Shown here: positions 1 through 38,529 of the stretch, in pieces
Position numbering within the stretch: position 1 is the first letter of the stretch
How the letters are laid out: the number at the start of each line of letters is the position of its first letter
IMG/VR virus record: IMGVR_UViG_3300044627_003295
Span: 1 to 38,529 of that record
Strand: one strand, 5' to 3'
Source of the DNA: a virus
DNA length: 38,529 bases
Made by a program: the position numbers and the translations under genes
The notes under the pieces: generated by a model
What the model saw: only the letters and a program-made list of their open reading frames with translations
What the model was told of the DNA's origin: nothing
Database searches by the model: none

Positions 1-158
1 AGAAGCCCGAGCGGATCGAGGAAATCGTGGCCGTCATGCGGGACGAGGCTAAGGCTCGCAGCCTGCCGTTTCTTGATGCGGCGGCCGTTTTGCTGGTCCG
101 GCGAGCAATCGCCAACGCAAGACGCAAGCAAAAAGCCCGAGAAACAGGCCCTCTCTAG
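1..158 (+). CDS. C-terminal fragment of an unidentified protein
   Basis: An open frame enters from the left edge (first full codon at base 3) and stops at TAG 156-158, leaving 51 residues. The visible tail is charged and helical (KPERIEEIVAVMRDEAKARS, then LVRRAIANARRKQKARE). I do not recognise it. It lies just upstream of the virion-protein operon and is followed by a small hairpin, so it probably ends the preceding transcription unit. The start and most of the protein are outside the window. Confidence 0.6.
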   Translation, partial: KPERIEEIVAVMRDEAKARSLPFLDAAAVLLVRRAIANARRKQKARETGPL

Positions 159-168
159 GCCGATCTTG

Positions 169-189
169 CCCGCCGGTTGGCGGCCCTTT
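169..189 (+). terminator. Possible weak intrinsic terminator after the first gene
   Basis: CCGCC, loop GGTT, then GGCGG forms a 5-bp stem, which an outer GGCC pairing can extend. It is followed by CCCTTTC. The U-run is poor, so termination is uncertain. Confidence 0.3.
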
Positions 190-192
190 CGC

Positions 193-213
193 GGACATAA
201 ATCTAGCGAGTCC
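193..213 (+). promoter_or_regulatory. GGACATAAATCT...AGTCC element, copy 1 (possible promoter or operator)
   Basis: An AT-rich 12-mer, GGACATAAATCT, closed by AGTCC so that GGAC and GTCC form inverted arms. It lies 20-40 nt before the ATG of the gene at 233, the first gene of the virion operon. The same 12-mer with the same closing arm occurs at 18751, again just before a start codon. A phage-specific promoter or an operator are both possible. Confidence 0.4.
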
Positions 214-232
214 CCGCGCTAGGAGTTTCGCG

Positions 233-568
233 ATGTACGACCCGTCTTGGGGTGTTCCGGATTCGCTGGGCGGCCATCTTCAGGGGATGGCCAACCAGCA
301 CATGGCCACCCAGCAGCGTGAGAACGCCAGCCGCGTTGCGCAGGCTCGCCAAGAGCGTGACTACATGCACGACATGGCCATGCAGCAGCAGCGGCTCACT
401 GCCGGGCTGCAAAGCCAGCAGTTGTCCATGCAGCAGCAGCGGGAGAAGTACGGCCTGCTGTCTGGGCTGATCGGCAAACTGGGCAGCGGTGGTGGTAGTT
501 CGCCATACGGCGGCTCGTCATACGGCGGCTTTCACGTTGATGGCAAGGGCAAGATGACAAGGTTCTAA
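233..568 (+). CDS. Small glutamine-rich, probable virion-associated protein
   Basis: 111 aa, ATG at 233 with AGGAG at 221-225. The central part (about residues 20-70) is rich in Gln, Met, Arg and Ala with a helical or coiled-coil look. The tail has the motif LLSGLIGKLG, then a Gly/Ser/Tyr-rich flexible segment. No enzymatic motif and no transmembrane segment is visible. It opens a tandem of three small Gln-rich proteins upstream of three very large virion proteins, so a structural or ejected virion role is inferred from position only. Confidence 0.75.
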   Translation: MYDPSWGVPDSLGGHLQGMANQHMATQQRENASRVAQARQERDYMHDMAMQQQRLTAGLQSQQLSMQQQREKYGLLSGLIGKLGSGGGSSPYGGSSYGGFHVDGKGKMTRF

Positions 569-571
569 GCC

Positions 572-937
572 ATGTACACGCAGCCATCCGGCAACGCTCC
601 GGGATCGCTTCTGTCTGGGCTGGCCAAGCGGTCGAGCCCATACGGCAAGGGTCTGGCCATGCAGGCTGAAGCGGGTCTTGGCATGGACCGCGCCCAGAAG
701 CAGCAGGAGTCGTCCCTGCGGCAGATGCAGGAGGACAGCCAGAACCGCCAGCAGCAGGCTCAGGCGTCGGCCCAGAAGGCCGGCAACGAGGCGCAGGAGC
801 GGACGGCTCAGGGTTCGCTCAACTCCCGTGCCGGCGTGTTTGAAACGGGCATGCACTTGGACTACGCCAACATGGCCCGCCGCCGTCAGTTGGGCTACCA
901 GCAGATGCTCCTCAATGGCCTTGCGAGGGACTTCTGA
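572..937 (+). CDS. Small glutamine/alanine-rich, probable virion-associated protein
   Basis: 121 aa, three bases after the previous stop and overlapping the next start (TGATGG at 936-941). Residues 35-80 are a Gln/Glu/Ala-rich helix likely to form a coiled coil. The C-terminus is basic and hydrophobic and ends LLNGLARDF, echoing LLSGL and LLAGL in its two neighbours. No family is recognised. Like its neighbours it could be a minor structural, scaffolding or ejection protein. Function is inferred only from the operon. Confidence 0.75.
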   Translation: MYTQPSGNAPGSLLSGLAKRSSPYGKGLAMQAEAGLGMDRAQKQQESSLRQMQEDSQNRQQQAQASAQKAGNEAQERTAQGSLNSRAGVFETGMHLDYANMARRRQLGYQQMLLNGLARDF

Positions 938-1437
938 TGGCCGTTGGCATGGACAGGGCAATCAGCCGCCCGCTGCCGTCCCCGCTGGCGCCGCAGCGTC
1001 AGTATCGGGCTCCGGCTATTTCGGACACGGCCGTGCAGTCGGCGGTGAACAACCAGTTGGCCGCCGGATACGGGGCTCGCGAAACGTCGCTGGCCGGTGC
1101 AGCGAGGCAGGGCATCTCTCGCGGCAAGGGGCAGCGGTACGACGCCCGTATGGCTCAGGAGCAGGCCGACGTGACGGCTGCTGCGGGTGCGGCCGGGACT
1201 GAACTGTCTGCGGCCACGAGCAACGCTTCGGCCCAGCAGGCATACGACAACCAGATGCGGAGCGAACGGCTTGCCCAGTCGGGCTTGCTGGAGGGGCTTC
1301 GGAACACGTCTGCGATGGAGCGGATGGCTCGTCGCGGGTGGGGGCAGGACTCCTACGAGGCGTGGCGAAGGGGCCGGTTTGGTTGGGATCAACAGCAACT
1401 TGACTACTCGCCGCTGTTGGCGGGTTTGTTTGGCTAG
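937..1437 (+). CDS. Glutamine/alanine-rich, probable virion-associated protein
   Basis: 166 aa, ATG at 937 overlapping the preceding stop. Mostly Ala, Gln, Arg and Gly, with predicted helices between residues 40 and 130 and a Trp/Arg-rich tail (RRGWGQDSYEAWRRGRFGW) ending LLAGLFG. The ending resembles those of the two upstream genes, so the three may be diverged paralogues. No catalytic motif or membrane segment is seen. A virion role is inferred from context. Confidence 0.75.
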   Translation: MAVGMDRAISRPLPSPLAPQRQYRAPAISDTAVQSAVNNQLAAGYGARETSLAGAARQGISRGKGQRYDARMAQEQADVTAAAGAAGTELSAATSNASAQQAYDNQMRSERLAQSGLLEGLRNTSAMERMARRGWGQDSYEAWRRGRFGWDQQQLDYSPLLAGLFG

Positions 1438-1448
1438 GAGGACTTGGC

Positions 1449-1745
1449 ATGGACGCCGCTGAACTGGACTTGGAAGACCTTCCGCCGAAGGCCCTCCGCA
1501 AACTCATCAAGAGCATGCTGGCGAAGGCCGGCAAGAAGCCGTCCCCAAAGGACGACGACAAGGCGGACGAGGAGCGTGAGGCACTCACCGACCTGCATGA
1601 GAAGCACAAGGGCAAGCCGACGCCGGTGCCGGTGACGGAGGACGACCTGCCGTTCGATCTCGGCAACGAGGCGGAGGACGACGAGGCCGGCGAGGACGCC
1701 AGCGAGCAGGGCGACAAGAAGCCCTCCAAGAAGAAGGGCAAATAA
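1449..1745 (+). CDS. Small highly charged protein
   Basis: 98 aa, with GAGG about 8 nt before the ATG. The N-terminal 30 residues could form a helix (DLPPKALRKLIKSMLAKAG). The remainder alternates acidic and basic runs and ends in a Lys-rich tail (KKPSKKKGK), so it is probably disordered. Its TAA overlaps the ATG of the 1229-aa gene (TAATG), indicating translational coupling. A chaperone, scaffold or DNA-packaging accessory role is possible, but nothing in the sequence decides it. Confidence 0.75.
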   Translation: MDAAELDLEDLPPKALRKLIKSMLAKAGKKPSPKDDDKADEEREALTDLHEKHKGKPTPVPVTEDDLPFDLGNEAEDDEAGEDASEQGDKKPSKKKGK

Positions 1746-4700
1746 TGGCTTCTCCCGGTGCAATCGCCTCATCCCGTCTTGGGCAGGCCGGCAAGGCTCA
1801 GTCGAAGATCAAGGGGCTTCGCGACAAAATTGAGGCACTGGAGGCGGCAAAGCGTGCTGCCCCCAGACAGATCGACCGCACCGTTGAGGACATCATCGAC
1901 GCTGCATCGCGGCAGCGTTCTGCGCCGCCTTCCCCTGCCGTCCTGTCCCCAGAGGAGATGGCTCTCTCCGGGCCGGCCGTTCCGCCGCCTGTTGGCCCAG
2001 TCATGCCGCCTCCGAGCGACGACTTCGCGGCGATTTTGCAGGCCGTCGGTCAGCCGCCGGAAGTCCTTGATGGCCTCCGTGCGAAGGCTCGCCAATACCA
2101 AGCGGACTTGGCCGCCGGGCGACCCGCCGTTCCGCTTAGCGTCGAAGAATCTCTTGCTTTGGTGAGTGCGGGAGACGACCCGGCGGACGTGTTTGGCCGG
2201 CAACTGACCAAGCGCGAGTACGACCAGATCATGCGGAACGTCGTCAAGGGCGTCCCGATCTCCCCAGAGGCGGCTGCGGCCCTGCGACGTTCGCCTGCTG
2301 GCGACGTGATCGAGCAGAACTGGCAGGGCACGTTGACGCCTGAGCAGCAAGATGCGCTGGAGGCGTCCGACTTCGACCTTGAGTACGGCGGCAAGAACAA
2401 CCTCACGCCCAACGAGGTCCGGGCCAATCCGGCCATGCAGGTGGCCGACGCCGTGCGTCAGTACACGACCCCTGCGGCGATGGAAAGCGTCAGCGTCGAT
2501 GGCGTGAAGCGGCTGTTGGAGACGATCCAGCAAGACTACCCTGCCGGCTCTCCGCAGCGTGCGGCACTTGAGCAGGCGTTTGCCGGCTGGTCGCCCAACC
2601 CAGACGCACCCGACCTGCCGCCACCGGCCTATGCCGTTCGTGCGATGGAGGACGGCCGCCGTCGGCTCGCCGCCCTTGAGCAGATGGCGTCTGACCCCAA
2701 CTTCACGCAGGAGGCTGTTGCTTCCGCAGCGATCCAGCGGGCCGCACAGTCGCGTGCTGGCGGAACCGGCCCGCGTCCCGGAGGTTCGTTTGCCCCAACG
2801 GAGCCCGGCCTGTCGGCGGCGGCCAGCCGCTTCAACGAACTCCCGTTGGACGTGCGGCAGGACATCGTTCGCCGGCTGGGTGCTGACAGCCCCGCTCGCC
2901 GTCTTGTGGCGATGGAGGGCGGCGAGGTGTCCATCGCTCCCAATACCGTTGCGGAACTGCTGCGGCCGGCAAACGACGTAAGCGACCTCATCGAGCAGAT
3001 GGACGCCGCCAAGCGAATGGGCGACCAGTCCACCGTCGATGCCGTTTCGGAATTGGTGCGGCAGGCTCCGGAGGCGGATCGGCGGGCGGCGATTGCCCAG
3101 TTCCGGGAGCGGATGGCGATTGAGGCGGCATTGCGTCAGGGGATGGAGGCGGTGTCACCGACTCCGGCTGTTGCTGCCAGTCCGGGCCCGACGGCTCTGC
3201 GTCCGCAGGGAGCCATGACGCCTGAGTTTGCGGTGGCTCCGCCCGACAGGATGCCGGGTGCGTTTGAGGAGGCTGAGGCGGCGTTCAACCAGTCGGCCAC
3301 GCAGCGTGAGTCGCAGCGGCCTCGCACGTTCAACAGGAACCGCGATCAACGGTTGCAGGCGATTGGGAAGGTGCTTGGCAAGCCGGCCGAAGGCGAGAGG
3401 AGTCTGGGCCGAAAAGACGGCATGTTCTTCAAGGGCGGCGGCGAGCGGCTGGAACGGCGGGCCGATTCCGCCCGGATGGTGGACTCCAACGACACAAAGG
3501 CTATTCGCTCTGCCCGCGAGGCAGATGATGCGTGGCAGGCCCGCATGGCTGAGTTGAATGCGGCCCATCAGCAGGCTCTCGCAGACGCACAGGCCGCATC
3601 TGGCCCAGAGTTGATCGCGGCTATGCAGCAAGTTGAGGCCACCGATCTCGCGCGTCGCGAGGCGGCCCGTCAAGGCCCGACCCCGACCTATGTGAACCAG
3701 CGTGGCGACAAGGTGCGGGCCGATACGCTGGTGGCCACGTATCGCCAGAACTTCCCCAACGCCAACGAGCGGTCGATCCGCAAGATGATTTCGGACGATG
3801 GCTGGGACGAGCAAGCGATTGGTCGGTCTGCGTGGTCGGACGCCAGACTGAGCAAGGCCGCCTCCGCACAGACGATGGACGGCATTGTCGGCGCTTTGCT
3901 GGAACACAAGCCGAAGCCGCAGGTCAACCTCAACCGGTCCAGCGACATGCTGTCTCCCGGAGACGTGGCCGCCCAGAACGACGAGGCCCGCGACCTTTTG
4001 CGTGGCATGATCGAGGAGGGCGATCTTCCCGTAGAGTTGGACACCACTGAAGACGTGGCAGACAGGGCACGTCGTGGCCGGCTCGGCGGCGGATCAGCGG
4101 CTTCTCGTCGCGAGGCGGCGTTGCAGGGCAACAGCACTGGCGGCCTGTTTGGGTCGTACAACCCGCTGGAACTCAAACTTGGCAGCGACAACCTCTACGC
4201 CTCCGCCCGCGACTTGGCTGCGGACGTTCTCGAAGAAACCGATTCGTACCACAGCCGCACGCCCAACTACGAGACGAACCTTGAGCGCCTGACGGAACTC
4301 CTTGAGGACGTGTACGGCCCCAACAGCCGCAACGAGGGTCTTCCGCAAGGCACGCCGGAGGAGCGGGCCAGCCGATTCGCGAAGGGTCTGCTGGACGTTC
4401 GCGACCCCGACGACAAGACCATTCCGGCTGGTGCCGAGCGCGACCCGATGACGCAAGACCCGCAGGCCGTTCCGCCGCTTGTCCTTCAGGGCCGGCAGGG
4501 CGACCCAGAGGGCTTTGATGAGGCCACGTCCTACAGTGCGAACCGTCGCGGCGAGGTGCTTCCGCAGCGTGCGCCACGTGACTTCTCCCAGCCAGAAACC
4601 GTCCTGACGCCGGAGCAACTGGCCGAACTGGCGGAGAACGAGAACGCAGTTCCTCCGGCCCAACTGAACAACGCTGTCGGCGGCACGAACGGCGACGACC

Positions 4701-5434
4701 TGCCATCCTCCGCTGGCGATCTTCCGCCTGCCCCGTCTGGCGATGCGTCGGTGAACGCGAAACTGGACGCCAGCGCTACCAGCCTCGACGCCGCCGCCCC
4801 CGCCACGCTCAGCAAGGAAGCACTGGACGCTCTGCGGGAACAGCGCAAAGTCGAGTACGCCAGACTGCTGGAGGAGGAGAAGGCGAGTGGCGTTCGCGAC
4901 CGCGAAGCGAGAAACAACGCCGAGCAGCGAGCAGACGAGTGGTTCCACGAGGAGGTGGCACGCAGGACCGCATCTCAGTCCGGTGCGGCACCGCTTCCCG
5001 ACGCGGCCGGCCCGCTCGACCCGCCTCCCGCACAGCCGTCTCCGGCGGCGGTGGATGCCGACACTCCGGCCACAGGAACGCCAGTTGAATCCGGCGCTGC
5101 TGCCCAGCAGCCGGCGCCGGGACCGACTCCGCGAACGTGGGGGCAATGGCTCTGGAAGGCAGGAAAAATCTCAGGGGGCCTCACTGCGGCCGGGACCGGT
5201 GGGCTCTACGTCATGCAGCCCAAGAGTGGACCGGCTCCGATTGACATTCCGCCGTCGTCCCCTGTGCCGCCCCTGCCGCCGGGCCTCCTGACGGGCAGTG
5301 GCACCGCAGGCGATCCAGCCGCCGATGAGGCCGCTGCCATCGAGCGGGCTCTGGAGCGCATTCGTGGCGGTCGGTCTTCCTCGACTCAGTCCGCCCCGTA
5401 TCACACACTTCAGAACTACAACATGCGGAGGTAG
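1745..5434 (+). CDS. Very large virion protein, probable internal/ejection protein
   Basis: 1229 aa, starting within TAATG. The protein is built of Ala/Pro/Gln/Glu-rich helical segments separated by Pro-rich linkers (about residues 60-80, 460-490 and 1080-1130). A charged stretch near residues 600-680 looks coiled-coil. Close to the C-terminus a short hydrophobic Gly/Ala segment (GGLTAAGTGGLYVM) is followed by PPSSPVPPLPPG, possibly membrane-interacting. No protease, transglycosylase or polymerase motif is visible. Size, composition and place beside two other huge proteins fit the internal ejection proteins of short-tailed phages. This is inference; a tail-tip or large polyvalent protein is the alternative. 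Confidence 0.75.
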   Translation: MASPGAIASSRLGQAGKAQSKIKGLRDKIEALEAAKRAAPRQIDRTVEDIIDAASRQRSAPPSPAVLSPEEMALSGPAVPPPVGPVMPPPSDDFAAILQAVGQPPEVLDGLRAKARQYQADLAAGRPAVPLSVEESLALVSAGDDPADVFGRQLTKREYDQIMRNVVKGVPISPEAAAALRRSPAGDVIEQNWQGTLTPEQQDALEASDFDLEYGGKNNLTPNEVRANPAMQVADAVRQYTTPAAMESVSVDGVKRLLETIQQDYPAGSPQRAALEQAFAGWSPNPDAPDLPPPAYAVRAMEDGRRRLAALEQMASDPNFTQEAVASAAIQRAAQSRAGGTGPRPGGSFAPTEPGLSAAASRFNELPLDVRQDIVRRLGADSPARRLVAMEGGEVSIAPNTVAELLRPANDVSDLIEQMDAAKRMGDQSTVDAVSELVRQAPEADRRAAIAQFRERMAIEAALRQGMEAVSPTPAVAASPGPTALRPQGAMTPEFAVAPPDRMPGAFEEAEAAFNQSATQRESQRPRTFNRNRDQRLQAIGKVLGKPAEGERSLGRKDGMFFKGGGERLERRADSARMVDSNDTKAIRSAREADDAWQARMAELNAAHQQALADAQAASGPELIAAMQQVEATDLARREAARQGPTPTYVNQRGDKVRADTLVATYRQNFPNANERSIRKMISDDGWDEQAIGRSAWSDARLSKAASAQTMDGIVGALLEHKPKPQVNLNRSSDMLSPGDVAAQNDEARDLLRGMIEEGDLPVELDTTEDVADRARRGRLGGGSAASRREAALQGNSTGGLFGSYNPLELKLGSDNLYASARDLAADVLEETDSYHSRTPNYETNLERLTELLEDVYGPNSRNEGLPQGTPEERASRFAKGLLDVRDPDDKTIPAGAERDPMTQDPQAVPPLVLQGRQGDPEGFDEATSYSANRRGEVLPQRAPRDFSQPETVLTPEQLAELAENENAVPPAQLNNAVGGTNGDDLPSSAGDLPPAPSGDASVNAKLDASATSLDAAAPATLSKEALDALREQRKVEYARLLEEEKASGVRDREARNNAEQRADEWFHEEVARRTASQSGAAPLPDAAGPLDPPPAQPSPAAVDADTPATGTPVESGAAAQQPAPGPTPRTWGQWLWKAGKISGGLTAAGTGGLYVMQPKSGPAPIDIPPSSPVPPLPPGLLTGSGTAGDPAADEAAAIERALERIRGGRSSSTQSAPYHTLQNYNMRR

Positions 5435-5436
5435 TC

Positions 5437-7242
5437 ATGATCGGCACGTCAGACGCAAGGTTGGTTCCGGGTCGCATCCCAGACCTGCTGAAGGAAATCG
5501 AACGCCGCCGGCAGAACGGGGAAGCGGAGTCGCCCTTAACGCCGTCCCTGCCGCCGCCGGCTGCGCCCACCTCCGCCGCATCGGCCGCTCCCCCGCAGGA
5601 GCGTCCGGCCGCACCGTCGTCTCCTTCTGGCATCCTGCCCGGCGAGGAGCAGGTGCAGACGATGGACACGTTCCGCCAACTGACGCCCGCGCAGCAGGCC
5701 GCCATGCGGCGACTGCACGAGCAGCATTCCCCAGCCCGCGATTTTGAGGAGTGGCTGGCGGAGGGGTACGGAGAAGACACGCCGCAGAACCGACTGAAGG
5801 CGATGCAGGATCGCAGCGGCACGGTGCCAATCGTGTCGGCGCCCGGTGTTGACGTTGTGCCGGACCTGACGCTGCCGGCCGGAGCCCGCTCGCCGCTGGC
5901 GGATCAGCGGGTCGCGTCTGGCAAGCCTCTGCCGGAGGGCCGCGACCCGAGCCACTACAGCCCCGAGCAGTGGAGGCGGATGAACCGCAACATCCATGCT
6001 CCTGACGTACCAACCAAGCCGTTTGGCGGCACGTGGGTGGTGGGCCCGGACGGCGAGTTGTCCGCTCGTGCGCCGGACCCCTCCCTTATGGCGGCGGCCG
6101 AACAGGCGAAGGCAGCGCACGGAGAATACTCCATGCCGCACATCGTGGCGTTGGGGAATGCCTACGGCATCGACGTGGCCCGGTACGGCGACGACCTCGA
6201 CCTGTTGCGGGCGGACGTGGCCCGTGAGCATAAGCGACACCAAAGCACTGGCAAAAAGTACGACACTGTGAGGACGCCGATGGGCGGATACCGCTACACG
6301 CCCAACGCCACAACGACAGACGCCTCGCAGGACCGCGACAGGCAGCAGTTTGCCATGCGGATCATCCAGCGGTACGCCGGTGTGAACGGCAACAATCCTG
6401 ACGCCGGAGTCAACGGACAGCAGGCGCAGGCTGATCAGCAATTTGCCGACCGCGTTCTGGCTATTGCCAACGGCAGCAACCACGAGGCGTCGATGGCACA
6501 ACTGCGTGCCCTGAATGCGTCCTTGCGTGGACGCTTTGTGGAACAGGCCACGCGCACGCAGCACGCGCGTCTCCAGAGCGAGGGCATGACCCGCGACCTG
6601 AACAACCCTCGCATTCGGCAGGGGCTCTTGATCCGGACGTTGCAGAACGAGGGCCGTGCGGCCGCGCGGGGCTCAATCCAAGATGTCATCGGCAACCCGG
6701 AAGCGGCTGCTGGCGAGCGGGCGTTGGCGGCTGCTGAAGCGGCTGCTGCGGCTGCGGCGATCAAGGCGGAAAAAGAGGCCGAGAACGCTAACCGACCGCG
6801 CAACCCTGCCAAAGAGATGGAAGGTCCGATGCGGGACGCACTGGCCTTGCCGCCGGGCCCTTTGCAGCACGCCTCTGTCAAGGCCGTGCTTATCGGCGCT
6901 GGCATGGCCACCGCCGACAACGCGGACGCTGCGGCCGACAAGGTCATTGCCGACCACGAGGCCAGTCGCAATCCCGGCGGCGAAGGACCGAAGAAGCGAC
7001 TGTACGACTTGGCGTGGAAAAACGACTGGAACGGATTCACGAGGCTGGCCAAAGTTATGGGCCTGACTGACGAACAGGCGTTGGAGGTCTGGAAGAAGTC
7101 TCGCCCCATTGATACGGCCGTGCGGGGATGGCGGGGATGGTTTGGCGGCGGCGTGTTTACCGGCGGGGCACCGGCTCCGCCTGCCGCTCCGCCGATGACT
7201 GCCGGGCCGTCGTCTCCGCCCGGAGCAAGCGGGGGTAAGTGA
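5437..7242 (+). CDS. Large probable virion/ejection protein
   Basis: 601 aa, two bases after the previous stop. Residues 1-90 are Pro/Ala-rich and probably flexible. The middle is mixed helical and Gln/Asp-rich. Around residues 415-450 there is an Ala/Glu/Lys-rich coiled-coil-like run. The tail has WKNDWNGFTRLAKVMGLTDEQALEVWKKSRP, then a Gly/Pro-rich end. No known domain is recognised. Its stop overlaps the next start, so the three large genes 1745-10721 form one translationally linked block and their products probably act together. Confidence 0.7.
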   Translation: MIGTSDARLVPGRIPDLLKEIERRRQNGEAESPLTPSLPPPAAPTSAASAAPPQERPAAPSSPSGILPGEEQVQTMDTFRQLTPAQQAAMRRLHEQHSPARDFEEWLAEGYGEDTPQNRLKAMQDRSGTVPIVSAPGVDVVPDLTLPAGARSPLADQRVASGKPLPEGRDPSHYSPEQWRRMNRNIHAPDVPTKPFGGTWVVGPDGELSARAPDPSLMAAAEQAKAAHGEYSMPHIVALGNAYGIDVARYGDDLDLLRADVAREHKRHQSTGKKYDTVRTPMGGYRYTPNATTTDASQDRDRQQFAMRIIQRYAGVNGNNPDAGVNGQQAQADQQFADRVLAIANGSNHEASMAQLRALNASLRGRFVEQATRTQHARLQSEGMTRDLNNPRIRQGLLIRTLQNEGRAAARGSIQDVIGNPEAAAGERALAAAEAAAAAAAIKAEKEAENANRPRNPAKEMEGPMRDALALPPGPLQHASVKAVLIGAGMATADNADAAADKVIADHEASRNPGGEGPKKRLYDLAWKNDWNGFTRLAKVMGLTDEQALEVWKKSRPIDTAVRGWRGWFGGGVFTGGAPAPPAAPPMTAGPSSPPGASGGK

Positions 7243-10200
7243 TGCTCCCAAACCAGAACCCGATCCGGCGGCGGCAGACTACGTTCATGCCGCTGTTTGA
7301 CGAGGGCTTACTTGCCGACGAGCGGGTGTCTGCGGATGCCGTGACGCCGGAGGAGAGAGACTCCGTCCTGTCCGACATTGGGCAGTTCACGGGCGGCACC
7401 GTTGCCCGTTTGGCGGATGCGCTGTCCCTGCCCGGCGACCTGTGGCGTGGGCAGTTGGCCGGCAAGCCCGGCGAGCGAGTGACCGGACGCGACCTCCTGC
7501 GCTCCGCCGGGATCGCTGGCCCGGAGGATACATGGTGGAACTTCGCGGGGGGGCTGGCGGCGGATGCAATCACCGATCCGCTTTCTGTCATGACCGGCCC
7601 CGCAAAGGCTCTGACGCCCGCAGGGAAAGCCGCCGCACGGCTGGCTGGCCCGGTGGGTAGCCTGCTCGACACGGCCCCTACAGCCCTGACGCGGAAGGCC
7701 ATCTCGACGGGGATGGCAGACAGTGCCCTGCCGATGGTGGCTCGCCGGACCAAAGACGCCCTGCAAGCCACTGGCAGGAAGATCAGCACGCTGGACCCGG
7801 CGACCGTCGGCCGGCCGCTCTACGGGGTTCGTACGTCCCGGCGGGCAGGCACGCTGGACGACCTCATCAAGTACGCCGACGACCAAGAGGCGGCCGAGAA
7901 GGCGGCCCGTCAGATGCTTGGCGACAATCAACTCAACGCCCTGCGGCACCAGCCGCTCGCCAAGTCGTTTGGCTTGGGCCTCCCCATGTCGGACCCCATG
8001 ATCGTCGGGGACTTTCTGGGCAAGGGGTTTGGCGACACGTACGCCGACGTGCTGGACACGGCCGGGCAGGCGCTCCGGTGGTCTGCACCGGGCCGCATGA
8101 CGGCAGCGTTGTTCGACAACCAAGTGGGCGGGTCATTTGATGCAGAGGAGCAACTCACCAACGTCGCCAACTGGCAGGCCCGCAAGGTCGGCGGGGATGC
8201 TGCGACAGGCGACCACATGCTGCAACTGGCCCGGCTGCGGCTGGCTCACCCGGAGGTGTTCGCGGACGAGGAGGGCAACCGGGCGCTGGGGCGGTATCTG
8301 GAGGGCCCGGCAGTCCGGAAGGCGGAGGACGTGACCTACGTCGAGTCCCGCCCGCAACTCAAGGCATACGCCGACTACTGGGCCACCAGCCGCCAGAAGT
8401 CACTGGCCGAATCCCGCACCTACGGGCTCAACGGCATCCCTCTGACGGACAAATACGGCATCGACTACCTGCCACGTAAGGCGGACCCGGCGCTGGAACT
8501 GGCGGCGAAGGGCGACCGGAAACTGGGTCAGTTGCTCTCGGTGTTTGCACCCGACGCTTTGCAGCGGAAGTCCTACTTGCAGGTTCCGGGCGGCAGGGAC
8601 ACGATCATCGACCTGTCACGCGACACGCAGGTGTCTGGCTCCAAGCGTGCCCTCCAGCGGGAGGTCGATGCGTCTGCGTACATCCGCGACAAACTCAACG
8701 GCATGGTGACAGGCGACATGCCGAAGGTGTCGCGGCAACAGGCTGACCGACTGGCCCGGCTGCTGGCTCGCCTGCCGGACGACGTGGTGCAGAAGTCGCC
8801 GCTGTTTGGGCAGCACCCGACCGAAATGATCGGCTCGTACCTCACGAGCAAGGGCCAGAACATCGGGACGGCCAAGACGCTGCTCGACTCGCTGGCGACG
8901 TTCGCCGTCAACACGCCCGCCAAAGAAGTCGCGGGTAGCCGGCACCTCACGCTCCCGGCAGCGCTCAAGAAACTGGGCCTGCGGACATACGTGGACGACT
9001 CCGCCCGGCTGGAGGACGACCTGTTTGAGGCGTTTGAAGATGGCTACTCACGGCCGCTCCTGAACGAAGAAGGGGCCGCTGTACAGATGCGGGAGCGGCT
9101 CGCCAAGTTGATGGGGGTGGAGCCGGACGAAGTGCGGCTCAATCAGTTCTCGATTCCGGAGCATCACATCGACCGCCTGACGAGGGCCCGCGACCTGTAC
9201 AGCACGGGCGATGCCCCCTCCAAGTTCATGCAGGCCCTCGATCACGTCACGACCGCTTGGAAGGGCTCGATCTTGGCGTGGCCCTCCCGAGCGATCCGCG
9301 ACCTGTACAGCGGCAACGTGAGCAACTGGCTGGAGGGGGCATGGGATTCCGATTCCCTGTCGGCCGCCAGCGGGCTGGTGATGAGCGGCCCGCAGGCCCG
9401 TTCGTTTCTTGACGAACTGTCGAAAGTTCCACGCTGGCAGGGCAACGACGGCGTGGCCCAGTTCTACGCCGACCTGTCACGGGCAGGGATCGTCGGCTCC
9501 GGGCAGTCCACCGACATTGGAGCCAGCGTCCTCAACAAGACGGCTGGCGGCCAAATGGTCGGCATGGACCCCATCAGCCTGTCGTCCATCGGCAGCGAAC
9601 TGAAGAAGGGCTGGAACGGCAAGGACTTCCTCACGTGGCGGTCCTCGCTCAAGCCGCTGGCCGAGACGCGGAACCCCGTGATGCGGGCCAGCGAGCGGCT
9701 CAACTCGCTGACCGATGGCATCAACCGCATCTCCGGCTGGATGGCACTCGTCAAGCAGGGCGTGGACCCGATGGCTGCGGCGGCCCGCATCAAGCGTGCC
9801 CACGTGGACTATTCGTCGCTCTCCTCGTTTGAACGCCGCGTGATGAAGCAGGTGTTCCCATGGTATTCCTACCAGTCAAGAATTTTTCGTGAGGTTCTAA
9901 GGCAAATCGCAGAGCGGCCGGGCGGTCGGTACGGCCAGTTGTTGCAGGCGACGGAGCGGGCGCAGGATTCGGGCGAGGACTCGTACGTTCCCGCTGGACT
10001 GCGAAGTCAGTTTGCCTACGCCGTGCCGGCGGAGTTTGGCGGCCAGCCTGCTCCCGGCACGCAGACCTACGTCACCGACTTGGACTTTCCGGGCTTCGAC
10101 CAACTCAACATGCTGGAGTTGGCACCGACGCTGGCCGGCACGGGCAAGGGGATCGGCCGCCAGATCGCGATGCAGGTGCATCCGCTGGGAAGGCTTACGG

Positions 10201-10721
10201 CCGAGTGGGCCACCGGCCAAGACCTGTTCACCAACCGGCCGATTGGCGAATCCACCTCGACGCTCGACGCCATCGCCCGCAAGGTGACAGGCGACCCGAA
10301 CGCTGACGTGCCGTTCCTCCCGGAAAAACTGCTGGAGATCACGCCGTTTCTTGGCCGTCCGCTGGGCGTGGCCCGGACGCTGCTGGATGATCGCGGCGGG
10401 CAGTCGTTTGGCCACCGTCTCAGCAAGGCCGGACTCAACGCCGTGTCCGGCTTGAAGGTGCGTGACGTGTCGCAGCAGGACGCCCTGTCCGACGCCATGC
10501 GGCAGATCGAGGAGTCCATCGACCCGTACACCCGTGACTTCAAGCAGGTCTTCATTCCCGAGCAACTCCAGCCGTCCGTCCCGCAGTGGGCCCTCCGGCG
10601 GCTGGCCGTCTCCCGAGCCCTCGCCCGCGAGCGGCGGGCCGAGAGGCAGGGGGCCACGCAGGACCGGAAGAAGAAGTCCAAGCCGAAGACCGACACCGGC
10701 TTCGACCCGTTATTCTCGTAG
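7239..10721 (+). CDS. Very large virion protein, probable DNA-ejection/internal protein
   Basis: 1160 aa. The N-terminal 200 residues are partly hydrophobic (FAGGLAADAITDPLS). Residues 830-900 contain a motif block familiar from large internal or ejection proteins of short-tailed phages: an amphipathic segment with FERRVMKQVFPWYSYQSRIF, then LRQIAERPGGR. The C-terminus is strongly basic (about residues 1125-1155, RERRAERQG and KKKSKPK). No RNA polymerase or transglycosylase motif was found, so a passive role in DNA translocation is favoured. The end overlaps the convergent integrase by 12 nt. A cluster of rare AT-rich codons at 9876-9911 is out of character with the rest. Confidence 0.75.
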   Translation: MMLPNQNPIRRRQTTFMPLFDEGLLADERVSADAVTPEERDSVLSDIGQFTGGTVARLADALSLPGDLWRGQLAGKPGERVTGRDLLRSAGIAGPEDTWWNFAGGLAADAITDPLSVMTGPAKALTPAGKAAARLAGPVGSLLDTAPTALTRKAISTGMADSALPMVARRTKDALQATGRKISTLDPATVGRPLYGVRTSRRAGTLDDLIKYADDQEAAEKAARQMLGDNQLNALRHQPLAKSFGLGLPMSDPMIVGDFLGKGFGDTYADVLDTAGQALRWSAPGRMTAALFDNQVGGSFDAEEQLTNVANWQARKVGGDAATGDHMLQLARLRLAHPEVFADEEGNRALGRYLEGPAVRKAEDVTYVESRPQLKAYADYWATSRQKSLAESRTYGLNGIPLTDKYGIDYLPRKADPALELAAKGDRKLGQLLSVFAPDALQRKSYLQVPGGRDTIIDLSRDTQVSGSKRALQREVDASAYIRDKLNGMVTGDMPKVSRQQADRLARLLARLPDDVVQKSPLFGQHPTEMIGSYLTSKGQNIGTAKTLLDSLATFAVNTPAKEVAGSRHLTLPAALKKLGLRTYVDDSARLEDDLFEAFEDGYSRPLLNEEGAAVQMRERLAKLMGVEPDEVRLNQFSIPEHHIDRLTRARDLYSTGDAPSKFMQALDHVTTAWKGSILAWPSRAIRDLYSGNVSNWLEGAWDSDSLSAASGLVMSGPQARSFLDELSKVPRWQGNDGVAQFYADLSRAGIVGSGQSTDIGASVLNKTAGGQMVGMDPISLSSIGSELKKGWNGKDFLTWRSSLKPLAETRNPVMRASERLNSLTDGINRISGWMALVKQGVDPMAAAARIKRAHVDYSSLSSFERRVMKQVFPWYSYQSRIFREVLRQIAERPGGRYGQLLQATERAQDSGEDSYVPAGLRSQFAYAVPAEFGGQPAPGTQTYVTDLDFPGFDQLNMLELAPTLAGTGKGIGRQIAMQVHPLGRLTAEWATGQDLFTNRPIGESTSTLDAIARKVTGDPNADVPFLPEKLLEITPFLGRPLGVARTLLDDRGGQSFGHRLSKAGLNAVSGLKVRDVSQQDALSDAMRQIEESIDPYTRDFKQVFIPEQLQPSVPQWALRRLAVSRALARERRAERQGATQDRKKKSKPKTDTGFDPLFS

Positions 10722-11534
10722 CAGTGACGGCACCTGCGGGATGTCCTTCCGGACCTGCGACCAGTCGATGTAGCAGCGTTCCGCGAGCCCGTGCGTCCTG
10801 TGGCCCAGATGCAGCCGGCCCTTGCCGGGAGCGTCCATCTCGATGTGGGTCGCCCCGCTACGCCGCAGCCACTTGCTGGAGCCTGACAGGCCCAGCGACC
10901 GGAGGTATCGCCGCATCCTTCGGCGGGCTGAGTTGGCCTGCATGGCCCACCCCAGAATCCGACCATCCGGGCTGTGTGCCAGCATCTCCCTGACAGCAGC
11001 CATGCAGGCTGGGCTCAGTGGCCGAACGTGCGGGTCGCCGGTCTTGTGCTGCGACCAGCGAACCGCACCGTCCACGAGGTCGTCGTCACGCATCTCCCAC
11101 AGATCGCCCTGCCTCGCACCGCTCTCGTAGCCCAGCAGTATCCACGCCCGCAGAAACAGCCCAACCGAAATGCCTTTGCCACGAATCTGGCCGGTCAGCG
11201 AAAAAGTGCCCTTGACGGCGGTACAGCACTGGACTACAGTCCACGCCCGAGTTGGTCGTCGTGGGATTTTGAACTTGACAATTCCGCGAGGGCCCGACTC
11301 CACTAGGCCAGATTCGTAGGCCCAGCGCCAGAGCCCAGTCAGGATGGCACGCTCAGTCGCAACAGTGATGGGAGCCACCTCTGTCAGCCGGCGTTGCAGG
11401 AATGCGTTGACGGCATTGGCAGAGATGGACCGGCACGACTTGGCCACCAGCCGGACGTGTCGGGCATAGGCAGGGACGACGACGCGGCCACGAAGGCACC
11501 GGTCGGCAACAGCAAGAAAGTTGAGGCAAGACAT
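10710..11534 (-). CDS. int: Tyrosine recombinase (phage integrase)
   Basis: 274 aa from the ATG at 11534. A longer frame runs upstream to 11648, but its extra 38 residues lack integrase character. The catalytic domain shows the first Arg in SGARQGDL, a Lys in QHKTGDP, the second Arg in KWLRRSGATH (Lys where His is usual), His in LGHRT, and the nucleophile Tyr255 in AERCYIDW. The preceding 100 residues correspond to the core-binding domain. It would catalyse integration and excision between attP and attB. It faces left between two rightward operons, with its 3' end overlapping the virion gene. Its start codon abuts the divergent exonuclease start, leaving almost no room for separate control. 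No attP could be identified. Confidence 0.88.
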   Translation of the reverse strand: MSCLNFLAVADRCLRGRVVVPAYARHVRLVAKSCRSISANAVNAFLQRRLTEVAPITVATERAILTGLWRWAYESGLVESGPRGIVKFKIPRRPTRAWTVVQCCTAVKGTFSLTGQIRGKGISVGLFLRAWILLGYESGARQGDLWEMRDDDLVDGAVRWSQHKTGDPHVRPLSPACMAAVREMLAHSPDGRILGWAMQANSARRRMRRYLRSLGLSGSSKWLRRSGATHIEMDAPGKGRLHLGHRTHGLAERCYIDWSQVRKDIPQVPSLLRE

Positions 11535-12514
11535 TGGATACGCACCCCTATGAAGGGCGTGAAAATCTCCCGGAAGTCGGCACGGTTGGTCGTGGCAATA
11601 CAGCCGATACGACCGCTTCTGTCGCTCCTGCGCTCGTACAAGGAGCATGTGCAGCCCCGATTGCGGGGCCGGACCATGCTCATGTACGGGCCGAGATTCG
11701 GCGGGGAGAGGAGTCCGACGACTATCACGCTAACGAAACGCACAGGTCGTGCAGCCGCGTCAAAACATTCCTTGACGGGCCCACCCTGTACCACAAGCGG
11801 TACGTCGCCAAGACCCTGCCGCCGTACAGCAGTGCCGCCATGGATCACGGCACCCTGCTGCATCGGTGGCTTGAGGAAGGCGACAACTTCCTTGCGTTGC
11901 TTGTGGCCCCTCCGGAATCAACCCTAACAGCAACGGGGCTCGTAGGCAAAGAAGCGGAAAAGTGGGTCAAAAACGAGGCTCCGGCGGGGGCTGTCGTCGT
12001 CTCCCCGAAGGAGAGGGCCCAGATTTTGGCGGAGGTGGAGGCCATCAAGGGGCACCCCGCCGCCCGGTCGCTGATCGAGCGGATCGCTGAACATGAGATC
12101 AGCGTCTACTGGCAGACGGACGAAGGCGACCGACTCAAGTGCCGGTTCGACGGGCTCACCAGCGACGGCATCGTCCTCGACCTGAAGACGACTCGCGACG
12201 AAAGCATCCGCTCCGACTGGTGGGGCTCGATGCTCAAGTTCCGCTACCACCTTCAGGACGCTTGGTATCGGCGTGGCATGGAGGCGATGGGCCTTGAGCC
12301 CAAGCCCCTGCATTTCATCGTCATCTCCACTTCGATCAGTCACGACTGCGAAGTGGTCACGCTGCCCCCGCTGGTTGTGGCGGAAGGGCGGCGGCTCATG
12401 GACAAGGCGTTGGCTGACCTTCGCCTGCGTGAAGACCTCGACTGGTGGTTGCCGGACTCACACGGCGAGGTCATCGAACTTCCAGTTCCGGCGCACATTC
12501 TGGGGAGACTGTGA
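11534..12514 (+). CDS. RecE/exonuclease VIII-like PD-(D/E)XK nuclease
   Basis: 326 aa if TTG at 11534 is used (GAGG at 11523-11526). No closer in-frame ATG or GTG exists, so the N-terminal 60 residues are uncertain. The conserved part begins near YHANETHRSCSRVKTFL, then MDHGTLLHRWLE. The nuclease core is CRFDGLTSDGIVLDLKTT, giving Asp and Asp-x-Lys at the metal site, followed by YHLQDAWYRRGMEAMG. This matches the PDDEXK domain of RecE-like exodeoxyribonucleases, which resect double-stranded DNA ends for annealing. It is coupled by TGATG to an ERF annealing protein, its normal partner. Confidence 0.82.
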   Translation: MDTHPYEGRENLPEVGTVGRGNTADTTASVAPALVQGACAAPIAGPDHAHVRAEIRRGEESDDYHANETHRSCSRVKTFLDGPTLYHKRYVAKTLPPYSSAAMDHGTLLHRWLEEGDNFLALLVAPPESTLTATGLVGKEAEKWVKNEAPAGAVVVSPKERAQILAEVEAIKGHPAARSLIERIAEHEISVYWQTDEGDRLKCRFDGLTSDGIVLDLKTTRDESIRSDWWGSMLKFRYHLQDAWYRRGMEAMGLEPKPLHFIVISTSISHDCEVVTLPPLVVAEGRRLMDKALADLRLREDLDWWLPDSHGEVIELPVPAHILGRL

Positions 12515-13158
12515 TGGTTAGCGTAATCGCTGAGTGGCCAGCATCCAGCCCGGCACTCGACAAACTGTTTGAGGCCAAGAGCAAGGCGTTGGGAGCGTTG
12601 AAGAACGCACCCCGCACCAGCAAGTCCCACTTCGGCATGTACGCCGACTTGGCGACGGTGTTCGACACGATCCGGAAGCCGTTGTCCGACAACGGGCTGG
12701 ACGTGATCCAGTGCTTCGTTCCCTACGACGAGCAGTACGTGATGCTGGTCACGACGCTGGGGCACACCAGCGGCCAGTTCATCCGTTCGTTCCTGCCGAT
12801 CAAGAGCAGCCTTCAGCCGCAGCAGTTGGCTGCGACGGCGACCTACCTGAAGCGTGTGGAGTTGGCGGCGATTGTCGGCGTGGCGGCAGAGGACGAAGAC
12901 GACGGCGAGACGGCCCAGCGGGCTGCGGCCCAGCAGGCTGCGACCGACACCGACCGCGTTGAGAAGGCGTTGATGAGCAAGGCCCGCGTGGCCCGCGATC
13001 AAGCCGGCATCGACGCCGTGTTGGCACAGGTCGAGCGGGGCCGGTCGGCCGGTCAGTTGGATGCCGCGACGGCCGACCGTGTCGTGACCTACGCGAAGGA
13101 AGTGGCGGCCATGCTGCCGGCGAAGACCGCCCAGAAGGTGGCGGCGACCGCCAGTTGA
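12514..13158 (+). CDS. erf: ERF-family single-strand annealing protein
   Basis: 214 aa from the ATG at 12514, which overlaps the exonuclease stop. A longer open frame upstream is an artefact of the overlap. ERF hallmarks: GMYADLATVFDTIRKPLSDNGL, then the strand LVTTLGHTSGQFIRSFLPI, then QQLAATATYLKRVELAAIVGVAAEDEDDGE with the DDG end of the core domain. The rest is an Ala/Gln-rich linker and helical tail. It should bind single-stranded DNA exposed by the upstream exonuclease and anneal homologous strands in recombination-dependent replication or circularisation. Confidence 0.9.
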   Translation: MVSVIAEWPASSPALDKLFEAKSKALGALKNAPRTSKSHFGMYADLATVFDTIRKPLSDNGLDVIQCFVPYDEQYVMLVTTLGHTSGQFIRSFLPIKSSLQPQQLAATATYLKRVELAAIVGVAAEDEDDGETAQRAAAQQAATDTDRVEKALMSKARVARDQAGIDAVLAQVERGRSAGQLDAATADRVVTYAKEVAAMLPAKTAQKVAATAS

Positions 13159-13241
13159 TTCTCCCCCACAGGTGCGAGTGGCCATCGGGGCGTGCCGGCC
13201 GCCCGTCGCACCAGCCGGCACTTCAAAACACGGAGGAATCC

Positions 13242-13580
13242 ATGACTGACGAGATGGAGAGGTACGTGTCGCTGGCTCACGGCGTGGCAGCACACGCGAC
13301 GGCCGGGACGCTGGAGCCGGACACCGCCATGCGGTTCTGCCGGGCGATCCTGCCGTCGATCTTGGTGGAGTTGGACATCGCACGGCGGGTCGAGGCGAGG
13401 CTGGAGCAGATGTTCCCGGCCACCGCCGCCGTCGTCGCCGCGCCGCCAGCGCCCTGCGAGGCCACTGTGTGCAGCAGCCGTTGGGAGGGCATGTCTGCGA
13501 AGAAGGCCAAGCGGGCCATCAAGAAGGCGGCCAAGAAGTCTCGCCGCAAGAAGGGAGGGTGCGATGACCTGCCTTCGTGA
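13242..13580 (+). CDS. Small hypothetical protein with basic C-terminal tail
   Basis: 112 aa. ATG at 13242 is chosen because CGGAGG precedes it. An upstream in-frame start would add a Pro/Arg-rich segment with no ribosome site. The N-terminal 60 residues are helical (MTDEMERYVSLAHGVAAHATAG, then MRFCRAILPSILVELDIARRVEARLEQMF). The tail is Lys/Arg-rich (KKAKRAIKKAAKKSRRKKGG), suggesting nucleic-acid contact. It overlaps the helicase start by 17 nt and sits in the recombination operon. No family is recognised. Confidence 0.7.
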   Translation: MTDEMERYVSLAHGVAAHATAGTLEPDTAMRFCRAILPSILVELDIARRVEARLEQMFPATAAVVAAPPAPCEATVCSSRWEGMSAKKAKRAIKKAAKKSRRKKGGCDDLPS

Positions 13581-15090
13581 CTACCAGCGTCGGGCCGTCG
13601 AGCAGGTGTGTCTGGCTGCGAAGCGTGGCCAGAAGCGGGTCGTTGTCTGCCAGCCGGTTGGCAGCGGCAAGACGGAGGTGCAGGCCGAATTGTGCCGCAT
13701 CGCCCGCTACCCAGTGAACGTGGTGCCGCTGGTGGACTTGATGCGGCAGAACCGCGACCGGATGGAACTGCGGCTGGGCGAGAAGGTGGACATTGAGCAG
13801 GGGGCAAACTTTGCCGAGTCCATCGAGGGGCTGCGGCGGCGGGTCATCGTCGCCAGCCGCGACTCGTTGCTGTCCCGCAGCCGCTTCAAGGCGAAAGCCT
13901 ACGAGCGGACGACGCTGGTGATTGTGGACGAGTGCCACGTGGGCATCACGCCTCGCATGGAGGAGATGCTCAAGTGGTACGAGGATCGAGGGGCGACCAT
14001 CGTCGGGTTCAGTGCCACGCCCTACAAGGGCAAGGGCAAGGCTCTGCGGTACTGGCCACGCCCGCAGGTCGTGTACTCGCTCTGGGACGCCATTCACGAC
14101 GGCTGGCTGGTGAGCCCGACGTGCCACCTGTCTGAGGCCAAGAGTTTCGACCTGACGATGGTCGAGGACGAGGCCGGCGAGTGGGACAAGGGGCAACTGG
14201 AAGCGGTCCTCACGGCCGAGCATTTCGCTCAGGAGGTGACGAGCCTCGTCCTGTCCACGTATCGCCGCAAGCCCAGCGTGGTGTACGCCTGCAACCGCCG
14301 GCAGGCCGAACTGTTCGTGCAGATTTTTGAGCGGTACGGCGTCCGGGTCAGCCTCGTCCACTGCAAGCAGAACCCGCTGGTCCGCAAGGAGAACATGGAT
14401 GCGTTCACGTCCAACGAGACGCAGATCATCGTGAACGTGGGCATCTTGGGCTACGGCTGGGACATGCCAACGCTGGAAAATGTCTACATGGCGGCGCCGA
14501 CACGGTCGCTCTCGCGGTACGAGCAACGTCTCGGACGCGGCACACGCTGCCTGCCGGGCATCCTGCACCCGGAGATGAGCCGGGACGAGCGTCTGGCCGC
14601 CATCGCTGCCTCCGCGAAGCCCACGTTCCATATCTACGACATTACCGACTCGTCGCGGAACCACCAGTTGCTCAACGCACTACAGGTCTTGGACGCCAAA
14701 TGCCGGCGTTCTGCGGCACGGCGTGCCCGCATGGCCGATTTGGCGGCACAGGGCGGCATAGACGCGACTGAAGCGGTAAGGCAGGCAGACCAACTCGACC
14801 TTGAGGAGTTGCAGGCCAAGACGCGGGAGATCATGGAGAAGCGGAAGCGGCTCGTTGTGGGCGTGACGTTCGACCATGCGACCCGTGACCTGTTCTCCGA
14901 GCCGGAGGAGGGCAAGAAGCGTCGTGGGTGGAGGATGCTGTACGGAAAGTACAAGGGCGAGCATCTGTCCGCCGTCCCGCAGGGCTATCTAGAGTGGGTG
15001 CTGGGCAGTCAAAAAAAGGCTACCCCTTTCACGGCGGCCGTTCGATCCGAACTGGCCCGGAGAAAGGAGGCTCCCAATGCCCAGCGCTAG
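13564..15090 (+). CDS. SF2 DEAD/DEAH-type helicase
   Basis: 508 aa. It starts with a Q-motif-like LRDYQRRAV. Walker A is PVGSGKT at residues 31-37, motif II is DECH at 122-125, motif III is SATP at 150-153, and motif VI is QRLGRGTR at 321-328. The C-terminal 110 residues end with GKYKGEHLSAVPQGYLEWVL, a small module common at the ends of phage helicases and nucleases. It should unwind or remodel DNA during phage replication or recombination. Near the 3' end, A AAA AAG at 15012-15018 sits in the zero frame like a -1 frameshift site, followed 17 nt later by a strong hairpin. Confidence 0.88.
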   Translation: MTCLRDYQRRAVEQVCLAAKRGQKRVVVCQPVGSGKTEVQAELCRIARYPVNVVPLVDLMRQNRDRMELRLGEKVDIEQGANFAESIEGLRRRVIVASRDSLLSRSRFKAKAYERTTLVIVDECHVGITPRMEEMLKWYEDRGATIVGFSATPYKGKGKALRYWPRPQVVYSLWDAIHDGWLVSPTCHLSEAKSFDLTMVEDEAGEWDKGQLEAVLTAEHFAQEVTSLVLSTYRRKPSVVYACNRRQAELFVQIFERYGVRVSLVHCKQNPLVRKENMDAFTSNETQIIVNVGILGYGWDMPTLENVYMAAPTRSLSRYEQRLGRGTRCLPGILHPEMSRDERLAAIAASAKPTFHIYDITDSSRNHQLLNALQVLDAKCRRSAARRARMADLAAQGGIDATEAVRQADQLDLEELQAKTREIMEKRKRLVVGVTFDHATRDLFSEPEEGKKRRGWRMLYGKYKGEHLSAVPQGYLEWVLGSQKKATPFTAAVRSELARRKEAPNAQR

Positions 15091-15099
15091 GAGGACTGC

Positions 15100-15498
15100 G
15101 TGCCGGAAGACCGCGTCAGCCCAAGAGCGACAGGCCAGATCGGCGTGGCGAGGGCGGTCGAGCAGTTTCTACTGGCCGGCTTCTGCGTGGCTGTGCCGAT
15201 GCTGGACGAGGGCTACGACCTTCTCGTCGGAGCCGGCGGCCTATGGTGGCGAGTGCAGGTCAAGACTACGTCTTCGTCCGCAGGTGGTCGTCGTCGCAAC
15301 CGCATTGACATCAGCCGTTCGCGTGGGTCGCTGTACACCACAGAAATCGTGGACGCCATCGTGGCTGTCCACCTGCGGACGGGCGTCAGCATGTGCGTGC
15401 CGATGGCGGTCGCGGCTGGCAGGCGATACCTGAATTGGTCTTCTGCTAAGCAGTGGTCGGACTTCGGAAAACTCAGGAGCATCAAGACACACAAGTAG
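15100..15498 (+). CDS. PD-(D/E)XK-like endonuclease
   Basis: 132 aa with GTG start and AGGAGG at 15089-15094, overlapping the helicase stop. The core GYDLLVGAGGLWWRVQVKTT gives an Asp and a QVK element spaced as in PDDEXK nucleases of the resolvase-like group. Upstream, GQIGVARAVEQFLLAGFCVAVPM supplies the first helix. The C-terminus is YLNWSSAKQWSDF. It probably cuts branched or foreign DNA. The exact substrate cannot be read. It lies in the recombination operon with three other nuclease-like genes, just before a long non-coding stretch. Confidence 0.6.
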   Translation: MPEDRVSPRATGQIGVARAVEQFLLAGFCVAVPMLDEGYDLLVGAGGLWWRVQVKTTSSSAGGRRRNRIDISRSRGSLYTTEIVDAIVAVHLRTGVSMCVPMAVAAGRRYLNWSSAKQWSDFGKLRSIKTHK

Positions 15499-15856
15499 GA
15501 CGGTGACAATACGAACGGCTGCGTGGGTTGGGAGAACCTACGGCACGCAGACGCATGGCTCGCTACCGGAAGGGATTGTGGTGACAGCGAGTAGGCCAGC
15601 CGCAAGCGACAGGGCCAAACCACACGGGCAGCAGGATGCTCGATAAGCAGGTCGCATGCCTCCACCCCTGCGGTACGGAGGCCACCCGGAAGCGTCCTAA
15701 CGAGCAGCGGACAGGGTGGCGGCTAACTCCAGCATCACGCTGGGGATTAGTCGCCGTCCACCCATTGCGAGCCTTCAAGCAACAGACAGGGATGGTTAGT
15801 GCAGGTGGTTGGGCGCATAGATGGGCCCGAGTTCAGGAACCTGAAAGGAGTCATAC
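15499..15856 (+). ncRNA. Non-coding gap with strong predicted RNA folds (candidate structured RNA)
   Basis: A 358-nt gap in an otherwise packed operon. Helices found by eye: CTGCGTG 15519-15525 with CACGCAG 15544-15550, enclosing GGTT/AACC (15526-15529/15535-15538); CTCGCT 15559-15564 with AGCGAG 15586-15591; GCCTCC 15658-15663 with GGAGGC 15677-15682; and a long hairpin in which GCGGCTAA 15719-15726 pairs TTAGTCGC 15747-15754 and CTCCAGC pairs GCTGGGG around loop ATCAC. No ORF here has a ribosome site or a plausible protein. I could not match it to tmRNA, RNase P, 6S, a group I intron core or a tRNA. It may be a cis leader of the next gene or an independent RNA. Confidence 0.45.
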
Positions 15857-16102
15857 ATGAACGGTTTTCTCGGTCGGTCGCTGGCGAGGCTTCTCAAGGA
15901 CGGCGAGGAACTGGCCGCTCCGGCGAGGGCGATTGGCGAACTGGCGTATGCCCGTCCTGCGACTGGAGAAGACGCGACCAACGTGGTCACTGGCCGGCGT
16001 GCGTTCCGGTATCAGATCGAGTTCGACAGCCTTGCCGACCTGACCATGTTTGCCGACAGCGTGCGGGAACTGGTGGACGCCGTGACCGGAGAGCGGAGGT
16101 GA
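15857..16102 (+). CDS. Small hypothetical protein
   Basis: 81 aa, ATG at 15857 with AAAGGAG about 6 nt upstream. N-terminal half: MNGFLGRSLARLLKDGEELAAPARAIGELAY. C-terminal half: a short RYQIEFDSLADLTMFADSVRELVDAV helix. No known domain. It is the first gene after the structured non-coding stretch, so its translation could be controlled by that RNA. Its stop overlaps the GTG of the HNH gene. Confidence 0.65.
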   Translation: MNGFLGRSLARLLKDGEELAAPARAIGELAYARPATGEDATNVVTGRRAFRYQIEFDSLADLTMFADSVRELVDAVTGERR

Positions 16103-16797
16103 GCGATGCCAAGACGCCGCTGGCTGACTTCGCTGCTGAGTTCCCGTTCTGTGCCGTGTGTTGGAACCGGGACACGCTGCACATCCACCACCTGCAACAG
16201 GGCGCAGCGAGGGTGCATGACCGGAGGAACCTGCTCCGGCTGTGCCGCTACTGCCATGAGGGGCTGCACTTCGGCGGCAAGGACGACCTCACGAAAGGGA
16301 TGCTGCTCACGGCCAAGCGAGAAGTTGACGACGCCTACTACGACCCGTCGTTCTTGGCTTCGCTTCGGCACAAGCAGCATCTCGGCTACGACCCGCAGCG
16401 TTATCCGGTACGTGTCTTCGTGTTTCGCAGGCGGAACGGAATCCCACAGGAGTTAGCCCGCATGGCCATCAACAGCAGGAACAAGGGGAAGAAGGGCGAG
16501 TTGGAGGCGGCGGCCGAATGGAATCGGCTCGTCCCCAAAGCCCATGCCCGGCGGAGCCAGCAGCACAGCGGCACGGAGTCGTCCAGCGACCTCATCAGTC
16601 CGGGCACTCCGCATCTCTGGCTGGAGGTGAAGCGGGTGCAGGCGTTGAACCTGACGGCCGTCATGGAAACGTCCCGCGAACAGTGCGGCGAACTGTGCCC
16701 GGTGGTGCTGCACCGCAAGAACGACAGCGAGTGGCTGGTGACGTTCCCGTTGGAGGACATCAAGCGGTTCGTGCAACAAGTGCAGGGAGGCATGTAA
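16099..16797 (+). CDS. HNH endonuclease joined in frame to a Holliday-junction-resolvase-like PDDEXK domain
   Basis: 232 aa from GTG at 16099 (GTGA overlap). Residues 15-60 form a zinc HNH motif: C18xxC21, H30-H31, N44, C49xxC52 and H57. From residue 122 a second domain starts with MAINSRNKGKKGELEAAAEW, then HARRSQQHSGTESSSDLI and HLWLEVKRVQALN, the E..D..ExK pattern of phage resolvase-like nucleases, usually a free-standing protein of about 110 aa. An ATG at 16462 with AGGAG at 16448-16452 could make that domain alone. So this is either a true fusion or two genes lacking an intervening stop. Likely role: DNA processing in recombination or packaging. Confidence 0.75.
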   Translation: MSDAKTPLADFAAEFPFCAVCWNRDTLHIHHLQQGAARVHDRRNLLRLCRYCHEGLHFGGKDDLTKGMLLTAKREVDDAYYDPSFLASLRHKQHLGYDPQRYPVRVFVFRRRNGIPQELARMAINSRNKGKKGELEAAAEWNRLVPKAHARRSQQHSGTESSSDLISPGTPHLWLEVKRVQALNLTAVMETSREQCGELCPVVLHRKNDSEWLVTFPLEDIKRFVQQVQGGM

Positions 16798-17090
16798 TGC
16801 CGGAGAACCACAGTTTCTTGATTGCCGGCGTGCGGTGGCTGTGGCGGTATGCCCGCCTCAAAGGCAACGCCGCCGGCTGGGCCCAGTGGCCGGACCCCAA
16901 GAACCCGACGCTTGCCAAGAAGGTGTTGATTGACGAGCGGCTCAGTGGGCGTGCCCGCCTCGACACGGAGATTCACGAGTACCTGCATGCGGCCAACCCC
17001 ACGCTCAGCGAGGAGCATGTCACGCAGCAGGGCAAGGAGTTGAGCAGGATTCTGTGGGCTCTCGGATACAGGATCAAGGAGGGGTCGTGA
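16797..17090 (+). CDS. Small phage protein with an HEYLH (HExxH) motif
   Basis: 97 aa from the ATG at 16797 (TAATG overlap). The much longer upstream frame is a shadow of the nuclease gene. The centre reads DTEIHEYLHAANPTLSEEHV, a zinc-metallopeptidase-type HExxH with a downstream Glu, and the tail is LSRILWALGYR. Small phage proteins of this pattern are familiar, but their substrate is unknown and they may be structural relics. The stop overlaps the GTG of the next gene. Confidence 0.65.
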   Translation: MPENHSFLIAGVRWLWRYARLKGNAAGWAQWPDPKNPTLAKKVLIDERLSGRARLDTEIHEYLHAANPTLSEEHVTQQGKELSRILWALGYRIKEGS

Positions 17091-17563
17091 AGGTCCGCTT
17101 GGAGTGGTTTGAGATCAGCCGTGCCGCCCTCGTCGGCGTGTCTCGCAACGTCGAGGCACTGCGGAAGGGGTGCGTCAACCGGATGCCGATCAACGACGAG
17201 TGGTCGATCCATATTCTCGGCGCTCTTGGAGAGTGTGCGTTTGCGAAGGCCAGCAACCGGTACTGGAACGGGAGCGTGAACACGTTCAAGGCCGGAGGCG
17301 ACGTGGGCGAGACGATTCAGGTCCGCACTCGTCGCGACCACAACTGGGACTTGATCGTCAGGAACGACGACAAGAGCGACGACGTGTACGTGCTGGTGAC
17401 TGGCGGGCCGCAGGAGTTTGTGGTTCGCGGCTACGTCTCCGGATCAGACGCAAAGCAGGATTGTTTCAAGGCCGATCACGGCGGGCACGGCGAGGCGTTC
17501 TTCGTGCCGCAGGACAAGTTGAGGCCGATTGCTGAGTTGACTGACACGAAAGGACAGCCATGA
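17087..17563 (+). CDS. PDDEXK-like conserved phage protein
   Basis: 158 aa, GTG at 17087 preceded by AAGGAGGGG. The core GALGECAFAKASNRYWNGSVNTF, then DVGETIQVRTRRDHNWDLIVRNDD, has an Asp and a QVR/DL element where nucleases of the restriction-like fold carry their metal site. The final third (FVVRGYVSGSDAKQ, AFFVPQDKLRPI) matches phage proteins I have seen annotated only as hypothetical. Probably a DNA-end or branched-DNA enzyme. The usual Lys is Arg here (QVR), so activity is uncertain. It overlaps the HD hydrolase start by ATGA. Confidence 0.65.
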   Translation: MKVRLEWFEISRAALVGVSRNVEALRKGCVNRMPINDEWSIHILGALGECAFAKASNRYWNGSVNTFKAGGDVGETIQVRTRRDHNWDLIVRNDDKSDDVYVLVTGGPQEFVVRGYVSGSDAKQDCFKADHGGHGEAFFVPQDKLRPIAELTDTKGQP

Positions 17564-18075
17564 ATGCCACGACGATGCAGACGTTCACGGGCAAACTGGT
17601 GGACCTCTCCACGTTCAACGAGGGCCACGTCCGGTTGCCGGACATTGCCCACGCCCTGTCGATCATCAACCGGTTCACCGGACACTCCAAGTGCCCGTAC
17701 TCTGTGGCCCAGCACAGCGTCCTCGTCAGCCGCCTGACGTTGCCAGAGAACGCGCTGTGGGGACTGTTGCATGACGCCAGCGAGGCATATCTGGGTGACG
17801 TAGCCACGCCGCTCAAGAGAATGCTGCCGGGCTACCGGGAACTGGAGGAGCAGGTGCAGCGCACCATCGCAAGGGTGTTCCGCCTCCAGTGGCCCATCCC
17901 GGAGGACGTACACGAGGCGGACAAGCGGGCGCTGCTGGCTGAGAAGCGTGACCTGCTGACGTGTGACCACGACTGGGGGATTGACGTTGAGGCTCATTGC
18001 GGGCCCGTGAATCCCTACAACTGGGTGCAGGCGAAGAAGTTGTTTGAGGACCGGTACAAGGAGTTGGTGCCATGA
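17560..18075 (+). CDS. HD-domain nucleotide phosphohydrolase (YfbR/DatZ-like)
   Basis: 171 aa. The HD metal site is clear: His52 in VAQHSVL, His71-Asp72 in LLHDASEAYLGD with Glu75 and Asp80, and the distal Asp121 in VHEADKR. Length and pattern fit the YfbR-type 5'-nucleotidase/dNTP triphosphohydrolase group, which includes the short DatZ dATPases of 2-aminoadenine phages. It overlaps the previous gene by ATGA, and its 3' end overlaps the DUF5664 gene. The neighbour supports a role in adjusting dATP/dGTP pools. From sequence alone a generic dNMP phosphatase is equally possible. Confidence 0.85.
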   Translation: MNATTMQTFTGKLVDLSTFNEGHVRLPDIAHALSIINRFTGHSKCPYSVAQHSVLVSRLTLPENALWGLLHDASEAYLGDVATPLKRMLPGYRELEEQVQRTIARVFRLQWPIPEDVHEADKRALLAEKRDLLTCDHDWGIDVEAHCGPVNPYNWVQAKKLFEDRYKELVP

Positions 18076-18428
18076 AGGAAACGCAAGGTGCTGGAGTGCG
18101 GTACGAGACGGGTGCGGTGCGGTCGTCGGATGCGGAGTTGACCCGCTACGACTTGATTTCTCCGGTTGGCTTGGCGGCTGTGGCTGCGGCGTGTGCAGAG
18201 GGTGCGGCCAAGTACGGGGACTTCAACTGGGAAAAGGGGATGCCTGCGAACGACCTGCTGAACCATGCCATCCGCCATCTGTATCTGTTTCTGGGCGGCG
18301 ACCGGTCGGAGGATCATCTGGGCCACGCCGCATGGAATGTCATGGGTGCGATTCACTCTCTGGAGGTGTGGCCGCACCTCAATGAGGGGACGTTGCGAAG
18401 CGGCCACTATGAACCGCCGGAGAAGTAA
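18072..18428 (+). CDS. dATP/dGTP diphosphohydrolase-type protein (DUF5664, MazZ-like)
   Basis: 118 aa. Family features in order: RYDLISPVGLAAVA (residues 25-38), EGAAKYGDFNWEKG (43-56), the helix LLNHAIRHLYLFLGGDRSEDHLGHAAWN (62-89) with His65, His69, Asp81, His82 and His85. This is the all-alpha MazG-type fold whose members hydrolyse dGTP or dATP to the monophosphate. In Z-genome phages such an enzyme (MazZ) supplies dGMP to PurZ. It is coupled to the HD hydrolase upstream and to the next gene by TAATG. Confidence 0.82.
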   Translation: MKETQGAGVRYETGAVRSSDAELTRYDLISPVGLAAVAAACAEGAAKYGDFNWEKGMPANDLLNHAIRHLYLFLGGDRSEDHLGHAAWNVMGAIHSLEVWPHLNEGTLRSGHYEPPEK

Positions 18429-18979
18429 TGAGCGAAGTCGTAAAGGAATACGACGACGAGAACATCACGGACGATTGCGACGACGGGTGGAGGCGGTTTT
18501 GCAGCGAGGTGCTGATCCGTGCCAGTTATCACCTCCGTGACCTGTGCCGCCGGCTGCGCCTTCAGGGCTGGCGGCGGATGCTGCCGAACCGTCGGAAGGC
18601 AGGGGAGATACTGCGGCAGCAGGTGGCCGCCTACCGGTGGGTTTTTGAGGGGCAGGGCGGCGACTTCTCCTTCGACCGGACCTGCGAGGACGTAGGGCTG
18701 GACCCGTATTTGGTGCGGCAAAAACTACTGCGTCAATGCGACCCTCCGGAGGACATAAATCTGTTAGTCCGGGAGGTACTGCGTCAGGAGGTTTTGTATG
18801 CCGGCCGTGCCAAGCGTCGCAGAAAAGATCAAGTTGCTGGTGGAGTGGGCACCAGCATTGTCCCTGCTGTCCGTGATCTCCGCAGCCGAAACGCCACGAG
18901 ATCGAGCCGCAGGGGCGCTCAAACTCATGCGGTTTGTCGCTACCAAAACGACCACCCAAGTGGACGACGACTTGGTTGA
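18428..18979 (+). CDS. Possible DNA-binding regulator
   Basis: 183 aa as an open frame. Residues 1-135 look genuinely coding. The segment AAYRWVFEGQGGDFSFDRTCEDVGLDPYLVRQKL resembles a recurring helix-turn-helix-like pattern in bacterial and phage proteins (ARxWF...FSFxxxCxxLGLDPxxLR). The last 50 residues are Arg/Ser-rich, without obvious fold, and are overlapped for 182 nt by the better-supported gene at 18798. The functional part may therefore end near residue 130. The GGACATAAATCT element sits inside this gene at 18751. Confidence 0.6.
   Translation: MSEVVKEYDDENITDDCDDGWRRFCSEVLIRASYHLRDLCRRLRLQGWRRMLPNRRKAGEILRQQVAAYRWVFEGQGGDFSFDRTCEDVGLDPYLVRQKLLRQCDPPEDINLLVREVLRQEVLYAGRAKRRRKDQVAGGVGTSIVPAVRDLRSRNATRSSRRGAQTHAVCRYQNDHPSGRRLG
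18751..18770 (+). promoter_or_regulatory. GGACATAAATCT...AGTCC element, copy 2
   Basis: GGACATAAATCTGTTAGTCC, with GGAC/GTCC inverted arms, ending about 27 nt before the ATG at 18798. It shares its first 12 bases and closing arm with the element at 193, also before a start codon. Its place at the border between the recombination/nucleotide genes and the lysis/adhesion genes suggests a promoter for the second group. Confidence 0.4.
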
Positions 18980-19079
18980 GCGGGTGGAGGCGTGCCTCCT
19001 GAGCCCGCAGGGCGACGAACTGTTCCGCTACATCGTCGCCCTTGTCATGGCGATTTCGTCCGCAGAGGTGCCGGAGTGA
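18798..19079 (+). CDS. Hypothetical protein, first gene of the lysis/adhesion cluster
   Basis: 93 aa, ATG with CAGGAGG about 7 nt upstream, one of the strongest ribosome sites in the region. The sequence is helical (MPAVPSVAEKIKLLVEWAPALSLLSVISAAETPRDR, then DLVERVEACLLSPQGDELFRYIVALVMAIS) with moderately hydrophobic stretches but no definite transmembrane segment. It overlaps the preceding frame by 182 nt in another frame. Its stop overlaps the next start (TGATG). Unknown function. Confidence 0.7.
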   Translation: MPAVPSVAEKIKLLVEWAPALSLLSVISAAETPRDRAAGALKLMRFVATKTTTQVDDDLVERVEACLLSPQGDELFRYIVALVMAISSAEVPE

Positions 19080-19309
19080 TGAGTACGGTTGCTCTTGTCG
19101 GGTTTTCGGTCGCCGGGCTTGCGGCAGCGTACCCGTATCTAGTCCGGAAAGCCGGCTCGCAAGTGCCGGCCGACACGATCCCGGACCGTGCTGGCTGGGT
19201 GAACCGGCTGTTCGTTCTGGCGGCGACGGCCGATGCGGCAAAGGAGCAGGACGTGTCCGATGCGGCTCGCGTTCTTATTGCCGCTCTGGTGGCGCCTAAG
19301 AGGGGGTAG
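19079..19309 (+). CDS. Small membrane protein, holin candidate
   Basis: 76 aa from the ATG at 19079, coupled to the gene before. Residues 2-23 (STVALVGFSVAGLAAAYPYLV) form one hydrophobic segment. The rest is soluble and Ala-rich. One transmembrane span near the N-terminus and small size would fit a holin or a small anchored protein. No sequence family supports either strictly. It lies in a run of four small membrane proteins flanking a protease. Confidence 0.6.
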   Translation: MSTVALVGFSVAGLAAAYPYLVRKAGSQVPADTIPDRAGWVNRLFVLAATADAAKEQDVSDAARVLIAALVAPKRG

Positions 19310-19311
19310 CC

Positions 19312-19728
19312 ATGCGTAATGTGCTTGTGGCGGTCGGCTTGCTGGCTGGCCTGCTGGGCGTCGGCGGCTCTTTCCTGCCGTCGCTGAAGCGGGTGGTTGT
19401 CGTCACGCCAGACGCCAATCCGTCCGGCGTGTTGGCTGGCGTAAGCAAGGCGGACGCCGCTTTGCTGCGGGAGTTCTACGCTGTGCTGGCGGACATAGTG
19501 GTGCGGGATGGCGTTGCAAAGGAGCCGGTCTGCAAGACGGTGTTCGACCTCCGGAACCGGCACAAGTATGCCCTGTCGATGGCGTTCACGGGCACCGGAA
19601 TTGTCGGCCGGTACGAGGGGCTGGGCGAGCGGCTGGACCAGTACCTTCTGGCCGCTGTCGGCGGCAAGGACTTGCCGCTCACGCCGGACCTGCGTGAGGC
19701 CGCTGCAAAGGCGTTCAAGGCGATCTAG
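19312..19728 (+). CDS. Membrane-anchored or secreted small protein
   Basis: 138 aa, two bases after the preceding stop, with GGGG shortly before the ATG. Residues 3-22 (NVLVAVGLLAGLLGVGGSFL) are a signal peptide or anchor. The remaining 110 residues are a soluble mixed domain with VDRGVAKEP-like loops and end AAAKAFKAI. Contains two Cys but no lipobox. No family recognised. An envelope role during lysis or entry is inferred from the neighbours. Confidence 0.65.
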   Translation: MRNVLVAVGLLAGLLGVGGSFLPSLKRVVVVTPDANPSGVLAGVSKADAALLREFYAVLADIVVRDGVAKEPVCKTVFDLRNRHKYALSMAFTGTGIVGRYEGLGERLDQYLLAAVGGKDLPLTPDLREAAAKAFKAI

Positions 19729-19737
19729 GGGGGCTGT

Positions 19738-20676
19738 ATGCCGGAACTCTACGGCTCTCCAGAAGACATCGTTCGTGCCTACGAAGGCGGTCTGGTCGGC
19801 TCATACTGCGACCCGCGAGCGACTGAGCGGCTGCTGGCCAAGTTGCCGATGCCACTGTTTGGCAACACCCTTGCCGGAAGTGGCGAGGGGAAACTGGTTC
19901 TCGGGTACAAGGCGGTCGTGGCGTTTGAGCGGGCGTGCGGCCGCAAGCCATACGACGAGACGCAGACCACAGGCGACTGCGTGTCGATGACTGTTCGCGG
20001 AGCAGCCGATACTGCACGGGCGAACGACCCCGACTTGTCCAGCACAGAGGACTGGGTTGACAGGACGGCGACCGAGCCGCTGTACGGGGCTCGTGGGCAT
20101 GGCGGAGAGGGGGCCAGTTGCTCTGAGATCGTGGGCTGGGCCCACACGACGGGCGGCTTGATGCTGCGGAAGGACTACCCGGAACTGAACCTCGACCTGT
20201 CCAAGTACAACGCCTCGATTGGCATCCGCTGGGGGTCGCGAGGCGTGCCGGCCGCCGTGACGAGCGAGGCCAAGAAGCACCAGATAGGCACCATCAGTCT
20301 GGTGACGACGTGGCAGCAGGCCCGCGACTGTATTGCCAACGGCTATGGGCTGGTGTGCTGCTCCAATGTCGGGTTCCGGCACGTTCGCGGCAGTCGGGGC
20401 GAGAGCGTCCCGCAAGGCACGTGGCACCACGCGATGCAATGGCATGCGGTGGACGCCACGTCAGCGGACACGACGTGGTTCTGCGTGCAGAACTCGTGGG
20501 GCTGGAACTGGATCAGCGGACCGCTCGTCCATGACCAGCCGGAGGGTTCGTTCTGGATCGACCACCGGGTTGCCCAGCGGATGATTTCGCAGGGCGGAAC
20601 CTACGCCGTGTCGAACGTCAACGGGTTCCCAAAGCGGACGCTGAAGGACTGGGGAGCGAAGGAGATTCTGGGATGA
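19738..20676 (+). CDS. Papain-like cysteine peptidase
   Basis: 312 aa. The papain triad is complete: oxyanion Gln76 and catalytic Cys81 in TQTTGDCVSM, His231 in WHHAMQWHAVD, and Asn252 in VQNSWGW. No signal peptide. Length suits a C1-like catalytic domain with a short N-terminal extension. In a phage it could act as a virion maturation protease, a host-envelope peptidase or an endolysin-like amidase. Position among small membrane proteins favours an envelope role. No other endolysin is visible in the window. Its stop overlaps the next start by ATGA. Confidence 0.8.
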   Translation: MPELYGSPEDIVRAYEGGLVGSYCDPRATERLLAKLPMPLFGNTLAGSGEGKLVLGYKAVVAFERACGRKPYDETQTTGDCVSMTVRGAADTARANDPDLSSTEDWVDRTATEPLYGARGHGGEGASCSEIVGWAHTTGGLMLRKDYPELNLDLSKYNASIGIRWGSRGVPAAVTSEAKKHQIGTISLVTTWQQARDCIANGYGLVCCSNVGFRHVRGSRGESVPQGTWHHAMQWHAVDATSADTTWFCVQNSWGWNWISGPLVHDQPEGSFWIDHRVAQRMISQGGTYAVSNVNGFPKRTLKDWGAKEILG

Positions 20677-20909
20677 AGATTTCCACTGTCACGGTGGCGG
20701 TGTGGCTGGCGTTTGCTCCGGCCGAGTCGCCGGCCCCCCAGCCCGCACCCGTGAAATGCTGCGGCAAGTGCGGCGGGACAGGCATGGTGCCGACTGGCGA
20801 CGGTATCACCCGTGTCTGGTGCGAGTGCCCGAAGACGTGCCCGTGTGCGGAGAAGCGACCGAAGCCGGCGAGTGCCCAGTGCAAGGATGGGAAGTGCAAT
20901 GCCCGATGA
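20673..20909 (+). CDS. Small exported cysteine-rich protein
   Basis: 78 aa. Residues 1-17 (MKISTVTVAVWLAFAPA) are a short signal peptide. The mature part starts with Pro-rich ESPAPQPAP and then has CCGKCGGTGMVPTGDG and CECPKTCPC, i.e. CxxCxGxG-type knuckles like the DnaJ zinc centre, and ends with CKDGKC. It probably binds a metal or is disulphide-rich outside the cytoplasm. A spanin-like or toxin-like role cannot be decided. It overlaps the next gene by 11 nt. Confidence 0.65.
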   Translation: MKISTVTVAVWLAFAPAESPAPQPAPVKCCGKCGGTGMVPTGDGITRVWCECPKTCPCAEKRPKPASAQCKDGKCNAR

Positions 20910-21237
20910 CCTCCGCACCTACGTGCTGCGGCACATGCCGCTGGGTGCCCGCATGATCGGCCGGGAGCGGCTCGACTTCTTGATCGACCACGCCGTGCAG
21001 TCGTGGCCAAGCGGGGAGTTGATGGCCAGCCGGCCCGGCACGACTCGTTCCCGCCGGGCGTTGGCCGGAGCCGAGCGAGACGTGCGACTGGCGTTTGAGA
21101 AACGCTACGGGTTTTTCTGGACTCTTGTGCTTTCGGCCTTAGTATCAGCGGTGGTCCAGCACGTTTTCAAGTGGTGGCTGGAGCGTCATTCGCACCGGGA
21201 GCAGATGGAGACTTGGCGGAAGGGAGCCGCAAGATGA
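20899..21237 (+). CDS. Membrane protein, holin candidate
   Basis: 112 aa from the ATG at 20899. The upstream extension of the frame is a shadow of the cysteine-rich gene. Residues 1-75 are soluble and basic. Residues 78-98 (FFWTLVLSALVSAVVQHVFKWWL) form one transmembrane helix, followed by a short charged tail ending WRKGAAR. The single C-terminal span is unusual for classical holins but seen in tail-anchored lysis proteins. The next gene starts within its stop (ATGA). Confidence 0.6.
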   Translation: MPDDLRTYVLRHMPLGARMIGRERLDFLIDHAVQSWPSGELMASRPGTTRSRRALAGAERDVRLAFEKRYGFFWTLVLSALVSAVVQHVFKWWLERHSHREQMETWRKGAAR

Positions 21238-21467
21238 GTCGCATGGACGTGTACGAATTGGCGTTGCGGATGTTTGAGCGGTACGGGTTTGGCCTTGCGC
21301 TGGCCACCTTCCTGCTGTGGTTCGTCCGCGTGGACATCGTGCTGCCGATGGTGGAGGCCCACCAGACGTTCCTCAAGGAGATGAGTCAGACGCAGCGAGA
21401 CATTTCGCAGGCCGTGCAGGAGCAGACCCGCCTGCTCTATGCCCTCCAGCCGCGTGAGGGCAAGTGA
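21234..21467 (+). CDS. Small membrane protein with coiled-coil tail
   Basis: 77 aa from the ATG at 21234. Residues 17-36 (GFGLALATFLLWFVRVDIVL) span the membrane. The remainder (HQTFLKEMSQTQRDISQAVQEQTRLL) has a heptad-like pattern. This is the architecture of small phage holin or haemolysin-XhlA-like proteins, although there the coiled coil is usually N-terminal. Together with the previous gene it could form a two-component membrane lesion. Confidence 0.6.
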   Translation: MSRMDVYELALRMFERYGFGLALATFLLWFVRVDIVLPMVEAHQTFLKEMSQTQRDISQAVQEQTRLLYALQPREGK

Positions 21468-21468
21468 C

Positions 21469-23040
21469 ATGGGCATGAACCCCCGCCTCCTACGTCCGAA
21501 GGCGAGCGGGTTTACCCCGCGCAACATCAGCGGCCTTGCCCTGTGGCTGGACGCCTCTGACTCGTCCACGCTGTTTCAGAACAGCGACGGGACAACGCCC
21601 GCCACCGCGACCAGCGATCCGGTGGGGTACTGGGGAAACAAGGTCGGCGCCGGCGCCTTCACTCAGTCAACTGCTTTCCGTCGGCCAGTCCGCAACTTGT
21701 CGTTTCAAAACAACAAGCCAGCCGTAGTTGGCGACGGGGTTGACGATTGGCTGAGTGCCGCAGCATCCAGCATCGGCCTTTCCTCTGTCACGGCGGCAAC
21801 AGGCTTCTTTGTGTACCGCAGCACCGGCGGCGGGGTGGCGTGGGACTTCGGCACAGCATCGTCGGGAAATACGGCTGTCGCGGGGTTAGTTTATGATGAC
21901 TTCTTCCGAAACTTCAGAACGCCAGGGTCGTTCACGGCTCCGAGCATTGGAGTGACTGCTGTAACGTCGCCAGCGTCGGGTGGCCGCTCATACAGGATCA
22001 ACGGCGCTGCGATGCCCCTTACAGACAGCGGATTGTTTGCCACGCCGACAACTGCATACGTTGGCGGCGGCCCGACGTTTCCGTCCGGCTTCATTTCGTT
22101 TGGCGGGGGTGTCTGCGAGGCGCTGGTGTACGGCACGGTCTTGTCGGCGCCGGACATCGGCCGCATCGAACGCTACCTCGCCGCCAAATGGGGCATCACC
22201 CTCGCCCCGCAGGTCAGCAACGCCGACGCCCAAGATTGGGTAAATCGCGTCTACGCAAACGGCGGCACCGTCTCGTCCGCGACGGCAAATGCAGTCAACA
22301 CGTTCTGCAACGACATCGACTCGGCGGGCATTCGCGACCGATTCTTCCGCCTGAACCTGTTCTGCGGCACCGGCTTGGCCGCGTGCCTTGTGCCGCTCTA
22401 TCGCGGGACGAGCCTTGCGGGGACGCAGTACGGAAACGCTACCGACACCAACCAGAACTTCGTAAGCGGCGACTACAGCGAGTCGGGCGGGCTCGCGTCA
22501 AGCGCGGCAAGCACAAAAGCGCTTTCCACCGGCGTAATGCCAATGGAAAGCGGAAGCCCGCTGTTCAACTACGGTCACTACTTCGCGCATGTCATTGCCC
22601 TGCCGACAGCCCGGTCTTCTGTGATGGGCGTCCGAAAAGATCCCGCACCGAGTAATCGGCATGCGTTTCAGTTGGACAGCACAGGGCAGTTTTGGGGTGA
22701 TTGGTGCCATGTAAACAGGTTCAACGGCTCTGCGTCAGGAGTTTCCGCTGGCAAGACCATCATCATGCAGGCAGCGCAAGTAGCAAATGCGACACAGGTC
22801 TACGCTAGCGGCTTGCTTACTCTGACTGGGGCCATTGGTACATTCACGGGTACAGCAAGTCAGGGGGCCGCCATATTTGCCGCTCGCGGCGACTTTGGCT
22901 CGGGGTTTATAACCTCCGATTTTTCAACGATGAGCATGGGTGCCTACTCCATTGGTCTTGATTTCACCGCAGCCCAAGCCTTGGCGTACCACACTGCTTA
23001 CGCTGCACTGGCAACCGCCCTTGGCAGGACGATTGCATGA
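21469..23040 (+). CDS. LamG/concanavalin-fold adhesin or tail-fibre-like protein
   Basis: 523 aa from ATG at 21469, two codons before a second ATG. The first 260 residues match the LamG-like jelly-roll often seen in phage receptor-binding and host surface proteins: ISGLALWLDASDSSTLF, then GYWGNKVG, NKPAVVGDGVDDWL, and the closing VYGTVLSAPDIGRIERYLAAKWGI. Residues 270-523 appear to hold a second beta-rich domain with another terminal FTAAQALAYHTAYAALATALGR. Codon choice in the second half is less GC-biased than in neighbours, suggesting recent exchange, as is common for adhesins. Confidence 0.78.
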   Translation: MGMNPRLLRPKASGFTPRNISGLALWLDASDSSTLFQNSDGTTPATATSDPVGYWGNKVGAGAFTQSTAFRRPVRNLSFQNNKPAVVGDGVDDWLSAAASSIGLSSVTAATGFFVYRSTGGGVAWDFGTASSGNTAVAGLVYDDFFRNFRTPGSFTAPSIGVTAVTSPASGGRSYRINGAAMPLTDSGLFATPTTAYVGGGPTFPSGFISFGGGVCEALVYGTVLSAPDIGRIERYLAAKWGITLAPQVSNADAQDWVNRVYANGGTVSSATANAVNTFCNDIDSAGIRDRFFRLNLFCGTGLAACLVPLYRGTSLAGTQYGNATDTNQNFVSGDYSESGGLASSAASTKALSTGVMPMESGSPLFNYGHYFAHVIALPTARSSVMGVRKDPAPSNRHAFQLDSTGQFWGDWCHVNRFNGSASGVSAGKTIIMQAAQVANATQVYASGLLTLTGAIGTFTGTASQGAAIFAARGDFGSGFITSDFSTMSMGAYSIGLDFTAAQALAYHTAYAALATALGRTIA

Positions 23041-23351
23041 CGCTCGCTGACCTCACGCTCCCGATTTCCTACGCCGACGCTCGCGGCTATGCGCTGGTGT
23101 TTACGGTGCAGTTGGCAGGCCGGCTAGGTGAACTGCACGCCCAGCACGGCTCAACGAACTGCGTCCCGGTCCCACGCCTCCTCACCGATGGACGGCTCAT
23201 GCTGTCGGCCGACGTTCTCACGGAGGTCGCACCCGGCGGGCTGCTGCATGAGATGTGGGAACACGCCGACAAGGTCGCGATAGGGCAGGCCGTCGAAGTG
23301 CTGTCGTGGGCTGACGCGGTGGCCCTGCTGCCGCAAAACCCCGAGCCGTGA
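23037..23351 (+). CDS. Hypothetical protein following the adhesin
   Basis: 104 aa, starting in the ATGA overlap with the adhesin. Begins MTLADLTLPISYADARGYALVF and ends VLSWADAVALLPQNPEP. It is alpha/beta with no membrane segment. Tight coupling to the adhesin gene suggests a fibre-assembly or attachment accessory. No family recognised. Confidence 0.65.
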   Translation: MTLADLTLPISYADARGYALVFTVQLAGRLGELHAQHGSTNCVPVPRLLTDGRLMLSADVLTEVAPGGLLHEMWEHADKVAIGQAVEVLSWADAVALLPQNPEP

Positions 23352-23401
23352 CTGCTTCGCGGTAGGCTATCCAGATCGCCCTGAGCCGTCAGATTGCATG
23401 G

Positions 23402-23926
23402 ATGCGACTGACGGAGGCGCAGAAGGCGTTGGCTGAGAAGGCTGCGGCCATCGTGCCGAAGGCTGTGGCGGCGTTTCGTTGCCGGTATCCCACGCTGCGC
23501 AAGCAGTTGATCAGCATCGACTCCACCAGCGTGGCGTACATGGCTGTCTGCCGGGCGGCGGTGACGTATGACCCCGAGAAAAGCCAGATCACGACGTACT
23601 TCTCGATGGCCATCCGCAACGCCCTGCTGAAGGAACTGGACCGGAACCGCCGGGCGAGGTATGACGCACCCAATCGGGTGCCGATGGAGATAGCGGAGGC
23701 GTTGGTGGCAGGCAAGCAGCACGCCCTGTCCACCCGCATACAGGCCAGCATCGCCCGCCTGCCGCCCGCCTATCGCCGCCTGCTGGACCTCCGGTTCTTT
23801 CGGGGGCTCAGCCTGCGGGAGATAGGCGAGCAGGCAGGGTGCGACCCGCGAACTATCCAGCGACGGATCGCCGCCGCTCTTTCCGCGCTGGAAATTCTTT
23901 TGCGTAGCGAGCCGCTTGTGCCTTGA
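23402..23926 (+). CDS. Small sigma-70-like transcription factor
   Basis: 174 aa. Residues 50-85 (YDPEKSQITTYFSMAIRNALLKELDRNRRARYD) match sigma region 2, the part that binds core polymerase and the -10 element. Residues 115-165 (IARLPPAYRRLLDLRFFRGLSLREIGEQAGCDPRTIQRRI) are region 4 with its helix-turn-helix. The short length and two-domain plan fit ECF-type or phage sigma factors that redirect host RNA polymerase. A 50-nt gap separates it from the gene upstream. The 3' end overlaps the convergent serine recombinase by 74 nt. It is a natural candidate reader of the repeated elements in this genome, which is not shown. Confidence 0.82.
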   Translation: MRLTEAQKALAEKAAAIVPKAVAAFRCRYPTLRKQLISIDSTSVAYMAVCRAAVTYDPEKSQITTYFSMAIRNALLKELDRNRRARYDAPNRVPMEIAEALVAGKQHALSTRIQASIARLPPAYRRLLDLRFFRGLSLREIGEQAGCDPRTIQRRIAAALSALEILLRSEPLVP

Positions 23927-24593
23927 TGGCACGGGTGATGGAGTTGATGTTCCAAGCGTAGCCGTTGGGCCGCCGCCACTGGCGGGTGTGCATGACGAGA
24001 CGCTCAAGGCTGGCCCCTGCCTGCCGAAGGGCGGCAATCTCGTCCACCTGCCGGCGTTCCTCTGGGCACGGCACGTAGTACGAGTCCTTGCCCTTGCCGC
24101 ACTTGCGCCACCCGATGGGGGCGTGGCGGCCGTGAGGCTTGCCGGCCTTGCGTTTCTCCCGCAGGGAGTCCCGCGTCCGCTGGCGGATGAACGCCACCTC
24201 CAGTTCTGCGAAGGCCGTGAGGATGGTGAACACGCACCTGCCGATGGGGCTGCTGGTGTCGAGCCCGAGATCGAGGGAGTTGAACGACACGTCCTTGCTG
24301 GCGAGGAGTTGCATCGTCTGGGCGGCGTCGATGACGGAGCGGAAGGCCCGGTCGAGTTTGGCCCAGATGATCTTGTCGCCGGGCTGGACGAGAGCCCAGA
24401 CCTTGCGGCCCTCGTCCCGCTCAAACATGGGCCGGGTGCCGCTGGTGGCTGAGTCGTAGAGCCAGCCGCCGTAGGTGTAGCCCTCCGGCACAAGGGCCCG
24501 CTTGATGTACTCCTCGCACACGGAACGCTGGGCATCTTCAGTGATGGTCTGCCGGCCGGTTGAGGCCCGGCCGTAGGCGTAGACGGTAGGCAT
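23853..24593 (-). CDS. Serine recombinase (resolvase/invertase family)
   Basis: 246 aa. The catalytic domain has Arg9 and Ser11 in YGRASTGRQ, Asp81, Arg82 and Arg85 in KLDRAFRS, and the helix SPIGRCVFTILTAFAELE leading to RQRTRDSLREKRKAGKPHGR. The C-terminal part has a plausible helix-turn-helix (VDEIAALRQAGASLERLVMH). Too short for a large serine integrase, so a resolvase or DNA invertase is more likely. It is the most downstream gene of the leftward cluster. An inverted pair of sites would be expected if it switches a fibre gene; none was identified near the adhesin. Confidence 0.85.
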   Translation of the reverse strand: MPTVYAYGRASTGRQTITEDAQRSVCEEYIKRALVPEGYTYGGWLYDSATSGTRPMFERDEGRKVWALVQPGDKIIWAKLDRAFRSVIDAAQTMQLLASKDVSFNSLDLGLDTSSPIGRCVFTILTAFAELEVAFIRQRTRDSLREKRKAGKPHGRHAPIGWRKCGKGKDSYYVPCPEERRQVDEIAALRQAGASLERLVMHTRQWRRPNGYAWNINSITRAIKAQAARYAKEFPARKERRRSVAG

Positions 24594-24605
24594 GGTGGGG
24601 ACTCC

Positions 24606-24818
24606 TTACCAGAGGTAGAAGACGACGACGAGCCAGAAGCAGAGCCATCCGAATGGCCCCATGTAGACCGACTCTGAAGGGTCCATCGAGGTGCGGATCA
24701 TCAAGGCGATGATGGCCGACCGCACGATCCAACTGACGAGCCCGGCTTCCAGCCCGAGCAGGAAGACCAGCCGGCGGCGGATCGTGGAGGGACCGTACTT
24801 GTAGTCCAAGAAATTCAT
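24606..24818 (-). CDS. Small membrane protein
   Basis: 70 aa, ATG at 24818 with AAAGGAAA upstream. Two hydrophobic segments, FLLGLEAGLVSWIVRSAIIALMI (about 18-40) and GPFGWLCFWLVVVFYLW (about 54-70), make a two-span hairpin. It lies between the serine recombinase and an unknown gene. Possibly a superinfection-exclusion or holin-like protein. There is no sequence family to support a choice. Confidence 0.65.
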   Translation of the reverse strand: MNFLDYKYGPSTIRRRLVFLLGLEAGLVSWIVRSAIIALMIRTSMDPSESVYMGPFGWLCFWLVVVFYLW

Positions 24819-24837
24819 GGCAGTTTTCCTTTCAGTA

Positions 24838-25806
24838 TTAGCCCGGACCCGGAATGTGGATGCAACCCAGCACCCACTCTTGGATGCCGACGATGGCGTC
24901 TTTGCTGCACTTCCAACGCATCAACTTCTTGTTGACCAGTGTCATCATTCCCTCGCCTGCAAAGAACTGGCAGTGCTTGCAGCCGTAGTCTCCATCGACA
25001 TTGTGGAAGGATCGAGACTCGCTGCTGTGCATGGCGATGTGAACGGTCAAACTGCGGCCGTCACGGCCGCCCGCTGGTGGCGTACACACGGTCAGTGAGT
25101 TGCCTTTTGGGCCGCCCCAGTGGTCCCCCCAGCCGTGCCACTTGGTCAACTGCACTTCGCAGGCCGGGCCGTCCTGTAGTGCCTTGCGCAGGCGTGTGGC
25201 AAACAGCAGGCAGCGTCGAGGGAACAGCGGGTACAAGCGGCCCCAGTTGTTTCCGTGTGCCTCGCCCTGTTTCCATGCCCTTGCATCCCAGCACCAAGCC
25301 TTTGGATCGCTAAGCCATATTGGCACCGGCTTGTCGAGGCGATTTGCCTGCCCGTCCTTGAGCAGGTACATCGCATACTCATGTTGCAGCAGACGAGAGC
25401 CATCGTGCGGAGTGAACGCCGGGACCAGCCGCTTCCACGCCGCAATGCGCTGACGTACTTCAGGCTTCTTGTTGCGGCTCTTTCCCAATCCCGGCACGAC
25501 ATACAGCGTGGCCCCGTCGGCGGCACGGTACACGTACGCGAGGACGAGACTCATGTCCATCCGCTTGGGCTTGTACCGGATCGAGACGCCGGGAGCGATA
25601 CGTTTCTTTCCGTGTTGCATTCGCAGCCAATACGGCCATTCGCCGTCCCAAATGCGGACGCTGCCGTAGAGCGGTGCATACCGGTCGTCGCCGTAGAGCG
25701 GTGTTGAACCGCTCCGGGCCGTCTTCTTGGTCCACCGTAGCCCCTTCGCGTCCAACTGCTCGTAGGTGTAGACCCGCTTCCGCAATGTCTTTCTCCGTCG
25801 GGCCAT
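24838..25806 (-). CDS. Hypothetical protein coupled to the metallopeptidase/VWA gene
   Basis: 322 aa from ATG at 25806 (AAGGAG spaced 7 nt). An ATG two codons earlier at 25812 overlaps the upstream stop as ATGA and may also be used. The N-terminus is basic (MARRRKTLRKRVYTYEQL). The body is Trp-rich and mixed (LYGSVRIWDGEWPYWLRMQHGKK, PIWLSDPKAWCWDARAWK). Cys pairs occur late (YGCKHC). No known fold is recognised. The close coupling to the MoxR/VWA pair upstream suggests it is the client or third component of that system. The open frame continues upstream, but only as a shadow. Confidence 0.7.
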   Translation of the reverse strand: MARRRKTLRKRVYTYEQLDAKGLRWTKKTARSGSTPLYGDDRYAPLYGSVRIWDGEWPYWLRMQHGKKRIAPGVSIRYKPKRMDMSLVLAYVYRAADGATLYVVPGLGKSRNKKPEVRQRIAAWKRLVPAFTPHDGSRLLQHEYAMYLLKDGQANRLDKPVPIWLSDPKAWCWDARAWKQGEAHGNNWGRLYPLFPRRCLLFATRLRKALQDGPACEVQLTKWHGWGDHWGGPKGNSLTVCTPPAGGRDGRSLTVHIAMHSSESRSFHNVDGDYGCKHCQFFAGEGMMTLVNKKLMRWKCSKDAIVGIQEWVLGCIHIPGPG

Positions 25807-25808
25807 CG

Positions 25809-27275
25809 TCATGCTCCTTCCTGTGAGAGTGGTACGACACGGGCCCACTTGGGGATGGCTTGGTGCCATGCCGATCCCTTCTTGCCCGTGTATGCCAAGA
25901 CGACACGGGCATGCGGCTTCTTGGCGTGCCAGTGTGTCTCGGCGTCGGTGACTAGCACGATGGAGTCGGGGTGGTCGTCCTTCTCCACCTGCTCGATGGC
26001 GGTGGACATGTCCGTACCGCCGCCGCCATGCCAGTCGAACACGTTGGTCGTGGCCACCAACTTGTGCGATTGGACTTTGGTGTCGGCACAGTACACCTTC
26101 ACCCGCCCCAGTTTCCGCAGCCCTTGAGCGATGACGGACAGGGCTTTCGCTTGGATGTCCTTCGTCATCATGGAGGCCGACGTGTCCACGATCACGACGG
26201 CGTGTGGCTGCACGGTGATGCGGCCGTGCAGGATGGGGGCATCGTCGCCGGGCGGCTGCTTGCGTGACCGGCGGCGGTGGGAGTAGTCCCTGCCGCCGAC
26301 CGGCGATGCCACGCTGGAGCAGACAGCCGACCGCAACTGGGCGAACGGATCGGGCTCGGGTCGCAACTTGGCCTTGAGTGCCTGCTTGATGTTGCCGGGC
26401 ACCTTGCCGGGAGTGCTGGCCTCGTACTGGGCGATGGCGTCTTCCGCTTGGGCGGCGGCCATGCCCTCGCCATAGGCTTCCCACGAGCCGTCGCTGGCTA
26501 CCTCATACGGACGCGGGCACCCGTCCGCACACGAGCCGCCAGTGCCGGGAGCGCCGGGCTTCTGCGGTTCCTTGCCCTTCCCACCCGAAGGCGAGCCCGC
26601 TCCGTCCTCAGCCGGGCTCTCGCTGCCATCCGCCTCAGTACCGTCGTCGTCAGCATCTCCGCCACCATCTTCTGGCCCATCTCCCGCACCGCTGTCACTC
26701 TCTCCGCTGCCCTCGTCGCCCATGCCATCATCGGCGTCTGGCTGCTGGTCGTCTCCGTCTTTCTCATCGTCGTCTCCTTCGGGCTGGGGTTGGTTGTCGT
26801 CTTCATCGTTGTCCTTCAGCCTCTCCATGATGAGGCGGTAGTATTCCTGCATCGACTTGTTCTCAGGGAAGTCGAGCGTGATACCCAACTGCGGCAGGGG
26901 ACAGCCCAAGTGGACCGCACCATCCGGGCGGAGGTGCCGCATCATGGCGAGCGTCTGCTCGATGACCAGATCGCCAGCGACGTTGCAGACGAACCGCTGA
27001 AACTCGCTGGGCGTCTGGCCGATGATCTCCTTCGACCGGGCGTGGTGGTCGAAGATCAGATGCAGCACCTCGTGGGCGACGAGGTATGCCGTCTGTTCCT
27101 TGCCCACCTGCGTGACGAAGGCAGGATCCCAGTAGAGATTCCCGGCGTCGTCCACCGCAGCCGTGCCGATGCCCGGTGTTTCCTGCTCACGCAGGGAGTA
27201 GATGTATGAGGCGAGGTACGGGACGTACTCAAAGGTGTGTACCCGTGCCTGCCCCAGTAGTTGTCGTGGGGTCAT
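25809..27275 (-). CDS. Metallopeptidase-VWA protein (DUF2201-type)
   Basis: 488 aa from ATG at 27275 with AGGAG 9 nt upstream. A GTG at 27305 overlapping the AAA stop is less well placed. Residues 60-80 carry the zinc-peptidase motif HEVLHLIFDHH (HExxH 68-72). Residues 165-260 form a very acidic Asp/Glu/Gly-rich linker. The C-terminal 150 residues are a von Willebrand A domain with a MIDAS: DTSAS, the downstream Thr in GGGTDMS, and Asp in VLVTDAE. This matches the DUF2201 peptidase-like plus VWA-like architecture. Its partner is the adjacent MoxR-type ATPase. The pair probably remodels or inserts metal into a protein complex. Confidence 0.85.
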   Translation of the reverse strand: MTPRQLLGQARVHTFEYVPYLASYIYSLREQETPGIGTAAVDDAGNLYWDPAFVTQVGKEQTAYLVAHEVLHLIFDHHARSKEIIGQTPSEFQRFVCNVAGDLVIEQTLAMMRHLRPDGAVHLGCPLPQLGITLDFPENKSMQEYYRLIMERLKDNDEDDNQPQPEGDDDEKDGDDQQPDADDGMGDEGSGESDSGAGDGPEDGGGDADDDGTEADGSESPAEDGAGSPSGGKGKEPQKPGAPGTGGSCADGCPRPYEVASDGSWEAYGEGMAAAQAEDAIAQYEASTPGKVPGNIKQALKAKLRPEPDPFAQLRSAVCSSVASPVGGRDYSHRRRSRKQPPGDDAPILHGRITVQPHAVVIVDTSASMMTKDIQAKALSVIAQGLRKLGRVKVYCADTKVQSHKLVATTNVFDWHGGGGTDMSTAIEQVEKDDHPDSIVLVTDAETHWHAKKPHARVVLAYTGKKGSAWHQAIPKWARVVPLSQEGA

Positions 27276-27301
27276 GGGTTGTTCTCCTGTGTGCGTGACA
27301 C

Positions 27302-28405
27302 TCACGACTGAACCAACGCCATCAGCCTTGCCAGCACGTCCTTCGGGGGCGACCAGCCATCGGGGCGAACGCCGCCCTTGCTGACGGGATTCCAGAAGGA
27401 CTTGAACTGCATGAGGAACGACTCGATCTCCTGCTCCCCGATGGTGATGAACGCCTCCGCCGCACGGGCCCAGCGTTCCTTGCTGGTGTTGTCACGCAGC
27501 GACTTCACCAGCCCAGTGAGGAAGCAGATGTTGGCGTCGGGCCGACGCTCGTACTTGTAGTCCTCCGCACCGGACAGGTACGCCTCCGGGTTGAGCAGGT
27601 CGAGCCGGTGCCAGTAGCGGAGGAACATGCCACCGACCTCCTCCCCGACGCAGCCGACGGCGAGCGGCCGGTAGATGGGGTCTTTCTGCTCGTACCCGCA
27701 GGCACCCGCCGCAGCGAAGCAGCGGACGAGGTACGTCCACGTCCGCAGGTTGGGGAAACTCATCGTCTCGTCGTCCTGCGGCAACTTCTCGCGGGCGTCG
27801 GGTGCCGACCGGAGGAACGCCTCGACCAGCGAGCCGAACTGCGGCAGGTGGTCTGCCCAGTGGGCGGGGACGAGTGGGAAAGTGGGAGCGTCCCACTCGC
27901 AGCCACGCCGCAGTCCGGTGAACCAGTGTTCGTAGTCCACCTCCCAGTCGAAGTGGACGAACCGTGCCCGCATGGCAGGGGCCAGAGGCACCGCATTGGG
28001 GCACAGTTCCGGCGGGTTGCACGCCCCGACGATGATGGTCGAGGCGGGCATCACGTACTCACCGATCCGCCGCTCCGACAGGACCGACAGCATGCCGCCC
28101 TGCGTAGCGGTCGGCACGTTCGTCACCTCGTCCACGAGGACGAGGGCCATGCCGTCTTTGGTCTTGTCCCACAGGGAGGTGGGCAGCATGCGGACCACGC
28201 CCGCCTTGTGGTCTGGGGTGGGGTAGCCCGAGAAGTCTTCGGGCAGGTGGGTTGCGCCGTAGAGCGGGACGAACGTCCGCCCCAGTGCCTTTGCCAATGC
28301 CTCCCACGTGGACGACTTGCCGACGCCGGTGCCGCCACGAACGAGGACGGGTGCCACCTGACAGGCGAGGAATGCGGGCGTGTTGCCCAGTGATACGCGG
28401 GACAT
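27302..28405 (-). CDS. MoxR-type AAA+ ATPase
   Basis: 367 aa. ATG at 28405 has CTGGAG 9 nt upstream. Walker A is GGTGVGKS at residues 24-31, Walker B is MALVLVDEVTNVP, sensor 1 lies in IIVGACNPPE, and an Arg-finger-like MRARFVHFDW follows. This is the plan of MoxR/RavA chaperone ATPases, which work with a VWA-domain partner, here the next gene, with which it overlaps. The leader upstream holds copy 1 of the 13-bp repeat and a 16-bp hairpin, so this cluster may be separately regulated. Confidence 0.87.
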   Translation of the reverse strand: MSRVSLGNTPAFLACQVAPVLVRGGTGVGKSSTWEALAKALGRTFVPLYGATHLPEDFSGYPTPDHKAGVVRMLPTSLWDKTKDGMALVLVDEVTNVPTATQGGMLSVLSERRIGEYVMPASTIIVGACNPPELCPNAVPLAPAMRARFVHFDWEVDYEHWFTGLRRGCEWDAPTFPLVPAHWADHLPQFGSLVEAFLRSAPDAREKLPQDDETMSFPNLRTWTYLVRCFAAAGACGYEQKDPIYRPLAVGCVGEEVGGMFLRYWHRLDLLNPEAYLSGAEDYKYERRPDANICFLTGLVKSLRDNTSKERWARAAEAFITIGEQEIESFLMQFKSFWNPVSKGGVRPDGWSPPKDVLARLMALVQS

Positions 28406-28438
28406 GGGATTTCTCCAGAGTTGGGGAACCAACAGCGA

Positions 28439-28474
28439 GGGGAGGGGGGCAGCACGATGCTACCCCCGCTCCCC
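28439..28474 (-). promoter_or_regulatory. Strong leader hairpin before the AAA+ gene
   Basis: GGGGAG/CTCCCC (28439-28444/28469-28474) stacks on GGGGGCAGCA/TGCTACCCCC (445-454/458-467) with a 3-nt loop and one bulge. The only non-Watson-Crick position (450/462) is a G-U pair in leftward RNA but an A-C clash in rightward RNA, pointing to a leftward transcript. No U-run follows. Confidence 0.6.
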
Positions 28475-28482
28475 GAAAAGAG

Positions 28483-28495
28483 GACTCCGCAGCGG
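28483..28495 (-). repeat. 13-bp intergenic repeat, copy 1
   Basis: GACTCCGCAGCGG on the plus strand, after the stop of the gene at 28512 and 78 nt before the AAA+ ATG. Here it extends into GAAACTGCGG, so that CCGCAG and CTGCGG can pair as a 6-bp hairpin. Confidence 0.85.
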
Positions 28496-28511
28496 GAAAC
28501 TGCGGGCGAAA

Positions 28512-28847
28512 CTAGAAGCCGCTGCCCACGCAGAAGGTGTACGCCAGCGGCGGCATCGGCATGGGTGCCGGCTCCACCGCAATGGCGTCCACCACGACCG
28601 GCGTGGGGTCAGCCGGCTGGCGGATGCCGAGCAGCCGCCGGCCCATGCGTGTCCGCCTCCTCATGCCCTTGAGTTGGGGGAGGACGACGCCACGCTTGGC
28701 GAGGGTTTCGATCCTGCCATGCAGGGTCGAGATGTGAAGTCCACTGACCTCGCAGAACTCTCGCACGCTCATGCCACTGCTGACAGCGTCGTTGTAGTCA
28801 GCGAGGAAACGGGTCACGTCGATGGTCAACTTACGCAACTTGCGCAT
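28512..28847 (-). CDS. Helix-turn-helix DNA-binding protein
   Basis: 111 aa, GGAG before the ATG at 28847. Residues 1-65 contain a helix-turn-helix: FLADYNDAVSSGMSVREFCEVSGLHISTLHGRIETL, with the turn at SGLH. The tail has a basic patch (RRRTRMGRRLLGIR) and a Pro/Val-rich end. It lies directly upstream of the MoxR/VWA module and downstream of the 291-aa gene. A regulator of this cluster is a reasonable guess. Confidence 0.7.
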   Translation of the reverse strand: MRKLRKLTIDVTRFLADYNDAVSSGMSVREFCEVSGLHISTLHGRIETLAKRGVVLPQLKGMRRRTRMGRRLLGIRQPADPTPVVVDAIAVEPAPMPMPPLAYTFCVGSGF

Positions 28848-28876
28848 GGGTACTCTCCGTAGTGATGGGTTGGGAA

Positions 28877-29752
28877 TCAGACAGAAGCAGCGAGCAAACG
28901 GTTGACGGCGACGGCCTGCTTGACCTGCTCGATGGCAGCGGTCAGGTCGGGCATCGGCTTGCCAAGCACCTGCTCGTACACACGAACCTTCTCAAGGAAC
29001 CGGTCGGCCCGGTTCATTCGGATGCTGATGGAGCGGTCGGCCATTCCGCCTGCCGCCTCCATCACCTCGTCCATGATCTCAGTCAGCCCGGCCTGCACCT
29101 CCGCACCGAGCCGGTCAAGCACGTGCATCACGGTGTCGGGGTCGGATGCGATCTCGACTTGATGCACCGTGAAGCGAGGGCCATCGGCAGCGGGGCCAAG
29201 CACGATCCCGGCGAACGTGCGGAAGTCCTCAAGCGTCTGGCCCAGCAGGAACCACACCCCGCCGTCGTCCTTGAGCGGCGTGGCCCGCCAGTGCCGGAGC
29301 ATCTTGACCACCACCTGCCCGACCACACTGGACGGCAGGTAGTCCCGCATGGCGATGACCTTGCGGGCCAACTCATTCGCCAGTGCGGGCGGGTTCACTG
29401 TGCCGTTGGTCTTGAGGACCGACACGCCCCAGTTGGCGTCGATGTGTGCAGAGAACAAGAACTGGTAGTCGTTCTCGTCCGCACCCGGCACGGTGCGTCG
29501 TGCCTCAAACGAGGCCGGGTCATCGAGTTGCCGGCTGACGATGGGTTGCTTGCGCCGCTTGACGCACAGCACGTCGGCCACCCGCTTGACGGCCTCACGT
29601 AGGACCGTCGTGCGTGCCGGCTGGGCCGGGACAAACTTGCCGCAGCCGACCGCATCGGCAGCGGCGAACAGCCGGTCGCGGTTGACCGACTTGGTGTTGA
29701 GGATGGCGATGCCGCCAAGCCCGGAGCCGATGGTGAGAGTCTTGTCTGTCAT
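28877..29752 (-). CDS. Conserved-looking phage protein of unknown function
   Basis: 291 aa from ATG at 29752 with AGGAG 7 nt upstream. The longer frame to 29863 adds an implausible N-terminus. The N-terminal 60 residues have LTIGSGLGGIAIL and NRDRLFAAADAVGCGKFVPA. The middle has VWFLLGQTLEDFRTFAGIVLG. The end is helical with DRFLEKVRVYEQVLGKPMPDL. It may be a recombination or DNA-binding accessory, but I cannot name a family. No membrane or catalytic motif. Confidence 0.72.
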   Translation of the reverse strand: MTDKTLTIGSGLGGIAILNTKSVNRDRLFAAADAVGCGKFVPAQPARTTVLREAVKRVADVLCVKRRKQPIVSRQLDDPASFEARRTVPGADENDYQFLFSAHIDANWGVSVLKTNGTVNPPALANELARKVIAMRDYLPSSVVGQVVVKMLRHWRATPLKDDGGVWFLLGQTLEDFRTFAGIVLGPAADGPRFTVHQVEIASDPDTVMHVLDRLGAEVQAGLTEIMDEVMEAAGGMADRSISIRMNRADRFLEKVRVYEQVLGKPMPDLTAAIEQVKQAVAVNRLLAASV

Positions 29753-29762
29753 GGTCGTTCTC

Positions 29763-29936
29763 CTAGTTGAAGGATTCGTACATGGCATTGACGAAGCGGG
29801 TGTGCAGCACGGCGAACGCCGCCGCGAGTTCCGCCTCGTCCCACTGCTCACGGTCAGACGCACTCTCGTGCAACGCCGTGATGATGAGGTCCAGTTCCGA
29901 TGGCGTGAGGGTCACGGTAGTAGTCGGGTCAGGCAC
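29763..29936 (-). CDS. Small hypothetical protein
   Basis: 57 aa from GTG at 29936, chosen for the AGGAG 7 nt upstream. The open frame continues to 30008 but without a ribosome site. The body is one acidic, helical domain (LTPSELDLIITALHESASDREQWDEAELAAAFAVLHTRF). Such short helical proteins are frequent in phage accessory regions. Unknown function. Confidence 0.6.
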   Translation of the reverse strand: MPDPTTTVTLTPSELDLIITALHESASDREQWDEAELAAAFAVLHTRFVNAMYESFN

Positions 29937-29970
29937 GGCCCGTCTCCTGTGTGAGTGTACGTGCGTACAG

Positions 29971-30132
29971 TTATTCGTCAATGGGGGTGACGGGCAACGC
30001 ACCCGCATCCCAGTCCTCGTCGGGGTGTGCCCTCATCCCCGTGAGGACGACGACTTCTCCGTCACCTGTCTCATCGAACATGGCGTCGGGGCACACGGCG
30101 AGAACGGCGGCCATCAGTTCGCTTAGCGTCAT
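29971..30132 (-). CDS. Small acidic hypothetical protein
   Basis: 53 aa, ATG at 30132 preceded by AAGGAGCAGAAGC, stop TAA at 29971-29973. Reads MTLSELMAAVLAVCPDAMF, then an acidic GDGEVVVLTG strand and HPDEDWD. Its 5' end overlaps the 3' end of the HTH gene by 62 nt in another frame. The clear ribosome site and fit into the gene order make it likely real. Confidence 0.6.
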   Translation of the reverse strand: MTLSELMAAVLAVCPDAMFDETGDGEVVVLTGMRAHPDEDWDAGALPVTPIDE

Positions 30133-30361
30133 GCTTCTGCTCCTTCAGGTATGACTTCCAATCAAAGGACAGCGCCCTGCTGCCCTTGCTACAGGCGATG
30201 CCCAACTGGTCGAGGCGGCGGACGATCTGCGTGCAGTACCCGGCGGACGACCACCCGAAGTGGGCGGCGATCTCCCGGTACGACGGCTGGTATCCATTCG
30301 TCTCCGTGCAGCGGGCGACGTAGGCCAGCAGTTGATGCTGGCGTCGGGACAGGTCAGGCAT
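30071..30361 (-). CDS. LexA-like winged-helix DNA-binding protein
   Basis: 96 aa, GGGAGG before ATG at 30361. Residues 3-60 match the LexA DNA-binding domain: LSRRQHQLLAYVARCTETNGYQPSYREIAAHFGW, then QIVRRLDQLGI. No autocleavage domain follows, only a basic tail. It could act as a small repressor or modulator of SOS-like control. The last 20 residues overlap the next gene and may be dispensable. Confidence 0.75.
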   Translation of the reverse strand: MPDLSRRQHQLLAYVARCTETNGYQPSYREIAAHFGWSSAGYCTQIVRRLDQLGIACSKGSRALSFDWKSYLKEQKHDAKRTDGRRSRRVPRRHVR

Positions 30362-30599
30362 GGGGCCTCCCTTCTGCTTTGGCGATGGCTGCTCTTGCTA
30401 CGCAGTAGGCGCACGTCGGTGGGTCGTCGTTTAGCGGGGTGTCACGCGCAAGCGACTGGCACTCACACTCTGCCCAGTGCAGAACGCCGTACAGTGCGGC
30501 CAGCAAATCCGGCGCCGCGTTCAGCAACCTCTGGCTCTGGCGCTTTTCGTGTCCCCGCAGCACAGACGGGTACTCACTGTCCGGGTATGGCATGGTCAT
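30354..30599 (-). CDS. Small hypothetical protein with a Cys pair
   Basis: 81 aa, start at 30599 in an ATGA overlap. A second ATG at 30593 is better spaced from GAAGGAG. Contains LLNAAPDLLAALYGVLHWAECECQSLARDTPLNDDPPTCAYCVARAAIAKAEG, a helical pattern common to small phage proteins with ApDLLaaL, plus a CAYC pair. Unknown function. Confidence 0.65.
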   Translation of the reverse strand: MTMPYPDSEYPSVLRGHEKRQSQRLLNAAPDLLAALYGVLHWAECECQSLARDTPLNDDPPTCAYCVARAAIAKAEGRPHA

Positions 30600-30814
30600 T
30601 CTCCTTCGATGTACGCCGTGTCTCCGGCGAGGCGGACGTTGCCTCGACCGGCCATCACGACGCGTGGCTGTGAGTTCCGCTGCCGGCTACGCACCGGCAC
30701 GGAACACACGATGTTGCGAACCAAGAGACAGGCACCCTTGTGATGCACTGTCAGCACGGGATGCCCGGCCTTCGCAGACGCGGGCTTGTTGTAGTGAAAC
30801 CAGAACGCACTCAT
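30596..30814 (-). CDS. Small hypothetical protein
   Basis: 72 aa, ATG at 30814 with AAAGGA upstream, partly inside the stop of the 30-aa gene before it. Sequence: MSAFWFHYNKPASAKAGHPVLTVHHKGACLLV, then a beta-rich, basic end. No family. Both ends are translationally linked to the neighbours. Confidence 0.6.
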   Translation of the reverse strand: MSAFWFHYNKPASAKAGHPVLTVHHKGACLLVRNIVCSVPVRSRQRNSQPRVVMAGRGNVRLAGDTAYIEGE

Positions 30815-30826
30815 TGGCGAGTCCTT

Positions 30827-30919
30827 TCAGTCGAGGTCTGCCCATCGTGCGAGTGCCTTCATGGCGACGTAGCACATGGCCAGATAGAGTTCGATCTCCG
30901 TATGGGTCCAGTGGTGCAT
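30827..30919 (-). CDS. Very small protein (30 aa)
   Basis: ATG at 30919 with AAGGAGG, a near-consensus ribosome site, 7 nt upstream. Stop TGA at 30827-30829 merges with the next gene's Shine-Dalgarno (TGAAAGGA). Sequence MHHWTHTEIELYLAMCYVAM, then a helical end. It is the first gene after copy 2 of the 13-bp repeat. It may be a real micro-protein or a translation-coupling leader peptide. Confidence 0.5.
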   Translation of the reverse strand: MHHWTHTEIELYLAMCYVAMKALARWADLD

Positions 30920-30949
30920 GGCTTGCCTCCTTGCTTGCCGTAGAAACAG

Positions 30950-30962
30950 GACTCCGCAGCGG
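30950..30962 (-). repeat. 13-bp intergenic repeat, copy 2
   Basis: Core plus GAAACTGCGGGGAAAACG on the plus strand. This longer 31-bp form is identical to that at copy 3. It contains the CCGCAG/CTGCGG hairpin. Located between the stop of the gene at 30986 and the 30-aa gene, with no further hairpin. Confidence 0.85.
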
Positions 30963-30985
30963 GAAACTGCGGGGAAAACGCACGG

Positions 30986-31486
30986 TCAGTCGGCGTCCTC
31001 CTCCCCGATGAACTCGATGCTGATGCGGTAGCACACGCCGTCGGCGTCCCGTCGGATCGTGGCCGCGTATCCCCCGTCACCGAATCCGGAACTGCTGACG
31101 ACACCGAACGGCAGGACGCCCGCCCGCAAAGGCGATCCTGTGAGGCGGCAGCACTTGTCGTAGAACGACGTATCGTCTGGGTCGGTGGGGTAGCGGGCGT
31201 CGTCAAACACGCCAGCCTGCCCGCTGTCCACGCCCACCTCAAAGTCTGCGGGCTCGTCGGCGCCAACGCCGCCAATCGAATGAGTCACTGTCAGCCGGCT
31301 GACGCGGTTGCCCCATGCACCGCAGTTCTTCCGCTCAAACTGTGCGACCCACTCTCCCTTCCGGCAGTTGGGCACTGTGCCTGCACACCATGTCCGCTTG
31401 CTGTAGCATGGGTCGGTCACGCGAAGCACGCCAGACTCGCACTGAAACGTGTGCGTGCGTGTGTCGCCATTGGTTGCAACGGTCAT
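30986..31486 (-). CDS. DUF4241-like protein
   Basis: 166 aa from ATG at 31486 with AGGAG 8 nt upstream. The upstream extension of the frame runs through the leader hairpin and is not coding. Features: SGVLRVTDPCYS, a Cys pair around CAGTVPNC, then VGVDSGQAGVFDDARYP and FGVVSSSGFGDGGYAATIRRD, and a final beta strand YRISIEFIGEED. The DSGQAG...D and GDGGY pattern recalls DUF4241 proteins, whose function is unknown. Its own leader has repeat copy 3 and a hairpin. Confidence 0.65.
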   Translation of the reverse strand: MTVATNGDTRTHTFQCESGVLRVTDPCYSKRTWCAGTVPNCRKGEWVAQFERKNCGAWGNRVSRLTVTHSIGGVGADEPADFEVGVDSGQAGVFDDARYPTDPDDTSFYDKCCRLTGSPLRAGVLPFGVVSSSGFGDGGYAATIRRDADGVCYRISIEFIGEEDAD

Positions 31487-31516
31487 GAGATCATCTCCTC
31501 GTAGGGGAAAGAAAGC

Positions 31517-31545
31517 GGGGCCAGCGACCCGGTGCCGCCGGCCCC
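31517..31545 (-). promoter_or_regulatory. Leader hairpin before the DUF4241-like gene
   Basis: GGGGCCAGCG (31517-31526) pairs CGCCGGCCCC (31536-31545). The one non-canonical pair is G-U in leftward RNA and A-C in the opposite sense. A pyrimidine run (CTTTCTTTCCCC on the minus strand) follows, so it may act as a terminator or attenuator. Confidence 0.6.
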
Positions 31546-31555
31546 TCACAAACCA

Positions 31556-31568
31556 GACTCCGCAGCGG
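31556..31568 (-). repeat. 13-bp intergenic repeat, copy 3
   Basis: Same 31-bp extended form as copy 2. Lies between the clamp-like gene's stop (31587) and the hairpin before the DUF4241-like gene. Confidence 0.85.
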
Positions 31569-31586
31569 GAAACTGCGGGGAAAACG

Positions 31587-32348
31587 TCAGCCGATGGGCG
31601 GCAGGGCAACCGACCAGTCGTGCCCGTCCGGCTCAGCGATGGCCGCCGCCAACTGGGTGGCGTCCATCATCTCGGGCACGGGGGCAGGATCATCTTCAGG
31701 GGCATCCGTATCGGCCGACTCAGGCGAGGGAGTGGCGGGAGTCTTGGCCACTGCTCCGGGCCGAGACGGGAAGGTCTTGCTGCCAACGTCGCGTCCGATG
31801 GGCATGATTGCCATGCGAACCGTATGCTCCCCTTCGGGAGAGCGTGTGTCCGCAAGCACCGCAGACTGGTCGTTCTTGATCCACAGCGTAACGTGCGGCG
31901 TCTGGTATCCAGACGACGCGGACGCCGCGAGGTCGCACAACTTCCGCAGAATCGAGGGGCTGAGCGTGATGGACAAGTAGCCCTTCATAAGGTCGGGGCT
32001 TGGGAAGATGTCCTCGATGCGTGGGAATCGTCCCTCGATGGGGTCAAGGGCGAGCGAAGACTTGCCGTGATACACGGCCTTGCCATCGAACGTCACTCCA
32101 CCTTTGCCACGAACGTCCGTCTTGAACGCAGCCGCAGGTGGCGAAGTGAGTTGCTTCGCGTCTACGATTACGTCCATGTCAGGGCCGTTGTCGTCCTTCC
32201 AGTGGACGCAGGTGAGGGCACGGCCGTCGGTGGCGGCGACTGACGCCACGCCGTCACGGCTCGTGCATTTGATGCCGCCCAATGCGTAGCGGCTCGACGC
32301 CGTGTCGGTGAACGCCACAAGATGCTTGATGAACGCAGGAATCTTCAT
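31587..32348 (-). CDS. Sliding-clamp-like (DnaN-type) protein
   Basis: 253 aa from ATG at 32348 with CTGGAGG 6 nt upstream. Reads FIKHLVAFTDTASSRYALGGIKCTS, then VAATDGRALTCVHW, like the first domain of the bacterial beta clamp (ALxGV...ATDGxRL). PIEGRFPRIEDIFP matches the clamp FPxIExIFP-type loop. A second fold half has LSPSILRKLCDLAAS. After residue 195 comes a Pro/Asp/Glu-rich linker and a short tail. It is smaller than the three-domain bacterial clamp (about 370 aa). Likely a phage processivity factor. No polymerase gene is in the window. Confidence 0.68.
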   Translation of the reverse strand: MKIPAFIKHLVAFTDTASSRYALGGIKCTSRDGVASVAATDGRALTCVHWKDDNGPDMDVIVDAKQLTSPPAAAFKTDVRGKGGVTFDGKAVYHGKSSLALDPIEGRFPRIEDIFPSPDLMKGYLSITLSPSILRKLCDLAASASSGYQTPHVTLWIKNDQSAVLADTRSPEGEHTVRMAIMPIGRDVGSKTFPSRPGAVAKTPATPSPESADTDAPEDDPAPVPEMMDATQLAAAIAEPDGHDWSVALPPIG

Positions 32349-32360
32349 GGGAACCTCCAG

Positions 32361-32399
32361 AAAAAAGAAAGGGGCCGGCGACCCCGTGCCGCCGGCCCC
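32361..32399 (-). terminator. Intrinsic-terminator-like hairpin directly before the clamp-like gene
   Basis: Perfect 10-bp stem GGGGCCGGCG (32371-32380) with CGCCGGCCCC (32390-32399) and, on the minus strand, TTTCTTTTTT immediately after. The clamp gene's ribosome site follows within 5 nt. A terminator just upstream of a start codon suggests attenuation. Confidence 0.65.
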
Positions 32400-32407
32400 A
32401 ACAAACA

Positions 32408-32420
32408 GACTCCGCAGCGG
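32408..32420 (-). repeat. 13-bp intergenic repeat, copy 4
   Basis: Four bases after the TAG of the gene at 32426, between it and the terminator-like hairpin of the clamp-like gene. Confidence 0.85.
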
Positions 32421-32425
32421 GAAAA

Positions 32426-32749
32426 CTAGGCCGAAACCGCCAGCAACCGCCGCACTTCCGGCAGCGAGTGTGGGTCGGACCAGAAGTCGGACAGGTCTGC
32501 GTACTCCACCCATCGGTCGATGAGCGGGGCAAGGGTGGCCCGATACACCTTCTCTATGTGGCAGTCTGTCGCGCCGCTGCCATTCCTTCGCCCGTACCAT
32601 CGGCCGGTCGGGTGATACACGTAGGTCAGCATGTCACACACGAACACGCAGTAGAGCGGGACGTGGTGCGGGAAGTACGTCGCCCCCTTGATGCAGTCAT
32701 CCACGAATGACTCGTGCGTCTGCACAAGGCGGAAGATGTCTCGATCCAT
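32426..32749 (-). CDS. Hypothetical protein
   Basis: 107 aa from ATG at 32749 (GAGGAGG about 11 nt upstream, two bases after the previous stop). Sequence: MDRDIFRLVQTHESFVDDCIK, then HHVPLYCVFVCDMLTYVYHPTGRWYG and WVEYADLSDFWSDP. Aromatic-rich alpha/beta protein with Cys residues. No family recognised. The long upstream frame is a shadow. Confidence 0.65.
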   Translation of the reverse strand: MDRDIFRLVQTHESFVDDCIKGATYFPHHVPLYCVFVCDMLTYVYHPTGRWYGRRNGSGATDCHIEKVYRATLAPLIDRWVEYADLSDFWSDPHSLPEVRRLLAVSA

Positions 32750-32750
32750 G

Positions 32751-33176
32751 TCAGTTGTCCTCCTCGTCGGATGCGTCGTCCACGATCCGGCACCTGCCGG
32801 GCAGTTCGTCCAGCGGGATACGCTCCCGGCTGGCGGTGGAATAGAAACCCTGAAACTCAAACCGCTTGACCCACTCCCGCAGTGCAGACTCCGCAGCGGC
32901 ACGGGTGTGGTAGGTGTCCTCCGGGTGGATGGAGAATCCATCGGGGGACAGAACGTCGTACCGCACCGCGCCCCGCATGACGGGCAGTGCGTTGCAGTAC
33001 ACGAGCGACTCACGATCCTCGTCGCATACCACCATCCCGTCCACGAGGCCCGTGTCGGACGAATCCCAGAAGGACGAGAGGGTTTCCGCGATGTTGTCCA
33101 GCGTGGCCTCGTTCTCCAGCCAGTTGATGATCCGACGGATGGCTTCCGTCTTGCCGACATACTCCACGTTGTCCAT
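32751..33176 (-). CDS. Hypothetical protein containing a repeat copy in its coding sequence
   Basis: 141 aa, GAGG before ATG at 33176. Contains IRRIINWLENEATLDNIAETLSSFWDSS and later YHTRAAAESALREWVKRFEFQGFYST, ending acidic (DDASDEEDN). Unknown family. The codons for AAAES hold an exact copy of the 13-bp repeat (32887-32899), about 140 nt before the next gene's start. Confidence 0.68.
   Translation of the reverse strand: MDNVEYVGKTEAIRRIINWLENEATLDNIAETLSSFWDSSDTGLVDGMVVCDEDRESLVYCNALPVMRGAVRYDVLSPDGFSIHPEDTYHTRAAAESALREWVKRFEFQGFYSTASRERIPLDELPGRCRIVDDASDEEDN
32887..32899 (-). repeat. 13-bp repeat, exact copy inside a coding region
   Basis: GACTCCGCAGCGG on the plus strand, within the 141-aa gene. 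Same orientation as all intergenic copies. May be a functional site for the downstream gene at 32749 or a chance match helped by Ala/Glu/Ser codons. Confidence 0.6.
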
Positions 33177-33185
33177 GCCTGCACC

Positions 33186-33479
33186 TCACGAATGGAAGGA
33201 ATACCTGCCGCCCTCACGCAGGACGGCACCGATCTCGTACACGATCCGGTCTTCGGCGTCTCGGTAGAGGGCGTGCATGCCGCCGTCATCCATCAGCCCG
33301 ACGTTGACCTTCACGATCCGCGTCTCGTCCTTGTGGAATGCCCACTGGGAGAGGTATCCGATGGCCTCGCACACCTCAGCCCGGCCGACGCCTTGCCGCT
33401 CGACGGTTGCGTCGAACTCCGGCATCTTGACCAGCCGCACCGCCCGCTCCACGACGACCGCCTTTTCTGTGACGTTCAT
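33186..33479 (-). CDS. Small hypothetical protein
   Basis: 97 aa from ATG at 33479 in an ATGA overlap, with AAGGAGG 7 nt upstream. Helical start (MNVTEKAVVVERAVRLVKMPEF), then beta-like ETRIVKVNVGLMDDGG and AEDRIVYEIGAVLREGGRYSF. No recognised family. Part of the tightly packed trio 33176-33700 that lacks the intergenic repeat. Confidence 0.65.
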   Translation of the reverse strand: MNVTEKAVVVERAVRLVKMPEFDATVERQGVGRAEVCEAIGYLSQWAFHKDETRIVKVNVGLMDDGGMHALYRDAEDRIVYEIGAVLREGGRYSFHS

Positions 33480-33700
33480 TCCTTGTCCTCCTTCCACGAT
33501 GGGAACGCGATGGTCATGCACACTTCGCCCCGCAGCACGCCGTCCAGCCATTCGGCGTAGCGGCGTAGTTCGCGGGCCAACTTCTCGGCGCAGTCCTGCC
33601 ACGCCTCTGCCTCTGGCGGCACCTCGTTGCCGCACAGGTACTCGTGCAGTTGCACGATGGAATCGCGGTACGAAACCGCCGTGTCGTAAGCGTCTGCCAT
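33476..33700 (-). CDS. Small hypothetical helical protein
   Basis: 74 aa, GGAGGG before ATG at 33700. Predicted helical: YDTAVSYRDSIVQLHEYLCG, then EAWQDCAEKLARELRRYAEWLDGVL. Unknown function. Two bases separate it from the gene upstream. Confidence 0.65.
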   Translation of the reverse strand: MADAYDTAVSYRDSIVQLHEYLCGNEVPPEAEAWQDCAEKLARELRRYAEWLDGVLRGEVCMTIAFPSWKEDKE

Positions 33701-33702
33701 GT

Positions 33703-33864
33703 TCAGCCCTCCTTCTTGGTCAGCATGTCGGCCACTTCCCGCCGCTCCTGCGGCGAGAGGTGCTTGAGGTCTTTGAGAAACTCCTTGTGGGAGCGTGCCC
33801 CAAGAGACTTGCTCGCCGTCCGAAGCGAGACGAAGTGCATGAGGCTGGTGGTGACAGTGCGCAT
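33703..33864 (-). CDS. Small basic hypothetical protein
   Basis: 53 aa from ATG at 33864 with AAGGAG 6 nt upstream. Contains KSLGARSHKEFLKDLKHLSPQERREVADMLTKKEG, a helical, charged tail like the LSPxERxEVADML pattern of small regulators. The frame continues upstream through the leader, but that part is not coding. Its leader carries repeat copy 5. Confidence 0.62.
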   Translation of the reverse strand: MRTVTTSLMHFVSLRTASKSLGARSHKEFLKDLKHLSPQERREVADMLTKKEG

Positions 33865-33883
33865 AGAAACTCCTTGTGAAACA

Positions 33884-33910
33884 GGGGCCATCGAACAGCC
33901 GGTCGGCCCC
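33884..33910 (-). promoter_or_regulatory. Leader hairpin before the 53-aa gene
   Basis: GGGGCC (33884-33889) pairs GGCCCC (33905-33910) around a 15-nt loop. Followed on the plus strand by GTGCCGCCGG, a block shared with the leaders at 31.5 and 32.4 kb. Confidence 0.45.
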
Positions 33911-33930
33911 GTGCCGCCGGTCAGAATCCA

Positions 33931-33943
33931 GACTCCGCAGCGG
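33931..33943 (-). repeat. 13-bp intergenic repeat, copy 5
   Basis: Three bases after the TGA of the gene at 33947, 67 nt before the start at 33864. Confidence 0.85.
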
Positions 33944-33946
33944 GAA

Positions 33947-34180
33947 TCACTCGCCGTTTTTCGCGTCGGCTTCGGCCTCCTCCTCCGTGTCGAAGGGACC
34001 GTGCGGGTCAGAGTCGGGCATGCAACCCGGAAAGCACGCCCACCAGTACCAGCCGGCGGGCATGGGATTGCCGTCCGAATCTGCCCAGCAATCGCCGTCC
34101 GCGACCCGCTGTCCGTCGTGATAGAACGTCTCAAACGATCCGTACTTCTCGCCTTCTTCCGTCTCAAACCGTGCGTACAT
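33947..34180 (-). CDS. Small acidic hypothetical protein
   Basis: 77 aa from ATG at 34180 with GAGAGGAG upstream. Reads MYARFETEEGEKYGSFETFY, then GWYWWACFPGCMPDSDPHGPFDTEEEAEADA, a pattern in which the end looks like a small phage domain (GPFxTxEEAxxDA). No known activity. Longer frame upstream crosses the leader hairpin and is not used. Confidence 0.65.
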   Translation of the reverse strand: MYARFETEEGEKYGSFETFYHDGQRVADGDCWADSDGNPMPAGWYWWACFPGCMPDSDPHGPFDTEEEAEADAKNGE

Positions 34181-34205
34181 GGCTACGCTCCTCTCGTGAA
34201 ATGCG

Positions 34206-34240
34206 ACGGGGCCAGCCGCCACAGTGACGACTGGCCCCGT
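34206..34240 (-). promoter_or_regulatory. Leader hairpin before the 77-aa gene
   Basis: ACGGGGCCAG (34206-34215) pairs CTGGCCCCGT (34231-34240), a perfect 10-bp stem around 15 nt. Confidence 0.6.
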
Positions 34241-34257
34241 TCGCAGGATGGAAACCG

Positions 34258-34270
34258 GACTCCGCAGCGG
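34258..34270 (-). repeat. 13-bp intergenic repeat, copy 6
   Basis: Between the TGA at 34276 and the hairpin at 34206-34240. Confidence 0.85.
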
Positions 34271-34275
34271 CGGAA

Positions 34276-34497
34276 TCAGCGGGTCAGCGGGTTGATGTCG
34301 GCATCGGCCGCAGGCAGGCCGTCGCGGGTGGCCCGCACAACGTCGTTGCTCCGCTCGTGGCCGGGAATCGTGGCCCGTGCCATGCGAATCTCCTTCTTGC
34401 TGAAGAACGGGCCGTATACCTTCCCGTCAGACTGCGTGTTGACGAGGTAGAAGGCACCGTTGGGGGCGGTGAACTGAGCGATGGGGGAACGAGCCAT
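34276..34497 (-). CDS. Small hypothetical protein
   Basis: 73 aa from ATG at 34497 with AAGGAG 6 nt upstream. Begins MARSPIAQFTAPNGAFYLVNTQSDGKVYGPFFSKKEIRMARATI, suggesting a compact beta-rich domain, with a loose tail. No family recognised. Its leader contains three small hairpins and repeat copy 7. Confidence 0.62.
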   Translation of the reverse strand: MARSPIAQFTAPNGAFYLVNTQSDGKVYGPFFSKKEIRMARATIPGHERSNDVVRATRDGLPAADADINPLTR

Positions 34498-34573
34498 GAT
34501 GAACTCCTTGTGAAACAGGGACCAGAAACACACACGCCCACCGCAACGTGCGATGGGCGGGCCTGCGAGTGCA

Positions 34574-34627
34574 GGTCGAGGCGGGGTGGACAATGCCAGC
34601 CCCGCTACGATCTAGACTCCGCAGCGG
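34574..34627 (-). repeat. 54-bp duplicated leader module A (includes 13-bp repeat copy 7 at 34615-34627)
   Basis: Matches 35440-35493 at 49 of 54 positions by eye. It contains the stem GCGGGG (34581-34586)/CCCCGC (34600-34605) and ends with the 13-bp core. The TAG of the gene at 34632 follows after 4 nt. Confidence 0.8.
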
Positions 34628-34631
34628 GGAA

Positions 34632-34826
34632 CTAGACAATCGGCACGATTCCGAGTTCGTTGTCGCGGTCGCAGCCAACGTCAACGTCCGCGAATGACAG
34701 TTCGACAACGTAATGCTCGCCGTCAGGGCCGTTGCGGTATTCGATCATGGCGAAGTCGCCGGGTTCGAGAATGAGCAGGAACTCACTGAGGGCTGCGACG
34801 GGGACGCGGAACTTTTTCGCGGTCAT
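34632..34826 (-). CDS. Small hypothetical protein
   Basis: 64 aa from ATG at 34826 with GGAG 6 nt upstream. An in-frame ATG four codons earlier is possible but lacks a ribosome site. Sequence MTAKKFRVPVAALSEFLLIL, then FAMIEYRNGPDGEHYVVELSFADVDV. Looks like a single beta-barrel-like domain. Unknown. Confidence 0.6.
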   Translation of the reverse strand: MTAKKFRVPVAALSEFLLILEPGDFAMIEYRNGPDGEHYVVELSFADVDVGCDRDNELGIVPIV

Positions 34827-34873
34827 GTTTTTCTCCATTGACGGAAAGGGAAACCCTGCAACGGCGCAGGCGA

Positions 34874-34904
34874 ACGCCCCGCCAGCGGTGAGCCAGCGGG
34901 GCGT
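34874..34904 (-). promoter_or_regulatory. Leader hairpin before the 64-aa gene
   Basis: ACGCCCCGC (34874-34882) pairs GCGGGGCGT (34896-34904), perfect 9 bp. Confidence 0.6.
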
Positions 34905-34927
34905 GGTGCGCGAGCCGTCGGAAGTCA

Positions 34928-34940
34928 GACTCCGCAGCGG
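34928..34940 (-). repeat. 13-bp intergenic repeat, copy 8
   Basis: Four bases after the TGA at 34945, before the hairpin 34874-34904. Confidence 0.85.
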
Positions 34941-34944
34941 GGAA

Positions 34945-35388
34945 TCAGCCCTGCGCCTCGACATGGGTCAGCAGCGCTCCGGCATTCTCGCTGCGGATGG
35001 CGATGAACATTGCCCGTGCAACGTCCTTCCGCATGCTGCCGGCGAACTCGCCGTCGATCCACAGGGGAACCCAGACGCGGCCTTTGCGGTCCCGCTGGCC
35101 CTGCCCGGCCTCGACCTTGCCGAACTTGGCCTTGCCCTTGCCCTTGACCTTGACCTTCGCGGGCTTCGCAGCCTCCACGACGGGTGCCGGTGCGGGCTTG
35201 CCGGTCGCAGCCGCACGGGCCGCAGACGCCGCCTTGCGCCCGGCCGCCATCTTGGCCTTCTGCTCGTCCGTGAGCGTTTTCTTGCCCTTGACCTTCCGCG
35301 TGGGCGGAGCCGCCGTCATGGCCTGCAATTCAGCCACCGCAGCCGGATCGGCCATGATCATCTTGATGAGGTTGTTGAGCATGGACAT
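34945..35388 (-). CDS. Basic linker-rich protein, possible DNA-associated protein
   Basis: 147 aa from ATG at 35388. Upstream starts exist and the ribosome site (AAAGG, 12 nt away) is weak, so the start is uncertain. The N-terminal helix SMLNNLIKMIMADPAAVAELQAM is followed by a long Lys/Ala/Pro-rich region resembling histone-tail-like linkers (KVKGKKTLTDEQKAKMAAGRK, with KVKVKGKGKAKFGKV further on). The C-terminal 45 residues form a folded end (GRVWVPLWIDGEFAGSMRKDVARAMFIAI). Nucleoid-associated or RNA-binding roles are possible. Confidence 0.65.
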   Translation of the reverse strand: MSMLNNLIKMIMADPAAVAELQAMTAAPPTRKVKGKKTLTDEQKAKMAAGRKAASAARAAATGKPAPAPVVEAAKPAKVKVKGKGKAKFGKVEAGQGQRDRKGRVWVPLWIDGEFAGSMRKDVARAMFIAIRSENAGALLTHVEAQG

Positions 35389-35439
35389 GGGGACACCAAA
35401 CCTTTCTGTGGAAACCATCGAACAATCCCGCGAAGTGCG

Positions 35440-35493
35440 GGTGGAGACGGGGTGGACAACGCCAGCCCCGCTACCATCCAGACTCCGCAGCGG
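35440..35493 (-). repeat. 54-bp duplicated leader module B (includes 13-bp repeat copy 9 at 35481-35493)
   Basis: Near copy of 34574-34627, with the CGGGG (35448-35452)/CCCCG (35466-35470) stem. An additional hairpin CCCGC (35427-35431)/GCGGG (35437-35441) follows toward the start codon. Confidence 0.8.
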
Positions 35494-35496
35494 CGA

Positions 35497-35754
35497 TTAC
35501 GACTGAAACCGGCGAGCGTGGGCCGCTCCCGGCGACGGCTTGTGGGTGAACGTGTCGTCGATCAGTAGGTGGGCGAACAGGCCCACTCCGCCACTACCAC
35601 CGCCGCCGGCAAGAGACAGACTCCGCATCGGTGGATTCACGGGCTTTTTCTTGCGGACCGGTCGAACCCCGCCGGATGCTGCCGTGATCGCATCCACAAC
35701 ACGTTCGTCGTCCTTCACAAGCCGAGCGTGAATCTGTTCCCACGTTGGGTGCAT
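35497..35754 (-). CDS. Hypothetical protein, first gene of the leftward cluster
   Basis: 85 aa, GAGG before ATG at 35754. The first 40 residues (MHPTWEQIHARLVKDDERVVDAITAASGGVRPVRKKK) are helical and basic. The last 40 are Gly-rich and low complexity. A one-mismatch copy of the 13-bp repeat lies in frame at its middle (35619-35631). The normal C-terminus may have been replaced through a repeat-mediated junction. Unknown function. Confidence 0.55.
   Translation of the reverse strand: MHPTWEQIHARLVKDDERVVDAITAASGGVRPVRKKKPVNPPMRSLSLAGGGGSGGVGLFAHLLIDDTFTHKPSPGAAHARRFQS
35619..35631 (-). repeat. Variant 13-bp repeat (one mismatch) inside the first leftward gene
   Basis: GACTCCGCATCGG on the plus strand, same orientation as the others, within the 85-aa frame and 124 nt upstream of copy 9 in the transcript direction. 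Confidence 0.6.
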
Positions 35755-35815
35755 CGTTCCATCCTCAGTCAGTCACAACGACGATCACTCGCCGTCGTCG
35801 TGCCGACAAAGAAAG

Positions 35816-35828
35816 GACTCCGCAGCGG
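35816..35828 (-). repeat. 13-bp intergenic repeat, copy 11 (leader of the first leftward gene)
   Basis: 61 nt before the ATG at 35754, with no leftward gene upstream. This shows the element is tied to the start of the following gene rather than to the end of a preceding one. A 6-bp hairpin ACGACG/CGTCGT lies between it and the gene. Confidence 0.85.
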
Positions 35829-36025
35829 ACGGACCTCGATAAATGCCGGCTTTCGGGCCTCTTTCACGCCGCTCCTCGACAGCGTGAAACCGAAACCCTG
35901 CGGCCAGCGGCCCGGAGAGCGGTACAGAAGGACCGCCCCCGAGCCCCCCCCAGCCCCACACGCACTCAGTTACGTCCCCCTCCTGTATTTTTTCCCGAAA
36001 TAGATCGTCCCCCACCTGTGGGTGG

Positions 36026-36053
36026 TTGCTGAACCCGTGTCCATCGCTATGCT
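36026..36053 (+). promoter_or_regulatory. Sigma-70-like promoter for the SSB operon
   Basis: TTGCTG, a 16-nt spacer, then TATGCT, ending 38 nt before the SSB start codon. The match to TTGACA/TATAAT is partial. Confidence 0.4.
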
Positions 36054-36091
36054 GGTCAGATGTCCAGCGTGCTTCTGACTAGGAGGGACCG

Positions 36092-36463
36092 ATGATTGAC
36101 GCGGTTGTGACTGGTAATGTGGGCAAGGTGAACGAATCCCGTGTGACGAAGACCGGGAAGACGATGCTGACGTTCTCGGTGGCGTCTACGGAGAAGAAGG
36201 ACGGCCCGACGACGTGGGTGGAGGTGGTCTGCTTTGACGAGCAGGCGGAGGCATGCTCCCAGAGCCTCCAGAAGGGCCAGAGAGTGGTCGTTTCGGGCCG
36301 GCTGGGTCTGGAGACGTACGAGAAGAAGGACGGCTCTCAGGGCTTCTCCGTGCGTCTGATGGCCAATGAGGTGGGCATGAGCCTTCGGTGGCCTCGCCGG
36401 GCTGCGGCTGGGGTGTCGTCGGAGGCTGACGGGTCGGTGCCTGACGAGGAGATTCCCTTCTGA
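36092..36463 (+). CDS. ssb: Single-stranded DNA-binding protein (SSB)
   Basis: 123 aa, TAGGAGG 6 nt before ATG at 36092. A single OB fold: VVTGNVGKVNESRVTKTGKTMLTFSVAS, then TTWVEVVCFDEQAEACSQSLQKGQRVVVSGRLGLETYEKKDG. The C-terminal acidic tip DEEIPF is the usual partner-binding tail. Length is typical of a small bacterial or phage SSB. It coats single-stranded DNA in replication and recombination, alongside the ERF/exonuclease pair on the other side of the window. Its stop overlaps the next start (TGATG). Confidence 0.92.
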   Translation: MIDAVVTGNVGKVNESRVTKTGKTMLTFSVASTEKKDGPTTWVEVVCFDEQAEACSQSLQKGQRVVVSGRLGLETYEKKDGSQGFSVRLMANEVGMSLRWPRRAAAGVSSEADGSVPDEEIPF

Positions 36464-36735
36464 TGCCGAGCGTCGAGGAGATGGATCGCCTTGTCGAGAG
36501 GTTGCCGGAGTGGGCAGGGACGCCTGCTCCGGCAACTGACCTCCCGCCGCCGGTCCCGGTGATTGTGGTGGGGGAGTGCCCGGAGATGCGTGCGGCCCGG
36601 CGGGTGGACCGGGCGTCCCGGCTGGTGTGGCTGCTGGCCGTGTGTTTTGCGGCTGGTGTGGCTGTGGCGTGGTGGGTGAACGCCCGGATGGCGGACGATG
36701 GCCGGTCGGTGTTTCTTGAGGGAGGTGCTGAATGA
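36463..36735 (+). CDS. Single-span membrane protein
   Basis: 90 aa. Soluble N-terminal half with Pro-rich linker, one transmembrane helix at about residues 53-72 (RLVWLLAVCFAAGVAVAWWV), short acidic tail. Coupled at both ends (TGATG and ATGA). No family. N-in/C-out orientation is suggested by the Arg residues before the span. Confidence 0.65.
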   Translation: MPSVEEMDRLVERLPEWAGTPAPATDLPPPVPVIVVGECPEMRAARRVDRASRLVWLLAVCFAAGVAVAWWVNARMADDGRSVFLEGGAE

Positions 36736-37688
36736 GCGACCGTGACCGTTTTGCGGACTTTATCCACCAAGACACCGCGACTGTCTGGCAGGATTTTGGT
36801 TTCCGAATGGGCGAGATGATGGCCGAGATGATGGAAAAGCGCATTTCCGACGCCATGCTCCGGGAGTTGGGGCAAACGAACCATGACGCCGCGCCGGCGG
36901 CGAGAGCCCAGTTGCCTGCCGGCGTTCATGCGTCAGGCAGGGGCGGCACTGCTGCGGGCACCGGCGACCAACGCAAGGCCGCGTCCACGCGCCTGTCGGA
37001 CTGGCAACAGCACGGCTCTCACGCATGGGGGCTTGGCGTTGCGGCTGACATGCTGGCGATTGAGCGGCGTCTGGCGGCACTGGAATCACGCACAACCTCG
37101 CCGCTACTAGGGGCGGACGAGGTGTCTCCATCCGGCTCTGGCAGCGGCAGACCGATAAACTGCGGGGCACCAGAGCGGCAGTCACCGGCCGGCAACCGGG
37201 ATGGAGGCTTGCCCCTAGACGCGGGCGCGGCGACAAGCCATCACGCAGCGGGTGGGCGGGGGCACCACACAAGTGTTACCGGCGGCGACATGTCGGAAAA
37301 ACCCGTTACCGAAACGCCAAAAACGGTACATGAGCCGTTTGCGTGGGCGGCCGACATTCCCGGCAAGTACGGAGCAGCGCCTACCCTGCTCTTTGGATAC
37401 ACAAAGAAGTTGGTGCAGGGCCATGCGGCGCTCGGCGGCGACGCAGTGGAGCCGTTCCCGCTCTACCGTTCGCCGCAGACCTGCCCCTACGTCGTCGGCC
37501 GGACGACGCTGCATTGCTCGTTGACGCCGTTCACGCTCACATACAAAGAGCGCGAGTACATCATCTGTCAGGCAAATCGGGCGTGGCACAATGCGTCGGA
37601 GGCCGATGCTCGCGGAGATGCTGACTGGGCTAAGTGGCACCGGGACGAGGAACGCACGCTGCGGAGTCTGCTGGAGCGGACGAAGTGA
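36732..37688 (+). CDS. Two-part hypothetical protein
   Basis: 318 aa as one frame. Residues 1-130 are helical (FADFIHQDTATVWQDFGFRMGEMMAEMMEKRIS, then ADMLAIERRLAALESR). Residues 130-185 are low-complexity Gly/Ser/Pro. From Met187 (ATG 37290) a second domain reads MSEKPVTETPKTVHEPFAWA, with DAVEPFPLYRSP, then SLTPFTLTYKEREYIICQANRAW and a charged end. The second half could be a separate gene whose start lacks a good ribosome site. PLYRxP recurs in the last gene of the window. Unknown function. Confidence 0.55.
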   Translation: MSDRDRFADFIHQDTATVWQDFGFRMGEMMAEMMEKRISDAMLRELGQTNHDAAPAARAQLPAGVHASGRGGTAAGTGDQRKAASTRLSDWQQHGSHAWGLGVAADMLAIERRLAALESRTTSPLLGADEVSPSGSGSGRPINCGAPERQSPAGNRDGGLPLDAGAATSHHAAGGRGHHTSVTGGDMSEKPVTETPKTVHEPFAWAADIPGKYGAAPTLLFGYTKKLVQGHAALGGDAVEPFPLYRSPQTCPYVVGRTTLHCSLTPFTLTYKEREYIICQANRAWHNASEADARGDADWAKWHRDEERTLRSLLERTK

Positions 37689-37750
37689 TGGCGGTGCATA
37701 TTGGAAACCGAGCGCAAATCGCTGAGTGTCGCATATAGATTGGGGGTCCG

Positions 37751-37963
37751 ATGAGCGACTTGATACCACCCGTGATGCCAGAGCAACTGGACGCGCTGAT
37801 CCAAGCGATGGAGCGGGTGCAGCAACTAGAGGCAGAGGTTGCCCGCCTGCGGCTCACCGACGAGGAGCGGGAGGCGATTGCGTGGTTTTCCATTTACTCC
37901 GACACGCCAGGAGAAGAGCGGCACGCGGTTGTGCTGGCAAAACTGTTGCAACGGACGAACTGA
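37751..37963 (+). CDS. Small protein with LTDEEREAI motif
   Basis: 70 aa, ATG at 37751 with GGGGG upstream. Helical coiled-coil-like start (MPEQLDALIQAMERVQQLEAEVARLR), then LTDEEREAIAWFSIYSDTPGEERHAVVLAKLLQRTN, a tail type I associate with planctomycete and related phage small proteins. It is followed at once by an attC-like hairpin. Unknown role. Confidence 0.65.
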   Translation: MSDLIPPVMPEQLDALIQAMERVQQLEAEVARLRLTDEEREAIAWFSIYSDTPGEERHAVVLAKLLQRTN

Positions 37964-37964
37964 G

Positions 37965-38006
37965 AACGCCAGCGATCAGCGGCGCAGTCCGCTGCATCGC
38001 TTGGTT
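37965..38006 (+). other. attC-like imperfect palindrome
   Basis: AAC (37965-37967) and GTT (38004-38006) bracket nested arms AGCGAT/ATCGCT (37971-37976/37996-38001) and AGCGG/CCGCT (37978-37982/37989-37993), with unpaired bases between arms as in integron attC sites. It starts one base after the stop of the previous gene. A plain hairpin terminator is the alternative. Confidence 0.4.
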
Positions 38007-38036
38007 ATGCCGGGTTGAATCACAGAGGAGACGACG

Positions 38037-38240
38037 ATGTACGGAAACATTATCGGCCGCGCGATGCTCGCTCTCGTCATAGCCACAGCGGTGGTGTCGG
38101 TCGTCGTCACGGCGACCATCACCTCATTCGCCATGTGGATGTTGACGCCGACCGCCGCGAGCAAAGAAATGGAAGCCGCGAGGCAGGCGATTGTGGAGAG
38201 GCTCACGCCAGAGGAGCGCGGCATTCTCGGGGTTCGGTGA
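38037..38240 (+). CDS. Small single-span membrane protein
   Basis: 67 aa, GAGGAG before ATG at 38037. Residues 5-36 (IIGRAMLALVIATAVVSVVVTATITSFAMWML) are a long hydrophobic helix. The tail is soluble (TAASKEMEAARQAIVERLTPEERGILGVR). It directly follows the attC-like hairpin and might be a captured cassette gene. No family. Confidence 0.65.
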   Translation: MYGNIIGRAMLALVIATAVVSVVVTATITSFAMWMLTPTAASKEMEAARQAIVERLTPEERGILGVR

Positions 38241-38274
38241 TAGCCATAACGTGAAGGATCAGGAGCGGCGAGAC

Positions 38275-38529
38275 ATGGACAACGACAACACGCGAGACGC
38301 TAACGGGCCGTCTCTTGCATCCGTTGGTTCTCAGCCGGCGGGATGGGGCGCAGTCGCCTCCGACGGCTCGGTAGTCTGCATGATGCGTAGACGCGCAGAT
38401 GTCGCGAGTTACGTCGTCGATGGCACGCCAATCGTCCCCCTTTACCGTCACCCGCAGCCCACGCTCACCGACGCGGAGCGGGAGGCGATTGAGAAGGCAA
38501 TCGGGCGAGAGTTGGACGCTGAGTGGTAC
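38275..38529 (+). CDS. Partial small accessory protein, cut by the window edge
   Basis: 85 residues visible, no stop before the edge. ATG at 38275 follows AGGAGCGG by about 7 nt. The sequence includes GWGAVASDGSVVCMMRRRADVASYVVDGTPIVPLYRHPQ, then LTDAEREAIEKAI. The PLYRHP segment followed by LTDxEREAI combines motifs of the two preceding accessory genes, suggesting a small related family. Function unknown. Confidence 0.55.
   Translation, partial: MDNDNTRDANGPSLASVGSQPAGWGAVASDGSVVCMMRRRADVASYVVDGTPIVPLYRHPQPTLTDAEREAIEKAIGRELDAEWY

Follow-up and report, generated by a model that had tools for sequence, protein, structure and literature searches.

What occupies a gap of several hundred nucleotides inside the recombination operon of a phage? 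The window analysed here, a virus record of 38,529 bases from an uncultivated phage (IMG/VR IMGVR_UViG_3300044627_003295), contains a recombination operon gene set comprising an ExoVIII-like nuclease, an Erf-type annealing protein, a helicase, a PDDEXK_5 nuclease and an HNH + RusA-like nuclease. Between the stop codon of the PDDEXK gene (15498) and the ATG of a small gene (15857) lies a gap (15499-15856) of exactly 358 nt, the length given by a first-pass annotation. That annotation had also placed a candidate structured non-coding RNA at 15505-15850. An RNA of lake phages, termed type A, was found there, with a conserved block narrower than proposed. The block and its neighbouring genes are as follows.

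13564-15090, + strand, helicase (ResIII / Helicase_C), upstream gene; Pfam and PHROG matches
15100-15498, + strand, PDDEXK_5 nuclease, upstream gene; PF11645, E 3.5e-7
15509-15793, + strand, type A RNA, conserved block of ~285 nt; nhmmer, 67 loci, 27 distinct sequences
15857-16102, + strand, small gene of 81 aa, downstream; kept in most relatives
16099-16797, + strand, HNH + RusA-like nuclease, downstream gene; PHROG RusA-like E 6.6e-11, HNH 3.3e-4

The stop codon of the small gene overlaps the start of the HNH-RusA nuclease gene in the window, as in a translationally coupled operon. Neither a sigma-70 promoter nor an intrinsic terminator was found between 15000 and 16200, which is compatible with processing of the RNA from the operon transcript. 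A tRNA/tmRNA search of the gap found none, and no sequence match to a solved structure was found for the PDDEXK and HNH-RusA proteins.

Extent and distribution of the type A RNA

Relatives were collected by searching IMG/VR with the HNH-RusA protein, yielding 62 loci. A profile of the gap matched the ~285-nt block in 29 of these, three of them cut by contig ends. Pattern searches brought the total to 67 loci with 27 distinct sequences, all from uncultivated phages, some of the loci being overlapping pieces of the same contigs. Conservation spanned 15509-15793, not the entire gap. In many relatives the block was ~83% identical at the DNA level and the flanking DNA mostly ~58-67%.

Type A is known solely from this operon slot and is always codirectional with the genes. 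In loci with enough flank it lies upstream of the small gene(s) and the nuclease; in the window ~64 nt separate its end from the small gene. Some RNA-bearing relatives, L047, L050 and L051, lacked the PDDEXK gene at the upstream position. In L047 and L050, both without the upstream PDDEXK gene, an HNH gene of ~205 aa was seen directly 3' of the type A RNA. Most relatives also have a small conserved protein beginning MAKDLVLL between the RNA and the small gene (e.g. L040:4456-4722), which is absent from the window.

Among genome contigs, two pattern matches were obtained (L084, L085), neither of which the family profile recovered at E 1e-3, and a looser pattern scan gave no new member by that profile among the matches listed. 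No cultured phage had a DNA match covering more than 4% of the type A region used as query. In the searches made, no close cultured relative of the phages carrying type A was found.

A protein-coding reading of the gap, centred on an ORF of 74 aa (15636-15860), was rejected on account of frameshifting indels and stop codons in the relatives. Stops occurred in nearly all homologues in all six frames, and no frame was open across the family.

A conserved ten-helix fold

Folding of the single sequence departed only slightly from that of shuffled versions (z = -1.80; 6 of 100 folded equally well), so that stability alone would prove nothing and the relatives were decisive. The comparative fold, based on 23 distinct homologues, comprised 10 helices and 62 pairs, with 97.5% of cells paired. 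Double-sided (compensatory) changes were present at 25 pairs, in 78 cells. Shuffled controls (n = 500) averaged 91.1% paired, 9.6 compensated pairs and 16.8 cells, and none of the 500 equalled the observed values. Slid controls had 37-40% of cells paired and 2-7 compensated pairs; the structure was picked on the same 23 sequences and is favoured over its slid versions for that reason, while the double-sided changes are, in kind, unaffected by how it was chosen. A chance structure was rejected, as the comparative fold beat both sets of controls. The following elements were recognised.

15519-15550, + strand, helix P1 (15519-15525/15544-15550; CUGCGUG/CACGCAG, 7 bp); compensatory change at 4 of 7 pairs
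15559-15591, + strand, helix P2 (15559-15563/15587-15591); 2 of 5 pairs compensated, 99.1% paired
15577-15624, + strand, pseudoknot PK1 (15577-15582/15619-15624); 5 of 6 pairs compensated, 100% paired
15606-15655, + strand, helix P3 (15606-15610/15651-15655); 100% paired
15625-15642, + strand, hairpin P4 (15625-15629/15638-15642); 100% paired, one pair with a double-sided change
15631-15671, + strand, kissing-loop KL between the P4 loop (15631-15635) and the P5 loop (15667-15671); 3 of 5 pairs compensated, 96.5% paired
15658-15682, + strand, hairpin P5 (15658-15663/15677-15682); double-sided change at 4 of 6 pairs, 87% paired
15694-15712, + strand, hairpin P6 (15694-15697/15709-15712), containing part of repeat R1; 100% paired, mostly invariant
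15715-15762, + strand, long bulged terminal hairpin P7; ~98% paired, 4 pairs with double-sided changes

In P3 the GCGAC/GUCGC pairing was swapped for GAGUC/GACUC in L036 and L044. PK1 crosses both P2 and P3, making the fold compact. Four helices had been picked out from the single sequence in the first-pass annotation. The 7-bp closing stem at 15519-15550 corresponds to P1 and the 6-bp stem at 15658-15682 to P5, each with its full length and with compensatory changes. For the 6-bp stem at 15559-15591, five pairs were supported in the relatives; the sixth forms in the window and is not conserved. The bulged hairpin placed at 15719-15754 exists and is longer, extending over 15715-15762. PK1 and the kissing loop, both with compensatory changes, are additional to these four.

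With compensation above the shuffled and slid controls and no conserved reading frame, the comparative sequence evidence indicates that 15509-15793 encodes a genuine non-coding RNA with a conserved compact fold of ten helices, including a pseudoknot and a loop-loop pairing, and supports strong selection on it. The structured non-coding RNA originally proposed is thereby borne out: it survives the covariation check in relatives (25 compensated pairs against a shuffled mean of 9.6) and the check for a coding frame in homologues, where none was conserved, and it has no match in Rfam (see below).

Comparison with known RNA families

The Rfam 15 covariance models gave no match in the window at the gathering threshold, in agreement with the earlier impression that the RNA fits no common family. 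No known family was recognised with E up to 10 either; the best sub-threshold match was to RAGATH-32, at 14.6 bits against a cut-off of 41.8. Eight relatives likewise gave no match to Rfam 15. By these comparisons, type A is a well-supported RNA family absent from Rfam.

GOLLD and ROOL are described in PMC12286853 as long, ornate non-coding RNAs of bacteria, phages and environmental DNA whose function is not known, and type A is similarly a long, ornate phage-associated non-coding RNA. It differs from them in having no covariance-model match. GOLLD and ROOL are larger than the ~285 nt of type A, and we know of no slot exchange with a second RNA class, nor of co-varying direct repeats, as features of either.

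With group I introns and HEARO / omega RNAs, type A shares a pseudoknotted core near nuclease genes, and its internal sequence matching the flank (see below) recalls a guide. It differs in that no model matched, no IscB/TnpB was among the neighbours examined and it is intergenic. The group I intron model found nothing between 15300 and 16000 at E up to 10, and in the window the RNA lies between complete genes, not within an interrupted one. For HEARO / omega RNAs there was no Rfam match, and the neighbours encode PDDEXK_5 and HNH-RusA proteins, not IscB/TnpB.

Exchange with a second RNA, type B

Sister phages with the same flanking genes and without type A carry another structured RNA of 250-270 nt, termed type B (L033:4170-4441, L018:4188-4441, L096, L099, L103, L292, L319 and others). 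Its consensus reads CCGGGCAACGGGC-hairpin-(variable 7 nt)-ACGUCCCGG...GGGA-(complement of the 7 nt). The type B members tested had no match in Rfam. Type B resembles type A in occupying the same slot, in its similar size and in being pseudoknotted, but has no sequence or model similarity to it. That A and B form one family was rejected on this lack of similarity, which extended to a doubled-sequence circular-permutation test. A model of the B core (a CCGGG/CCCGG core with hairpin, built from 29 B sequences) found nothing better than E 2.1 in 15400-15900, even with filters off.

Swaps between A and B were counted on trees of the flanking proteins, which were quick trees, the helicase tree having several long branches. 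The HNH-RusA tree required 11 swaps, at least 6 of them forced by well-supported branches, and the helicase tree 12, with at least 12 so forced. L050 (type A) and L051 (type B) were the clearest pair: their flanks are 96% and 98% identical and the difference is confined to the cassette between, which in L050 additionally contains the 205-aa HNH gene. Comparison of L148 with L117 shows the RNA exchanged and the PDDEXK gene retained. That unrelated structured RNAs substitute for each other at one locus suggests a function common to them and open to testing.

The short type B pattern had at least 120 matches in the viral collection, many of them by chance. There were 55 distinct cores with the pattern among the fetched phage loci, and in 30 the 6-7 nt before ACG(U/C)CCCGG were complementary to those after the downstream GGGA-like motif, compared with 8% when the tail was shuffled. 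No gene recurred in the B neighbourhoods; the contexts were unrelated and on either strand. Type B appears far more widespread than type A. A set of 790 bacterial genomes from two phyla lacked the pattern, and cultured phages had no DNA match to type B in the searches made. Literature searches for the B core returned unrelated papers only, and broader ones found no such RNA in open-access titles or abstracts.

Co-varying repeats within type A

Two copies of a ~12-nt direct repeat were identified, the second lying at the 3' limit of conservation.

15704-15716, + strand, repeat R1 (GCAGCGGACAGGG), ~12-nt copy; co-varies with R2 as a direct repeat
15779-15791, + strand, repeat R2 (GCAACAGACAGGG), ~12-nt copy at the 3' edge of the block; co-varies with R1

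At offset 0 the base may be G, A, C or U, and none of the 23 sequences differed between R1 and R2 there (mutual information 1.74 bits). The copies also agreed in 23 of 23 at offsets +4 and +7. At offsets +3, +5 and +6, R1 always has G and R2 has G or A; over offsets -1 to +8, R1 G against R2 A is the sole difference, never the reverse. On a tree built without the repeat columns, offsets 0, +4 and +7 needed at least 5, 2 and 3 changes, respectively, each matched in the other copy, giving at least 10 parallel changes in total. The spacing between the copies was 74-76 nt in 22 of the 23 sequences despite indels. No other pair of stretches within type A showed such co-change.

An intramolecular partner for R1 and R2 was rejected, as no column had a complementary pattern. 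The flanks searched held no consistent site complementary to them, and there was no third copy in the window. With no complement to both inside the RNA or in the flanks searched, R1 and R2 would be matched to an external factor or else to the antisense strand at R2. A partner that varies in trans, a bound protein or a role akin to a guide would all be consistent with this. Wobble base pairing could account for the one-way G/A pattern; alternatively, pairing of R1 inside P6 could fix its G residues. The signal is unusual in lying outside standard explanations by RNA structure, and points to a partner or guide role.

Possible function of the type A RNA

The first-pass annotation had offered a leader, a decoy and a stand-alone phage RNA. 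These are inseparable by sequence alone; exchange with type B favours a stand-alone RNA over a leader. Type B stands alone among unrelated genes and the two RNAs are exchanged as a unit, which argues for a role in trans. We infer, with a probability of about 45%, that type A is a phage RNA which stands alone and acts in trans, either directed at the host or serving counter-defence. As a discrete RNA, transcribed with the operon or from it, it would not work on the mRNA containing it. It would target some component of the host, most likely one involved in defence or takeover. Different RNA folds could do the same job, and the allele-like exchange of entire RNAs would follow from that; R1 and R2 would both be sites for a single variable partner. 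Against this, the strong sequence conservation of type A is contrary to a simple arms-race expectation, its restriction to this operon, codirectional with the genes, is compatible with a role in cis, and the stand-alone nature of type B is no proof for type A.

As a leader acting in cis, the RNA would form the 5' portion of the transcript that carries the small gene(s) and the HNH-RusA nuclease gene, and would control the expression of these genes. The ~64 nt to the small gene in the window, the codirectional upstream position wherever flank suffices and the coupled-looking small gene/nuclease overlap all suit such a leader, but the next gene varies (the MAKDLVLL gene is missing in the window and an HNH gene follows instead in L047/L050), the exchange partner B occurs in unrelated contexts and a terminator-like hairpin was not found, and we consider a leader unlikely. 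Also doubtful is a mobile ribozyme-like element, resembling an intron or homing under RNA guidance, whose nuclease would be encoded by the PDDEXK_5 or HNH gene and in which R1 would serve as an internal guide to R2 in the 3' flank. R1 and R2 do co-vary like guide and target, including the one-way G/A difference, but the G bias in R1 may alternatively be due to pairing within P6, and the window has no further R1/R2 copy. Whole cassettes are exchanged, yet type A is found in one slot only and no intron or HEARO model in Rfam matched. The group I intron enzyme I-Ssp6803I belongs to Pfam family PDDEXK_5, and an HNH gene follows the RNA in L047 and L050; the PDDEXK gene, however, is absent in some loci and stays in the A/B exchange of L148 and L117.

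A more specific guide can also be envisaged, in which R1 (~12 nt) would retain complementarity, G-U wobble included, to the antisense strand of R2. Working with a phage nuclease or resolvase, the RNA would then recognise the border of its own gene, in homing or in the control of replication, and an unrelated RNA with a similar function would be its competitor for the slot. The sequence patterns make this conceivable, and we hold it to be quite improbable. The near-constant spacing of R1 and R2 despite indels would suit a DNA element, a replication origin or recombination site with the repeats as protein-binding sites about seven helical turns apart, but compensatory changes, G-U pairs, a pseudoknot and a kissing loop are marks of an RNA fold, and such an element is highly improbable.

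Other features of the slot

A third arrangement was seen in the slot at L024:3749-4000, in which the first ~100 nt are B-like and the rest is different; an extra gene resembling the C-terminus of the helicase lies 3' of it. A CGAGCCU..A.ACA-like stretch is present in both A and B, near the 3' end of type A (15770-15780 in the window) and near the 5' end of type B (near 4228 in L033). It may be due to chance or may be a common docking motif.
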